Of a stretch of DNA of 64,000 nucleotides, positions 1-64,000 are shown piece after piece. Position numbers and translations under genes: made by a program. Location of the stretch: contig CM055095.1 of NCBI GenBank assembly GCA_029204225.1, positions 11,255,506-11,319,505 of the forward strand. Reading direction: 5' to 3'. The stretch's first letter is position 1; the number at the start of each line of letters is the position of its first letter. Origin of the DNA: Diphasiastrum complanatum. Taxonomy: Eukaryota; Streptophyta; Lycopodiopsida; Lycopodiales; Lycopodiaceae. The notes beneath the pieces were generated by a model. The model made no database searches and had not been told where the DNA came from. It saw nothing but the letters and a program-made list of their open reading frames with translations.

Positions 1-169
1 GTTGTCTAGATTTCCACAAACTTCTACTTTGAGTAGCCGAGTAGAACCTCGTCTTTCTTTCCAAATCGAGTATTGAATCATGGTTTCTTTTCCAGAATGC
101 AACGCCACTAAGTCTTCATCAGAGGGCGATTCTATAAGGCCACAGGCTTATTAGATGTACATCCATTGT

Positions 170-518
170 TATCCAATTCTAGGAACGACATGGAATATTC
201 TGAAATATGGCAACATGGTTTTGCAATAAGCCCGACACAACATAACTGAAGTAGAGAGTCGGAGGTATTAGAAACAGGCGACCACTTGGCATCCTGTCTG
301 TGTGAGTCCAAGATTAAACCTTAGGCTAATAAGTGCCATGGAGCACAATTATTGAATAAAGTATTTTAAACTTAGATTTTGTAAATTTACTAAGTAGGAA
401 AACAAAACTTCTCCTCAAAAGACACAAAGTGATCTTGACGGTCAAGATCGTGATCTTGATGGAGCTTTAGTAGCCAATCAGAGTGAAGGGGACTCACCTC
501 TCAAATCTAGAAGAGGGT
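170..518 (+). repeat. Dispersed repeat family A, copy 1
   Basis: Non-coding repeat shared with 8145-8440 and 12730-13135. Common landmarks are a ggaatatt...aaaatatggcaa stretch, the phrase ttagaaacaggcga, and a duplicated ...gatcttgacggtcaa... segment near the 3' end. The copies differ by scattered substitutions and small gaps. It could be part of an LTR, but no terminal TG/CA or PBS could be fixed. This copy stops abruptly where the family B LTR begins. Confidence 0.7.
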
Positions 519-1100
519 TATGGCCAACTAGCTATTGTGATCTACGACCTAATAGTTGTCCTACTGGATATGCATTAATTGCTTAGTATAAATAGCTGAT
601 CATCAAACATTTTCATAAGTTCTGTATTATGTTTTTTTTCTAGCTTTGTTACTCATGCTTACTGCTGATCAGCAGAAGCGCAATCAAACAGAGTTTTTCC
701 GTTACTCAGAGATAGCTTAGAGTATGCGGTTTCTATCCACAATTATCTTATGCTCATCATCATCTGATTTTGTACATGCCACATGCTGAATTAATCTACT
801 CCTTTTATTGTATTCATGATTATGTCAGAATGTATGCATCTCTGTGATTGTTTTGTAACTGATAATCTCTTATTGTTTTGTTTGACAATTCAATACTTCA
901 TTGTTTGGCTATGAAATCATTGTAGTGCTAACGATTTCAAAGTTGGTCACTATAAGGTTGAACGTGACTTCTGTCATTATGTTTCGTTCAATATTGATAG
1001 GCATAGTCATGCTTTAGGATAGAAGGCTCCATTCCACTGCACTCAATAAGTCGTCACACTCTTCGACGTCTTGTTGTTATTGAATTCCCTCTTTCCAACA
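519..1100 (+). mobile_element. Ty1/copia LTR (family B), 5'-truncated
   Basis: Matches, in opposite orientation, the complete LTR at 19468-20283. It lacks the first part of the LTR and ends in ...ctttccaaca, directly followed by the initiator-Met tRNA primer-binding site. This fixes it as the 5' LTR of a copia element on the plus strand. The rest of the element is missing except a short leader and a piece of a second LTR. Confidence 0.8.
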
Positions 1101-1133
1101 TGGTATCAGAGCTCTAATACATGGTATTAGAGC
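1101..1133 (+). other. Copia primer-binding site, tandemly duplicated
   Basis: TGGTATCAGAGC at 1101-1112 is the classical copia PBS, complementary to an internal part of initiator-Met tRNA, and it lies immediately 3' of the LTR end. A second, mutated copy (TGGTATTAGAGC) follows at 1122-1133, so about 21 bp were duplicated. Confidence 0.85.
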
Positions 1134-1215
1134 ATACCTTCATGATATCAGATTGTATGTTGTTATAACCAGAAGCTCTAATACTTTTATCTTTCGCGAT
1201 ATCAAATCGATATCA

Positions 1216-1395
1216 TTCTGTAGTGGTAACGATTTCAAAGCTGGCCACTATAAGGTTGAACGTGACTTTTGTTATACTGTTTTGTTGAACATTGATCGGC
1301 ATAGTCATGCATTAGGAAAGAAGGCCCCATTCTGCTGCGCTCGATTTGTCGTCACAGTCTTCGGCTTGTCGTTATTGCATTCCCTCGTTCCAACA
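1216..1395 (+). mobile_element. Family B LTR, 3'-end fragment
   Basis: Repeats the last ~180 bp of the LTR at 519-1100 (about 85% identity by eye), ending in ...ttccaaca. Only ~80 bp of leader separates it from the PBS, so gag-pol has been deleted. The downstream flank (1396-1430, with ttgctacatagagtcac) matches the reverse complement of the flank at 19430-19467. Confidence 0.75.
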
Positions 1396-1440
1396 TAGTC
1401 CTTCATAAATACCTTGCTACATAGAGTCACTTACAATGTA

Positions 1441-4400
1441 TGTTACGACATTTTCGACTTAGGGGAACAAAGCCAAGGGGAAAACAACATAACATGATAC
1501 AACACCACTATGTATTCAGTGTCGTGATGTTACGAGAATGGTCGTACACGTCCCAAACACAAAGCTAACTAGGGGATCCCTCACATGTTTTATCGGCCAA
1601 GCCGTACCTTTATAGCTGATAGAGTTTTTCTAGGCCTCTAGAGGCATAGCCTCTTGAAGCTCACTTCCTCAGTCTTCTTGAAGCTCACAACTTGCACTAA
1701 TGATATCTTGATCACTTGCGAAGTTCCTGAACTACCTCTCTTTTGTATTCTTCTCGAGGATCTCTTCCGGAAATGCTAGTGGACTGTTTCTCTGACACAT
1801 CAAGCTCATCTTTTAACTAACTCTCCTCGATCAACATAACTTATGTGCTCGTGCGGGTTCTTGAAATTTCTAGAAGAGGTTCAGAATACAAACATCCCTA
1901 GTCCTACCATAATCAAGCAGCAACAATATGCAAGGTTCTGGACTTGCTAATATCTCTGCTAATCTAGAGGCACCAAAGATGGACACAATCCATTGTTGCT
2001 ACATTATTTTTAGACTTGTAAGGACGGTGATATACAAATAAGGTGTGGCAGTGTACGGAATATTAGGACCTATTGGAGGACTTGGGCGAAACATTTTCAA
2101 CATTCATTTCTTTAGGTGGGCAATGATGGTTGTATTATATACAGTTCTTTCCCAAAGTACGATAAGCACACCCCATCCATCTAAATAGTCATGGGGGCAA
2201 CTCAAGTGCAACATACATTTTCCCAACCATCTTGGTTTATAGATGGCCAACGGTGAATAGTCAACAACCGTATGTTCCAATGGGTTATCTTGACTATTGT
2301 GGTTCTAGATGAAGACGACAATGGGTTTGTTCTTAACTCATGTTGTGTGTTCCAACCACAGTGAGCTTAACCTTGCTCCTGTGTTCCAAGGAGACGAAGA
2401 TGATTTTCTTAATTTACTCATCACATTCACTCAAGCAACCTTCCTTAAAGACTTTCTCCATACATTCACATAAAAAGCAATCACTCTTAGCAAACTAGCA
2501 ACCTGCTAGAGTTTAAAATTAAACTATCATCATCTCAAATCATAACTATCCTGCATTTAACTTTCTCATAAGATATAACAGTACACTATCTATGATTCCC
2601 TTTAGCATGCTACAATCTTTCTTTATGAAGATATGGAAGAAGACAGTTTACATCACTGATCTTTGAAAATAGAAGCTGTAAAAACGGCTATTACATGCAC
2701 AGTTATATCATCACAGATTCAATGCACAAGTAGAAGAGTATGAAAATGAAATAAGGAAGCTTACATGTGAGATTGTCTTCTCAGGCCTCCTCCAACTCCA
2801 GCCCACAGGAAATCAGAGACCATTCATGTAGCTGACAAGTCCATGAGAATGTGTAGTATTGTTGGAATTCACTTTTGCTGCATCGCTTCTTCATAGACAC
2901 CAAGAAGCAGTACTCTCAAATGCAACCTGGTCACTGACAATGACGGATGGTCTTGAAACCTCCGGAGAATGGTTCATCTGTGACAGCGTTCAGGTGAAAT
3001 ATTCTTTCATGCAGGAACGATGCTCATTTATCAGATCTGAGAGTAGCGATTTTGTAGAGACAAAGACTCGCTCAACTACTATGCTTTATGGAAATCAGCA
3101 GTTCGTTGTGTGAGAATTGAACAATGCTCAAAGTCTCCAAGTAGTATTGATTCTTCATAGTGGATCTGCAGTCAGCACTCCGTTATGACAGCTCTTAGGA
3201 ATGTGCACTTGTAATAGCCATGGGCATGAGCTCAAACAACTTGCTGGATAGCTGCGTTCTTCTAGCAGTATACCAGGCAAAATATTTCGTCCATGTAATT
3301 ACGGCAGGAGTGTAGAGTGTAGCAAGCATTACATCCTCAATTGTCTTCACCTTGAGGAGTCTCGTTCTCAATATTCAGTCGCTAATCAGATAGGTTGCTC
3401 TCTGATCCTTTACTACGGATTAGATAGATGATGGCTACTAGACGCAAGTTAGAGCGATAATTTTTTATAGCTCTGGACTTTTCAGCAATGCTCAAGGCTG
3501 CTCTCTTTGCAGACAAGTAATCTTCCAAATCGTTGCTCATGCAATCAGCTTTTAGCGCTCACTTCAACATGGCTCCCTGTGTGCGGCGCGTGTGCATCGC
3601 ACTCAGAATGATGATAAATCTATGTTCATGTGACTTGGTCAGTCTTAGGCTGTAGAAGACTCATAGAGAAGATGATGCAGGCGGCTCACTTAGTAGATGG
3701 GAATCAATAGTGTTGCTTGATGGGCAATGGCCCGGCCAGACTCATCTGAACTATGGTGCTCAAGTTGTGCCTACAACAAATATAGCTGTAGAAGAAGACT
3801 CTTCAAAGAGGTCATCATAGAGCATCATACTTCAGGCGAAAGCAATTCAGTGTGGAGCACTATTTAGGAACTTTGAAAGACTAGTACTCAAGCATTCGAA
3901 ACCATTGCTAAACACTACTCAGTCCAAGAAGGTATCACCCAAGGTTATCACCCAAGGTTGGCACTCAGGTCACAGTTACACTCAGACGACAGCTGTTGTC
4001 AGACGCAGTATTCATTAGCTGCGCTCAGACCCAATCGCTCACGTTCAAACGGTACTTAGGAAGAAAATGAAATGCTCACTCAGTGGCAAAGACGCACACA
4101 ACATTTTATTGATAACTCAGATAGGTAGCACTCAAATACCTGCATAGCTCCATTGTAGGCGTGAAAAGTTATGTAATCTCAGAGGTGTGAAGATAAACCT
4201 ACGCTCCCGATACAAAGCGTTTTTTCTGATCAACGCACATAAGGGAGGATCTCAACTTTATTCTCTCATGCAGTGATAGCAAAAAACCGAGATTCTCTAT
4301 CTCACGTATCCATGTGATGTACACACTCACACTTTCTATTACCAAAACGTCCAATATCAAGTCCTGAAAGTCATGGAATGATGATGAGTAATGATTGGTC

Positions 4401-4480
4401 AAGTATACTTATCCTCCAATGGTTGAAGGCCCACCCTTTCAACTCTTCATTCCCTTTTGGCCTTTTACCATTCAATACTT
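1441..4480. other. No gene recognised
   Basis: About 3 kb of AT-rich sequence. Short open frames such as 2859-3113 have no recognisable domain, neighbouring exon or coding signature. I see no RNA gene or repeat that I can define. Confidence 0.5.
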
Positions 4481-4494
4481 CATTTCTAAGAGTT

Positions 4495-4576
4495 AAGGGA
4501 GTTGGCTCAATTGGTTAGCTTGACATCCAAAGTTTCTTTGGTCTCAAGTTCGAGCCTTCCCTTGGAAACCAAGAAG
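4495..4576 (+). mobile_element. tRNA-derived SINE (82 bp) with 14-bp TSD
   Basis: Contains a tRNA-like pol III A box (tggctcaattgg, 4503-4514) and a B box (agttcgagcct, 4547-4557) at tRNA spacing. Its 5' end AAGGGAG nearly pairs with CTTCCCTT at the end of the tRNA-like part. It is bounded by perfect 14-bp direct repeats catttctaagagtt at 4481-4494 and 4577-4590, the mark of target-primed insertion. Related copies lie on the minus strand at 24453-24614. The T-arm pairs poorly and there is no CCA, so it is not a working tRNA gene. The family name is unknown to me. Confidence 0.8.
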
Positions 4577-4599
4577 CATTTCTAAGAGTTGATTTAGAC

Positions 4600-5687
4600 T
4601 TTTTAGCTTTGTGCCATGTGGACTCTTAAATGGCATTGAAGAGTGTGGATAGGGCCACAAGGCCATCCATGACCAAGGTACATGCCCATGTGGGTCAATG
4701 TTCTCATCCAATAGAAATGTCCCATTTGCCAACATGAGTCAAGGTCTTATGCCCGGTATTTGACATTTTGTCAGCATCTTCTTAGGTTCAGATGGTCTTT
4801 GACATTTTCCCAACTCTTTCATGATAATTAATCTTTGGGTGGCCATTATGCATTAGGTATTTCCTTAAGTATGAAGGTTTTGCCCATTTTTGTCCCATGG
4901 CCCGTTGTTCGAATGTGGTATTTGATAGTTGTGGTGCCCAATTTTCTGGTGATGGTATTTCTCATTCGACTTTTGATTGTCATTTTTGGCCCAAAAAGAC
5001 CGGTTGGTGAAGAATGCCGATCTTTGTCAAAAAATTTTGATATTTTCCAAATATCTAGGTGCTCGAAAATATTGGCCGGTCTCTGATTTCCATATGGGCT
5101 GGGTGAAAAGAGAACCTGAAAAAGTCTCAAACATCATATTATATTAATATAAACTTCCGGTTGCATTGGCATTCCATCGAAAGTTCGGTAAAATCATGGA
5201 AACAAAAATTTATATAGCCATTTCTAAGGCTGATTTATTTATCCAATCATGTGTAAGTATAAACTATCTTCACCTCATCCATTGGGCATGGAGTCTAGTT
5301 CTCAGCAACATCATCCAGGGCCATCGATTAAGCCCTAAAATCAGACAACAACAGATCGTGATAGTACCTGCATCACACCCATCCCGTGCACCTAGATCGG
5401 CTTATGCTCCCACTCCCATAAAATTTCACTATACGCCCATCTGAAATCCATGCACTCTGGGGATATGAGAACGCAATTTCTTTCTACAAAATGATAATCG
5501 ATGGATGCATTTGATATCAGAATGTGTCTAGATGTGTACTCAACCTCAAGTGGATGCAATAGTTCTATTGTCTTTTTCTCATGAATTTACATCTCTCACT
5601 TACTTCAGTGACTCATGATTGATTTTATCAATGAAACTTCTCCGATGCTAAAATATTTTTTTTTTCACTCTTTTTTTTTTTCTTATA

Positions 5688-5748
<61 letters not shown>

Positions 5749-6160
5749 TGCTCACAATATATATATATTTTTTCTCCGACCCTCATCTTCATCATTTTTT
5801 TTTTCAATCTCAGACTCCTAAATCATACAATTATGCCCCTTTTCAGACAACATAGAGAATATGCCCATCTCAATGTAATATAGAGTGCAAGGAACATGGA
5901 TGCAACCATCAAATAGGCATGAAGTGATGTCAATCATTCTGTGTCTAGAACAATGCAATTATGTCAGTGAGTGATTCTTTTCTCCACAACAAAGATATCC
6001 TCCTATACTTGTAGGCTTTCTTGCAGAGATCAATTCTAGGGGTACTCCGGGGTAGAGGTTGAAACATCACCATCTATCAGTAGGGGATTTGCATCTGCAA
6101 GGAATTATCCCTAAATCGCGTGTCATGGCGAATCTTAGCATGGGTAGCTCTATTTCTATG
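4600..6160. other. No gene; contains (TA)n at 5692-5745
   Basis: AT-rich sequence with short uninformative frames. A perfect TA dinucleotide tract of about 54 bp lies at 5692-5745, between T-rich stretches. The open frame across it is an artefact of the repeat. Confidence 0.6.
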
Positions 6161-6174
6161 GGTAACAAACATTC

Positions 6175-7616
6175 GTGTCCATAGACAAACTAGTGAAAGA
6201 CAATGATCTACTGAGCCCAAAGACCATAATGAAGAACTACTATATCGGACTACTCGATAAGGTCAAGTTTGGTATGAAAAGACTCGCATCCTACACTCCA
6301 TTGCCACAAATCTGTCAAGATGCGGTCATTATGAAAAATCTTACCTTAAGAAACAAAGTAGATCATTCTCGTCTAAACATAGAAACATCAAAATCTGAAG
6401 TCAGAATAATATGAACGTTCAATGCTAGTGAAGCAAATAAGGGAGGAAGGCTAAGAATCATCTGGAAGTGCAATAGATTCAGCAGATCATGTACAACAAG
6501 TTACCACAAACCTAGTACTTCAAGTTCTGATTGTCATCAACGCAAGGCAAAGTTTCTTGAGAAGGACCAATGTACATATTGCTTTGAGAATCATCCAAGT
6601 ACAAGATGTCCAATCACGAATTTGTGCCTTCTTTGTACAAAGTCAAAGTGCAAAGCAACAAATTTGACAACAAGATCCAACGGTTTGAAGGTAAAAATTA
6701 AAATCAAGCTGACAAGGAGTTCACCAAGTGGATGGATGTCAAAGTGATCCATCTAAATCATGAGTTTCTCCGACGAAAATTGGACAAGTGGAATTGTTGG
6801 TCATATCATCTTGCATGTCGCCGAACTCACAAGAAGCCATAATAGCCTACCGGTTTATTTTGTGGAAGATCCTATGGGATGTCCATTACATGTGTATGCT
6901 TATGAACTCAGAGAAGATGATATATTGCACATGATATGATGTTTTGGATGCGGAGGAAGACATCGTGTGCCGATTGTCCACATCGAAGTGATCCATCAAC
7001 ATTCGAACCTATGTGTGGACAATGCGAAGTTAACAATCCATGCATGGATTTTCCAGTGTGGAGCTCACAAATAGCTAGGAGACATTTGGCATATGTAGAT
7101 CGACATCAAGCACCTGTGTTGTCCAGTTCACACACAGACTTAATGTGTTATAATCTACAAATATTAGTGCCACATGGGTATGAAACAAGTGAGGAAGAAG
7201 TCAATTTGATAAAAGTTGCAAAGTACGTAGATGTACCCATGGGAAAACCGACGAGAACATCACAGAAGATAGAGCTGGTAGAATCTACCAAGCCAATGGT
7301 AGCTGAGGAAGTCAAGAAAATGGCAACCGATGTAGTCCAGAGTATCTTACCAAGTCTCGTGGCACAATCATTGCAAAGATTTCTTGTTGATGAATTATAA
7401 AGGGAGCCTGTGTCAACAGAGCCACTTGAATGCAACTCAGCACAAGGTCCGAGGAAAAGTACGACCACGCAACCTTCAATTGGAAAGTACAATATCAAGG
7501 GGGAGACTAAGGTTGATGATTGTCCTTCAATGACCAAGATTCAACCAAAGTCTGATTGTTTCACAAAGCAACAAACCACCAACACAATGCCAAATCTGGG
7601 TATATCCTTTTCTTAA
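6175..7616 (+). pseudogene. Retroelement gag-like relic with zinc knuckle
   Basis: A broken coding stretch. 6175-6414 reads like a capsid-type gag segment. 6571-6608 encodes CTYCFENHPSTRC, a CX2CX3HX4C zinc-knuckle-like motif. 6936-7400 (154 aa, no recognised domain) and 7410-7616 follow in other frames. Stops and frame changes separate the pieces. Parts recur, further decayed, at 12640-12730 and 46105-46470, so this is a dispersed element and not a host gene. The gag assignment is inferred from the knuckle and the repetition; the superfamily is not determined. Confidence 0.45.
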
Positions 7617-8130
7617 AAGTCCAAATCTAGGGAATTGAAGCCCAAATAGGCCAACTGTACAACAAGAACCTATGCCTTGTCCTCAATTGATAAGATTTTG
7701 TGCGGAAGAAATTCTTCAAATTTACCATGAATTCCTAGATAGACAAAGTACTCAAGCAAACAAGCCCTATACACTTTATGAATTGAGAGAGACCACGACA
7801 ATACCACGAGGATAAGTAGCGCCGATCTATCAGGATTAACATGAACCAGTCTTATCATGGGATCCTCTGATGGATGGTGTTGAGTATCAATTTGTCAATG
7901 ACAAGATTATCAAAAATGGCCACCAGAATCATATGGTTAATATTGAAAATCTGGCAAGTCCATGTTCTATGGCATCATTGAATAAACCCTCAAGTTTTAC
8001 GTAAGCAAATTCATATCTACACTTTTCCTGGAGCACCAAAAAAAAAGAAAAAAAGATCTATATATATACCTATTCTCTCTACAAAATTTGACAACCCCAA
8101 TGACTCATCATTGTCCCAAGGAACAGGCAG
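7617..8130. other. No gene recognised
   Basis: AT-rich, with no open frame of note. It probably continues the decayed element to its left. Confidence 0.4.
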
Positions 8131-8144
8131 AGGCAGTGCCATGA

Positions 8145-8440
8145 GACTGGCACCTGTTTGGTAGTAGGAGCATGCTGTTTGATTTTGGGAATGACATGGA
8201 ATATTCTAAAATATGACAAGATGCTTTGCAATAAGCCCGAACACTACATAAATAAAGTAGAGAGTCGGAAGTATTAGAAACAGGCGACGAGTTGGCATCC
8301 TGCATGTGTGAGTCCAACATTGGGCCATAGGCTAATAAGTGTCATGAAGCACAATTATTAAATAAAGTATTTTAAACTTAGCTTTGGTAAAGTTCCTAAG
8401 TTGCAAAACACAAAGTGATCTTGACGGTCAAAATTGTGAT
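8145..8440 (+). repeat. Dispersed repeat family A, copy 2
   Basis: Same landmarks as the copies at 170-518 and 12730-13135, but truncated after the ...cttgacggtcaa segment, where a short TCTA-rich microsatellite begins (8443-8478). Confidence 0.7.
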
Positions 8441-8479
8441 CCTCTCTCTATCTATCTATCTATCTATTATCTCTCTCTC

Positions 8480-9200
8480 GGTGTAGGGAGTGATTCAATG
8501 GTGAGCAGCCTTCTACCTATTAAAAGGGGTAGAACACTTGGATAGGAACCTAACTATGCTTAGTTGCTAGTTTAGATGCTTTTTACACTATATCTCTAAC
8601 TCTAGCCCAACTTAACTCTACTTTCACTAACACTAACCACAAGCATACATCAACATGATAGGTGAAAGAAAAGAGAGAGAAAGATATGAGATGGAGGTTA
8701 GCTCATGTGCTCAATATGCATGCTAAAGGAAAAGCCATAACAGGCTAAAACAAGAACAATAGAAATGACAAACAATAACAATACATCAAGAGCAATAGCA
8801 AGAGTGATTAGCACACGAGGATGCTTGGCTCTCCAATTTGGTAAAGTTTTCTCCTCTCTATTAGCCACTTGCTTCCTATTGGCTACTTGCAAGAAGGTAG
8901 GATTGAAATCCTAACCCTTCAAAAGAAACACAAACTAATCTATGATGCACAAAGAAGCACACCCCACCTAACACCACTTTGACTTTTGACTAATTACAAA
9001 ACTTATAGAACTTAAGTTAACTTAAACTTTGGCCTTCTAATATTATTTTAAGCACATGGCCCAAATTCTAGCTTATTCAAAATAAATTATTTACAAGTGC
9101 TCATTGGACTAAGGGCCACGGCCTTCACAACTTATTTCTACTAATTTTGGCTATTTTAGTTATATACATGGAAATATCCACAACAGGGCCTCCGACCTGA
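8480..9200. other. No gene recognised
   Basis: AT-rich sequence downstream of the minus-strand pseudogene. No LTR end or PBS could be identified. Confidence 0.4.
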
Positions 9201-9204
9201 AGTA

Positions 9205-10667
9205 GTGTCGGTCCCTCGGCACTATGGTGTTTAGTAATGCCCCCATTTTGCTCGTCTTTGTTGGATCATGTAGCCTGTGACTTCTTCCATGAATTCCAAT
9301 CATTTGGTGCTTTTCACATCCTTGGGGGTTAGGAAGGACTTGTGGACGCCGGTTAGTCAAAATTGGTCAATCCATACTTGAAATCTGTTGATTCGTTGAT
9401 CACCTAATAATGCTATTCTATAGTACACTCTAGCCACTGGAAGTTGGTTTTCAACTTTTTCAAAAATCAGGACTGGGTTAGGATAAAAAAGAATGGGGGG
9501 TAAGTAGTCATCCCATTTTGTGGAGACGCCCATCGTAAATTCTAAGTCTCGGACAATTGTTGCAGATGCGCGGATTGTGGGATCGGGACACCAATTATAG
9601 GATTTCTAAAATTGAACGAGAGCCCTTTTAGCATCTATAGCAGTGCCCCACCCATGCTTTTCAGTGAATCCTTGACCAGTTCATTGTCTTTATGTTAATC
9701 TAGTCTAGTGGTGTGCCAAATTCCATCCATTTGGATCGTCATTGATAGGGGATGAAATGTGGGTCGGTCCGCAGCTGGCGTGGGCTTGCCACATAGGCCT
9801 TGATGGCCTCCAAATTTATCTCACATTGTCGTTGCCGCCATTTAGGCTGTGGAGCCAATACTGGGAGGTAGGCAAGCTCATTGATTTTGATGTCCTTTAT
9901 TGAGAAAGATAATTGCCAACCGTCGCATGAAGATTCATATGGGTATTGGACTAGATACACATTGATTTCGTCCCCTACCATCTTTGGTTTGCAAAAGGCT
10001 CGGCTGACAGATATCAAGCGAGAACCCGAGGAGGTGGATGCTTGTTGTTCATCCTTGATCTGCCCTTGACTTGGTTCTACACCCTAATTGATATCTGGGC
10101 CCTGGTCCTGGGCTTGATCTTGTGTATCATGCCCTGCTGCGTGTGATCCTTGATCCTGGCCCAAACTGGCATGTGTAGCTTCAAATGTTGGCGGTGCTGG
10201 AATTACCACCGGCGCTATTGGTTGTTGTTGCCCCACATGTCATTGGCAGGGCTTAAGAGCGCCACTTGCTTGTGCAAGGTTTTGGATGGCGTGTTGGCGG
10301 TAGTTGTTGAAATCAGCGTTTGTTGGTATCATCCCACTTGCATCGTTAAAAGATCCATCTTGTTTTGGCTGAGAGGACGGTTGGTGGGGACATGCTGGGC
10401 TAACCAAACTGCTTGTTGTTGTTGCAGGCTCTGCACCTCCACTCCTAGGCGTTCATTCTCTGTTTCAAGTATTAGTAGCCATGGGCCTGGAGCGGGGCTA
10501 GACGCTGCTTTGCTTACTGTTGGATCTCCTGGACCTTTGCTTGGGTACCCGTCACTTGAAGAGGGTTGCAGCTTTAGGAGTTGGTCCTTTTCTGTCTGCT
10601 CATGTTGGATGGCTACCTGCAGGTCTTGCTTGGTGGGACTAGCACATAGAACAACTATATATTGCAA
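9205..10667 (-). pseudogene. Decayed coiled-coil ORF of an unidentified element
   Basis: Reading leftwards from 10667, coding sequence can be followed for about 1.4 kb across at least one frameshift (near 10329) and several stops. An N-terminal helical part is rich in E, Q and L (ETENERLGVEVQSLQQQQ). It is followed by a Q/D/G-rich linker, then a compact part at 10017-9739 (KMVGDEINVYLVQYPYES...). A further segment at 9640-9205 includes the phrase TKWDDYLPPILFYPNP. It is more GC-rich than its surroundings. I do not recognise the family. It resembles in style the coiled-coil relics at 42000-45153 and is probably transposon-borne. Confidence 0.5.
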
Positions 10668-10770
10668 CTTCTACAATGGTTTTACATAATAGTCCAAATT
10701 CGTCATAATACAAAATTGACGAATTATAAAAAATTTCAAAAAGCATGCAAATTTATACAAGCCAATAGGC
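10668..10770 (+). pseudogene. Fragment related to the 53.3-kb transposase-like exon
   Basis: About 100 bp resembling 53293-53390, the end of the last exon of the transposase-like gene. Shared landmarks are caatggtttta, ttcg, and tcaaaaagcatg followed by atttata and aagcca, at roughly 70% identity by eye. It shows that the 50.8-53.4 kb gene belongs to a dispersed family. It abuts the start of the minus-strand pseudogene. Confidence 0.55.
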
Positions 10771-11159
10771 AACAGACATACAAAAATATTTTGTATATTA
10801 AATAAATAAATACTACAAAGCCTCGTTCTCCAATGTCTACTCTATTTTTGACACTTTCACTAATGAAAATTGCAATTTAGAATCATGCAATAGTTTCCTT
10901 CATTCTTACGGATCCAAGAGCTCATAGTTTTTGTACTTACTCATATCAACATACGCAGCATACAATGCAAAATGTGATGATCCGATTATGGAATGTCAAC
11001 AAAAATTATTCTATGCACTATATCCACCAAGAAAATGAGAAAGTGTCTTCATTGCCATAATCATTGTTTCACCATGTTGATGTGAACGGGCAACACTTGT
11101 GAAAGATTTCAACTAGTTTTGCTATTTTAGACATATTTGTATATTTGGCAATCGAGGTC

Positions 11160-11640
11160 ATTTTTCATATTAGACTTAGAGTTTGACTTTTCGAAGTTAT
11201 ATTAATCTAAAAGCATTTGAATACATACTTCTGGAAAGTGTGGGAAAGTATAGAACACGAGTTTTGGAGAGATTCAATTTGAGTAGTAGATACATTGAAT
11301 CTAGACACAAAAATATTAGCGTTTTCATTATGGAGGGAAACCAAAGTTTGAATTTAGTTTTGGACGTACTATAAAAGGATGTAACTCATGGGAAGAGAAG
11401 ACATTATCTCTCTTCTATCATTCAAGCTTATACATGGCTCTCTTTGGGTTCTACCTGTGATATCTTGCAATTTTGTGTGTAGAATGTTCATTAAATGCTA
11501 TTTTTAGATCCACACGTGTGAAATACAAAAGAGAATTGAGAAGTTTCATATCTTTGTGATATCCTTTTGAAAATATTTGTTATTGTTCAAAGGAGTGCTT
11601 TGTGTATTGAAACAGGTTGCAGGAGAGGATCGGGTCATTG
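11160..11640 (+). mobile_element. Copia 5' LTR/leader (family E)
   Basis: The last ~270 bp match the reverse complement of 29292-29560, and in both places the segment leads directly into the same gag start. A TATA box (ctataaaagg, about 11370) lies where an LTR promoter is expected. The left LTR end is not resolved. Confidence 0.6.
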
Positions 11641-11646
11641 CTACAT

Positions 11647-12640
11647 GGCTGCATCAAGTGGAGTCATGTTGAAAGCCAGTGATAGGCTTACCTCAAATAG
11701 CTATTCATTGTGAAAGTGAGGATGGAATCACTTCTTGAGATGAATGATGTTTTGGGTATTGTTGTAGCTTTGGAGGAGAGACCACCAACACAACAACATC
11801 AAATGAGGTATGACAAGAGGGCCAAAAGGGCTCTACACATGATAAAGATGAATGTTACCAATGAGCTTCTCAAGGAAGTTGGTAAGAGTACTTCATCAAA
11901 GGATGCTTGGGATTCATTGAAGAAGTTTTATAAATCCAACTCTACTTCTATAGCGTTGACTCTAAGAAGACAAATCTTTTTTTTTGCAAAAGAGTGAAGA
12001 AAGTCGAAATACTTTTAATTAGTTCATCTCCCAAGCGGTCATACCTCTGAGGGCCTGGAAAACTCTCATTGAGCCGGGAGTACGGGGTGATTAGGATGGC
12101 CCTCGTGATGGCAAACGGTGTTACCCTGATCACTCGTGTAAGGGCATTGTGGGCCCTTCCCCTATTGGGGATCTTTCGATGGGACCAGTCCTGCGATGGA
12201 AAATCTGCCCAACAGCAAGGATGAAGTGTATGATGTCCTTTTTAAGTTAAAGAATGCAAGCGAGGACCAGTGGTGACAATGCTTAAGGATCAAGTGCTTA
12301 AGGAATGACAATGGTGTTGAGTACATATCTACCAAGTTCAAGGCTTTTTGTGATGAGCATGGGATCGAGAGGGAGTATACAACACCAAGGACCCCACAAC
12401 AAAATGGAGTAGCCGAGAGGAAGAATGGGACTTTATGTGAAAGTGCCAAAGCCATGAGGTTATGTGCTAAGCGTGATAAGCCATTTTGGGATCAGGCTTT
12501 GTTCTGTGCTAATTTCTTGTGCAATAGGTGGTCGAGTGCTATTTTGGATGGAAGGACACCTTTGAGATGCTATTCAAGAGGAGGCTGAGTGTCAACTTTC
12601 TTAGAACTTTTGGATGCGCAAGCTATGTCAACATAAGAGT
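11647..12640 (+). pseudogene. Copia gag and integrase relic (family E)
   Basis: Gag starts at 11647 (MAASSGVMLKASDRLTSN) and runs to about 11995. A TGA replaces the Trp codon still present in the sister copy at 29025-29291. Gag is interrupted at 12012-12235 by a piece of another repeat. Sequence then resumes in the integrase core: RNDNGVEY, TPQQNGVAERKNGT (catalytic Asp and Glu) and the CANFLCNRW block, up to FGCASYVNIR. Protease, the zinc-binding part of integrase, RT and RNase H are absent. Several stops make it inactive. Confidence 0.85.
12012..12235 (-). repeat. Family C repeat fragment inserted in copia relic
   Basis: Reverse complement of sequence present at about 48285-48475 and 50205-50430 (landmarks cagcaagg, aacgccgtttcc, gaccgcttgggagatgaac). 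It fills the junction between the gag and integrase parts of the copia relic. Confidence 0.7.
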
Positions 12641-12729
12641 TAACCATCCATGCTTGGATTGTCCAGTGTGGAGCTCATAAACATCATGCACCTGTGTTGT
12701 CTAGTCCACACACATACTTAATGTGCTAA

Positions 12730-13135
12730 CATACTGACACCTATTTGGCAGCAGGATCATGTTGTCCAATTCTGGGAACAACATGGAATATTTTAAAATA
12801 TGGCAAGATGCTTTTGCAATAAGCTTGAGCACTACTTACCTAAAGTATAGAGTTGGAAGTATTAGAAACAGGCGACCAGCTGGCATCTTGAGTGTGTGAG
12901 TCCAACATTGGGCCTTAGGCTAATAAGTGCCATGGAGCACAATTATTAAATAAAGTATTTTAAACTTAGCTTTTGTAAAGTTTCTAAGTTGGGAAACACA
13001 ACTTGTCCTCAAGAAACACAAAGTGATCTTGACGGTCAAGATCATGATCCTGATGGAGCTTCAGTATTCAATCGGAGTGAAGGGGGCTCACGTCTCAAAT
13101 CTATAAGAGGGAGCCATTTTCTTTATATTTGATCA
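12730..13135 (+). repeat. Dispersed repeat family A, copy 3
   Basis: The longest copy of family A. Unlike the other two it continues past gggagccattttc into a CT-rich tract (13160-13205). The preceding 12640-12730 matches part of the gag-like relic at 7030-7150, linking family A with that element. Confidence 0.7.
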
Positions 13136-13209
13136 TCTTCTACTCTTCCTAATAAATCTCTGTCCTCTCTCTCTCTCACACTCTCTCTCTCCCACTCTTC
13201 TCCCTTTCA

Positions 13210-14100
13210 TCAACAATATCATGGAGTGATAATTAAGATCCACAAGTAGGTTTTCTTTTATCGTTCACCTCCCTTGAGAAGATCAACCTCTTGAGGAGAA
13301 GATCTAGATCCAAGGATGCCTATTGTGAATCCTTCCTCTATATTGCAGGGTATGTCCATAAAGCTGATCTACGTTTCCATCTTAGAGTCATAATCAAGGT
13401 CATGGTTTTGAGGGGTTGCTCGAGCTATGTCCTTTTCAAGCACCATCATGTGGGAAATCTATACATATCACTCATTTTTTCCTCATAAGTAGGGTCATCT
13501 CATGTGTGTGGTATTCAAAGATCAAGGTGGCAGTTCCTCGGGCTCTTTCAAGTCTGGGTGCTTCCTCATAAGGTAGTTCGATATGGATCAAAGTTTCGTG
13601 ATACATTGCATATAACAAACATAGATAACATGTGACAATTCAAGGCTTGAATGTTTTTAGCATTGATTAAATATGAGTGCTCGTCGACTATTTTTCTCAT
13701 ATTGCTCAGGGGACCGAGGCACCTTGTTTGCTATGTGTCGTCTCCCAAGGTCCATGTGTTTCAAGAGATGGCCTGGGCAGGGTGTTCTAGACAATGTTGT
13801 GACAAATTGATTCCTAGCTCGGGAGGTTTGTTTCCCCCCCCGTCGAGTATAACAACGCCTATGTGTTTCAAGATGGTCCATGATAACTTATATCATAAAA
13901 TAGTATCATGAAAACCATCTCCCATTAGGGCATTTTTTGGACTCAAAACGTGCCTCTTCCTTGCCTAAACATGTTTGCTAATTACGATTAATCAACTCAT
14001 TAACTATCCAGTTCACCCTAGGTTTATGATGGTTTAACTCATATTTCAATAGGCTCTACTTGAACCTAGTGTAATATAGCAAGGACAACATATTTTAATG
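13210..14100. other. No gene recognised
   Basis: Short frames on both strands (for example 13651-13911) overlap one another and show no domain. Confidence 0.45.
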
Positions 14101-14108
14101 TAGTCTAA

Positions 14109-14886
14109 AATTTCAAATCCAATATGAAGGCTTCATTTTTCAAAGCCTTCAAACACTGGCTTTTTTTAACTCAGAATGAAAAAAGGGGGCCCAATAACTC
14201 TTTGAGCCCGCATTTTAAAAACCAAATTCAAAAAGAAAATTGAGGGAGGGGAGATGGGGTACAACCCCCCCCCCCCCTCTTGTCCTTTTTTTCCTCCTCG
14301 CCACATGAACCGCCCCCCCTCCCACACTCCGGACCACTGGTCCATTAGACGCCCAGAGCCCGGGTGCGCATAGCTATGCCCCCCTCCCTCGGGCCACCCA
14401 CCTTTTGTACTGTCATGGGGGAGGGGGGTTTAGGTGGCAGATCATGCTCATAGCGTGCCTACCCTAGCCAGCGTCAAAACGTGGAAGGGTAGGCGCGCTA
14501 TGAGCGAGATCTACCACCTAAACCCCCCTCCCCCGAGACACTACGAAAGGCAGGTGGCCCGAGGGAGGGGGGCATACTTGTGCTCACCCGGGCTTTGGGC
14601 ATCCAATGAACCCAGCGGTCTGGAGTGTGGGAAGGCGGGGGGGGGGGGGGTTCACGCCCAGCACGTCCAAGGGGGGGGGGCACGGTACAAGGATGAAAAG
14701 GACCAAGGGGGGGGGTTTGTACCCCATCCCCCCTCCCTCAAATTTTTTTTTGAATTTGGTTTTCAAAATGGGGGCCCAAAGGGTTATTGGGCCCCCTTTT
14801 TTTTTCATTTTGAGCTAAAAAAAGCTAGTGTTTGAAGGCTTTGAAAAATGAAGCTATATTTTCATTCAATATTCAAATTTGAAACC
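14109..14886. mobile_element. Foldback element: ~350-400 bp inverted arms, 22-bp spacer
   Basis: The left arm (14109-14464) is the imperfect reverse complement of the right arm (14487-14886). Outer ends pair through caaagccttcaaacac with gtgtttgaaggctttg, the arms carry matching G/C runs, and the centre pairs ctcatagcgtgcctaccc with gggtaggcgcgctatgag. The transcript or single strand would form a ~350-bp hairpin. No transposase is inside, and the open frames in both strands are by-products of the symmetry. It is best read as a foldback/MITE-like DNA element. No target duplication was confirmed. Confidence 0.8.
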
Positions 14887-15260
14887 CGTCCTATCATCAT
14901 TATTAGGGGTTGAGGAAGTAGAGTTAGAGGGTTAGAAGGTGGATTAGAATTTGAAGATCTCATTTACACCATTGGATATGCCATGTCATATGGACCATTC
15001 CATCTCAGTTGTCACTCTCTTATTGGTCCACATGTCGTCATTACACTAATTATAATTAGTGAAGAGGCCCTTTTTGAGTCCAAAAAGGGTCCTAAATCGA
15101 TACCCAGCAGTTTGTGTTGTTTATGTAGCCCTTACTTTTCTCCCAATAAAGACAAGGTTCTAATCTTTCCTTGATAGGAAATCCCTAAAAATTAACTATA
15201 CATGTGGACCTTATTTTCATGCTGGAACAAATTTTTTTACTTAACATTGTTAAATGTGCA
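14887..15260. other. No gene; short repeat at 15123-15185
   Basis: A ~60-bp segment (agcccttacttttctccc to cttgataggaaa) recurs at 39243-39300. Otherwise nothing is recognised. Confidence 0.5.
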
Positions 15261-15261
15261 G

Positions 15262-15589
15262 GTGTTTTTTCAGCCGGATCAACTAAAACAAGTGGTGGTA
15301 TGTTGTTCAAGTAAAGCCATGCGCTAGACATGTATTTGAAAATGCATACATTGAGAATGAAATGGAGGACTTGAATATTGACAACACAAACATGGTTGAT
15401 GCGTATATAGAAATTTCTCCAAGTTCTCTAAATATTATAGAAAATACTGTAAATGAATCGAAGGATTCTGACACAAACGACAATATTGAGAGAGCGTCCG
15501 ATTACTATAGTGATGATGAAAATCATCTAAGCGGAGATGAGTTGCAAGATGTATTGGCTGATGAATTTGAATCTTGTGATGATGAATAG
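15262..15589 (+). pseudogene. CACTA (En/Spm) transposase C-terminal fragment
   Basis: After one frameshift it reads QVFFQPDQLKQ then WWYVVQVKP, the usual motif near the C-terminus of plant Tnp2-type proteins. An acidic D/E/N-rich tail of 75 aa (15362-15589) ends in a TAG stop. This is a short isolated piece; the assignment rests on the motif and on other CACTA pieces nearby. Confidence 0.5.
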
Positions 15590-16130
15590 AATATATATAT
15601 ATATATATATATCACAATCATTTTTGTGATAAAATGATAATTTACGTAATTATTGCATCTTTATAATACATTCTTGCATTTTCCAAGTTTATCTTGATTT
15701 CAATCTACCAATCACTTCTGATTCATTTTAAATCAAATGCTTTCAATGCAATCTATATCTTATTAAAGATCTAGCAAAAATTGATTGACCAAAGAAAACA
15801 ATTATTGAGCATACATTGATGATTTATAGTCGCTTAAAAAACATTTTTCTTTTGAAACATCTGCATTATACTTAAGAAATCTATTAAAGCAATATCTTCA
15901 TATCTTCACTCTAGTCGATGCACAATATTGATTTCGTTAGAGCACAATGATTTGACACAATGATCATTTGATTTTTAATTCACAATCATGATCACATAAT
16001 AATCATTTTATTATTAGTCCACACTTATTTAAAGCCTAAAAAAATTTCATGTACTTTTAAATTAATCATAGGGTTATTTGTTTATCAAAATATTGTTCAA
16101 ATAGTTTTAAAAAAAATTACAATAAATATA
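15590..16130. other. No gene; AT-rich, (TA)n at 15592-15612
   Basis: Strongly AT-rich, with no coding signal. Confidence 0.5.
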
Positions 16131-16495
16131 TTTTGCCACGCGTGGCAATATAAAATTACAATTCTTTGGATTTTTTCTCTAGAATTTGCCACGGCAAATC
16201 TCCAAAATAAATGAATATCAGTTGTCAGGTGAGAGGCAGTTAAATAACAGCCTTGTGTGGCACTTCCACGCGTGGCTTTACCACGCCTCACAATGTTGGT
16301 GCTCGTTTTTTTGAATTTTGGTTTAAAAAAATTTGTAGAGCCATGAGAAACCTCCAGGCTGGATTTGACCGGCAGGGTGTCAGAATTTTTTTTGGCATAG
16401 ATGTACCACGCGTGGCAGAGCCACGCAAAGAAAAATGTGAAAATTTTGATTAAGTATCGGGTCCGCGTGGCAACGTCGCGTGGCAAAACGCCCAT
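16130..16495. repeat. Cluster of CCACGCGTGG palindromes
   Basis: TTGCCACGCGTGGCAA (perfect 16-bp palindrome, about 16134), TCCACGCGTGGC (about 16267) and ACCACGCGTGGC (about 16407) are full palindromes. Half versions (CCACGCCTC, CCACGCAAAG, CCGCGTGGCAA, GTCGCGTGGCAA) lie between and after them. They stand out in AT-rich sequence. Confidence 0.6.
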
Positions 16496-16588
16496 ATGCG
16501 TAGTTGTGGAAGAGCTTCAAGCCAAACAAAATTCGGTGTTGAAGGTTCATAGTCAACCATAGAGTAGTCAAGAGGGGGTAGTGCAAGG

Positions 16589-16930
16589 GTGAAGCACCAA
16601 AGGACAATGATGGGCAGGGAGGTAACAAACTTATACAAAATTTTGAAACCATGGATATTCCTACATAACATTGAGCATGCCTGGAATGTTGATTATCTTT
16701 TCTTGCCAAGGATGAGGGATATCACAACAGAAGAATGGGATGAGCATTGGGACCTGAGTGAGTTATACGAATTCTGGATGGAATCAAACCTGAAGACCCA
16801 GGCGATTTTAGCACCACTTCCAGGTACATTCCATGCCACCTTCCTCCAAGTTGGCTTGACCCGTCCCTTCCTCACCATCCTGCTATCCAAGCCGATCGCG
16901 AAAGCATCACCTGCTCCTCCTAGCTCCTAG
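16589..16930 (+). CDS. Hypothetical ORF, 113 aa, doubtful
   Basis: An uninterrupted frame with an ATG. It contains DITTEEWDEHWDLSELYEFW, acidic and aromatic, and a hydrophobic stretch near the C-terminus. No family is recognised and no promoter or intron is evident. It may be a fragment of a transposon protein or a chance frame. Confidence 0.2.
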   Translation: MKHQRTMMGREVTNLYKILKPWIFLHNIEHAWNVDYLFLPRMRDITTEEWDEHWDLSELYEFWMESNLKTQAILAPLPGTFHATFLQVGLTRPFLTILLSKPIAKASPAPPSS

Positions 16931-16939
16931 CAGTGTTGC

Positions 16940-17455
16940 TCGTTCTCCTTGGCTATGTGCCACCTGACACCATGCCAACGCAAACTCATCCATGAGTTGC
17001 CACTCATGGTATCCCGTGACTACTGTGTCCTTGATCGTACTGAGGTATATGGCTTTGAGTGACTTCCTCTAGGCTTTATGATCTCAGCACCTGTGGATCT
17101 GAACCATACAGGTTCCAACACCTATGCCAAGCCTAGACTCTTGCAAATACAGCGAACTGCATGAAAGCTAAAGATAGCTTATCCATGCCGGTGATGGTAG
17201 ATGCCTACCCATCGATGCCAATGCCAATGACTTACCCCCTACTGTAATGTACTCCCAAATGAGCAAACCATGAAGTCCTCGCCATCAGTGAGCCTGGGCA
17301 AAATCCCTCTCTCTCTTTGGACAATTTTTCTTTGGGAAAATCACGAGATTTGGCTTTACAATTTTTGCTTTGGGAAAATGCGATTTGGGGAAGATTAGAT
17401 AGGGCTTTTTAAGTTCTCCTTTTAGGAAAATGAGATTTAGACAAAACCAGATTGG
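16940..17455. other. No gene recognised
   Basis: No defensible coding or RNA signal; the minisatellites begin just to the right. Confidence 0.4.
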
Positions 17456-17463
17456 ACTTTAAG

Positions 17464-18260
17464 TTATGCTCCCCCAAAACGTGGTTTGAAAAAAAAAATG
17501 AGATAGGGCCTTGGAATTAAAAAACGAGATAGGGCTTTGGTAAAAATGGAAAAAAGAGGGCTCTTGGAAAAACGAGATAGGGTTTTGGGAAAAAAGAACG
17601 AGAGAGGGCTTTTGGAAAAACGAGATAGGGCTTTGAAAAAAAAATGCCATCTTTGTGTGTTTGTCATGGCTTGTTGATGCGTGTGAAGAGCAGGGAGCGC
17701 AAGGGAGTAGCGTTGGAAAATTTGTTGATGCATGTGAAGAGCATTTGTGAAGAGCAGGGAGAGCGAGGGAGTGTGAAGAGCAGAGAGAGCGAGGGAGTGT
17801 GAAGAGCAGAGAGAGCGAGGGAATAACACTGGAAATTTTTTTGCTTCTCTCACATGCTGAAGATTTCTGCTTCCCGTGTGAGAAGAGAATGGCTTGTTGA
17901 TGCGTGCGAAAAGCATTTGTGAAGAGCAGGGAGAGTGAGGGAGTAGTGGTGAAATTTTTTTTGCTTCTCTCACATGCTAAAAATTTGTGCTTCCCGTGTG
18001 AAGAGCAATTGTGAAGAGCAGGGGGAGCGAGGGAGTAGCGCTAAGAGTCTGTCAACCAGTTCCAGTTCATACCATCAAGTTGAAGCCAGGAGAGCAAAGG
18101 AAGGAGTAGCGCTAATGTTCTATCAATTTGCAGCCGGGAAAGCGAGGGAGTAGTGCTAGTGTTCATAGTGTGAAGTGAAGATGTGAATTTGCAGCCAGGA
18201 GAGCGAAGGAATAGCACTAACGTGCTGTCAATTTGCAGCTAGGAGAGCGAGGGAGTAGCT
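17464..18260. repeat. Two adjacent degenerate minisatellites
   Basis: 17464-17645 repeats a ~25-35 bp unit built around acgagatagggctttgg with A-rich spacers. 17690-18260 repeats a unit built around gaagagcagggagagcgagg, often followed by gagtagcgct. Unit length varies. The long minus-strand frame here (17464-17973) reflects the repeats, not a gene. Confidence 0.7.
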
Positions 18261-18264
18261 CTAA

Positions 18265-19130
18265 CGTTCATAGCCTGAAGAAGTCCGTTAGTAAAGGAGA
18301 GCAAGATGGCAGCAAGCAAATTTTTGATATGGTTCATGGAGCAGCAAACATTCAGTGGATGCAATTAGACTCCTTTCAATGTAGAAATCTTTCTGATTTT
18401 CTCCATAATTCTTGTAAATTTCTAATACATAGTTGAAACGTTATCCCCATTACCCAATATCAAGTGCAATTCATTCAATATGCTGATGTCAATCATATGC
18501 CAATATGACAATACACACACAATACTATTTTAGCACATATCATACAGTTTAAAATAAATAAATAGTACATGCATATTTTATGATCAATGTGTTTGAATGT
18601 ACTAGACCAAATTAATTCACTCATTCATCGTAGAATATTACCTTCATGCACCCACTTGTGAAATCTCATTTTGTATTTGTTATATGGTGTCCTTCCTATA
18701 CAAATTCAACTATTTATCCATTACTCTTGAATTATATTGTAGCATTGTTTGTGAATAATTTTTGTCATGAATTGACTAGAACTTTCTTTATAGCAACTAC
18801 ATCGTGAGGACTTTCACCTTGTACATGATAGTCATGGAGGAGTTAGATGTGTAGAGCAAAGTAAAAACTTAGGGACAAAGAATTGAGAGTTATGTATGAG
18901 CCATCCTTTAGCCATGTCACCTTCAAGCCTCATTAGAGTTTTTTCTAGTCAGTAATGTGCTATAAAAAAAATTATGTATATTATTGATGGTCAATATTAT
19001 ACTTTGTAGCATGGCACTTGTGATGTCCCACAATATATATGAAATGTGTTAATTCTTATATATGTGACTTCACCTAACTATATAATAATATCATATAGAG
19101 AAAACACATATTATTCATGATGAATACTAT
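18265..19130. other. No gene recognised
   Basis: AT-rich; possibly the decayed flank of the CACTA piece that follows. Confidence 0.4.
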
Positions 19131-19139
19131 CACTTGTAT

Positions 19140-19260
19140 GCAAAGGACCAACATCGGCAATCTCTTCGATTAAGTGCACTTGTGTGTCTAAGATTGAGAT
19201 TGCAAGATCTCTTTTCACCTATATACATGATATTGCAATCTAGTTAATATCCTTCAATTT
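19140..19260 (-). pseudogene. CACTA DUF4218-type fragment
   Basis: On the minus strand it reads ISILDTQVHLIEEIADVGPL, matching the ILDIQVHLLVHLVQEIGIAG segment in the better CACTA copy at 26960-27119. Only about 40 codons survive. Confidence 0.6.
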
Positions 19261-19467
19261 CATATTGAATTCACAAATGTTTTTAAAAGACATCCATTGG
19301 CAAATTAATTCAAGGTCTAACCTATTTACATTTTCTTATTTAAAGCTAGTACAAATATCCAAAATGTTACAATTAGAGGCATGGATATGTTGTGATGTAC
19401 CAGAAAGTCCTTTTTTATAGTGAGTTTATTCATACATTATATGTGACTCTATGTAGCAAGATATTTA

Positions 19468-20283
19468 TGTTGGAAAGAGAAAATGCAATAACGAGAAGTC
19501 GAAGGTTGTGACGACTTATCGAGTGCAGCGGAATGGGGCCTTCTTTCCTAATGCATGACTACGCCTATCAATATTGAACAAAACATAATGACTGAAGTCA
19601 CGTTCAACCTTATAGTGACCAACTTTGAAATCGTTACCACTACACTGAATTTATAACCATAAAATGAAGTATTGAATTAGCAGAGAAAACTATAAGAGAT
19701 TATTACTTACAAAACAATCACATAGATGCATACATTCTGACATAATACTAAATGCAATAAAAGGAGTAGATTGATTCAGCATGTAGCATGTACAAAATCA
19801 GATGATGATAACCGCATACTTCAAGCTATCTCTGAGTAGATGAAAAACTTTGTCTAATTGTGCTTTCGCTGATAAGTAGTAAGCGGGAGTAACAATACTA
19901 AGCTCTAAGCTAATAGACACGAAGCTAGAAAAAGAGCATAATAGATAACCTATGAAAATGTTTGATGATCAACTATTTATACTAAGCAATTGATGCACGT
20001 CCAGTAGGCCAATTATTAGGTCACAAATTGCAATAGCCAGTTGGCCATAATGAGCTGGCATCCATCCAGTTAGGACTTCCAAAAAATCTTCGACTTTTGT
20101 TAGGGATGTCGATATGTCGGATGATGTCCGATAAAGATTGTCGGAGCCACCTGTGAGTGATACCCAAGTATTTCTGCAAACTCTGTAGAAACATGCATAA
20201 AGCTGCAGAACTGGATAATAGAATGGATGAAGATTAAAGATCGACTATTCGGTCAGTAGAAGAATCAGGAGAATAATCTAACA
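19468..20283 (-). mobile_element. Complete copia LTR (family B), 3' LTR
   Basis: On the minus strand it starts TGTTAGATTATTC and ends CTTTCCAACA, giving an 816-bp LTR with TG...CA ends. Next to it (20284-20293) lies the purine tract ACAAGGAG expected just upstream of a 3' LTR. It is the reference copy for the pieces at 519-1100, 1216-1395 and 20641-21294. Flank 19430-19467 matches the flank after 1395. Confidence 0.85.
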
Positions 20284-20640
20284 CTCCTTGTTAATTTGAG
20301 TCCATGAATGCTTTGACCTTCAAACTTAATTCTATACAAAATTTTGTCCAAGCTTAATTAAAAATATCTACTATCATATCTTGCGTTCGACAGTACCGCA
20401 AGTCAACCTCTTTGTTGAGAACTTTGCTTGTGATATAGTGATACTTAATTTCACTGTGCTTATCCTAGAATGAAATATAGGATTGGGTGATAAAAAGCAA
20501 TGGCACTTTGATTATCACAAAATAGTGTTGTTGGTGTATATTGATTTAGACTAGTATCTGAATGTAAGTTTCTCAACCAAACTGCTTTCTTTGTAGCTTG
20601 AGAGGCTGCGATATACTTTGACTCAGTGGAAGCAAAACAA
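20284..20640 (-). pseudogene. Copia RNase H / pol C-terminus
   Basis: The minus strand encodes STESKYIAASQATKKAVWL and LFCDNQSAIAF, core RNase H motifs of copia pol. Then, in another frame, it encodes KHSEIKYHYITSKVLNKEVD and YCRTQDMIVDIF, the standard pol C-terminus, followed by a premature TAA. It leads correctly into the purine tract and 3' LTR. The sequence breaks off at 20640 inside RNase H, where a second LTR is fused. Confidence 0.85.
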
Positions 20641-21294
20641 TCACATAGATGCATACATTTTGACGTAATACTGAATGCAATAAAAGGAGTAGATTGATTC
20701 AACATGTAGCATGTACAAAATCAGATGATGATGGACACAAGATAATTGCGGATAGAAACCGCATATTGTAAGCTATCTCTAAGTAATTGTAAAACTCTGT
20801 CTGATTGCACTTCTGCTAATAAGTAGTAAGTGTGAGTAATGAAGCTAGGAAAAACGCATAATAGAAAACTTATGAAAATGTTTGATGACCAGCTATTTAT
20901 ACTAAGCAATTGATGCACATCCAGTAGGACAACTATTACGTCACAGATCGGAATAGCTAGTTGGCCAGTATGAGCTGGCATCCATCCAGTTAGGAGTTCC
21001 CATAAATTTACTTGCAAATCAGTTTGGGCAAGTCTGTAGGTTCAATTCAAGTGAAACAATAATTGTCTTTCATTCGACATGGCCAAAGTGGCCGAAGTCT
21101 TCCACTTTCGTTGGGGACGTCGATTTGTTGGATGATGTCCTATAAAGATTGTCAGACCCAACTATGAGCGATTCTCGAGTATTTATGCAGATTGTGTAGA
21201 AACATGCATAGAACTGCATGACTGTATAATAGAATGGATGAAGATTAAAGATCGATTATTCGGTCAATGGGACAATTAGGAGAATAATCTAACA
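20641..21294 (-). mobile_element. Second family B LTR, 3'-truncated
   Basis: Begins (minus strand) TGTTAGATTATTC at 21294 and is collinear with the LTR at 19468-20283, but loses its last ~175 bp at the junction with RNase H. It is the 5' LTR of the element after a deletion that removed its end, the PBS, gag and most of pol. Confidence 0.8.
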
Positions 21295-22600
21295 TACAAT
21301 GTTGTTGTTCAAAATAAATTCATTGTCATATAAAGTGACTCTATGTAACTAAACATCTATAAGATTGCTCATATGGAAAAGCACTATACACATTCTCAAT
21401 TTGATGAAAATGGCAACCAAATGAGTTAAAGGAGTGTATGGAGCATATTTGACCTCCATCAATGTGTCATATCAAGAAGAAAAGCAAAAAAATTATTAGC
21501 TTCATAAAAAAGAAGACAATAACATTTTTACTGGAGGCCTACTACTTGACGTAAGTCATTAGCAAGAATAGTGTCACTAATAGGTAATGCAGAAAGTTTT
21601 AAAACAGTCGCTCCTACAAATTGAGCTTGTCAAAGATTTGAAAGTGTTTGAAAATGATGCAATGCAATATAAATACATCGATGCTAGAAAGATACAATGG
21701 TGGATGTGATGTAACATTTTGTCCCTACCATTTTACAACAAGCTATGTAGATAAGGACAAAAAATCATTAAATGTTTTATGAAGACATCCATATGTTTTT
21801 AAAGCAAAGGGGATTTTTTTTCACCAAACACATGGTCATTGTAATCTTGCTCCTTCTCTTGAGCTGTTGAGATGCAATAGCCCCTTGTGTGATGGAAGAA
21901 CAACGAAGTAGGTCTTGTCGAGAGGGATGACAAATAGCAACATCACCCAGACTGCAAATCCCCTCACGTGGAGGTCGACACATTGACGAGATGACTACAA
22001 AGATGGCCCTGGCAACATGTGTTTTTGTTCTCAAACCGTTTGAAAATCACTATCTTGTGACACTAGACGATCTCCACCTAGGGGCGCCACATAAGAAGAT
22101 GAATAGCTAGGAAAAATCCAGCACACGACCACATGAACACTTAGAGAGACCATTTAACATTTGATGTGGTAGTCTCAATTTTGTACAAAGGGTAATGACA
22201 AACAAGTCTGAGGAGAGTTGCAAGAGTGGAAGAATTGGACATGCAACGCTGAGTGAAGGAATAAGTTTGCTATGTGAGAGTATTTTGAAAAAGTAATTGT
22301 TGATTTTCCACCAAAGATTCAAAGGGAATCGTAAAAGGCTACACTGGTGGAAGTAGACATCTAAGAGTGGGAAGATCATGTTGAAAAGCGAAATTGTAGA
22401 TTTCCACATGAGCCACGAATAAAGAAGAAAAGATTCCAATATGGCTTTTCAATGCACTTCAATTGTTGCAAAAAGGTAATATAATTGTTATTGTTGAACT
22501 GGATTTCGCACCACATTGAACCCACGAAACAACATCAACGTGGCAAACCTTTTGAATGGACAAAATCTTTAAAATTCAAAAGTTCCCGGTTCTTTTCATT
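21295..22600. other. No gene recognised
   Basis: Short minus-strand frames (21777-22034, 22107-22439) have no recognisable features. The upstream region of the small gene at 22.8 kb begins near the right end. Confidence 0.4.
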
Positions 22601-22642
22601 TTTAGGGTTCCGGGGACTGAATTCAACAACCACCTGCACAAG

Positions 22643-22722
22643 TATAAATAAGACTGTGTGTCTATGTATGTGGAGAGAAAGAGAGAGATAGAGAGGGAGA
22701 GAGAGAGTGAGTGAGAGTGTCC
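22643..22722 (+). promoter_or_regulatory. TATA box and GA-rich leader of the 22.8-kb gene
   Basis: TATAAATA at 22643-22650 is followed within 30 bp by a GA-rich tract (22674-22722), a common plant core-promoter/5'-UTR arrangement, about 190 bp before the chosen ATG. Confidence 0.5.
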
Positions 22723-22843
22723 AACTTACGCAGACTTTTCTGAGCGTTCTTTGTCACTTGATAAAAGTTACGCATTGTGTACTAATTTTGTGCAGCAAAA
22801 TTCATCTGTTTCCCAACAAAATTCATCTGTTTCCCCCCACGAA

Positions 22844-23362
22844 ATGGAAAATTATCTCTCGAATATCCAGGAAATATCAAACTCCACGCCTGCTAAGGGT
22901 GATGGATCACGCCAGATAATTCATGAAAAGTTTCCAGGACAAGCGCCCAATTTAGGTGACGATGAAGTCGATTCAATTATGCGCTCTTTAGGATGGATGC
23001 CCTGGGATCCATATCAGGGTTATAGGGAATATGTAATGTTTCCCTCTTCTGGAAATATGAGCAACGTAAATATTGTAAAGGTCAAGTATCCCGTACGATT
23101 TAAAAATCCAGAAAAGATGAAAAACTTTTTGCCTGAGATTCAACAATTAACTCTGATGGTGAGAAACTTCAAAGCTGATTCAGGTATAAAGTTCTTCTTT
23201 CGCTTTTAATGTTTCCAGTGCTATTTTTGAGCTTTATAATTATAAAACGCAGGTTATATGGAGCACTATTTCTTGAGAATATAATCGTGTGCAGGTGTCA
23301 ATGGAATACGTGTTTGGCAGCTGAACAAAGATGGAAAATGGCTCCAGAGCACCGGTAGATAA
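22844..23362 (+). CDS. Small two-exon gene, hypothetical protein (135 aa)
   Basis: Exon 1 is 22844-23183 and exon 2 is 23295-23362, joined by a GT-AG intron (donor CAG/gtataa, acceptor gtgcag/GTG) that keeps the frame. The start is the first ATG of the frame, MENYLSNIQEISNS; the frame is open further upstream without ATG. The product is soluble, with no signal peptide or membrane segment. It has a compact middle (DDEVDSIMRSLGWMPWDPYQ, then VKYPVRFKNPEKMKNF) and a C-terminus VNGIRVWQLNKDGKWLQS. Unlike its neighbours it has no stops, and it has a TATA box and GA-rich leader, so I take it as a probable host gene. I do not recognise the family. It could be a truncated copy of a larger gene. Confidence 0.55.
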
Positions 23363-23369
23363 TAGATCT

Positions 23370-24435
23370 ACAATGTTACGTAGAACCAGTTAAAAATTTT
23401 CTTTCCCTTCAAAAATATAGAACTGTTTTGTCCTCCATTATCTTAGTCTGTGTTCTTCCACTTTTAATTTTCTTCGTTCGTGCTGAAGCTTGTAAATTTT
23501 TCATTTTGGAACAATAACCGCCTAACTTCTAGAGTTTATCACTCAATTATGCATGGATCTGGAATGGATATGCATGTTTATTCCCTCTCTAGTGAGCACC
23601 TCTCTCTCTCTCTCTCTCACTGCGTTTCTTCGTTTTCAGCAACTGCGCTATAATGATGCCTAATCATGTTTCAGAGTTTTGTCTTATTGGTTAAAAGCGG
23701 AATTGGGTATTACCGAAAATATGGTGATGCGTCATGTTAGTCATCAAAGGGCAGTTTCTTTACTTCTTTTTTTCTAACGCGCGTTCAATTTTCACATACA
23801 AACATTCAAAGAGGGATAACATGCCAGAAGCTTCGCCGTCTAGGGCAGATCACACTCATGTGCTTCATCATATATTGTCTACTTCTTCAAAATTATTTCA
23901 AATATTGGCATGGTATTGATCGTATTAACGTTACTAAAGCATTAGCTATGATATTCCAAGCGTTCTTAGAAAATATCATCCCATCAGAACTTTGAAATAA
24001 AAGGGAGAATTTAGTTTGAACTCTAAGTTTGCATCAAAGTTGCTGGTTGACAGTAAGTTGACTCTCGGCTGCTGTAGAGTATAGAATATTAAAACCTGGT
24101 GCCCCAAACTTGATTTGGTGTCACCCATAATTGTCCCCACGTAGCCTCTGAATCAACTCTAGAGTCAGTGTTCCAGTCTCATCCTGACACTAGGGTAAAG
24201 GGCAAAGATTAGTTACATGAGGTGTTTTGGGTTGGGAGAAGAGAGGCTACTTAGAGCTTTATCTACCGCAATCGATGAGTGGCTATAGCAAAGTTGAACG
24301 TGTAAATGCCTGCCACATCATATTTAAGTTGCCATTTATGAGGTAGTTTTGCTGCGCCCATGTATAATAAATGATGGGAGTTCATGGTTCAGTTTGCTTG
24401 CTTTTAAGAAGCATTATCCATCCTTGGCTTTTATA
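23370..24435. other. No gene; probable 3' UTR then non-coding
   Basis: AT-rich, with a CT microsatellite near 23600. Nothing else is recognised. Confidence 0.4.
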
Positions 24436-24452
24436 ACATTGGCCTTATAATG

Positions 24453-24614
24453 CTTCTTGGTTTCCAAGGGAAGGCTCGAACTTGAGACCAAAGAAACTTT
24501 GGATGTCAAGCTAACCAATTGAGCCAACTCCCTTGTGGCCTTATAATGCTTCTTGGTTTCCAAGGGGAGGCTCGAACCTGGGACCAAAGAAACTTTGGAT
24601 GCCAAGCTAACCAG
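24453..24614 (-). mobile_element. Two head-to-tail SINE copies
   Basis: Copy 1 (24453-24534) is a full 82-bp relative of the SINE at 4495-4576, in reverse orientation. Copy 2 (24549-24614) has the same 3' end but lacks the 5' part with the A box. The 13-bp tggccttataatg occurs on both sides of copy 1 (24440-24452 and 24536-24548). Either copy 1 inserted beside copy 2 with a target duplication, or the unit was duplicated in tandem. Confidence 0.75.
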
Positions 24615-24619
24615 TTTAT

Positions 24620-25700
24620 TGCTTGTATATAGTAGCAACTAATGAAACAATACAAAAGGTGATCAAATAAGATCACAAGAGGCCCTGCACCTGACTGCAA
24701 AACAAAAATAAGAAAGGCAATCAAAGAAGATCACGAGAGTCTCTACATTAGACAAAATTTTAGTGGCTTGTGCTGAAGCTACAAATCAGATGATATAAAA
24801 CTTTGAAAAAACATATAGTAGCTTGTAATAATTCATTGATAGTTGCTGGTTTTGTGCATGTTATTTTTATTATAAGAAGCTAGAACATGTTGTAAGGTTT
24901 GTAAGCCTACGACAAAGTCTTCATGGATGTGCTTAGTGGTGTATATAGCTACTACATAGCAACTGTGTTTTGGAACTATTATTTGAGGATATGATATATT
25001 AATGTATTAGTAGCATGACCTTTCTGCTTGTTGTTTTGTAGTAAGGGTTGTTAAATTGTTTTGTAGCAAGAATAGTTGCATAAAAAATCACTTCCTTTTA
25101 TGTTAGGCAATTTCTACACTTTTTCAAAATGAAATAGGACCAAAACCTAATCAACCCCTACTTGAGTCTCCCAATAATGAACACATGTTTAGATTTGATC
25201 CCAAACATCTATAAACATGTCATTCTATAGTGAAAAGCATTTAATGCATCATCAATATAGACATCTACCAAAGATAACCAAAAACATGAAGATAGTATTA
25301 CTCCAGAATCTTTCACAAATTGAAACCTAGCATCATGGTAGGGGATGGCGTGCCCCTAGAGACAGTTGGCTTCCGCAAGAGAGTGCTAGCCCCATCCCTT
25401 CCCTCCCCTTTTTTTCTTTTAATGTTTCATGGTGTTTTTCTTGACTCAAATTTTGTTGGGCATGGTCCAAAAGCAGGATACCATCAATTCCTCCGGTCGT
25501 ACATCCTCTGAACAGGGTTTTTGGTGTGCAAATACAAGAGACAATTGGGGATGAGTCAACTATTCCTAATGTATAGAAAATAATAGGTAGACACATAACA
25601 TACATATTAAAAATAGACACTTTTACAAATTTGTTGATGCCCAATGTGGGTTTTATTTTATTGGAATAGATAGTTTATACATGTTTTTCTGAGAAGCTGC
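24620..25700. other. No gene recognised
   Basis: AT-rich, with overlapping short frames on both strands at 25320-25640 that show no domain. Confidence 0.4.
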
Positions 25701-25705
25701 CCTAC

Positions 25706-25812
25706 ATTCTTAAAGAAATTAAACATGGTAGGAAATCTACGATTATATTTAGATCTACATTCAAATGAGTTTCGAGATGATGCATATTCGGATCTAGATT
25801 CAAATGATTTAG
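25706..25812. repeat. ~105-bp repeat, inverted copy at 39540-39645
   Basis: Contains tagatctaaatataa-type and catcatctcgaaac-type phrases that appear as their reverse complement at 39540-39645. Small dispersed repeat, function unknown. Confidence 0.6.
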
Positions 25813-26421
25813 ATTTAGATGTGGTAATTAAAATAAACAGTGTATGTTACTGATTGAGAAAAAATGAATGTCATGTGACACACCTGTTCACAATGATGAG
25901 GCAACACCAATGTGTCTGAATAATCCATGCTTAATGTCTTGGTTGGATCGATAGCAAAAAATCCACTATGATCTCTTTTACGGTTGCATTTGACCCTTGA
26001 TAATTGATTTTGAACCATTTCACATCAAACAAAAAGTATTTTCCATTTTCACCAAAACACACTTCATATATATCTTGAATAGTTCCTACATACTCGAGCT
26101 CTCCAGAGATTGGACCTTGGTCTCATGCACTACTCCGACTTTCTTGATTAAAAGATGCCATAACACCGCAATCATAAGTTCGTCGTTTCATATCAACTCG
26201 TTCAACGCGATGATGATGACCATATGCCCACATTGCACTATACTTTCGATACTGCCACATATTAGTTGTAATTAAGACAATAATCAATCATTATACAAGC
26301 TACATTGTATTTTATAAAAATAAAATAAACAAACCTTCCAATCACATCCTCTTGCAAAATCCCATTCCATGTCAAACATGACTTGTCCATTTGATCTTGC
26401 TTGTTGGAGTGTGTCAACCAT

Positions 26422-27642
26422 TCATTCTATAGTGCATTGGTTGGGCAATGGCTCAACATCACGTGAAGGTGCAGCATGACCCCTATCTCTATTATGTCGG
26501 TGTCTATTTCTAGCCAACGTTCTTTTTTTCTTCTCATGTTCATATAATTCCAACCACTTATCCATCACTCCATAATTATAGAGCATGAAAGTAGAAATTT
26601 TTTCTCTAAGAAAAGGTGTCATTTTCTTAGGAGCACCTGGCAAGGATTGGAATGTCAAAATTTACCAACCTTGGGGTTTTTCACCTTTTACCTCATTGTT
26701 CTCCTCATCATTCCATAGCCGTGGCGTACATGGATGTCTTTGAAGCAAAAATTCAGTGACATAAATAAGAGATTCTTGTGCTAACCACCCCTCGGCCATA
26801 CTTTCCTCTGGTCTTGTCTTTTGACGCACAAAATCTTTCAAAACTTTCATGAATCTCTCCAAAAAAAACATCCACCTATAAACATATATTGCATGATAAG
26901 AGCAATGTTCAATGACATAAAAAAAATGATGCTAAATATATTGAAGCCACAAAAACCAAAATAATCTATTTTGTACCTTGAGTCCACGGGACCAGCAATG
27001 CCAATTTCTTGGACCAAGTGCACAAGAAGATGCACTTGTATGTCCAAGATTGAGGTTGGAAAATCTCTCTCAAGCATACATACAACCTCCACTATATCTT
27101 CATGTTTTTTTCTCCACATCTATCTCACGAATCTCCTTGTCACACATCCATCTACACCATATTTGTAGTATATGATCATCAGATGACTTTATCGAATTTG
27201 TAGGTAAAATAAATATGCAATAACATAAAACGTGAGTGAAAGAAATGTAAGTACCTGACAATGGATGCTAATTTGTAAATGGTATCGCGAAGTTGATCAG
27301 TTAGACAACCACGAACACACATTGGCAATATGTACTGAAGCATCTTCAACCAATCATGAGATTTAAGACCATGAAGTTTTCCTTCTGCTGTGAATGAGCA
27401 AAACTAGTTGGTGTTCTCATCTCGCAAATGACTGACCGTACATACTTGTACTCTTCCTTGGTAAGAATCCAAGGGGCTCTTTGAATGATATGAGTATTTC
27501 CATCTGTACGGGATTTTGGCCAGTATTCTTTTTTTGTCTTTGATTCTTGCAGCTCTTGTCTTGCATTTATACTATCTTTTTCGCCCACCAAGTGTTTCCA
27601 TATTGATTCACCCACATTTTTTAATATAGTCTTGCTATTCAT
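26422..27642 (-). pseudogene. CACTA Tnp2 transposase, C-terminal half (DUF4218)
   Basis: Read leftwards from 27642: LKNVGESIWKHLVGEKDSIN and RAPWILTKEEYKYVRSVI, then a KSHDW-type block in the 27300s. Next, 27119-26960 gives VCMLERDFPTSILDIQVHL. A GT-AG intron (about 26979-26880) joins VDSR to WMFFLERFMKVLKDFVRQK, then EESMAEGWLAQESLIYVTEF. A tail with EKISTFMLYNYGVMDKWLEL follows at 26658-26422. This is the order of the DUF4218 region in En/Spm Tnp2 proteins. Frame breaks are few. The N-terminal half is not upstream on this strand; a plus-strand N-terminal half lies at 29780-31560. Confidence 0.85.
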
Positions 27643-27649
27643 AAGACTT

Positions 27650-28740
27650 TACCAAGTTTGATTGATCTTCAAGAGATCTTGATCAATGAAGAATATATGC
27701 TTCAAGCAAGAGGTGATTCTTCATCAACATCTCAAGTTGGAGAGGAGGCTCTGTACATCAAGCGCAAATTCAAGGGCAAAAACAAAACTTAGTGGTCTAA
27801 AGGGCAAGATGAAGAGGAGGCTTCTTCAAATGGCAAAAGAAAGATAGATCAAAGCTCAAGTGCTTCTATTTTGGCATCATTGGACACTTTGTAAGTGAGT
27901 ACTACAAGAAGAAGAGAGATCAAGGAGACAAGCAAGGTAATCTTACACTTGATGAGGATGGTTTGGATGTTTAAAATGAAAATGATGATGCTTTTGTGAT
28001 GTCTTCATGTATGCTTGTTAATGATGGATATCTAGATCTATGGTGGATTGATAGTGCAGCAAGTTCACACGTGACTTTTCACAAAGAGTACTTCACTACT
28101 TTGTTGGCATGTGGAGATGACAATAGGGTGATCTACACAGCCAATGATGGTGAGTGTGCAATCAAAGTGATTCGCACAATCTCTACAAATAGGAATGTTC
28201 ATTTGGAGGATGTTTTGTTTATTCCATCTATTACCAATAATTTACTTAGTGTGAGTCAATTTCTAAGTAAAGGTCTCAAAGTTGAGTTTCATGGAGATGC
28301 TTGTATGATCAGAATGAAGGATATTTTGATTGCAAAAGATAAAAGGCAAGGGAAGTTGTTCAAACTAGATGCTTGTGTTATTGCTAACCAGGTTGGATGT
28401 GTTTCAAGAGAGAAAATACCTATTCAAGAGGTTTGGCATAGAAGGATGAGACACCTAAACTTCAAGTCATTGGAGATAATGACTAGGAACTAAGTTGTAA
28501 TTGGTCTTCCAAGTTCCTTGAAAAGTATCAATCATTTTTGTCAGTCTTGTGCTTTGTCAAAGTCACATAAACTACCTTATACTATATCTGCATGTAGATC
28601 TACAAAGCCTTTTCAAGTTGTACATTCGGATATTCATGGAATTACTACAATTAGTAATAGTGGAGCTAAGATGTATGTAACTTTTATTGATGATTTTAAT
28701 AGATTTTGTTGGATCTATCTACTAAAGAACAAGTGTTAGC
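27650..28740 (+). pseudogene. Copia gag C-terminus, protease and integrase N-part
   Basis: The zinc knuckle at about 27861-27903 has lost two cysteines (CFYFGIIGHFVSEYY). Protease follows as LWWIDSAASSHVTF, where the usual catalytic D-S/T-G reads DSA. GAG-pre-integrase comes next (LFKLDACVI, WHRRMRHLNFKSL), then integrase HSDIHG and FIDDFNRFCWIYLLKNK, ending at 28739. Stops occur at about 27790, 27973 and 28491. The nearest relative in the window is the pol fragment at 54534-55658. The 5' part of gag, RT and RNase H are missing. Confidence 0.85.
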
Positions 28741-28934
28741 CAAAATTTCGACACCAAAAATCGGGCTAATTTGGAACAAAACGCAGTTACAAAGTATTTA
28801 ACGAGCACCAAAATACTGTGGATTTGGCGAAAGTTGAGCAAAATATTGGATCAAAGAGGGGTCCCAGCCCGTCCTAAAAGTGGCTAGACATGTTAATTAG
28901 TAGCATAATATATTTGTACAACCGGTCTAAGCAA

Positions 28935-29291
28935 TGTTAGCATGAGCATCCAATAATCCATTAAGAATAACTTGAACAAGCTCTCCTTCCTTAATGCTCT
29001 CATCAATGCAAGCTAACTCGTCATTCAAGCATCCTTTGATGAAGTACTCTTACCAACTTCCTTGAGAAGCACATTGGTAATATTCATCTTTATCATGTGT
29101 AGAGCCCTTTTGGCCCTCTTGTCATACCTCATTTGATGTTGTTGTGTTGGTGGTCTCTCCTCCAAACCTACAACAATACCCAAAACATCATTCATCTCAA
29201 GAAGTGATTCCATCCTCACTTTCCACAATGAATAGCTATTTGAGGTAAGCCTATCATTGGCTTCCAACATGACTCCACTTGATGTAGCCAT
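28935..29291 (-). pseudogene. Copia gag N-terminus (family E)
   Basis: The minus strand starts MATSSGVMLEANDRLTSN at 29291 and continues LEERPPTQQHQMRYDKR to SSKDA. After a deletion it resumes as NDELACIDESIKEGELVQVI up to a stop near 28935. It is the same family as 11647-11995, but keeps the Trp that is a stop there. Confidence 0.85.
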
Positions 29292-29600
29292 GTAGCAATG
29301 ACGCGATCCTCTTTTTCAACTTGTTTCAATACACAAAGCACTCCTTTGAACAACAACAAATATTTTCAAAAGGATATCACAGAGATATGAAACTTCTCAA
29401 TTCTCTTTTGTATTTCACACGTGTGGATCTGAAAATAGCATTTAATGAACATTCTACACACAAAATTGCAAGATATCACAAGTAGAACCCAAAGAGAGCC
29501 ATGTATAAGCTTGAATGATAGAAAAGAGAGATAATATCTTCTCTCCCCATGAGTAAAATAATGTTCAATTTTGATGTCATATTTAAGTTTCAATTTGAAT
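29292..29600 (-). mobile_element. Copia LTR/leader (family E)
   Basis: Reverse complement of 11390-11640, adjoining the same gag start. The LTR end is not resolved. Confidence 0.6.
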
Positions 29601-29779
29601 GATGCTTAGTGTTTTGATATTTTAATTATAAGATGATATCTTTTATTTGAGAATGTGAATAGTCTTAATAGTGGTATTTGTGTTTTTTAAAAATAATGTT
29701 CAATTTTCATATCTTGATTTAAGTTCCACATTGTATATATTGTTGTTCAATTTTGATGTCTTATTTGTTTTCCCATGTT

Positions 29780-31560
29780 TGAAGGAATACGAATCGTCAT
29801 CTAGTTCTAGTGATGATCACATACATTCTGTATCCACCACAAGATTGTGATACAATGGGCCACATATAGATCAACTATCTCGTCGTGAATGGATGGGATT
29901 ACGAGCCATGATGAGAAGAGATGAACACAAAATGGTCTCGACCTAACTCTTCTTCTTCCTCAAAATCAAATTCAAGTGATGAACATGATTGTTCTATGCA
30001 ACATGAAGTTGAAATTATGAACAACTTGATAAATGATGTCTATGAGCATCATGACAATATGAAAGAACCCACTGAACATGGTATCGAATCTTCTATGACT
30101 AACGGGGAAAGGAAATTGAGAGAAGAATCACATACACCATTATACGCTAGAGCAAAGACATCTCGTTTGTCCGTTGTGTTGCTTATTGAATCTCCAAGCA
30201 AAATATAAATGGAGTGATACAAGTGTTACATCTTTATTTGGGTGAAGAGGACTGAATTATTTTTTATTTAACTAAGTGTGTACTTGTGTAAGTTAAAAAT
30301 TTTAGTTGAATAAGCAATTATGTTTCATGTTATGCAAATTCATTTAGTTATATGCAGGGTATTGTGCAAACTACTCCCAGAAGGAAATAGCATGCTAGAG
30401 ACGAGAGCCGAGGCGCGCAAGATGTTGAATGCAATGGGAATGGACTATACACAACATCATGCTTGTCCAAAAGATTGCATCTTGTATCGTGGTGAGTACC
30501 AAAGACTAACAAATTTTCCTATATGTGAGACTCCTCGATATCGAGATGATTTGCAAGGGTCCGCTATCCCAAGCAAGGTGTTGAGACATTTTCCAATAAT
30601 TCCACGATTGCAATGATTGTTTCGTTGCAAATCCCTTGCAGAATTGATGAATTGGCATGCTAGCCACCGTTCTTCATATGGAGTTATGAGAGTACCCTCA
30701 GATTCTCCTACATGGAAACACATTGACAAAGAGTATCCATGTTTTGCAAGTGAATCTAGAAACATAAGATTTGGACTTGCAACAGATGGGGTGAATCCCT
30801 TTGGCAAGATGTCAAGCACGTGGTCTACTTGGCCAGTCATTGTTGGTCAACTACAACATTCCACCTTGGCTAACTATAAAAAAAGGACATCTCATGTTTG
30901 CACTTTTAATTCCTAGAAAACACAAAGTAAAAAATATGGATGTCTACCTTGCACTGTTAGTTGAAGAATTGGAGCTATTATGGAAGGGTGTCCAAGAGTA
31001 TGACATCTCACGTCCAATACAAGACAACAACTTTTTGTTGTGTACAATTCTAATGTGCACAATGCATGACTATCCAGGATTGGGTGATTGTTCAGGTGAT
31101 TAGAATATGAGATCTCTGCATTTTCTATATATTTATTTTTTCTTTATTCGCTATTTATGTTTAATTTTTTGATCTACAAGTAACACGAATGGCATTTGAT
31201 TTCTTGAGGTTTTACAACTTCCGGATATCACACGTGTCTCGTTTGTGGACTGAATATTGATGCTCGACACTCACGTCATCTAAGCAAAGTTGTATATGAA
31301 AATCATCGCAAATACTTGCATGAGGATCATTTGTTTCGGCATACACAAAGAAGAGGATTTGGAGGAAAGACGGAAACAAGGATGCCTCCCCTAAAGATTC
31401 AAGACATATTACCTCCTTGGCTAAGCATATCTTTATCATATCACACCATTTTATCACCATACTTGGACGTGCCATTAGTAGCATCAATAGTGCTATTGCC
31501 TTGATTTCTACAATTTTTAATTCTCTTGTTATGCCTCTTAAATTATCCACTTGCATGATG
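29780..31560 (+). pseudogene. CACTA Tnp2 transposase, N-terminal half
   Basis: An S/N-rich acidic start (29921-30208, with LINDVYEHHDNMKEPTEH) leads to LPEGNSMLETRAEARKML, ACPKDCILYRGEYQRL and IPSKVLRHFPIIPRLQ. Then come SESRNIRFGLATDGVNPFGK and STWSTWPVI, YNIPPWLTIKKGHLM and VYLALLVEELELLW. After an intron or break, GYHTCLVCGLNIDARHSRHL and YENHRKYLHEDHLFRHTQRR close it (31215-31340). These are the successive signature blocks of En/Spm Tnp2. At least two stops or frame changes interrupt it (after IPRLQ at 30616, and near 30830). The DUF4218 half is absent on this strand. Confidence 0.85.
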
Positions 31561-31619
31561 AACTTTTTTTATAACCATCTTCAAGTACTTCAAAGTTGCA
31601 GGTATGTTCTTGAGACGGA

Positions 31620-32560
31620 ATAATACTCTTTTGAGAACTACTCATCTTAAACATTTTCAGTTAAAATTTGATGCAACTTCTCTTTAATCTCAAATTTTGA
31701 TCAAGATTTTTATATATAATTATGTTGTCATTTTTTGTACTTAGAGAAAGAACTTCTCAACATAAGTGTCACATGTCTAAGCATTATAGGTCATTGATGT
31801 TGGCTTATGCATTAGAAGAAGAACCAGTATAACCATCAAACATTAGAAGGTTATCTAGTTCAAATATAGTTCTATACAAATCATTGATATTGTTAAATCA
31901 AATTTCTTAAAGAATTATTGTTTGTGATCATTTATAGGTAACTTGACATTAGTTTGAGATGAAATAGAATATAGTTTAGGCCTGAGATGATGACACAACA
32001 TAAAGAAGTGTAAGGGGACATGCTTGTTCATATTTTTCAAATAGAAAGCACTTAATTGTGGTGTCAACTATATGAGCAAAAAATGTTATGGTGTTTTTTG
32101 ATTGGAATATTTGTTCTATAAAAATTGAGTCTAATTCAATTGCATTGCAATTTATTCAAGAAGTTAATTCAACTATTTGTAACCGTTTGTAAGTAATTGA
32201 TTGATTCTAATAATTTGTGATAATTTCGTGTGGTATAGTCTTAAAGTGTAAAGTTTTATTCTGGCTTGCTTTGTCAGGCTGTATTCAGTGAATTTTGTCT
32301 CTTAATTTGTAATAGTTTGTACACCAATAATGAAATCTCATCTCTACTTTGTGTTGTATTGGTATTTGACGAACTGTCAATCAAAATAGATTTGTAGGAT
32401 AGCTTTGATCCTACGCTAAAGCTCAGTAGTATAAATTCGCTTAAATAAAAATTGCAGAAAAAAAAACTGTCCTAAAGATTGCCTACATATAATTGCCTTG
32501 GGACTCTTTAAAGCAGGAGAGCTATATGCAAGGAGTACCTGAAACCAGCTGAAATGCAAA
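31620..32560. other. No gene recognised
   Basis: AT-rich sequence downstream of the transposase half. Confidence 0.4.
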
Positions 32561-32699
32561 CTTGACTTTAAAAAGCAGTTACATCCTTGTATCCAATTAT
32601 AAGTTTATATCTTATCATAGAAAACTCCACCCATTGACAAGGAGTATTTTTAGTTACTCTTACATACAAACTTGCTCTCCAAAAAAAATAAAGTTTTTC

Positions 32700-33360
32700 A
32701 AGCTTCTTGGGGCATTGACATTGCATCAAATACATATGTATGACGACTTGAAAAATTTCTTCCCCAATATTGTTCACAAACCCGTTTTACAGCATCACGT
32801 CTTGCCATTTGACAACGACGACGTGTACAACAACCTATCATCGATAGTGAAGCTACGTCCGTTTTTCCGCATATCCTTTTCATTTTGGTATTTTTCAAGC
32901 AAATGCTTTGTATAATTTCATCCGATATTTCATGATGGTGTCACTTTGAATTCTTCATCGGTGGAAAGTCGTCTTGTGGTTTGGTTGTATCCAAAGAAAT
33001 ATGAAATTCCACAAAGTCAATACAGTCATTGATTTTCCCATTGAATTGCTGAAGATGGAGCATTAGAGGATCGTTATTATTCACCAAATCATTTTTACCT
33101 TGCAATGTACATTTTTTGATGTCACATAGCCTCCATATTGTGAAACTTCCCAAGGCCTCGTCTATTGTTTCTATCCAATTAGATGGAAAGGGAAGTTCTT
33201 TTCTTGGCGTAACCACCTTTTCAACGTGTATTGAAGCACGACCTTCACCAATCACAATACCCTGACACATGTTATTTGGATCAAGGGAAAAGATTGTTCC
33301 AGTAGCGACATCACATCCTTGCAAGCTTATAACTACTTTGTCTCCCTTCTGAAGCTGCAT
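32700..33360 (-). pseudogene. Transposon-associated exon with DUF8039-like domain
   Basis: The exon begins after a good acceptor (ttttcatgcag) at about 33355 and reads LQKGDKVVISLQGCDVATGT, NNMCQGIVIGEGRASIHVEK, then LPFPSNWIETIDEALGSFTI. This pattern matches the small beta-rich domain (DUF8039) found next to plant CACTA and Ulp1-carrying transposon genes. It ends at 32941. A second open segment, 32898-32700 (RRDAVKRVCEQYWGRNF), may be another exon. The domain call is from memory of the pattern; a profile search would settle it. Confidence 0.45.
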
Positions 33361-33794
33361 GAAAAGTAATAGGAATAACAAGGTCAAAGAAAACCTTTTT
33401 GACTATTAATGTCCATCACGTAAGTTACACGTAAAAAACAAATAGGAGTCAAAAGTGTTAATTTAAATAGCAATTTCAAGGAGTTGATTTTTTAAGACAA
33501 AAATAATTCAAACAAGGACTACTTCTCATATTTATCCACTAAAAAATTTCTCAGGTTGGAGGCATGGTTCATAGAAAGGACTACTTTTAAAGTCATTCTC
33601 TTAGTTATGCAACTTTAAAAGTACATGGTGTACTTTTGAAGTCGCATAGCTAAAAGAATGACAAAGCAAAAACAATTTACAAGTTTTGATGTGTACAACA
33701 TATGCTATATGAATTAGTTAGAAATTTTTTTTTTTTTCTCAATCTCAAGTTAGCCAAAACAGTAGAAGTACACCATGTTTCCAAGACATAAAAG

Positions 33795-34852
33795 ACATGA
33801 GTTGAAGTCATAGGAAAATCCAAAACATGACATCAACTCGAGAACTTTTTGAGTTGAAGGCAAGCTTTGTAACTATTTTTCAAATTTTTGAAAGTAAAAT
33901 TCCAAAAGTTCACTCGCTTCAACTCAAGAATTTCTCGAGTTGGTGTCCTAGTTGTGCTTTTGATTTCTTTTTTCTGAGCAGAAGAAACAAAACAACATTC
34001 TTAAATAGTAACCAAGAAGTATGCCGATCTGAAGTCCAATACTTTTTAGGTTTTATGTTCCCGTTGCAACGCCTAAAAACTCTAATATAAAACAAAATAC
34101 TTAAATAGTGATAAATAAGTGTAACATTATATTAACTCGAGATATTCTCGAGTTAGAACTTGAATAGAGAAATTATAGAATTCCAGATTTTTTATTATTG
34201 GTAATGAAGTGAGCCTGTACTTCAACTCAAAGTTTTGAAGTTAGGTGCCTCACATGCAATCATTCACTTTAACAAAAGCTCATAAAAGTCAAATTATAAT
34301 ATAGTGAAAGAGGAGTTAATTACACGACATCATGCATTTCCAAAGAAATTAATATAGAATAGATTATGAAAGTATTGGCAACTGACTATGCAATAACTTA
34401 ATATTGAAAAGTTCTAAAGCTGCGCTTTACTTCAAGTAGTGTACGTATGAAATCTTCATAGAAACTAACATGTAAATTTGTGTCATGAACTGACATGACT
34501 TTTAGCTCGAGAAGTTTTCGAGTTCAAGGTTCTAGACTGTCATACTTATAAAGCTTTCTATTTTTTATGGAGTTTCCTTAATGAAGTTCTTGAGTTAGGA
34601 TTAACTTGCAATATGCACATAATTTCTTTTTTGATAGAAAATGACGTCTTCATGGCAGATTAGTAAAGCAATATAAAATGCACTCAACTCGAGAAGTTTT
34701 CAAGTTAAAGGTTTCATTGGAAATGTGATATTATATTAAAGAAAATGATTTCTTAACAAATATAATTTAAAACATTATAAATGTGATATTATATTAAAGA
34801 AAAGAATGTTCATATAACAATAAAAAGAAGAATCTGAAACTTTTCTTGAGTA
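33795..34852. repeat. Array of CTCGAG-centred inverted-repeat motifs
   Basis: A ~23-bp palindromic motif recurs about every 85-280 bp. 33834-33856 is tcaactcgag...gagttga; 33919-33942 is tcaactcaag...ctcgagttgg; 34133-34155 is TAACTCGAG-ATATT-CTCGAGTTA, perfect; 34221-34243, 34503-34526 and 34683-34708 are variants. Half sites lie at about 33797, 34580 and 34836. The surrounding DNA is AT-rich and non-coding. It lies on the 5' side of the DUF8039-like exon and may be a subterminal binding array of a DNA transposon. Confidence 0.65.
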
Positions 34853-34994
34853 GTAATGACATCATAGTGCATACATGCTATTCAAACTTCATTTGAGTTT
34901 AAGTAAAATTAAACATGTTGTTTAGCCCTTGTATAGATATATAGACATTCACATATAGTCTTTCTTGGTATGAAGACATTGCTGTCATTTGACA

Positions 34995-36228
34995 TTATCC
35001 TACAAAAAGCCATACAAAAGCTATCACCGGTACGGGTGCCTGTTGCTCATGAGCATTCATCCCGCCAGCATTTTGTTGCACAACATTTTGATCATTGAAA
35101 CGATTATTAAGCCATGGTGGTGGCAATCCTCTTTCTAGATTCACGACACAGTGCTGATGGTATGGCCACACAGCTGAAATAACAGTGACCCCTTTGACTG
35201 CAAAAATTGCAAATATCATCTGGCAGATCTGGTCGATAATGCACTTGTCGTTGAAATGGTCGTGGCTGCATTTGATATGGGTCTTGATACGACTACATTT
35301 GTGGTGACATTGGTTGTAGTTGTGGTTGCTGATATTGAGGCTGTTGCATTTGCGGTTGTTGCATTTGTGGTTGTTATGGTTGGTGTGCTTGGACTGCAAA
35401 TGCTCCAGCAGATCTTACTACTTGTATTTGTCCAGTGGTTGTATGCATTAGAAATCAGACAATATCGGGTACTATGAGGACATTCATTGATATAATGTCC
35501 TCCTTGATTATAGTTCCAGCAAAAAAGGATATTCCCTTGGTGAAACTCCATAGTAACGGCCTCTTTTGTGACTGCTGGTAATGACTAACTAGCTTTCCCC
35601 TTCTGCTTATGCTTCTTAGACCATTTCCCATCACGTGAAGAAGTTGAATTCTCTTCTGAGCTCGAGGAATCATCTGATTCCGAACCTGTATCCATATCAG
35701 AATCAAAATCAGATGAGTCATCCTGCCGATGATGTCGACGCTGTCGTCGGTACTTCTTCCTAGTTTCTTCTTCCTCTAACTGTCTTGCAGCATCCACAAT
35801 ATGTTCCAGGCCTTGACTATGTAGCGAAGTAGTTCCTCGTCGAAGAACCTTATGTAGTCCATGATGAAAATACTTGATGCATTTAGCATCTGTGAGTGGC
35901 TCTTGTAATCTCTTCTCTATCACCTTAAAACATTGAACTTTAGATAATACATCCTCCTTCCATTTCTGCTTGATCGCTTGCACTTTATCTAGTATTTCTT
36001 CATCCTCATGTTCCTTCCAATACCTTTTCAGAAATGCCCTTCGTAATTCATCCCAGCTCCAAAACTCTTGCAACCCATACTGTGAATACCACTGTAAAGC
36101 ATTCTCTCTCAACGTGGTTGGAAATAATTCGAATTTTTGAATGTCTTCCATTTCACGATTTGCCTGACAAACCACCGGGAACTGGTGAATGTGCATGTCA
36201 GGGTCATCATGCTTCTTACCTTTAAAAC
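34995..36228 (-). pseudogene. Ty3/gypsy gag with two zinc knuckles
   Basis: The capsid part (36228-35585) contains FELFPTTLRENALQWYSQY and WDELRRAFLKRYWKEHEDEE, typical of plant gypsy gag. A basic R/K-rich segment and an acidic S/D-rich tail follow. The first knuckle reads CWNYNQGGHYINEC, with its second Cys changed to Tyr. The second, in another frame near 35200, reads CNFCSQRGHCYFSC, intact CX2CX4HX4C. A Q/P-rich linker lies between them. The stop after KGKAS and frame shifts show decay. No protease or RT follows on this strand. Confidence 0.85.
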
Positions 36229-36229
36229 A

Positions 36230-38010
36230 CTAGAATATAGTCGCCCGAGTCCGGCCTATTGAGACAGCCTCCATTTCGTGTAGGATCATAGAATTTTCCA
36301 AACTGAGCAACCAGCACCAGTAGACATTACAGGAAACTCCACTTCCTCCTCTGCTAACTCTACCCACAATTCAAATTCAATTCAAATTCGTTCTACTCCA
36401 GAATATGCACCACAAAGAATTGGTTCCGACAATGGAACCAAAAAGGTGTTAGGGGTGTGTTTTTATCCCTTAACTGCCTACACCTAATTACGACAACAGA
36501 ACCCCTAGACTAGCAAGAGTTTATCACTGAGAATCTCTCCTAATGTGAACTACCGTTTAAGAGATTGTAAAATACATTAACTCAATATACATACAACTTG
36601 TCTGATCGGAGTTATCGAAGAAGACATCTACATGGTAAGGACAACACTTTGTAACAATAAGGTGTAGGTGGTTAATAGCATCCACTCATTAATGATTTTG
36701 ATATACACATAAGCCTTGACCCTGAATCCCTTGTTAGATGCTACTATAGTCAGATCTTCAATGTGCAAGTTTGAGAGTAGTATTATAAAGGCTACAGTTT
36801 CTATGGTTGTTTAACCCTAGAACCTTAGTATTGGGCAATATCTATGTGGATATATGATATGAGCCATGTTCATTTTGTCATTGAAGAATTCTCTAAATTG
36901 TCATGAAGATTCAGTTCAAAGGTCAAATTTAGAATATATATATTTATAATCACCATCATCCAAGAGTAAAGATTCAAATTTATGATTTCCAATAGCTTTT
37001 TAGTATTTGATATATGCTCGACTTGTTGGGATGAGCATGATGATAATATTGTTCATAGATTTCAATGTACATTGTATTCTTTGGAATGAGCCTTTTGATA
37101 TTTAAGTATCATGCTTAAGTTTGTTAAAATATTGTTCTGGGATATTGATGAGATTGAATTTATCTTGATTTTTACATAATGACAATTATTCCATCCAAAT
37201 TTTTGAGTTGATGCATTTCATGTGCTTAATGGCAAGACCTTTCATGTTCATGGTAGGCCTTTGGATGTTATGTGTAGTCTTCAATTCTCAAATATGTTGT
37301 TTTCCCATGGGGACATGACTCTTGGTAATTATTGTCTTTAAATCTTAAGATTCTACCTTTAGACTCTTGTGGAGGATGCCCTTCATTTGAGAGGCTTATG
37401 CTCCTAAATGTAGGAGATTATGTGTCTTGGGTAGGTGTTGAGTCATAGGAGGTGCAATATTGAATTGCAGAGGATGTTATTGCTAAAATGTTGAATGGGC
37501 TCCCATTCACGTTCACGGCATGCTTCCCTGACAATAGTACCGAAGAGGGACCTATGATTTTATTTTCCAATGTTATCTATTTTAAATGTTCAGGGATTAA
37601 TGGACTTGGATTATGTAATGTTAGCCCCATGATAATACATGACAACATTTGCAATGTGGGCCTCCGACAAATTTCTTGAAATTTTATACTTTATTGATTT
37701 TCAACATGTGGATGTCCCTTCATACGAATTCCAAAAACAAACGTTTAGTGGTCGAGAAACTATGGTGGCAACCAAATTTTGAAATTGTCATCACAATCCA
37801 ACATATTCAGGACCATTGCAATGCAACAATCAGAGACATGGTGGAGCAATCGTGGCCAAAATTTTAACAAAAATCTGATAGGTGACATGGACGTCAAAAT
37901 CTGATGGACGTCGGATTTCAACATCTGCATCAACAATCTGACACCTAAAATAGTCGATGGGACTTTTGTACGACTGATCAAATGTCGAATTTAGATTTTG
38001 GCACGTTAGG
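36230..38010. other. No gene recognised
   Basis: The first ~200 bp are probably decayed gypsy gag N-terminal sequence. The rest is AT-rich, with short frames only. Confidence 0.4.
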
Positions 38011-38018
38011 ATGTTAAC

Positions 38019-38400
<382 letters not shown>

Positions 38401-38607
38401 CTGTAAGAATGTTTGAATGTTAAAATTTAACGTAAAATAAATTGTAAGATAGAATGATGGATTTATTTTGTGAAATAAATGATGAGAGATAGAGAGAAAG
38501 AGAGTTTTGTGAAAAAAAAAAGATTTAGAATGTAAGAAGTTTGATTGTGAATAAAACAATGTCAATTTGTGAATTTGGTAGAATAGACTAGAATGAGATT
38601 AGCGTAT

Positions 38608-38700
38608 ATGCTTTATGGTGAATGGAAACAAATTTGCCATGAATTAATTGTCATATGCTTTATGGTGAATGGAAACAAATTTGCCATGAATTAATTGTCA
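38608..38700. repeat. 46-bp perfect tandem duplication
   Basis: The unit running tatgctttatggtgaatgg to gaattaattgtca occurs twice in a row without change. A diverged third relative lies at about 39425-39470. Confidence 0.9.
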
Positions 38701-38910
38701 GAAGGGTTTAGGATTTAAGTGTTTCACATTGTGGTGAGGGTTTACAATTTAGGATTATAGTTATCACATATTACTTACAAGCTTTTGAGCTTTGAAGTTG
38801 ATAAACCCTTAAGTCTTTGATCTTGTATAATGTATTCACAACCACAATAAAATATTGTGACATTTGCTTGTAATAATGTTTTAATTTTTTTTAGAGTGTT
38901 ATTTTTGAAT

Positions 38911-38932
38911 TGTGTGTGTGTGTGTGAGACAA

Positions 38933-38967
<35 letters not shown>
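38911..38967. repeat. (TG)n and (TA)n microsatellites
   Basis: A TG tract at 38911-38927 is followed by a TA tract at about 38935-38967. Confidence 0.95.
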
Positions 38968-38969
<2 letters not shown>

Positions 38970-39012
38970 CAAAGAGAGCAAGCATGGAATGAGCGAGCAA
39001 CCTTGGACTTCA

Positions 39013-39180
39013 AGCTTTGAGCTTATAGGTGAGTTTGTGTTGTTTCATTTTTTGGATTATTTGAATATAGTTTTAATTCATGAAAATTTGTTTACCTAAC
39101 ATAGTCAAATTAGTTCATGAGTGTCATTTCGTGCATAGCAATGTAGTATTTTTGTAATTTATTGTCTATTGGATAGATTA
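39013..39180. repeat. ~165-bp repeat, second copy at 46487-46645
   Basis: Direct copies, roughly 88% identical by eye, share ttttttggattatttgaata and cctaacatagtcaaattag. Part of an unidentified dispersed element that also contains the 39243-39300 segment found at 15127-15180. Confidence 0.75.
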
Positions 39181-39719
39181 AAATGTAGTCAACATGAAAG
39201 AGTTTGATAGTAATTAAAATTCCCAATCTTAAGAAGGTGTGTAGCCCTTACTTTTCTCCCCCTAAAGACAAGGTTCTAATATTTCCTTGATAGGAAAACC
39301 CTACATGCAGTATGGAGAAAATATGAGGTGACATTATGAAATAGGACATAACCTTGCGATTAGGTAATTTAATTAACACATTTAACTCTAACGAGATTGA
39401 AATAGAATGATATTAGGTATTCTCTATGTTAAATGGAAACAAATTTGCCATGGATTTATTGTTAGGGTTGTGATTCTGAAATATTACATAGCCACAAGGT
39501 TTGGGTAGTTTAATTAACAGATTTAACTCTAAAATGTTTGAATCTAGATCTAAATATGCATCATCTCGAGACTGATTTTAATCTAGATCTAAATATAATC
39601 GTATATTTCCTACCATGTTTAATTTCTTTGAGAATGTGAGATGAGCTCATTTTCATATTCGTCTTCTTCTAATACTGTTTCATCCAGACATGGTGATCTC
39701 AAACCCTCAAAATGACTTT

Positions 39720-41760
39720 GTAAGTGTGGTAGCCTAGTCGTTATAGATTTCCGCAAAGTCTATAAAATATGTAATATAAAAGGTTTATCGTTCCCCAAGG
39801 GAGAGAGAAATATCATCTTTTGGATGATAAGTGTACAAAGGAAATTGGAAGAGGTGAAGAGAGTAATATTCAAAATTGAATATCACACGTATAAGCTGGT
39901 TATCCAAAGATATTTGATTGAATTGGCATCCAATAACACCAATATGAAACGATTTGGTCAAGGTCTGAGAATATAAATGGTACTATATCTTTTAGGCTCT
40001 TAGGGTGAACAATAAGCAACTTATCTGACAGATACTAGCAAATAGATTCATAGAACAAAATCTGATAGGCAATTGATTCCTCTTGTTGAGCATAAGAAAT
40101 TAGTTCTTATCACTGGAAAGCAAACAAAACAGAACAACAGTCAAGTTTTTATATGAGTACCTAAACTCATTTAGAAATGAGAGAAATTCTGGATATGTGA
40201 ATGCTTATCAGCTTTAGCCGATTCCCTACACACAATCAGTTAGACTTGTCTCTTCACAGACGTCACCTATAAATTCACGTTAGAGAATTGAAATTCAGTA
40301 CAAGATGAAAAGAGTGCCGCAAATAGACATTTATCAGAACAATAATAACAAAGCTCAAAGTGAGTTCGATCAATTTGTTAAGAAGTGAAACTGCAATAGG
40401 CAGATAAAGTAAATGTACAAGCTTAGGAAACTAGCTCTCTTCTCTCTATTGATAGATGGAAATCTCTACAATTGCGCTGGTGTCACTCTTATAGAGGCAT
40501 ACACCAGGCTAGAGCATCGCTCACTATAGCGCAGGCATCCCAAAGGGAGCCGGGAACCACGACTTAGCTTCCCAGCCTTCAACTCTTGCCATCCAAACCC
40601 ACTTGACATACAAGCAGCCAACTCGCCAACAACGATCAGACTTAACCAACTTGAAGTTCTGAAAACCAACATTGAGATCCAACCTGGCGCCATGCCAGAT
40701 CGAGGGTCCCGATGTGGGTGACTTCCCTCCAAGCAAGCCGCCCGACATACATCAAACTTGACCAACTCGAAGCTTCGTTACAAACGAGTAACATCCATTC
40801 CAAGCAAGCGGTCTGACTTACATCAGACTCTTAACCAACTGAAAGCTTCGTCACGAGCGTTGGAAGCCAACCTGACGCCACGCCAGACTAGACAGCCATA
40901 AACAAGTAACTTCCACCCAAGCAAGCCATCCAACTCAGCCGACAGGTTAGAGCTCGTTCCCCAAGAGCTTAACCCATTCACGTTCATGCAAGGAACACTC
41001 AGAACCACAAGCCGCGACAGATATGGAAACAACTAGTTCCTGGACCAAATGGTCCTGACAGCATACCGCTGGCACCACGGACCGAATGGTCCTAATGGCA
41101 TACCGCTGGCCTCCCGGGATACGACCCTCAACTATGTGCCAACTTAAAAATTTGGAAGCGGCCTTACAACTGGCGCTTTTACCGAACACTGAAACCCAGA
41201 AGGTAATCAGATTTGGTTTGAGGAAAATCCCACTTTATTGATAAATCTGAGAAGGTTACATTTCAAGTGTGTGACCGACCCTAGTCTCCGGGGCGCTAGC
41301 ATGCCAAGGCGAGAGCCATGACAACATTCCAGCAAGGGAGGCTGAGACTTGGTTGGAGCTCGCCCTGAGTCGCAACCTGCACTCCCCTATAGTATTGGTG
41401 TGATTCGGCACCCCCGCTCATACCAAGCACTCTACCCAAGCTGGTAAAGCACAATTTTCTCTCTCTAGGATTTTCTCTTTCTAGATAGTCATTTTATCTC
41501 TCTAGGTTTTATTGATCCCCAGGCTTCCTTTAATCATGCCTAGATCGTGTGAGGTGATTGCACATCGATCTGAGCTCTCTGGACTCCGCTAGAACCGATC
41601 AAAGATTTTCAGCCATAGGAACTTGGCGCCGGCTAGATTATGGTCACAGTGGCGCCGGGGACATAGCTGGCGCCGATGGCGCCGGAAGTAAAGCTTGTAA
41701 AGGTAGCTTTACAACACTCACCAACCGGTAGGGTATCGGTTGGGAATAGCTACATGTCGC
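39720..41760. mobile_element. LTR-like GC-rich block with gypsy-type PBS candidate
   Basis: The block is clearly richer in G+C from 40460 than its surroundings and has no coherent frame. It includes an internal ~30-bp duplication (atggtcct...gcataccgctggc, 41050-41115). A cluster of ggcgccgg boxes occurs at 41617-41695. TGGCGCCGGGGA at about 41651 resembles the tRNA-Asp primer-binding site of Athila/Tat gypsy elements with a few bases missing. LTR ends are not fixed, so this remains an inference. Confidence 0.3.
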
Positions 41761-41979
41761 TCTGAATCATTGCAACTTAAAATGCATCTCAATAAAATTC
41801 TAACTTGCAATAGGCCTTTATATGTATTTAGGCTCTATCACATATTTACATGTGCAAAAATTCAAAAATTTAACATTATATGAAAAATACTAGGATCAGG
41901 TGGAATTATAGGCCTCCCCTCCTCACTTGTGAAGCAGCTTGCGAGCACTGACTCAATTCCTCCTAGCTCTTTTTCTGCT

Positions 41980-44120
41980 TTATGGTTTTATGAGGAAGAT
42001 TGCTTTTGCTCTGGCTCTTTCTTCATTGACTTGTTCAACTGTCTTGCCAACTGTAGCGAGGAAGTAGTCATTCATCTTGAGATAATCTTCTTTCAATGCA
42101 AGCCTGTTTAGATAACCTCTTACTCGTTTATTTCTGAATGGGTCAAGTGGTGCATCAATCAATGTATTGTTTTCAACATGAATATACCAACTAGCTTCAG
42201 ACAATATTTCAGCCATTTCAGCAGACATGATATTAGGGATAAGGCTTCATATTTATATTCGGTATAGGTTCCATTTATGTATAGTTGTCTAGTTGATAGA
42301 AGTCCATAGGAGATAAGAGATGTGAAGCTTGGGTAGTTGTATGTATAATAGGGCTTTGTAATCAGGTTTATGGATCGAAGTGAATTTTGTTTCTTCAATC
42401 CTTTTAGGTATTGGCAATAATTTTCTTCCCAATCTATGAATATTGACAACAGATCATCACATGCTCATCCAGAGCAGGCAAAATACTATTTTTAGTTTGT
42501 CCAAGTTATTCAAGAACATACAAGCATAAGCATCCAATTGATAATGCTCAATTTGAGCATTGAATTGATTGTGTACAATGGCTAGGGCTAATATGTCTTT
42601 TTGGCGAATTGTTAATTTGGCCCAAAAATGATACAAATTGGAATAAGTCAAAGATCTTTCTCATTGTTCTTGAGTAAATCCAAAAAGTTTAGGTAAGAAA
42701 AGGTAATCTAGTCTCCACTGGAGTTCTGGACTATACAAAGGGGGAAAGAAGATGGTTAGGTCTTGGTGAAATTGCTAAAATATTGTCTTCAATAGTAAGT
42801 ATGGTACCTGTTCTTCTAGATGGCACTACTACTTGGGTTGTCGATGACTATGGAGAAACTTCAATAGCAAAAGGTAATACTTTTGCGGCTTCGACATCAG
42901 TCTGGGTAAACTGATCTTGCTGGGTGGGCTGGGTAGACTGATCTTGCTTTGCCAAGGGTTAGGTCTGGCTGGCTCTATCTTCTTTCGACACATAAAAATC
43001 TGACTTTTGAACAAATTTGTCTTCCTTTGCCATGATAGGAAAGGTAGCCTGGATGGCTTTATCCTTCTTCGGTACTGATTTTTCTTCAATAACATGGATA
43101 TGGCTTGAGCTTGGCTTGAGCTTGAGTTGAACTTGGCCTCTTCTAGTTATTCTTTCAATTTCTCATACTCCTTCATGAGAGGCTGGAGATATCGAAGCTG
43201 AAAGGAATTGATAACATTCTACTGGACATTCTTCAAAGCAGCAGGATAATTCTATATTTCCCATGGGAAACACAGGCTGCTAGGGTTGTCTCAACACTGA
43301 TCTTCCATAAAATTGCCTCTTCAGCCTGCCTTTGTAAATAACATTGCCTTGCTACAGCATCTATGAGGAACTGCTGGATAGAGTCCTCCAGCTGCTTCTG
43401 CTTGGCTTCGGCTATTTTTTTGTCAGTAGTAACAGCTCCCAGTTGTTCTTCCAACACTTTATTTGATTTTTGTAGTGTGCTTTGAGTGTCTTGCTCCTAT
43501 TCCGGCAACCCTTGAAGGGTTTGAATCTACTGTTTGAGAAGCAAGTTCTATTTTTTGAACTGATCTGACTGCTCCTGTATCTCTTCCAATGCTTCGAGAG
43601 TTGCGTCAAATCTGCCCTTTGCTTCTTCTAGGGCTTGGTTCTTTTGTGTCATCTCGATGTGAGCTTCATCCAGCTCCTTGTTGGTAGCGGATATTGTATA
43701 CTCGTACTTTGGTAAAAGTATGGATGAGATGGCAAATTGGATGAGGCTTTTGAGATTTGGGTCTATAATATAAGATATTTTATATTCCCTCTTCTCAAAA
43801 TAGGCTCCTCCATGAATTGCTCCACTTCGCGTGATATAGTCTGCCTTGTTGATGGGGATTGTACCATCTATCGGTAAGCCTAAGGCTTGGCACTATAAAT
43901 TTTCTATAATAACTATTGGTGTGTTTCGGACTATGCTACATATGTGGCCATCTTCGGTATCATCTAGATTGTGAACTAGCTCAAGGCACACTTCTGAAAG
44001 GACATTGGATGGATCAAATTGCAAAAGGCTTTCTATTATGGCTTTGGTTGCTAAAGGATGCAACACCGATAGTATAGGTTTCGGGTGGGTTGTGAAGGTA
44101 ATGGTATTGCTTGTAGCCAT
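41980..44120 (-). pseudogene. Coiled-coil protein relic of an unidentified element
   Basis: Starts MATSNTITFTTHPKPILSVL at 44120. One frame then continues to about 43235, ~290 codons, interrupted by four stops that are all TAG. The second half is strongly helical and rich in E, K and Q (LEEAKGRFDATLEALEEIQE; KIAEAKQKQLEDSIQQF), a probable coiled coil. Further left, open pieces in other frames (42449-42159 with WEENYCQYLKGLKKQNSL; 42228-41980 with DPFRNKRVRGYLNRLALKED) may be its continuation. I recognise no domain. It is likely a structural or gag-like protein of a large retroelement; the related-looking relic at 44712-45153 lies just upstream. Confidence 0.5.
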
Positions 44121-44578
44121 TGGAAGAGGCCCCCAGATGCACGACTATGAGAAGGTGTAACTGCATTATTAGTCCTATCGGTCCTGAGGTCTAGACTCTT
44201 AGTCCTCTCCCAAAGTTGACTATTCTCTTTGGCTAGAAAACGAAAAGCTAGTCTTCCACATTTATAGGAATATTTCCTATAAAATAGAATCTAATGGAAT
44301 CTTCTTATCTTATCTTCTAGAAGCTTATCCACACGTGTGAATGGTATCTTGACATGTGTGAGTAATAACTCATTCACATGGAAGTCCAATCTATTTACAC
44401 AAAGTTTGACCAATTTGACCATTTTCAAGATTCTACTCAAAGGTCAATTTCACACTAGTGTAGATCAAGCTAAAATCAATCTAACTTTATAAAAGTGACT
44501 TACGTACATTCTTTCACAGGTGGGAACAAACTCCACACATGTGAGATCCTATCAAGATCAAATAACTTGAGATTTACT

Positions 44579-44702
44579 TGGTGGGCCTAAGCTTAAACAT
44601 GCTTATGGGACTAAGTCCAAAATTAAGCTAATTAACTTGTGCCCTTGCACTAACTTGTAAATTAAACTTAACTTGAACTTAGGAATCAACTTAGGAATCA
44701 AT
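44579..44702. repeat. ~125-bp direct repeat, second copy at 45828-45960
   Basis: Both copies begin gtgggcctaagcttaaacat and continue through gggactaagtccaaa. They flank the pseudo-ORF at 44712-45153, as terminal repeats would, but no PBS or target duplication was found. Confidence 0.7.
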
Positions 44703-44711
44703 GGAACTTCT

Positions 44712-45153
44712 CCAGTTGAGTCTGCATGTTGGACATCTGATTGAATGTCAATTTTTCATCCCAACGTGCCCTTTCTGACTGCTCCTCAGCTTGCCGTATG
44801 GTTGCTTGCGCAACATGGAGTTGTTGCTGCAGATAAATGTTTTCATGGATGGAATTGCCCCAGTGGGTCTGATAGTCTGCTATGGACTGGGGGAGGTACT
44901 TTCTGGCATCATGATTGGCCCAAATAGCCTTTCACACAGAAGGGGGGAGATCTTCCCAAGGACCAATGTTAGGAAGTGGCTCAGCGGCATCGGGATAATG
45001 TTGGGATGGAGCAGTGAAAGGAGGGATATAGGGTTTAGTGTATGTGAAAGAGCTTGGTTGGGAATAGGTTGGCGTGGGTAATGGGGATTGTGTGGCAGTC
45101 ATAAGAGGAGATGTAGTTGCGTTGGCAACTCGTGGAACTAGTTTTTGAGCCAT
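44712..45153 (-). pseudogene. Proline-rich/coiled-coil ORF with one stop
   Basis: The minus strand runs from ATG at 45153: MAQKLVPRVANATTSPLM, a P/T/S-rich stretch, then DLPPSV and a TGA. The same frame continues AIWANHDARKYLPQSIADYQ and a helical Q/E-rich end (QQQLHVAQATIRQAEEQSER) to a stop near 44712, about 145 codons in all. Unknown family; similar in style to the relics at 9205-10667 and 41980-44120. Confidence 0.45.
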
Positions 45154-45169
45154 AATGACAGTGGACGAA

Positions 45170-46100
45170 TTTTGTCCTTAATCTTTTTTTTTTAAAAGTT
45201 TGGTTTGAGATGATGTTTTTGACAAGGATGAGCTCCAGAGAGCTCGCACAGGGTACTGATGGATTTGGCACTATGAGATCTGTATTCCTGATGATGGGTG
45301 AGTTTATCTGAGGTGATTTGGTGTGTGATCATTGTCAAAGTTCTTCTCTATAGGTTCTACTATGGCAGTCTCCCATCTAGTAGAAGTAGAAATGATCTAA
45401 AGGTCATTGTGTAAGGTGAGTACGGATAAGATCCACTCAAATCATAGTTCTCTATTGGTTGTCTAGATCTCTTTTAAGGCGGTCTCCCTACTAGAACCTA
45501 TAACAAATTAGAAATGACATAATAAGTTCACTATGGCGGTCTTCAACTAATGATTCCTTACTTAAGAAATAATCAACACTAATTAACTCCACGGAGGGAA
45601 TAGGTAACAAGGTGAGAGAGAAGGAAATATCCCATAAGCACATTCACCATAAAGCATAAACCAGTGGGAAAGCCTTGTGGGGCTCGAGCACCTACCACAA
45701 GGTATTCTATCACCAATGGTGAACACAATTAAGCAAAACAAGATTACACAAAAGTGTCTCTATTAATCTAATAGCTTGTACAAGTGTTGTTGGAGACCCA
45801 AATCCACTTCCATATATGGAAAGAGTGGTGGGCCTAAGCTTAAACATGCTTATGGGACTAAGTCCAAACTTAAGCTATTTAACTTGTGCACTTCCACTAA
45901 CTTATAAATTAAACTTAACTCAATTGAACTTAGGAATTAACTTAACTTAGGAATTAAATCTTAAACTTAGACTTTCTAAACTGAACCATTACAAATGATT
46001 GTTTGTAATAGTTAAACTTAAATAGTAAAAGGTCTAAGCATAAGGTTTTCCTAATCGGGATTACTTGTGGGCTTACAAAACACATGCCACAATAATTTCT
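45170..46100. other. No gene recognised
   Basis: AT-rich; includes the second copy of the 125-bp repeat (45828-45960). Confidence 0.45.
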
Positions 46101-46104
46101 ATGT

Positions 46105-46470
46105 TGGGCTAACGTAAGGGACAACAGACGAGAACATCATAGAAGACAGAGTTGGTAGAATCTATCAAGCCAACAACCTATGAAATCCAGAGGATTTTAC
46201 CAAGTCTCAGTGGCACAATCATAGCAAAGATTTCTTGTTGATGAATTACAAAGGGAGCCTGTGTCAATAGAAATTGGCAATCGATGAAGTCCAGAGGATT
46301 TAACCAAGCCTCTTGGCACCATCATAGCAAAGATTTCTTGTTGATGAATTACAAAGGGAGCCTGTGTCAATAGAGCAACTTGAAGTCAACTCAGCACAAA
46401 GTTTGAGAAAAAGTGTGACCACGTAGCCTTCAATTGGAAAGTGCAATACCAAGGGGAAGACTAAGGTTGA
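46105..46470 (+). repeat. Decayed, internally duplicated copy of the 7.2-7.5 kb relic
   Basis: Matches 7230-7520 (aagatttcttgttgatgaat, aaagggagcctgtgtcaa, ttcaattggaaagt). An internal ~120-bp segment is present twice. Confidence 0.75.
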
Positions 46471-46859
46471 TGATTGTTTGAGCTTACAGGCAAGTTTGTG
46501 TAGTATCATTTTTTGGATTATTTGAATATAGTTTAAATTCATGAAAATTTGCTTACCTAACATAGTCAAATTAGTTGATGACCGTCATTTTGTTTATAGC
46601 AATGTACTATTTTTGCAATTTATTGTTTACTGGATAGATTACTTCATTTTTCAATACAAAACAACATTCTTTGCTTATAAAGATTTGTTGCTCAAATATA
46701 CAATCAACCCATCAAACTTCTATAACTTCAAATATCATTCCCCATACACACGCAATCTAGTCATTTATCTTCATTACTGAACAAACCTTGTTAATGACAT
46801 AACAAGCCTCATAACACTTGCTTTCAATCAAGTATATACTCAGCTTTCCACAAGATTAT

Positions 46860-48500
46860 CATCATGTTATTTGTATACAACCAGAAACGATATGACAGAC
46901 AATAATTATTCCTTTACAATTTATCGATGGCAGAATTCCAGCCTAGTTTCAGACAAGACTAATCATTGTTCTAACATCATCATACTTGGCATGATAAAAA
47001 ACCAGCAGTGATGACAATAGCAAGAGGCTGTACATACTGGAATGACTTGTGTCATAGCCCACAAAGGTATACAATAGCTTTCATACATCATTTATTAAGA
47101 ACAGTGACAACTTACCATTCATTCTATACTACTTCGACAATTAGTCCATCGATTCACAAGTTCACAACAATATCATGAAGAGAAATGCCTAGAGGTTTTT
47201 TGGAAACAACCGGCTTATCTCAAGACGTCTCTCTGTCTTTCACTTATGCTGATCCGTAGGATTCTCTGACTGTCCATTATCTTTGAATAGTTGCTCCTCC
47301 TAAATTGGCTATTCACACTAACGCATTCAGACGGGACTATGTGGGCTGGTTGCGCCTCTAATCAACATACACACTTCTCATTGCATTCTAGAGCAACGAT
47401 GGATTGGCAAAATTCTTTGAACACTGGTTGCACTCAACTTTGAAGTTGCTTTCGATGGTTCTATGGCACTCAATTGATACTTGTTGATGATGATTTGAGG
47501 TCTTGGAACGTTTAAAGAATGGTGTTCATCATTACTACTCCTTATTGCTTTCAAAAACTCAAAAATCCGGATTTTGAAAAGACGGGGTGTGCTGGATCTG
47601 CTTTACTGTATCTCTTGTGAAGTGATATTGTAGTCATCATGTTGCAGAAAGTGAGATAGCTCATGCAAACTATGATAGAAAAGTGTGAAGGCTTTCTGTG
47701 GGACAACGCATTCTATCTGTTGTTGATTTCTACTCTCTGATGGTCGCACTTCTCCTCATTGTGCGCTGGTTGGAATGCTTGGCCACTCATCTCTGTATGA
47801 AGACTAACTATGGTTTATAACCAAAGGAAAAGGACAATTCCTTCAACTATATCAGTATTTTGAGTGAACATCAATACTTGAATCTCTTGACTGATGCATT
47901 AGGATTGACATATACCTGGCAGAATTCTCAATAGTTGATGTTGATAAACGAAGATAGATGCACTTGTGTTGGCATTGGACGAGTCAAATCACGCTCAACA
48001 ATGATGAATGTGGGTTATATAGATCATCTTCTTCAAAATGGTGAAAATGGATAACTACTCAATTGATAATGTAGACAACAACATGGACAACTACTTTCCT
48101 AGCCATATTTTTCACAAGTTCTGCACTCCCAACAGATGCACTAGTGTTGGCATCAGAACGGTGAAACTTCATAAGCTCACTTCAAGCAACAATCAGTCAA
48201 CAACTAATGTAGACAACAAGATGGACAAGTACATTCCAGATATTTCTTTCATGGATTCTGCACTCCCGGCAGAGCACCAATGTTGTTGGGTGGCTTTTTT
48301 GTAGAGGGACTGGACCCATCAGAAGATCCTCAGCAAGTGATTAGGGTAACGCCATTTCCAATCCCAAGGGCTGTCCTAATCAACCCGTATTCTCGGATCA
48401 ATAAGAGTTTCCTAAGCTCTTAGAGGTATTACCGCTTGGAAGATGAACTGATTATCGAGTTATGATGGTGTTTTTGTCACTTCTACTCTCTTAGAATATG
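46860..48500 (+). repeat. ~1.65-kb repeat (family C), first copy
   Basis: Collinear with 48812-50460. Landmarks are agaaacgatatgaca, gatggcagaattccagcct, cttggcatgataaaaaacca, gtgttcatcattactactcc and, near the end, gagggactggaccc...aacgcc. This copy has an extra ~100 bp at about 47060-47160. The 3' portion also occurs, reversed, at 12012-12235. No long frame; probably an LTR or a non-autonomous element. Confidence 0.8.
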
Positions 48501-48811
48501 GTATGCTAACTCGCTTCTGTCCTTGGCGTAGTTGGGTCAAAGTGGTGGACAATAGTACCCATATAGGATCTATGCGATTAATAAATGCGGATTCGGAACT
48601 GTCATACTTGTCTAACTATTTTAGTGTCTAAATCTATGGTGCTCACACTGTCATGCTATGTGTCGAGGGTAACAAACCTTACGGCCATCCATCCTTCTAT
48701 GTGTAGGACTGGGCAATATTTGAGCGGTGCCGCCATTCATACTATTGACCTAAAATTCTGCTAAATCTGACTCTGAAACCTAGGTAGGATCTAACAGAAT
48801 CCCAGAGATTC

Positions 48812-50460
48812 AGGGATAGAAGTATACGACTAGAAACGATATGACAAACAGTAGCTACTCCTTTACAAGTTATCGATGGTAGAATTCCAGCCTAGTTTCA
48901 GACACGACTAATCATTGTTCTAACAACATCATACTTGGCATGATAAAAAACCAGTAGTGATGACAATAGCAAGAGGCTCTACATACTGGAATGACTTGTG
49001 TCAAAGCAATATCATGAAGAGAAAAACCTGAAGGTTTTTTGGAAACATCTAGCTTTCCTCAAGACGTCTCTCTATCTATCACTTATGTTGATCCATTTCT
49101 CTGACTATCCACTATCTTTGAATAATTGCTTCTCCTAAATTGGCTATTCACACTAACGCATTCACACGGGACTATGTGGGCTGGCTGCGCCTCTAATCAA
49201 CATAGACACTTCTCATTGCATTTTGGAGCAGCGATGGAATGCCAAAATTCATTGAACACTAGCTGCACTCACCTTTGAAGTTGCTTTCTTTGGTTTTGTG
49301 GCGCTCAGTTGATACTTGTCAATGATGATTGGAGGTCTTGGAACATTTGGAGAATGGTGTTCATCATTACTACTCCTTATTGCTTTCAAAAACTCAGAAA
49401 TATGGATTTTGGAAAGATGGGGTGCACTGGATCTGCTTTACTGTAACTCTTGTGAAATAATACTGTAGTCATCATGCTATAGAAAGTGAGATAGCTCATG
49501 CAAACTATGATAGAAAAGTGTGATGGCTTTCTGTGGGACAACGCATTCTAACTGCTGCTGATTTCTCTTCTCTGGTAATCGCACTTCTCCTCATTTCTGA
49601 TGACTGCATTCAATGCTAGACTTTAAGTTATTGTGCATTGGTTGGAATGCTTGGCCACTCATCTCTGTATGAAGACTAACTATGGTTTATAGACAAAGGA
49701 AAAGGACAATTCTTTCAACTATATCAGTATTTTGAGTCAACATCAATGGTTGAATCTCTTGACTAATGCATTAGGATTGACATATACCTGGCAGGATTCT
49801 CAGTAGTTGATGTTGATAAATGAAGATAGATGCACTTGTGTTGGTATTGGATGAGTCAAATCATGCTCAACAATGACGAATGTGGGTTTCGTAGCTCATC
49901 TTCTTCATAATGGTGAAAATGGATAACTACTCAATTGATAATGTAGACAACAACATGGACTACTATTTTCCAAGCCATATTTTTCACAAGTTCTACAGAT
50001 GCACCAGTGTTGGCGTTTGACGGGTCAGATCACACTCAACGATGGTGAACCTAGGTTTTGTAGATTGATTTCATCAGAACGGTGAAATTGCATAAGCTCA
50101 CTTCAAGTAGAAATCAGTCAACAACTAATGTAGACAACAAGACGGACAAGTAAATTCCAAGTGATATTTCTTTCATGGATTCTGCACTCCCGGTAGACGC
50201 ACCAGTGTTGTTGGGTGGATTTTCCATAGAGGGACTAGTCCCATCGGAAGATCCCCAGCAAGGGAAGGGCCCACAATGCTCTTGCACGAGTGATCAGGGT
50301 AACGCCGTTTCCAATCCCAAGGGCCATCCTAATGACCCCGTAATCCTAGATCAATAAGAGTTTTCCAGGCTCTTAGACGTATGACCGCTTGGGAGATGAA
50401 CTAATTATTGAGTTACGATGGTGTTTTTGTCACTTCTACTCTCTTAGAATCTAGTATGCT
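48812..50460 (+). repeat. ~1.65-kb repeat (family C), second copy
   Basis: Direct copy of 46860-48500, separated from it by ~310 bp. The end region (50205-50440) is more complete and matches the fragment at 12012-12235 best. Whether this is a tandem duplication or an LTR pair with a deleted interior cannot be decided here. Confidence 0.8.
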
Positions 50461-50793
50461 AACTCTCTTCTATCATTAGAGGAGTTACAGACATCAAAAA
50501 GGCCGTCTAAGAAATGCCACGTAGGACAAAAAAAAACGCTAGATTTTAAAACTTTGACGAACTTTTAGGTCCAATTTAGCTTAACCTTACTAGTAATGTG
50601 TAGTTAACATGACACGATTATGACGTATGCAACTCTGGCTTCAAGAACCTATGACGCTCATTAACTAACTTTTTCAGATTTGAAAATGAGATTGTCTCTC
50701 TCATTGTAACCAGCGAGAGAATAAACATAGAATCTCAGGTACGTCATGGATGAATAATAGTGTCTATTTTCTTTTTGGTCTGTCATCTGATGT

Positions 50794-53394
50794 TTGCGGA
50801 GATGTCTCAGTTTCATCTACACATTGTTCTCCCTGCCGAGAATGCTCCGATATTTCTCCACAGTTTTTCCACTTGATATGATCGCTCACAAAATCAACCA
50901 AAGAAAGAATTACGATATGTGGATTGACAGAAGTTTGTATCCATTGGATCCGAGCTCGATGCAAGCTCCACAACTCCAATCCATCACACAATTAATAAAG
51001 TTTTTGTGTGACGGAGAAAACGGTTTATTGTGTTATTTTGAAAGATTGAGGACTTATGGTATTGTAAACTCAGTTCAGAAAATACAGAGTTTAGAAAGTA
51101 TCTTAAATGGTTTGCTTGCTGACTATAGAGAAAAAGAGACCACATTACTACAAACAAAAGAAGATAATGCACGTTTACATAATATTATGTTAAATTTGAA
51201 TGCAAGTAATGATCAATTCCGACAAGTTGTTCAAACATTACGTATATCAAATGACCAGTTAAAAGAAGAAACTCGCATACTAGATAAGAAATTAAAAAGA
51301 AACAAGTGAAAAAGAATTCTGAAGGACATTGATGAGCTTTCGCTAAATGGAGGCCAACGGAGAAAAAGGATTCAAGCATTCAAGTAAGGATTTGATTTGA
51401 ATTAGTTTTATTTTAGTTTTGTGAAGTAGCATGACATTTATTATGTGTCCTATTTGGGTTTCTTGATTTTCATAATCATTTGTAGATCAACATTGGTTGC
51501 AAATCAGCATCTGAAGGACAATGACCTGATCGGAAAATCATTGAGTTCAGTATTGACAACCAAGTCCACAAAGTCTTTATTGGACAATAATCGGTATTCT
51601 CGAATCAAGTCCAAGGTCACTGAGGATTTGATGAACGAGGTCGGTAAGGTAATCGACAGAATGTTAATTCAGGGAGCATGTGATTTCTCAGGTATTGGGG
51701 CATATGCCAGTATATTTAAAATTATTAAAGAGGCTTTTGGACAATTGCATGTAAGAAAATTTCCCATTCCTCGTCCTTTTCAGATAAGATTGGAGATAGA
51801 TGTATTGAATAAGGGTATGCAAAATGTCATTCGAATCCCTTTTCACATCAATGAGATTTACAATTCTAAGTCTGGAAATTTGTCATATAATTCTACCAAC
51901 AACTTATTTGTGGATTTGAATCATTTATTGAGATTTATAGTGAGATTCTATAATATTACAAGTGTTAGTATGAGCAAACTCATTCTGATGGTCAAGCTAG
52001 ATGAATCAGAAGTTAAGAAAGGACAAAAGTTGGAACTCTCATGAATGGAACATTGAGCAATGCAACAAACTCAAGGGATCTCAACTTCAGTGTGCAATCA
52101 GAAAACAACATATGGTGGCTAGCATGTTTACAGGTAAAAAATGGTTGTTATTCATGTGCAATTTCTTTTGGTAATTGTTTTGAATACATAAAAACTTGTG
52201 ATTCCATATGTTGAACAGGTTATCAAGGAGGATCACGATGTTCTTTCCTGGATTTTTAGCAGAACATGTTATCCAGATATCATAAAGGATCATACAAATG
52301 GAAAAGTACTTAGTGTTTTTGAAAGAGGCGAATTTTTGGTGGAATGGCATTTAGCTGGAGACTTGAAGTTATTGAAATGTATGTTCAATGTATCTCATGG
52401 AGCAAATTCGAAACATCAATGTCTATATTGTATGAAATCATCAAATGACATTTCAAGGAACACAAGAGTTTCAAGAGATATTGAAGATCCCAACTGGAAA
52501 CCAGTACTACCAATCCCTTTACAAAATGTGCATATTTGCACACTTCATGGAGAGGTGAGGATCATAGAGAAATTAATATATCTTCATATCTTGTTTGCAT
52601 GGAATACTAAGCCAGAGTCAGCATCAAAACAAGCAATCACTCGTTTAGAGGAAGTGTTGTCAAAAGCAGGCCTTCATAAAGCCATGTTAAAATACAAAAA
52701 GATGAAAAGCTTTCGGGAAAAACTAGAAACGTACCCAATAAACCTAGCATAGGAGGAGTCAAAGCTTGTCGATTTTTATCAAATCATTCTAAAGAGTCAT
52801 CTAAGATCCAATATTCGGTGTGGAAAGATGTTATTTCTACGACAGAAGACTTTGAAGATAAAGGAACAGCAAGGGTAGAGAAGGTTGAAGTTTGGAAAAA
52901 GCTCGATAATATGATTGAAGTGCTTAGAAAAGACACAATTTCATATGCAGATGCACTCCTATTGGAAAAAATAGCAATAGAGTTTGTAGATGCAGTTGGG
53001 GTGGCTTGGGGCTCAGATCACATCACCCACTACATGGTAAGATACATTTGAACAGTTTCTTACAATCTTATAATTTTAGTATAACTTGCTTGATAGATTC
53101 TAACCAATGCATAAATCTTTGATATGGCAGCACATACTAAGGCATCATGCATCATTTTTTGCAAAAAAGTATGGCAGTTTGAGTATATGGTCCTCACAAG
53201 GAATGGAGAAATCACATTGGCAAACAAGAGGAGCATTTCATCGAAATACACAACATGGTGGAACATCCTCAAAAAATAGTTACATCATTCATCTATTCCA
53301 ATGGTTTTATAGACGAGCTCAAGTTCGATACACAACAAGATCAACTGAATATCAAAGATTCAAAAAAGCATGTATATTTATAAGCCAAAGTTAG
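50794..53394 (+). CDS. Four-exon transposase-like gene, lightly damaged
   Basis: The exons I infer are ~50794-51383, 51486-52133, 52219-53036 and 53131-53394, with GT-AG introns of 102, 85 and 94 nt that join coherent sequence (for example THYM to HILRHHASFF across the last one). Exon 1 is partly coiled coil and ends LNGGQRRKRIQAFK. Exon 3 has WHLAGDLKLLKCMFNVSHGA, then HQCLYCMKSSND (paired Cys, possible metal site) and LPIPLQNVHICTLHGEVRII. Exon 4 has YGSLSIWSSQGMEKSHWQ and RGAFHRNTQHGG. The 'GDLK...CxxC...HGxxR...GxEK' order is reminiscent of an uncharacterised transposase-like family; I cannot name it. Damage: one TGA near the end of exon 1 (51307-51309), one frameshift near 52035 and another near 52730. 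The start is uncertain; a Cys-rich segment (CSPCREC) lies in another frame just upstream. A related fragment lies at 10668-10770. Confidence 0.6.
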
Positions 53395-53460
53395 ATTCAT
53401 GGCATTCAATAAAGATCAAACGCGTGTGATAAAAAATTCTCAAATTTCACATACATTAAA

Positions 53461-54115
53461 TGTGAAAAATACAGATCCTAAGTGGATCTAAACTCCAAGA
53501 TCATTGGCTTGAATGCTTGCACTCCAAACTACATAAGCTAGGAATTGGCAACACATTCTATGCTACCTAGAATGCAAAGAACTTGATCAAAAAGCATTTA
53601 TCACAAATGGAAACTTCCATAAACATCAAGTGCGGCCCAAAATAGCATTATACAGTCCATAATACATCAGCCTATCACTTTTGGAAAGCACCTAAGATCA
53701 TACACAATAGCTTGAAGACAATACACACAACAATGCTCTCAATGGAGGAAGAAACAATGACAATGATCTATTGATCTCAATGAAGCATACAAAAGGTTTC
53801 TCCAACCTGTTCTCCATGACTTCCCTACTATTTATGGATGAGGAAGATGACTCTCTCTCCTCTCTCTAGAAGGTACTTGACCCTAGATATTCCCTATATA
53901 GGAAAAATAGCTAACAATGGCTTATATGACCAAAATACATCAAAATGGTCTCATTTTGAAGGGTATGAAGTTTGACACTTCATCATACTGAAAAAATACA
54001 GTAAATAAAAACATTGTGGCCTGGTTCACACATGCAAAACTCCAGAACCAAAACTATTTACAATTTTAGCCAATTTAGGCCTCAAACTAGCTAGGAAATG
54101 TTGACAATTTTCACA
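53461..54115 (-). repeat. 3' LTR of the young copia (655 bp)
   Basis: Bounded by TGTGAAAA and TTTTCACA. The adjacent purine tract GAAGAGGGAG (54116-54125, minus strand) is the polypurine tract. A tatata motif near 53895-53903 could be the promoter. Positions 53549-54115 align without gaps to 55653-56219, with 3 substitutions. Confidence 0.9.
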
Positions 54116-54533
54116 CTCCCTCTTCAACATTGGATGCTAGTTTCAACATAGTCTTTGAGCACATTCCAAGATTAGATCTATGCATTAAATATAGGTCCTT
54201 TCCCAATGGTTTGGTGAAGATATCAGCCACACACTCCTTTGAAGAGACATGTTGAAGCTCCACCTCTTTGGCAATGACTTGATCTCTCACAAAATGGTGA
54301 GCAATCTCAATGTGCTTGCTCCTTGCATGAAAAACAGGATTGCTTGCCAAGCTTTGGGCTGAAAGGTTATCACAAAGTATGATTGGAGTCTTCTCTGGTT
54401 CCAGCAAGTGAAGATCCAATAACATCCTCTTGATCCAAAGAATCTCCTTGGTGCATGTTGTTAATGCCTTGTACTCGGCTTCGGTGGAAGATAGAGAGAT
54501 AGTTGGTTGCTTCTTTGATAGCCATGAGACCAC
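54111..54533 (-). pseudogene. Copia RNase H fragment
   Basis: The 140-residue frame encodes VSWLSKKQPTISLSSTEAEY, IILCDNLSAQSLASNPVFHA, KHIEIAHHFVRDQVIAKEVE and ADIFTKPLGKDL. These are the copia RNase H core and pol C-terminus, with the catalytic Glu and second Asp present. The preceding catalytic Asp segment and all of RT are missing: the frame follows the integrase C-terminus directly after a TGA. The final stop overlaps the start of the 3' LTR. Confidence 0.9.
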
Positions 54534-55658
54534 TCAGTTAGAGTTGTCCACCACTTGCTTTCCTTTTTCATCATAGGTTAGCCTTGATGGCTTAGCCCTT
54601 TGCCTTTGAGTCTTCCTTGAAGTTTGCTTTGGAGTGGCATCTCCATCTTCATCCAAGACATCTTGCACATCATGATGATTAGTAGGCACATCAACATCAA
54701 CATCAACAACATTGGAAACATTCTCTTCATGAAAGATGACATCCCTACTTATGACAACTTTCTTTATAGAAGGAATGTACACTTTGTAAGCCTTGCTTAC
54801 TTCACTATAGCCAACAAACACACCCTTCTTTGATGAAGGATCTTCTTTAGTTCTATCATCAAGTGTGATATTGACAAAACATGTACATCCAAAGATCCTA
54901 CAATGCTTGACACTCGGCCTTCTACCATAAAGAACCTCATGAGGAGTTTTACCATCCAAGGAAGCACTTGTCCATCTATTACATAGATAGTTAGCACATG
55001 CTAAAGCTTTCCCCCAAAAAGACTTAGCAAGATTAGCATGTAGTCTCATTGCCTTGGCACATTCACAAAGGGTTCTATTCTTCCTCTCGGCCACTCCATT
55101 CTGTTGTGGAGTCCTAGGACTAGACATCTCCCTCTTAATCCCATGTGCTATACAAAAGTCTTTGAACCTAATTGAGGTGTATTCCCCTCCATTATCAGAT
55201 CTTAAGCATTTGATCTTTGTATTGAATTGGTTTTCCATTTCATTCTTGAACTTGACAAATGCAGCAAACACTTCATCCTTACTTTTAAGAAGATAGATCC
55301 AAGTATACCTACTAAAGTCATCAATGAAAGTTGCATACATCTTTGCCCCACCATTGCTAGTTGTACTAGAAGAATGAATATCAGAATGCACAAGTTGAAA
55401 AGCTTCTTTAGATCTAGAAGTAGATCTAGAATAAGCAAGTCTATGAGATTTGGACAAGGCACAATGTTCACAAACACTATTGTTTGCAACAAGACTTTTA
55501 GGGAGACCAAGAACAAGCTCTTTCTTTGCCATTACCTCCAAAGATTTGAAGTTGGGATGGCCCAACCTCTTGTGCCAAACTTCTTGGTTTGTCAATTGCT
55601 CCCTAACCATACATCCTTCATGATTAGAGATCACACATGCATCAAGCTTGAACAACAC
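54534..55658 (-). pseudogene. Copia GAG-pre-integrase and integrase, 374 codons
   Basis: The frame is intact from the deletion junction. LFKLDACVISN opens it, then the HHCC zinc site (WHKRLGHPNF ... CEHCALSKSH). The catalytic core has VHSDIH, RSDNGGEY and TPQQNGVAERKNRT (Asp, Asp, Glu all present). Next come CANYLCNRW, LYGRRPSVKHCRIFGC and DVIFHEEN, with a charged linker that ends at a TGA. In a full element this enzyme inserts the cDNA into the genome. Here it has no gag-protease upstream and no RT downstream, and its apparent ATG lies in 5' LTR sequence. The fold may be intact, but proper expression is unlikely. Confidence 0.9.
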
Positions 55659-56219
55659 ATTCTATGCTACCTAGAATGCAAAGAACTTGATCAAAAAGCA
55701 TTTATCACAAATGGAAACTTCCATAAACATCAAGTGCGGCCCAAAATAGCATTATACAGTCCATAATACATCAGCCTATCACTTTTGGAAAGCACCTAAG
55801 ATCATACACAATAGCTTGAAGACAATACACACAACAATGCTCTCAATGGAGGAAGAAACAATGACAATGATCTATTGATCTCAATGAAGCATACAAAAGG
55901 TTTCTCCAACCTGTTCTCCACGACTTCCCTACTATTTATGGATGAGGAAGATGACTCTCTCTCCTCTCTCTAGAAGGTACTTGACCCTAGATATTCCCTA
56001 TATAGGAAAAATAGCTAAAAATGGCTTATATGACCAAAATACATCAAAATGGTCTCATTTTGAAGGGTATGAAGTTTGACACTTCATCATACTGAAAAAA
56101 TACAGTAAATAAAAACATTGTGGCCTGGTTCACACGTGCAAAACTCCAGAACCAAAACTATTTACAATTTTAGCCAATTTAGGCCTCAAACTAGCTAGGA
56201 AATGTTGACAATTTTCACA
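55653..56219 (-). repeat. 5' LTR of the young copia, 3'-truncated (567 bp)
   Basis: Starts TGTGAAAA at 56219 on the minus strand. The last 88 bp of the LTR and the PBS are deleted at 55652/55653. Confidence 0.9.
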
Positions 56220-56239
56220 TTAAATGAAAAAGAGTACAA

Positions 56240-57774
56240 TCATTTTTTTTCATTGTCTCCAAGGACAATTTTTGCTGTGTGGTCATGAAGGAACTTTTTC
56301 CTATCATACGAATCCAAAAATCGAGTGGATCGCCTTTTGCTCAAATCTATATATCCTGATAGAATTGCCAGAACAGAGGATCTCATAGGAACATTTTCTA
56401 GCACGTAATTAAACACTTTAAGAGCAACATCCCATTTGACAAAAATGATTCTATATGTATTTTTTGGGTATTTATGCCCTTGGGCAAAATAAAAGATAGG
56501 GCCTTGATGGCCATGATTTAAGTTCCCGCATTCACAAAAAACCTTTCATGAAGAACACAAATTTCGTTATTTAAAAAATGTTTCAAATAATGAGCCAACG
56601 AGGCATCCTTCTGTCTCCCGCCTTGTCTCTCTCTCAATCCTTCATGCCTGCTAGCAAAGGCATCAACTTCAACGATATCCTACAACACATAATCAAGTGT
56701 TAGTCAAACTAGCAAATCAATCATCAGTTACACATTAAATAATAAATGATTTTTGTGAGAAGGTGTACTTACCAAATCCTCCTCGTCAGCTTGGATCATA
56801 CCAGCAGCTTCTAAATTGTGACCAGCAATAATGGTGGATTGCTGGTCAGCTGGAATAGTATATATGGGAGGTGGCAGATACTTTTTCTGAAAAGCCAAAA
56901 ACTCCTCCTCACTCGGCATATTAGCCTCATATGCCCTGCTCTCAGATAGCATCCTTTGAAGGGCATCTGTGCCACTTGCCCATTCTACTTGGTCCTCATA
57001 GTCAATGCCATCTATGAGGTCGTCATCATCAAAGTCAATAAAATCATTAAATTCAGAAATCATCCTTGACATAAGAGATAATATCTCTTCTTCTCTGAGA
57101 TCCATTACGTCTCTGATGTCGCTAATGGATAAGAATGCAACATCGTCCATATGGTACACATGGAGGTCCACCAGGGTTCTGCTCTGGTCAATCTCACTCA
57201 CGGTAGATAAGGGAGAGATAAAAAGAGAATGAGCCTTGGCAGGATCATATTGTTGTGCTTGCCTGGCCTCCTCTACATCTCCTGAAACCTCATCAGTAAT
57301 GAAAACCTCTGAAGCCACACGAGTGGTAGGGGCAGGCAAACCAATCATGGACGACCTAGAAGATTCTACCTCGTTAGGGATAAGAGCAGATAAGAAAAAC
57401 ACGCAGGCCATACCCTCCTGAACGAAGTGACATACTCGATTGTGTTCCTCACAGGGTATGACACGTTTAAACATATCGATAAGTTTGGTAAACTTACAAT
57501 CATGCCTTTGCTTGGCACTAGGCTGAGCATGAGTCAAATCTGTGAAATGCACAAATCTCAGGTCGTCCATCATAAGGGTACCCTATTGCAAGCAGTCATA
57601 AAAGTCCTTGTACAGTTTAGGAAAAATTTCCATGTGCTCAATAACAAATCTCTCTATGTCAAACTGAAAATTGAAATAGGACAAAAAATGGGCCTGTCTG
57701 TAGTTAACCTCAGCATCAACAAGGAAAGAACTAACAGCTTTATAATAGATCAAACTAGCAGACGAGGAGGCCAT
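56240..57774 (-). CDS. Unknown two-exon protein of the 50.8-63.8 kb cluster
   Basis: Exon 1 (57774-56773) starts MASSSASLIYYKAVSSFL and is one frame of 334 codons, interrupted only by a TAG at 57583-57585 (CLQ-stop-GTLMMDDL). The middle is very acidic (FNDFIDFDDDDLIDGIDYED). The donor TTG/GTAAGTACACC is near-perfect. Exon 2 (56679-56240) continues DIVEVDAFASRHEGLRERQG and, after one frameshift near 56525, LNHGHQGPIFYFAQGHKYP and WDVALKVFNYVLENV, ending in a basic part and a TGA. Total length is about 480 residues. No signal peptide, membrane segment or known domain is recognised. It diverges from the H3-like gene across the promoter-like repeat array, which suggests joint regulation. The function is unknown. 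Confidence 0.6.
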
Positions 57775-57820
57775 ATCGATATGACGCTCCAGTTAGCAAG
57801 GGGACATAAACGGGGTAACC

Positions 57821-60296
57821 ATGGGTGCGTGATGGCAATATGCTCTGCACGTGAATCCAAATATTGGAACCACGCGCCAGGGAATCAGTGCAACTATGGA
57901 ATTCTCTACTGGGCGCGTGATAGCGATATTGTACGAACAGATTTGGAGTGGGCCGGTTAATTGGACTCAATATGCGAAACTGAATTACAGAAATGACACT
58001 CATATATATAGTCTAATACAGAGCATGTGAATCGTACACTTGTCTCAGTAACGTGCGGTCAAAACTTGCCACACGTGTGAAAACGACAGCGAAATCATTC
58101 TGAATGACACGTGTACACTTCGGATCTTGACACGTGTCCTCGCACGTGCATGCCAACCGAATGTACGAACCACTGATATCTTGACACATGACAGATGCGT
58201 GTGATGGCACGTGTGACCACATGTGTGGTGAGTGGAGGTGTCACATCATACGTGCGAATATGATGGGACGTTCTACATGTATAAAAGGACATTTTCGGCT
58301 CATATTTCAGTTTCTTATTTCTTTATTCTCTGGCTCTCCTTAGTTTCCTTCGTTCACTTCCGCTCCTTGTTAGACGCATATCGCTACCATGCGCCCAAGG
58401 ACCCACATACCAGTACAGCTGCCCCCCCCCCCCCCCCATGGGTGCGTGATGGCAATATGCTCTGCACGCGAATCCAAATATTGGAACAATGCGCCAGGGA
58501 ATCAGTGCAACTATGGAACTCTCTACTGGGCGCATGATAGCAATATTGTACGAACAGATTTGGAGCGGGCCAGTTAATTGGACTCAATATGCGAAACTGA
58601 ATTACAGAAATGACACTCATATATATAGTCTAATACAGAGCATCTGAACCGTACACGTGTCTCAGTAACGTGTGGTCAAAACTTGCCACACGTGTGAAAA
58701 CGACGGCGAAATCATTCTGAATGACACGTGTACACTTCGGATCCTGACACGTGTCCTCGCACGTGCATGCCAACCGAATGTACGAACCACTGATATCTTG
58801 ACACATGACAGATGCGTGTGATGGCACGTGTGACCACACGTGCGGTGAGTGGAGGTGTCACATCATACGTGCAAATATGATGGGATGTTCTACATGTATA
58901 AAAGGACATTTTCGGCTCATATTTCAGTTTCTTAATTCTTTGTTCTCTGGCTCTCCTTAGTTTCCTTCGTTCACTTCCGCTCCTTGTTAGACGCATATCG
59001 CTACCACGCGCCCAAGGACCCACATACCAGTACAGCTGCCCCCTCCCCCCCCCCTCCCCCCATGGGTGCGTGATGGCAATATGCTCTGCACGCGAATCCA
59101 AATATTGGAACCACATGCCAGGGAATCAGTGCAACTATGGAACTCTCTACTGGGCGCGTGATAGCGATATTGTATGAACAGATTTGGAGCGGGCCGGTTA
59201 ATTGGACTCAATATGCGAAACTGAATTACAGAAATGACACTCATATATATAGTCTAATACAGAGCATCTGAACCGTACACGTGTCTCAGTAACGTGCGGT
59301 CAAAACTTGCCACACGTGTGAAAACGACGGCGAAATCATTCTGAATGACACGTGTACACTTCGGATCCTGACACGTGTCCTCGCACGTGCATGCCAAGCG
59401 AATGTACGAACCACTGATATCTTGACACATGACAGATGCGTGTGATGGCACGTGTGACCACACGTGCGGTGAGTGGAGGTGTCACATCATACGTGCAAAT
59501 ATGATGGGACGTTCTACATGTATAAAAGGACATTTTCGGCTCATATTTCAGTTTCTTAATTCTTTGTTCTCTGGCTCTCCTTAGTTTCCTTCGTTCACTT
59601 CCGCTCCTTGTTAGACGCATATCGCTACCACGCGCCCAAGGACCCACATACCAGTACAGCTGCCCCCTCCCCCCCCCCCTCCCCCCATGGGTGCGTGATG
59701 GCAATATGCTCTGCACGCGAATCCAAATATTGGAACCACATGCCAGGGAATCAGTGCAACTATGGAACTCTCTACTGGGCGCGTGATAGCGATATTGTAT
59801 GAACAGATTTGGAGCGGGCCGGTTAATTGGACTCAATATGCGAAACTGAATTACAGAAATGACACTCATATATATAGTCTAATACAGAGCATCTGAACCG
59901 TACACGTGTCTCAGTAACGTGCGGTCAAAACTTGCCACACGTGTGAAAACGACGGCGAAATCATTCTGAATGACACGTGTACACTTCGGATCCTGACACG
60001 TGTCCTCGCACGTGCATGCCAACCGAATGTACGAACCACTGATATCTTGACACATGACAGATGCGTGTGATGGCACGTGTGACCACACGTGCGGTGAGTG
60101 GAGGTGTCACATCATACGTGCAAATATGATGGGACGTTCTACATGTATAAAAGGACATTTTCGGCTCATATTTCAGTTTCTTAATTCTTTGTTCTCTGGC
60201 TCTCCTTAGTTTCCTTCGTTCACTTCCGCTCCTTGTTAGACACATATCGCTACCACGCGCCCAAGGACCCACATACTAGTACAGCTGCCCCCCCCC
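57821..60296 (+). repeat. Tandem array of four ~620-bp promoter-like units
   Basis: Units start at 57821, 58438, 59062 and 59687 (lengths 617, 624, 625 and ~610). Each opens with atgggtgcgtgatggcaata. Each holds up to seven CACGTG cores within ~190 bp (in unit 4 at 59903-60091; the first and last cores are mutated in unit 1), then a TATA box (tgtataaaagg), a leader-like stretch, and a C-homopolymer of varying length. Units 3 and 4 are almost identical. The array lies between the divergent genes at 57774 (minus) and 60391 (plus). Frames of 69-177 aa in it repeat because the DNA repeats. Confidence 0.9.
60146..60152 (+). promoter_or_regulatory. TATA box of the H3-like gene (array unit 4)
   Basis: TATAAAA sits 245 bp upstream of the ATG at 60391 and follows seven CACGTG (G-box/ABRE-type) cores. 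The same box is present in each upstream unit (near 58278, 58896 and 59521). Confidence 0.55.
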
Positions 60297-60390
60297 GCGC
60301 GTCGTGGCGATATGCCATCACTCATATCTCCCCTGTCGAATATCTGCTTTTCCTTCTTGTTGGTGCGTCATATTAATACCCTACCTTGAA

Positions 60391-62224
60391 ATGGCCCGTC
60401 CCAAGCAGACAGCACGCCTTACACATTTGCCCCGCCTCCTCGTCCTCTTGTACAAAGGGCAGTGGGCACTGGTAGGAGAGTAGGTGGGCCTAGAAGACCA
60501 TGGGTAAAGGATATCAGGAGACTTCAGAGGACAACAAATCTTCTGATTCCCCATGCTCCTTTCTACAGGTCTGTGAGATTAGTAACAAGGTCCCTCTCAC
60601 ATGATGTTCGCTGGAACATAACAACCCTAGAAGCCCTCCATGCTGCCTATGAGGACTTCCAAGTCAAATTCTTTGAGGACTCCACGCTTTGCATAGTGCA
60701 CGCTAAGAGGGTTACTCTCATGCCTCTGGACATGCATCTTGTCATGAGGCTGAGGAGTACATACGATCAGGTCTTTAAGAGTGTCTTCACTTCTAGGCCA
60801 CCACCTACAGCGAGAGGTCCTGTTCCTCAACGAAGGAGGAGGAAGCAGACCAAGCCCACTAGGCCTACTAAGCAAAGGGTGGTACTCAACGAATCACCAT
60901 CCCCCTCTCACATCTCTCATCATTTGGTTGGACCATCACACCAGTCTACAGTGCCTTCTTCTCCTCCCACCACCCCTAACTATTCAAGTAGTTCGTCTTC
61001 CATTCCCTCCATTCCATCCCACAATAACGAGGATATAAACTCGACTGTAGATAAAATAATATCGGATCTAGATTTAAGTTTAATAGGTGATTTTTATAAG
61101 GATCTTTGTGTAAGATTTCCTGTTGATCCCAAAGATTCATTTTTGGATTCTGAGAGGTATATAATTTTTGATGAGTATGTTGCCAAAGAAATTGATAAGC
61201 TAAGAGGTTAATTTTCTTTTTGTCTAAGTTCAATTAGTTATATAAATCACATAAATAAAGACTTTTGTGATGCCCTGAAGGAGAAGACCTCAGATATATC
61301 AGATCCAGTTGTGGAGGCTGGTTTGATGTATTTTGTAAATGGATGTAAATCCGATGATAGTAAGGACATTGGAGTTGTGTTGTCCTTTTTTGCACACAGC
61401 CTTCATAGTCCAACTAAGGCGACGAAGTATCTTCTTCATACAACCTCGGAGACCAAAGTCTTTATTATTCCATACTGCCAAAAGTAAGTGATTACATAGA
61501 ATATATTCTAGTAATATTTTTAATACGTATTGTAATTCCTTTAGTTTAACTAATTATCTCTTGTTTGTAGTAAGCATTGTAGTATGCATATAATCTCCCT
61601 TAGAGAAGATTCATATGGGATTATTAATCTCTTTTGTTTAAAGATGAACTCCTTAAAGTCTACCCATGCCGAAATGGACGTGATGTACAGCAGAATGTTG
61701 CCATTTTTGCCAAGGCCGGATGGGGCCATTGTAAATAGCCACCTGGAGATTGTTGATGCAGAAGTATTCTCATCAAGTATTTGATAGCTAATATGATCTG
61801 ATTTTCTCAGAGTGCACAACTAACCTATTATACGTTTTGTGATTGAAGTCAGCTCAGCAAGATGATGGACATAGTTGTGAATGGTTCTCCATCCGCAATG
61901 TACAGGATTTTTAGAGTGGTACATCATGCAATCCAGGGCTCCAGATATACGAAAGGTAAATAGACTAGTGAATGGCCTAACTAAGTTATTTTCGTTTTGG
62001 TTTCTGATAAGTCAACTAACTCAGCTCTTTTGGATTTGCAGTATAAATGTCGAGCATTTTCAATGAATGAGATATATGAGTTTCGTCAACAGATGTCGGT
62101 GAACTTATTATCTCATGCAACACCCAGTCCAGCTGCGGAAATGGGAGGCCAATCAAGTCCACAACTGACACTAGTGCAGGGTGGAGATAATCCATACTAC
62201 TTTGAGCTGTCAATAATAGATTAA
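60391..62224 (+). CDS. Histone H3/CENH3-like domain fused to Ulp1-like protease
   Basis: The ATG at 60391 begins MARPKQTAR, the H3 tail start. One frameshift soon after (60418-60450) leads to the frame holding a full histone fold at about 60498-60750: VKDIRRLQRTTNLLIP, FYRSVRLVTRSLSHDVRW, LEALHAAYEDFQVKFFED, then LCIVHAKRVTLMPLDMHL. HAKRVT.MP.D is diagnostic of H3; TNLLIP, RW and RVTLM resemble plant CENH3. A basic, S/P-rich linker follows. Further exons by splice-site inspection are 61261-61483, 61571-61776, ~61849-61955 and 62041-62224. They carry VFIIPYCQ, KHCSMHIISLRED (expected HW is HC) and QQDDGHSCEWF (candidate catalytic Cys), the layout of Ulp1/C48 SUMO-type proteases, then a C-terminal tail. 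The first intron is only 54 nt. The splice into exon 4 does not keep frame, and there is a frameshift near 61900. Likely nuclear. The copy is probably not fully functional. Confidence 0.65.
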
Positions 62225-62389
62225 ATAGAGATATACATTTTTGATGTAATGCCCTGTGAATAATTATGGGCATATAGAATGATTAGAGACAATGAGAAAA
62301 AAACATCCATTGTTAAATACGAGACACATGTACATTCTCATCAAATGAGAAATATATTGATATTTATGAGAGCTTTTACAAATCTTGTA

Positions 62390-63754
62390 TCATGATTGCT
62401 CTATTATCTGAACAATTCCACCCAAATCTTTGCATTTGATTTTCTCTTCATGTCTTTTACGTAACTGCACAAACATACATTAATCAGATTACAGTTAGTG
62501 ATCCAAAAATTGACAAAAAGGATAATGAATACAAATTAATATACAAATTCATGGATTTCACATACCAATTTTCCATCCAATATAAAGTTGAAATATTCGG
62601 GGATATCTTGCTGTAAAAGTGTCAGTTCCGTTCTAATGTAGAATAAAGTCCAGCCTTGCTCAACCTCAATAGTAGTAAGTAAATCCCCATTTGCCATGAT
62701 ATCAATGCATATACGATCAGTGTGTCCAATGTTGTCTAGATCTTGATCTAATGGGGCCCAAGTACCATTGTGTTCTTTCCATCTTTGATAATGAAACACC
62801 ATACTAAGCATTTGCTTTTCTATACTGTATCTGAATGATATGGATGAATGTTTGATTCTACAAGAAATATCTGCAGTGGATCTTATATCCCAACCTTTGT
62901 CCATGAATTTGAATAAAAAATCATCTGATAGATTTTTGCAAACAAACAATGTGGGAGTTCGATGCACTTCTGTGTTTGAAAAAGAGCTGACAAACAATGA
63001 CATTGGAACAAACCAGCTTAAGTGCACATTTCTTGATCCAGTACTAGTTTTGAGTGACTTTTGTACATCATTATATAGCTTGGAACGAAAGCATTTTATT
63101 ATATTGTCGTTGACTGCAATCCACCACACGTTATCTTGAAAATTAGGTAGAGGTATATAGTCTAGTCTTTCCATTCCTCCATTTGTGTCTGGAATATACA
63201 TAGCATCATAAAAAAATATTCCAAAATCTGCAAGTTCTTTTGTCGTTCGTCCTCTGTATTGCAATTTGCCAATTTCTGAATGGATGACATCTATAATACC
63301 TGAAAGACACGCCACAGGTTTCCATTCATGTATATTTGAAGGATATGGATCTGCGATACAAAATCATAATAAGCTCCAATTCATAAATACGAATACGTTT
63401 TAAAAATGACAAGCAATCCAAAAAATTAAGATACTTACAATTACACTTTCAAAAATCATGTGGATTTACAGCCTCCACATTAAGTTTTGAATGTATATAA
63501 ACATGTTGAATAAGAACTTCTGAAATGGTTTGTCCTCCTGGAGAAACTTTGAAATCAATAATTTGCCCTTTCCAAAAAGATCTATATGTATACTTGGCCT
63601 TTTTCTTTTGGTGAAAAGCCCCTCTCGCCGATGGATGCATCAGTACCCAAGAAGCCTTATGATATTCACGAGCAATCCATGTGCCATCATCTTCCCTCTC
63701 GTTATAAAAAATTGCAGAGCATGTCAAGGATGTCGGTCTCCTTCTCATCGCCAT
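62390..63754 (-). CDS. Unknown three-exon protein, possible ubiquitin-like C-terminus
   Basis: Exon 1 is 63754-63439 (MAMRRRPTSLTCSAIFYNER), exon 2 is 63350-62566 and exon 3 is 62464-62390. The introns are GT-AG (GTAAGTATC donor; GTATGTG donor), and the three exons join in frame to 392 codons. The single defect is a TGA at 63449-63451 in exon 1 (HDF-stop-KCN). The middle has WIAREYHKASWVLMHPSARG and DNVWWIAVNDNIIKCF. The C-terminus ICIDIMANGDLLTTIEVEQG, then IRTELTLL and YFNFILDGKL-LRKRHEEK has a beta-grasp look and ends DLGG plus eight residues. No family is recognised with certainty. It converges on the H3-Ulp1 gene (166 bp between stops). Confidence 0.6.
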
Positions 63755-64000
63755 AGCTTGAAGAGTTCACGTTTGAACTCGTCAATATGAGAGTCCATAG
63801 TATAATAGGCGCCAAACCTATTTGTGAGTCCCAAGATAATTTTAACTTGAGGTTAACCCAAGCAGTTTAGTCAACCAATCGTCGTGCACGCCAGCCAATA
63901 GTATGCTTCCAATCTACCAGACCGGAAATTCAAATTTGCCCAAATATGAATTGTGTTTTCCGGGTCAGGCGAGTTATGTTACATAGAAGCCACTATGTCA
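63755..64000. other. Upstream region of the minus-strand gene
   Basis: Non-coding up to the window edge. It contains CCAAT-like boxes but no convincing TATA box. The mobile element, if it is one, may extend beyond. Confidence 0.35.

Follow-up and report, generated by a model that had tools for sequence, protein, structure and literature searches.

A histone H3-like protein fused to a Ulp1/C48-like domain in a DNA element of Diphasiastrum complanatum

RESULTS

A decayed fusion gene at 60391-62224

The window analyzed here is a stretch of 64,000 nucleotides of the 1.74-Gb Diphasiastrum complanatum genome (C4:11255506-11319505). Its right part is occupied by a DNA element, designated alpha, which was delimited with two comparison copies (A, on C6; B, on C14, right part only). 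The features of the element, in window coordinates, are as follows.

50474..64000, plus strand: alpha DNA element, defined by homology to copies A and B, the flanks being unrelated in other copies; its right end falls past the window, at window coordinate 64090 (L038)
50474..50506, plus strand: left terminal inverted repeat, CATTAGAGGAGTTAC...; its right partner, ...TGTAATG, lies just beyond the window
50791..53391, plus strand: candidate transposase from the ORF lists, broken ORFs with a CLYC motif; no Pfam family above cut-off
56240..57792, minus strand: element ORF in pieces of up to 284 aa; no Pfam family above cut-off
57805..60279, plus strand: four tandem, promoter-like units of ~617-625 bp, each with TATAAAAGG, at 58280, 58897, 59521 and 60146
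60391..61483, plus strand: exon 1 of the fusion gene, with H3 tail MARPKQTAR, H3 fold, Pro/Ser-rich linker and N-terminal part of a C48-like domain; here with a frame break past the tail and a stop at 61209
60489..60758, plus strand: histone H3 fold, residues 34-123 of the frame-0 ORF 60390-61208 (PF00125 at residues 34-122, PDB H3 matches to 123)
61571..61763, plus strand: exon 2, whose His motif is KHC here but KHW in the majority of other copies, and where Asn takes the place expected for Asp; splice borders read in copies
61849..61955, plus strand: exon 3, with the Gln and Cys motif, of QQDDGHSCGWF type elsewhere and damaged here; PF02902 match in L013 and L008
62042..62224, plus strand: exon 4, the C-terminal end of the fusion gene; acceptor present in most copies
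62536..63766, minus strand: two element ORFs of 275 and 105 aa; no Pfam family above cut-off

The segment 60391-62224 is a damaged, decayed member of a four-exon gene family. In the ORF reading of the window, MARPKQTAR starts at 60391 on the plus strand and is followed, on the same strand, by an H3 fold in which HAKRVTLMP.D and TNLLIP can be read. The frame-0 ORF 60390-61208 matches the Pfam Histone family (PF00125; E 7.6e-21, 75.1 bits, cut-off 26.4). In the PDB it has 173 distinct matches with E no higher than 1e-5; the best 60 of these 173 are forms of H3 headed by H3.Y (E 4.4e-19). The H3 start and the hallmark-bearing fold that the initial annotation had placed here are both present from 60391 onward, with Pfam and PDB support, but they lie in different frames in this copy. 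The fold frame has no ATG ahead of the fold and is terminated by a TAA at 61209-61211, and the tail carries T3P in addition to the frame break. An intron between MARPKQTAR and the fold was ruled out as the cause of the frame change because other copies have both in one frame. Farther downstream, the residues flanking His and Cys are altered and the reading frame is lost within the Cys exon; the downstream exons of the window copy itself, scanned against Pfam in a join that is not letter-true, gave no C48 match. An AlphaFold2 model of the window histone part from the single sequence reached a pLDDT of 53 and was left out of the conclusions.

Structure of the alpha element

Homology between copy A and the window begins with CATTAG at 50474 and stops at TAATG. 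The ends, CATTAGAGGAGTTACAAAC... and ...GAGAACTCCTGTAATG, show small differences among copies and form an imperfect inverted repeat of ~33 bp, which was recovered in copy A, in the window copy and, among further fetched copies, at nine of nine left and six of nine right ends. No target-site duplication flanks any of the eight copies with both ends (six further copies, copy A and the window copy); the right end was not found in three. The target-site duplication of MULEs is 9 bp. CACTA termini and a 3-bp duplication are likewise absent, the termini being CATTA without duplication.

Copy A measures ~8.9 kb. The gene content of alpha comprises the candidate transposase on the plus strand, ORFs on the minus strand and the fusion gene on the plus strand, the last being the only one of the element ORFs scanned with a Pfam match above cut-off. 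The ORFs at 50791..53391 are a candidate transposase by their position and by the CLYC motif, and a motif resemblance may link them to KDZ (Kyakuja-Dileera-Zisupton) transposases. The transposase ORFs scanned were broken pieces only, and these gave no Pfam match to MULE, Tnp2 (CACTA) or KDZ transposases. A segment of the ORF at 56240..57792 (ORF2) lies within 10 kb of a listed H3 match at 21 of 40 places and upstream of the H3 gene on the same strand at 20 of the 40, while the remaining 19 have no H3 match within 10 kb among the matches listed. The internal segment 51848-57531 is inverted between the window and copy A (L034/L035); a programmed inversion was considered and dropped, 20 of 21 places having the window orientation and one the other.

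The tandem units at 57805-60279 are near-identical, contain ACGTG boxes and lie upstream of the fusion gene; copies A and B have a single region to which all four correspond. In VANDALs, tandem noncoding repeats are the targets of VANC proteins (PMC10398659). The window element also hosts an inserted Copia pol on the minus strand at 54111-55661 (rve, 52.5 bits; SH3_retrovirus; gag_pre-integrs). Other retrotransposon pieces in the window are a Copia-like Pol_BBD (27975-28490, plus strand) and a Retrotrans_gag (35588-36229, minus strand). In two near-identical H3-fold copies (L019 and L027), the tail is replaced, in the same open frame, by a sequence that looks by eye like Copia integrase.

The fusion gene across alpha copies

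The window ORF gave at least 146 matches at no fewer than 141 distinct places, on each of C1-C23 and on small contigs; not all places are independent insertions, some small-contig copies being near-identical to chromosome copies. The underlying genome search yielded 7562 first-look candidates, and 141 places were scored. Openness of exon 1 was scored on 30 copies, 11 additional fetched copies standing outside that score. In three of the 30 (L012, L013 and L021), exon 1 is a single open frame that runs from the tail, which is MARTKQTAR or close to it, through the fold and the linker into the N-terminal part of the protease and reaches the first splice site past ...FIIPY.Q. In the other 27, exon 1 lacks its start or is interrupted at some point by a stop or a change of frame. 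The in-frame tail of L021, a copy picked, like the others, by fold homology, reads MARTKQTARLTTFASPPRPPLQRAVGTSRRVGRPRRPWLRDIRRLQRTTNLLIPRAPFYR, and in L028-L031 the stop position 61209 is read through in frame. The search of the same genome for intact copies that had been proposed at the outset found exon 1 open throughout in less damaged copies, where the histone and protease parts are linked within one exon. This agrees with the initial proposal that a mobile element carries a histone of H3 type joined to a Ulp1-like protease part.

The first intron has the donor GTAAGT and the acceptor TTTGCAG after IIPYCQ. The second donor, after VDAE, is changed in the window copy; the third, GTAAAT, follows PDIRK, with the acceptor TTTGCAG ahead of YKCRAFSMN. 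In L008, L013, L026, L028 and L045, among others, exon 4 stays open up to its stop. Borders first tried for exons 2 and 3 were dropped, as they shifted the frame in most copies, and those adopted fit more copies. Pattern matching by script recovered the full set of borders for 18 of 41 copies; in the remainder, borders are altered, deleted or missed by the patterns. Spliced L013 is a protein of 518 aa that passes the cut-offs of both Histone (PF00125, 73 bits) and Peptidase_C48. The alpha element almost certainly encodes an H3-like protein fused to a Ulp1/C48-like domain.

The protease part and its catalytic residues

Both copies scanned pass the 20.7-bit cut-off of PF02902 (Peptidase_C48), with 22.7 bits for L013 and 31.0 bits (E 2.8e-7) for the protease part of L008. 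The downstream Ulp1-type His and Cys exons of the initial annotation, and their match to C48 profiles, therefore stand for other copies but not for the window's own altered exons. Searched against the PDB up to E 10, the protease part has three matches only, SENP2, a Ulp1-like SUMO protease and yeast Ulp1, which span the His and Cys motifs and of which none is significant alone (best E 0.22). Judging from these sequence comparisons, the protease part belongs to the C48 fold family.

Among alpha copies with letters at the respective positions, the catalytic His is kept in 37 of 39, the oxyanion Gln in 34 of 37 and the Cys in 31 of 37, with Tyr replacing Cys in six of 37. The catalytic Asp is absent: 36 of 37 copies have Asn at the +17 position, and an alternative alignment on the MNSL stretch also places Asn there. 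Because Asn occupies the expected position of the catalytic Asp, proteolytic or SUMO-protease activity is uncertain; the domain may be inactive, and we regard activity as the somewhat less probable state.

The best of three PF02902 matches in a genome profile search lies in a probable host gene (L001; G000:C5:76129325-76129789), with 47.7 bits for Peptidase_C48 at positions 2-183 of 217. We take it to resemble a NEDD8-type protease. Those three matches do not include the transposons' spliced protease parts.

H3-bearing repeat families and MARTKQTAR sites

A genome search with Pfam Histone listed 150 matches: 13 ordinary H3 (163.7-165 bits), 134 diverged H3 (~95-110 bits) and three short ones, at least two of which sit at the intron-bearing H3 genes L080 and L081. 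Several further families emerged among H3-like sequences. In gamma (L072), MDRRKRTRRDFF is followed by an H3 fold and then by DHWSLNPIS and SPQQNDCFSCGWY; this family shares the fusion and the three intron positions of alpha, and its tail, MDRRKQTRRD, departs from ARTKQTAR. Other gamma copies read are more broken than L072. When 84 of the 150 listed protease matches were compared, the gamma protease part lay 289-325 bp downstream in at least 18 of the 134 diverged H3 matches. Beta (L064 and others) starts with MARTKQTARDPRV, has a long proline-rich tail and ends after the fold, and delta (L067) starts with MARTKQTAREPQR. Beta, delta and a further H3-like family, epsilon (MARTKQTARLTHFVQP), combine ARTKQTAR with an H3 fold; these non-alpha ARTKQTAR tails come from matches picked with a motif that requires Lys4, and are no test of Lys4 conservation. 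Beta, delta, epsilon and the rest, for which the analysis covered copy number or sequence, are putative transposons.

An exact DNA pattern coding for MARTKQTAR occurs at 514 sites in the genome, far beyond chance (reversed control, 0). Lys9 comes next in 26 of these. Fifteen of the 26 were read and are canonical host H3 (L050-L062, L080 and L081), two are at delta loci by position and nine are unread, so that in this sequence set Lys9 is rare, rather than absent, outside host H3. At seven sites read directly (L100-L106), position 9 is Leu, Asp, Arg, Pro, Leu, Asp and Val; a fold or the start of one was read in L100 and L103, and L104 runs into stops. Among the first 100 listed of the 514 sites, 51 fall within C3:18.5-21.1 Mb, outside the window, and the one read there (L100) is epsilon. 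This cluster might mark a centromere or a hot spot of insertion, or have arisen by local amplification.

The H3 fold, its tail and the CENH3 question

In H3 numbering, the alpha fold keeps K115, R116 and L126 in 41 of 41 copies and H113 in 40, has Pro for Arg at position 63 and is altered at K56 and K122. Thirty-nine alpha tails, which include near-duplicates and one frame-shifted row, were aligned: Lys4 is found in 38 and Leu at position 9 in all, and no lysine that serves H3K9 or H3K27 silencing is present in the tail. A stop recurs at tail residue 5 in eight of the 39, near-duplicates included. Canonical host H3 (L050-L062, L080 and L081) and the transposon proteins have in common the ARTKQTAR start, the histone fold and HAKRVT.MP.D, but past residue 8 the transposon tails are unrelated to those of the host and, in the copies read, are without K9, K27 and K36 context.

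Alpha shares 40-41% of its residues with H3 and 45-46% with Arabidopsis CENH3; transposon folds generally are 40-54% identical to host H3. Like CENH3/CENP-A, alpha is a diverged H3 with a new tail, and it has LIP and RVTLM in common with Arabidopsis CENH3. Unlike CENH3/CENP-A, the transposon H3 proteins are of high copy number and, in alpha and gamma, fused to a protease, and measured against CENH3 and CENP-A sequences the loop-1 insertion is absent from alpha, beta and delta, gamma having one additional residue. The CENP-T_C histone fold appeared as a weak second Pfam match of L013, under the cut-off (E 0.0078). A tree of H3, CENH3 and transposon folds left its forks without resolution and tells neither an H3 nor a CENH3 origin. 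The host's own CENH3 was looked for and not found. The CENH3-like label first given to the locus is not supported by these data, which do not show kinship of alpha with CENH3.

Selection and traces of methylation

Variants among 30 non-redundant copies (mean identity, 92.7%) were divided into singletons and those shared by at least two copies, and nonsynonymous-to-synonymous (N:S) counts were compared by Fisher's test. N:S was 66:28 for singletons and 22:37 for shared variants in the fold (p 9.6e-5), and 106:27 and 45:32, respectively, in the exon-1 part of the protease (p 0.0014). No selection was detectable in the tail (34:11 and 20:9; p 0.60) or in the linker (82:30 and 42:23; p 0.24). The comparison is rough in that repeated mutation can also give shared variants; with this proviso, purifying selection seems to have acted on the fold and the protease part during the spread of the family. 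C-to-T rates in alpha copies are 0.108 in CG, 0.108 in CHG and 0.025 in CHH contexts. This 4.3-fold excess of CG/CHG over CHH is a mark of past cytosine methylation, as expected under CG and CHG methylation.

DISCUSSION

A histone-protease fusion as a possible anti-silencing factor

The alpha fusion may be the element's own chromatin factor against silencing, a role to which its sequence lends a little less than an even chance. The H3 fold retains the residues for H3-H3 pairing and for holding DNA and could enter nucleosomes with H4. The tail retains ARTKQTAR, the segment whose Lys4 is modified and recognized, and might draw in proteins that read Lys4; with no H3K9 or H3K27 silencing lysines in the alpha tail, chromatin holding the fusion could not take those marks. 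The tethered C48 domain, in turn, would act on silencing proteins beside the element, either stripping them of SUMO or binding the SUMO that they carry. Nucleosome entry, Lys4-dependent effects, resistance to H3K9/H3K27 marks and action on SUMO are steps that we infer from the residues kept and lost. The C-to-T bias at CG and CHG sites, a sign of silencing pressure on the element, favors this role. The broken state of most alpha copies counts against it, as do Asn for the catalytic Asp, Tyr for Cys in six of 37 copies, the changes at fold positions 56, 63 and 122, the lack of detectable selection on tail and linker, Lys9 at two delta loci and a gamma tail that departs from ARTKQTAR.

KIU (Kaonashi ULP-like) genes were reportedly described by Hoen in 2006. 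The literature consulted holds that some VANC genes of Arabidopsis VANDAL MULEs are KIU genes carrying a Ulp1 domain (PMC13317346), that VANC protein lifts silencing from its own VANDAL family (PMC10398659), and that KIU expression is low and its action on SUMO doubted (PMC6117577). Alpha resembles this system in having a transposon-borne gene with a Ulp1/C48 domain in many copies, VANC acting against silencing (PMC13317346, PMC6117577, PMC10398659). As far as these sources go, the partner of Ulp1 is VANC in one case and a histone in the other; VANDALs are non-TIR MULEs, whereas alpha has TIRs and its broken ORFs scanned gave no MULE transposase match; and anti-silencing has been demonstrated for VANC, whereas for the alpha fusion it is only predicted. 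The CACTA-ULP elements of grapevine and rice are, like alpha, cut-and-paste elements with a ULP1-like region (PMC2528002); in contrast to them, alpha has CATTA termini and a histone part, no target-site duplication was seen, and its scanned pieces gave no Tnp2 match. Histone sequence within a transposon has a parallel in a Culex Helentron, with eight copies containing fragments of histone H4 and of the H15 superfamily (linker histone) as broken pieces of host genes (PMC4067079), whereas here a full H3-like ORF under apparent selection occurs in many copies and several families. Transposons with SUMO-protease domains or anti-silencing proteins are already known (PMC13317346, PMC10398659). The open-access PubMed Central literature yielded no transposon-encoded full histone H3-like protein, only the Helentron fragments, an absence that is itself weak evidence. 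By analogy with VANC-Ulp1 (KIU), an element-encoded H3-C48 fusion with an anti-silencing role would be the best explanation overall, one that is about evenly balanced between being right and wrong.

Other explanations of the fusion

The H3-like part might instead tether the element machinery to a type of chromatin (e.g., centromeric or young nucleosomes) and steer insertion, with the C48 domain clearing SUMO-marked proteins. This would suit the CENH3-like LIP and RVTLM, the CENP-T_C match of L013 below cut-off and the C3:18.5-21.1 Mb cluster, which takes in 51 of the 100 MARTKQTAR sites listed first and whose one site read is epsilon. Such targeting is nonetheless unlikely, since alpha places are scattered over C1-C23, the long CENH3 loop 1 is lacking, the tree is without resolution and the cluster, resting on the first 100 of 514 places, may be a local amplification. 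Quite unlikely, too, is a transposition cofactor that packages or escorts element DNA or shields the transposase from SUMO-dependent turnover, the tail being incidental. It would leave ARTKQTAR, mostly without Lys9, unexplained in several diverged families, even though the gene is kept with another element ORF at 20 of 40 places (19 more being without an H3 match within 10 kb among the matches listed), both domains appear to be under purifying selection, and transposon-borne Ulp1 domains elsewhere have no settled role in the source consulted (PMC13317346).

Captured pieces of host genes may also have been amplified by hitch-hiking, functionless for the element. Plant transposons are well described to capture genes (PMC13317346), and most copies, the window copy included, are broken (27 of 30 in exon 1). 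Against this improbable reading stand an N:S of shared variants far under that of singletons in the fold and the protease part, a fusion and intron positions common to two diverged families, and the retention of His, Cys and H3 core residues in most copies. The window copy, with a stop at 61209 between its two parts, could pass for two adjacent genes, a histone and a protease with a transcript each. Copies with exon 1 open through the fold and the protease N-part (L012, L013 and L021), the frame that passes the stop position in L028-L031, splice sites in most copies and the identical arrangement of gamma make that highly improbable. Histones are also encoded by some large DNA viruses and by viruses of nudivirus descent, which would favor an endogenous virus with a viral histone. 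This is the most improbable origin of all: the Pfam matches of the element's own ORFs scanned include no viral family, one protein query found no relative in viral contigs, and short TIRs and a size of ~9 kb suit a DNA transposon.

Implications

For annotation, the 488 of 514 exact MARTKQTAR-coding sites without Lys9 are a warning, as they are not, for that reason, ordinary H3 genes. If the protein of the anti-silencing reading enters nucleosomes, these families would provide a naturally occurring test of what in the H3 tail counts for escape from silencing; they would also offer a means of studying how the SUMO and H3K9 pathways restrain transposons. In related families the H3 tail is retained over its first eight letters, mostly without Lys9, which suggests that transposons in this genome may use histones of their own against host silencing. 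Tentatively, and with somewhat more doubt than confidence, transposon families of D. complanatum may encode H3 variants in which the Lys4 signal alone is left and the silencing lysines are dropped, some of them fused to a SUMO-protease-like domain, which would amount to a self-made active nucleosome that resists heterochromatin.
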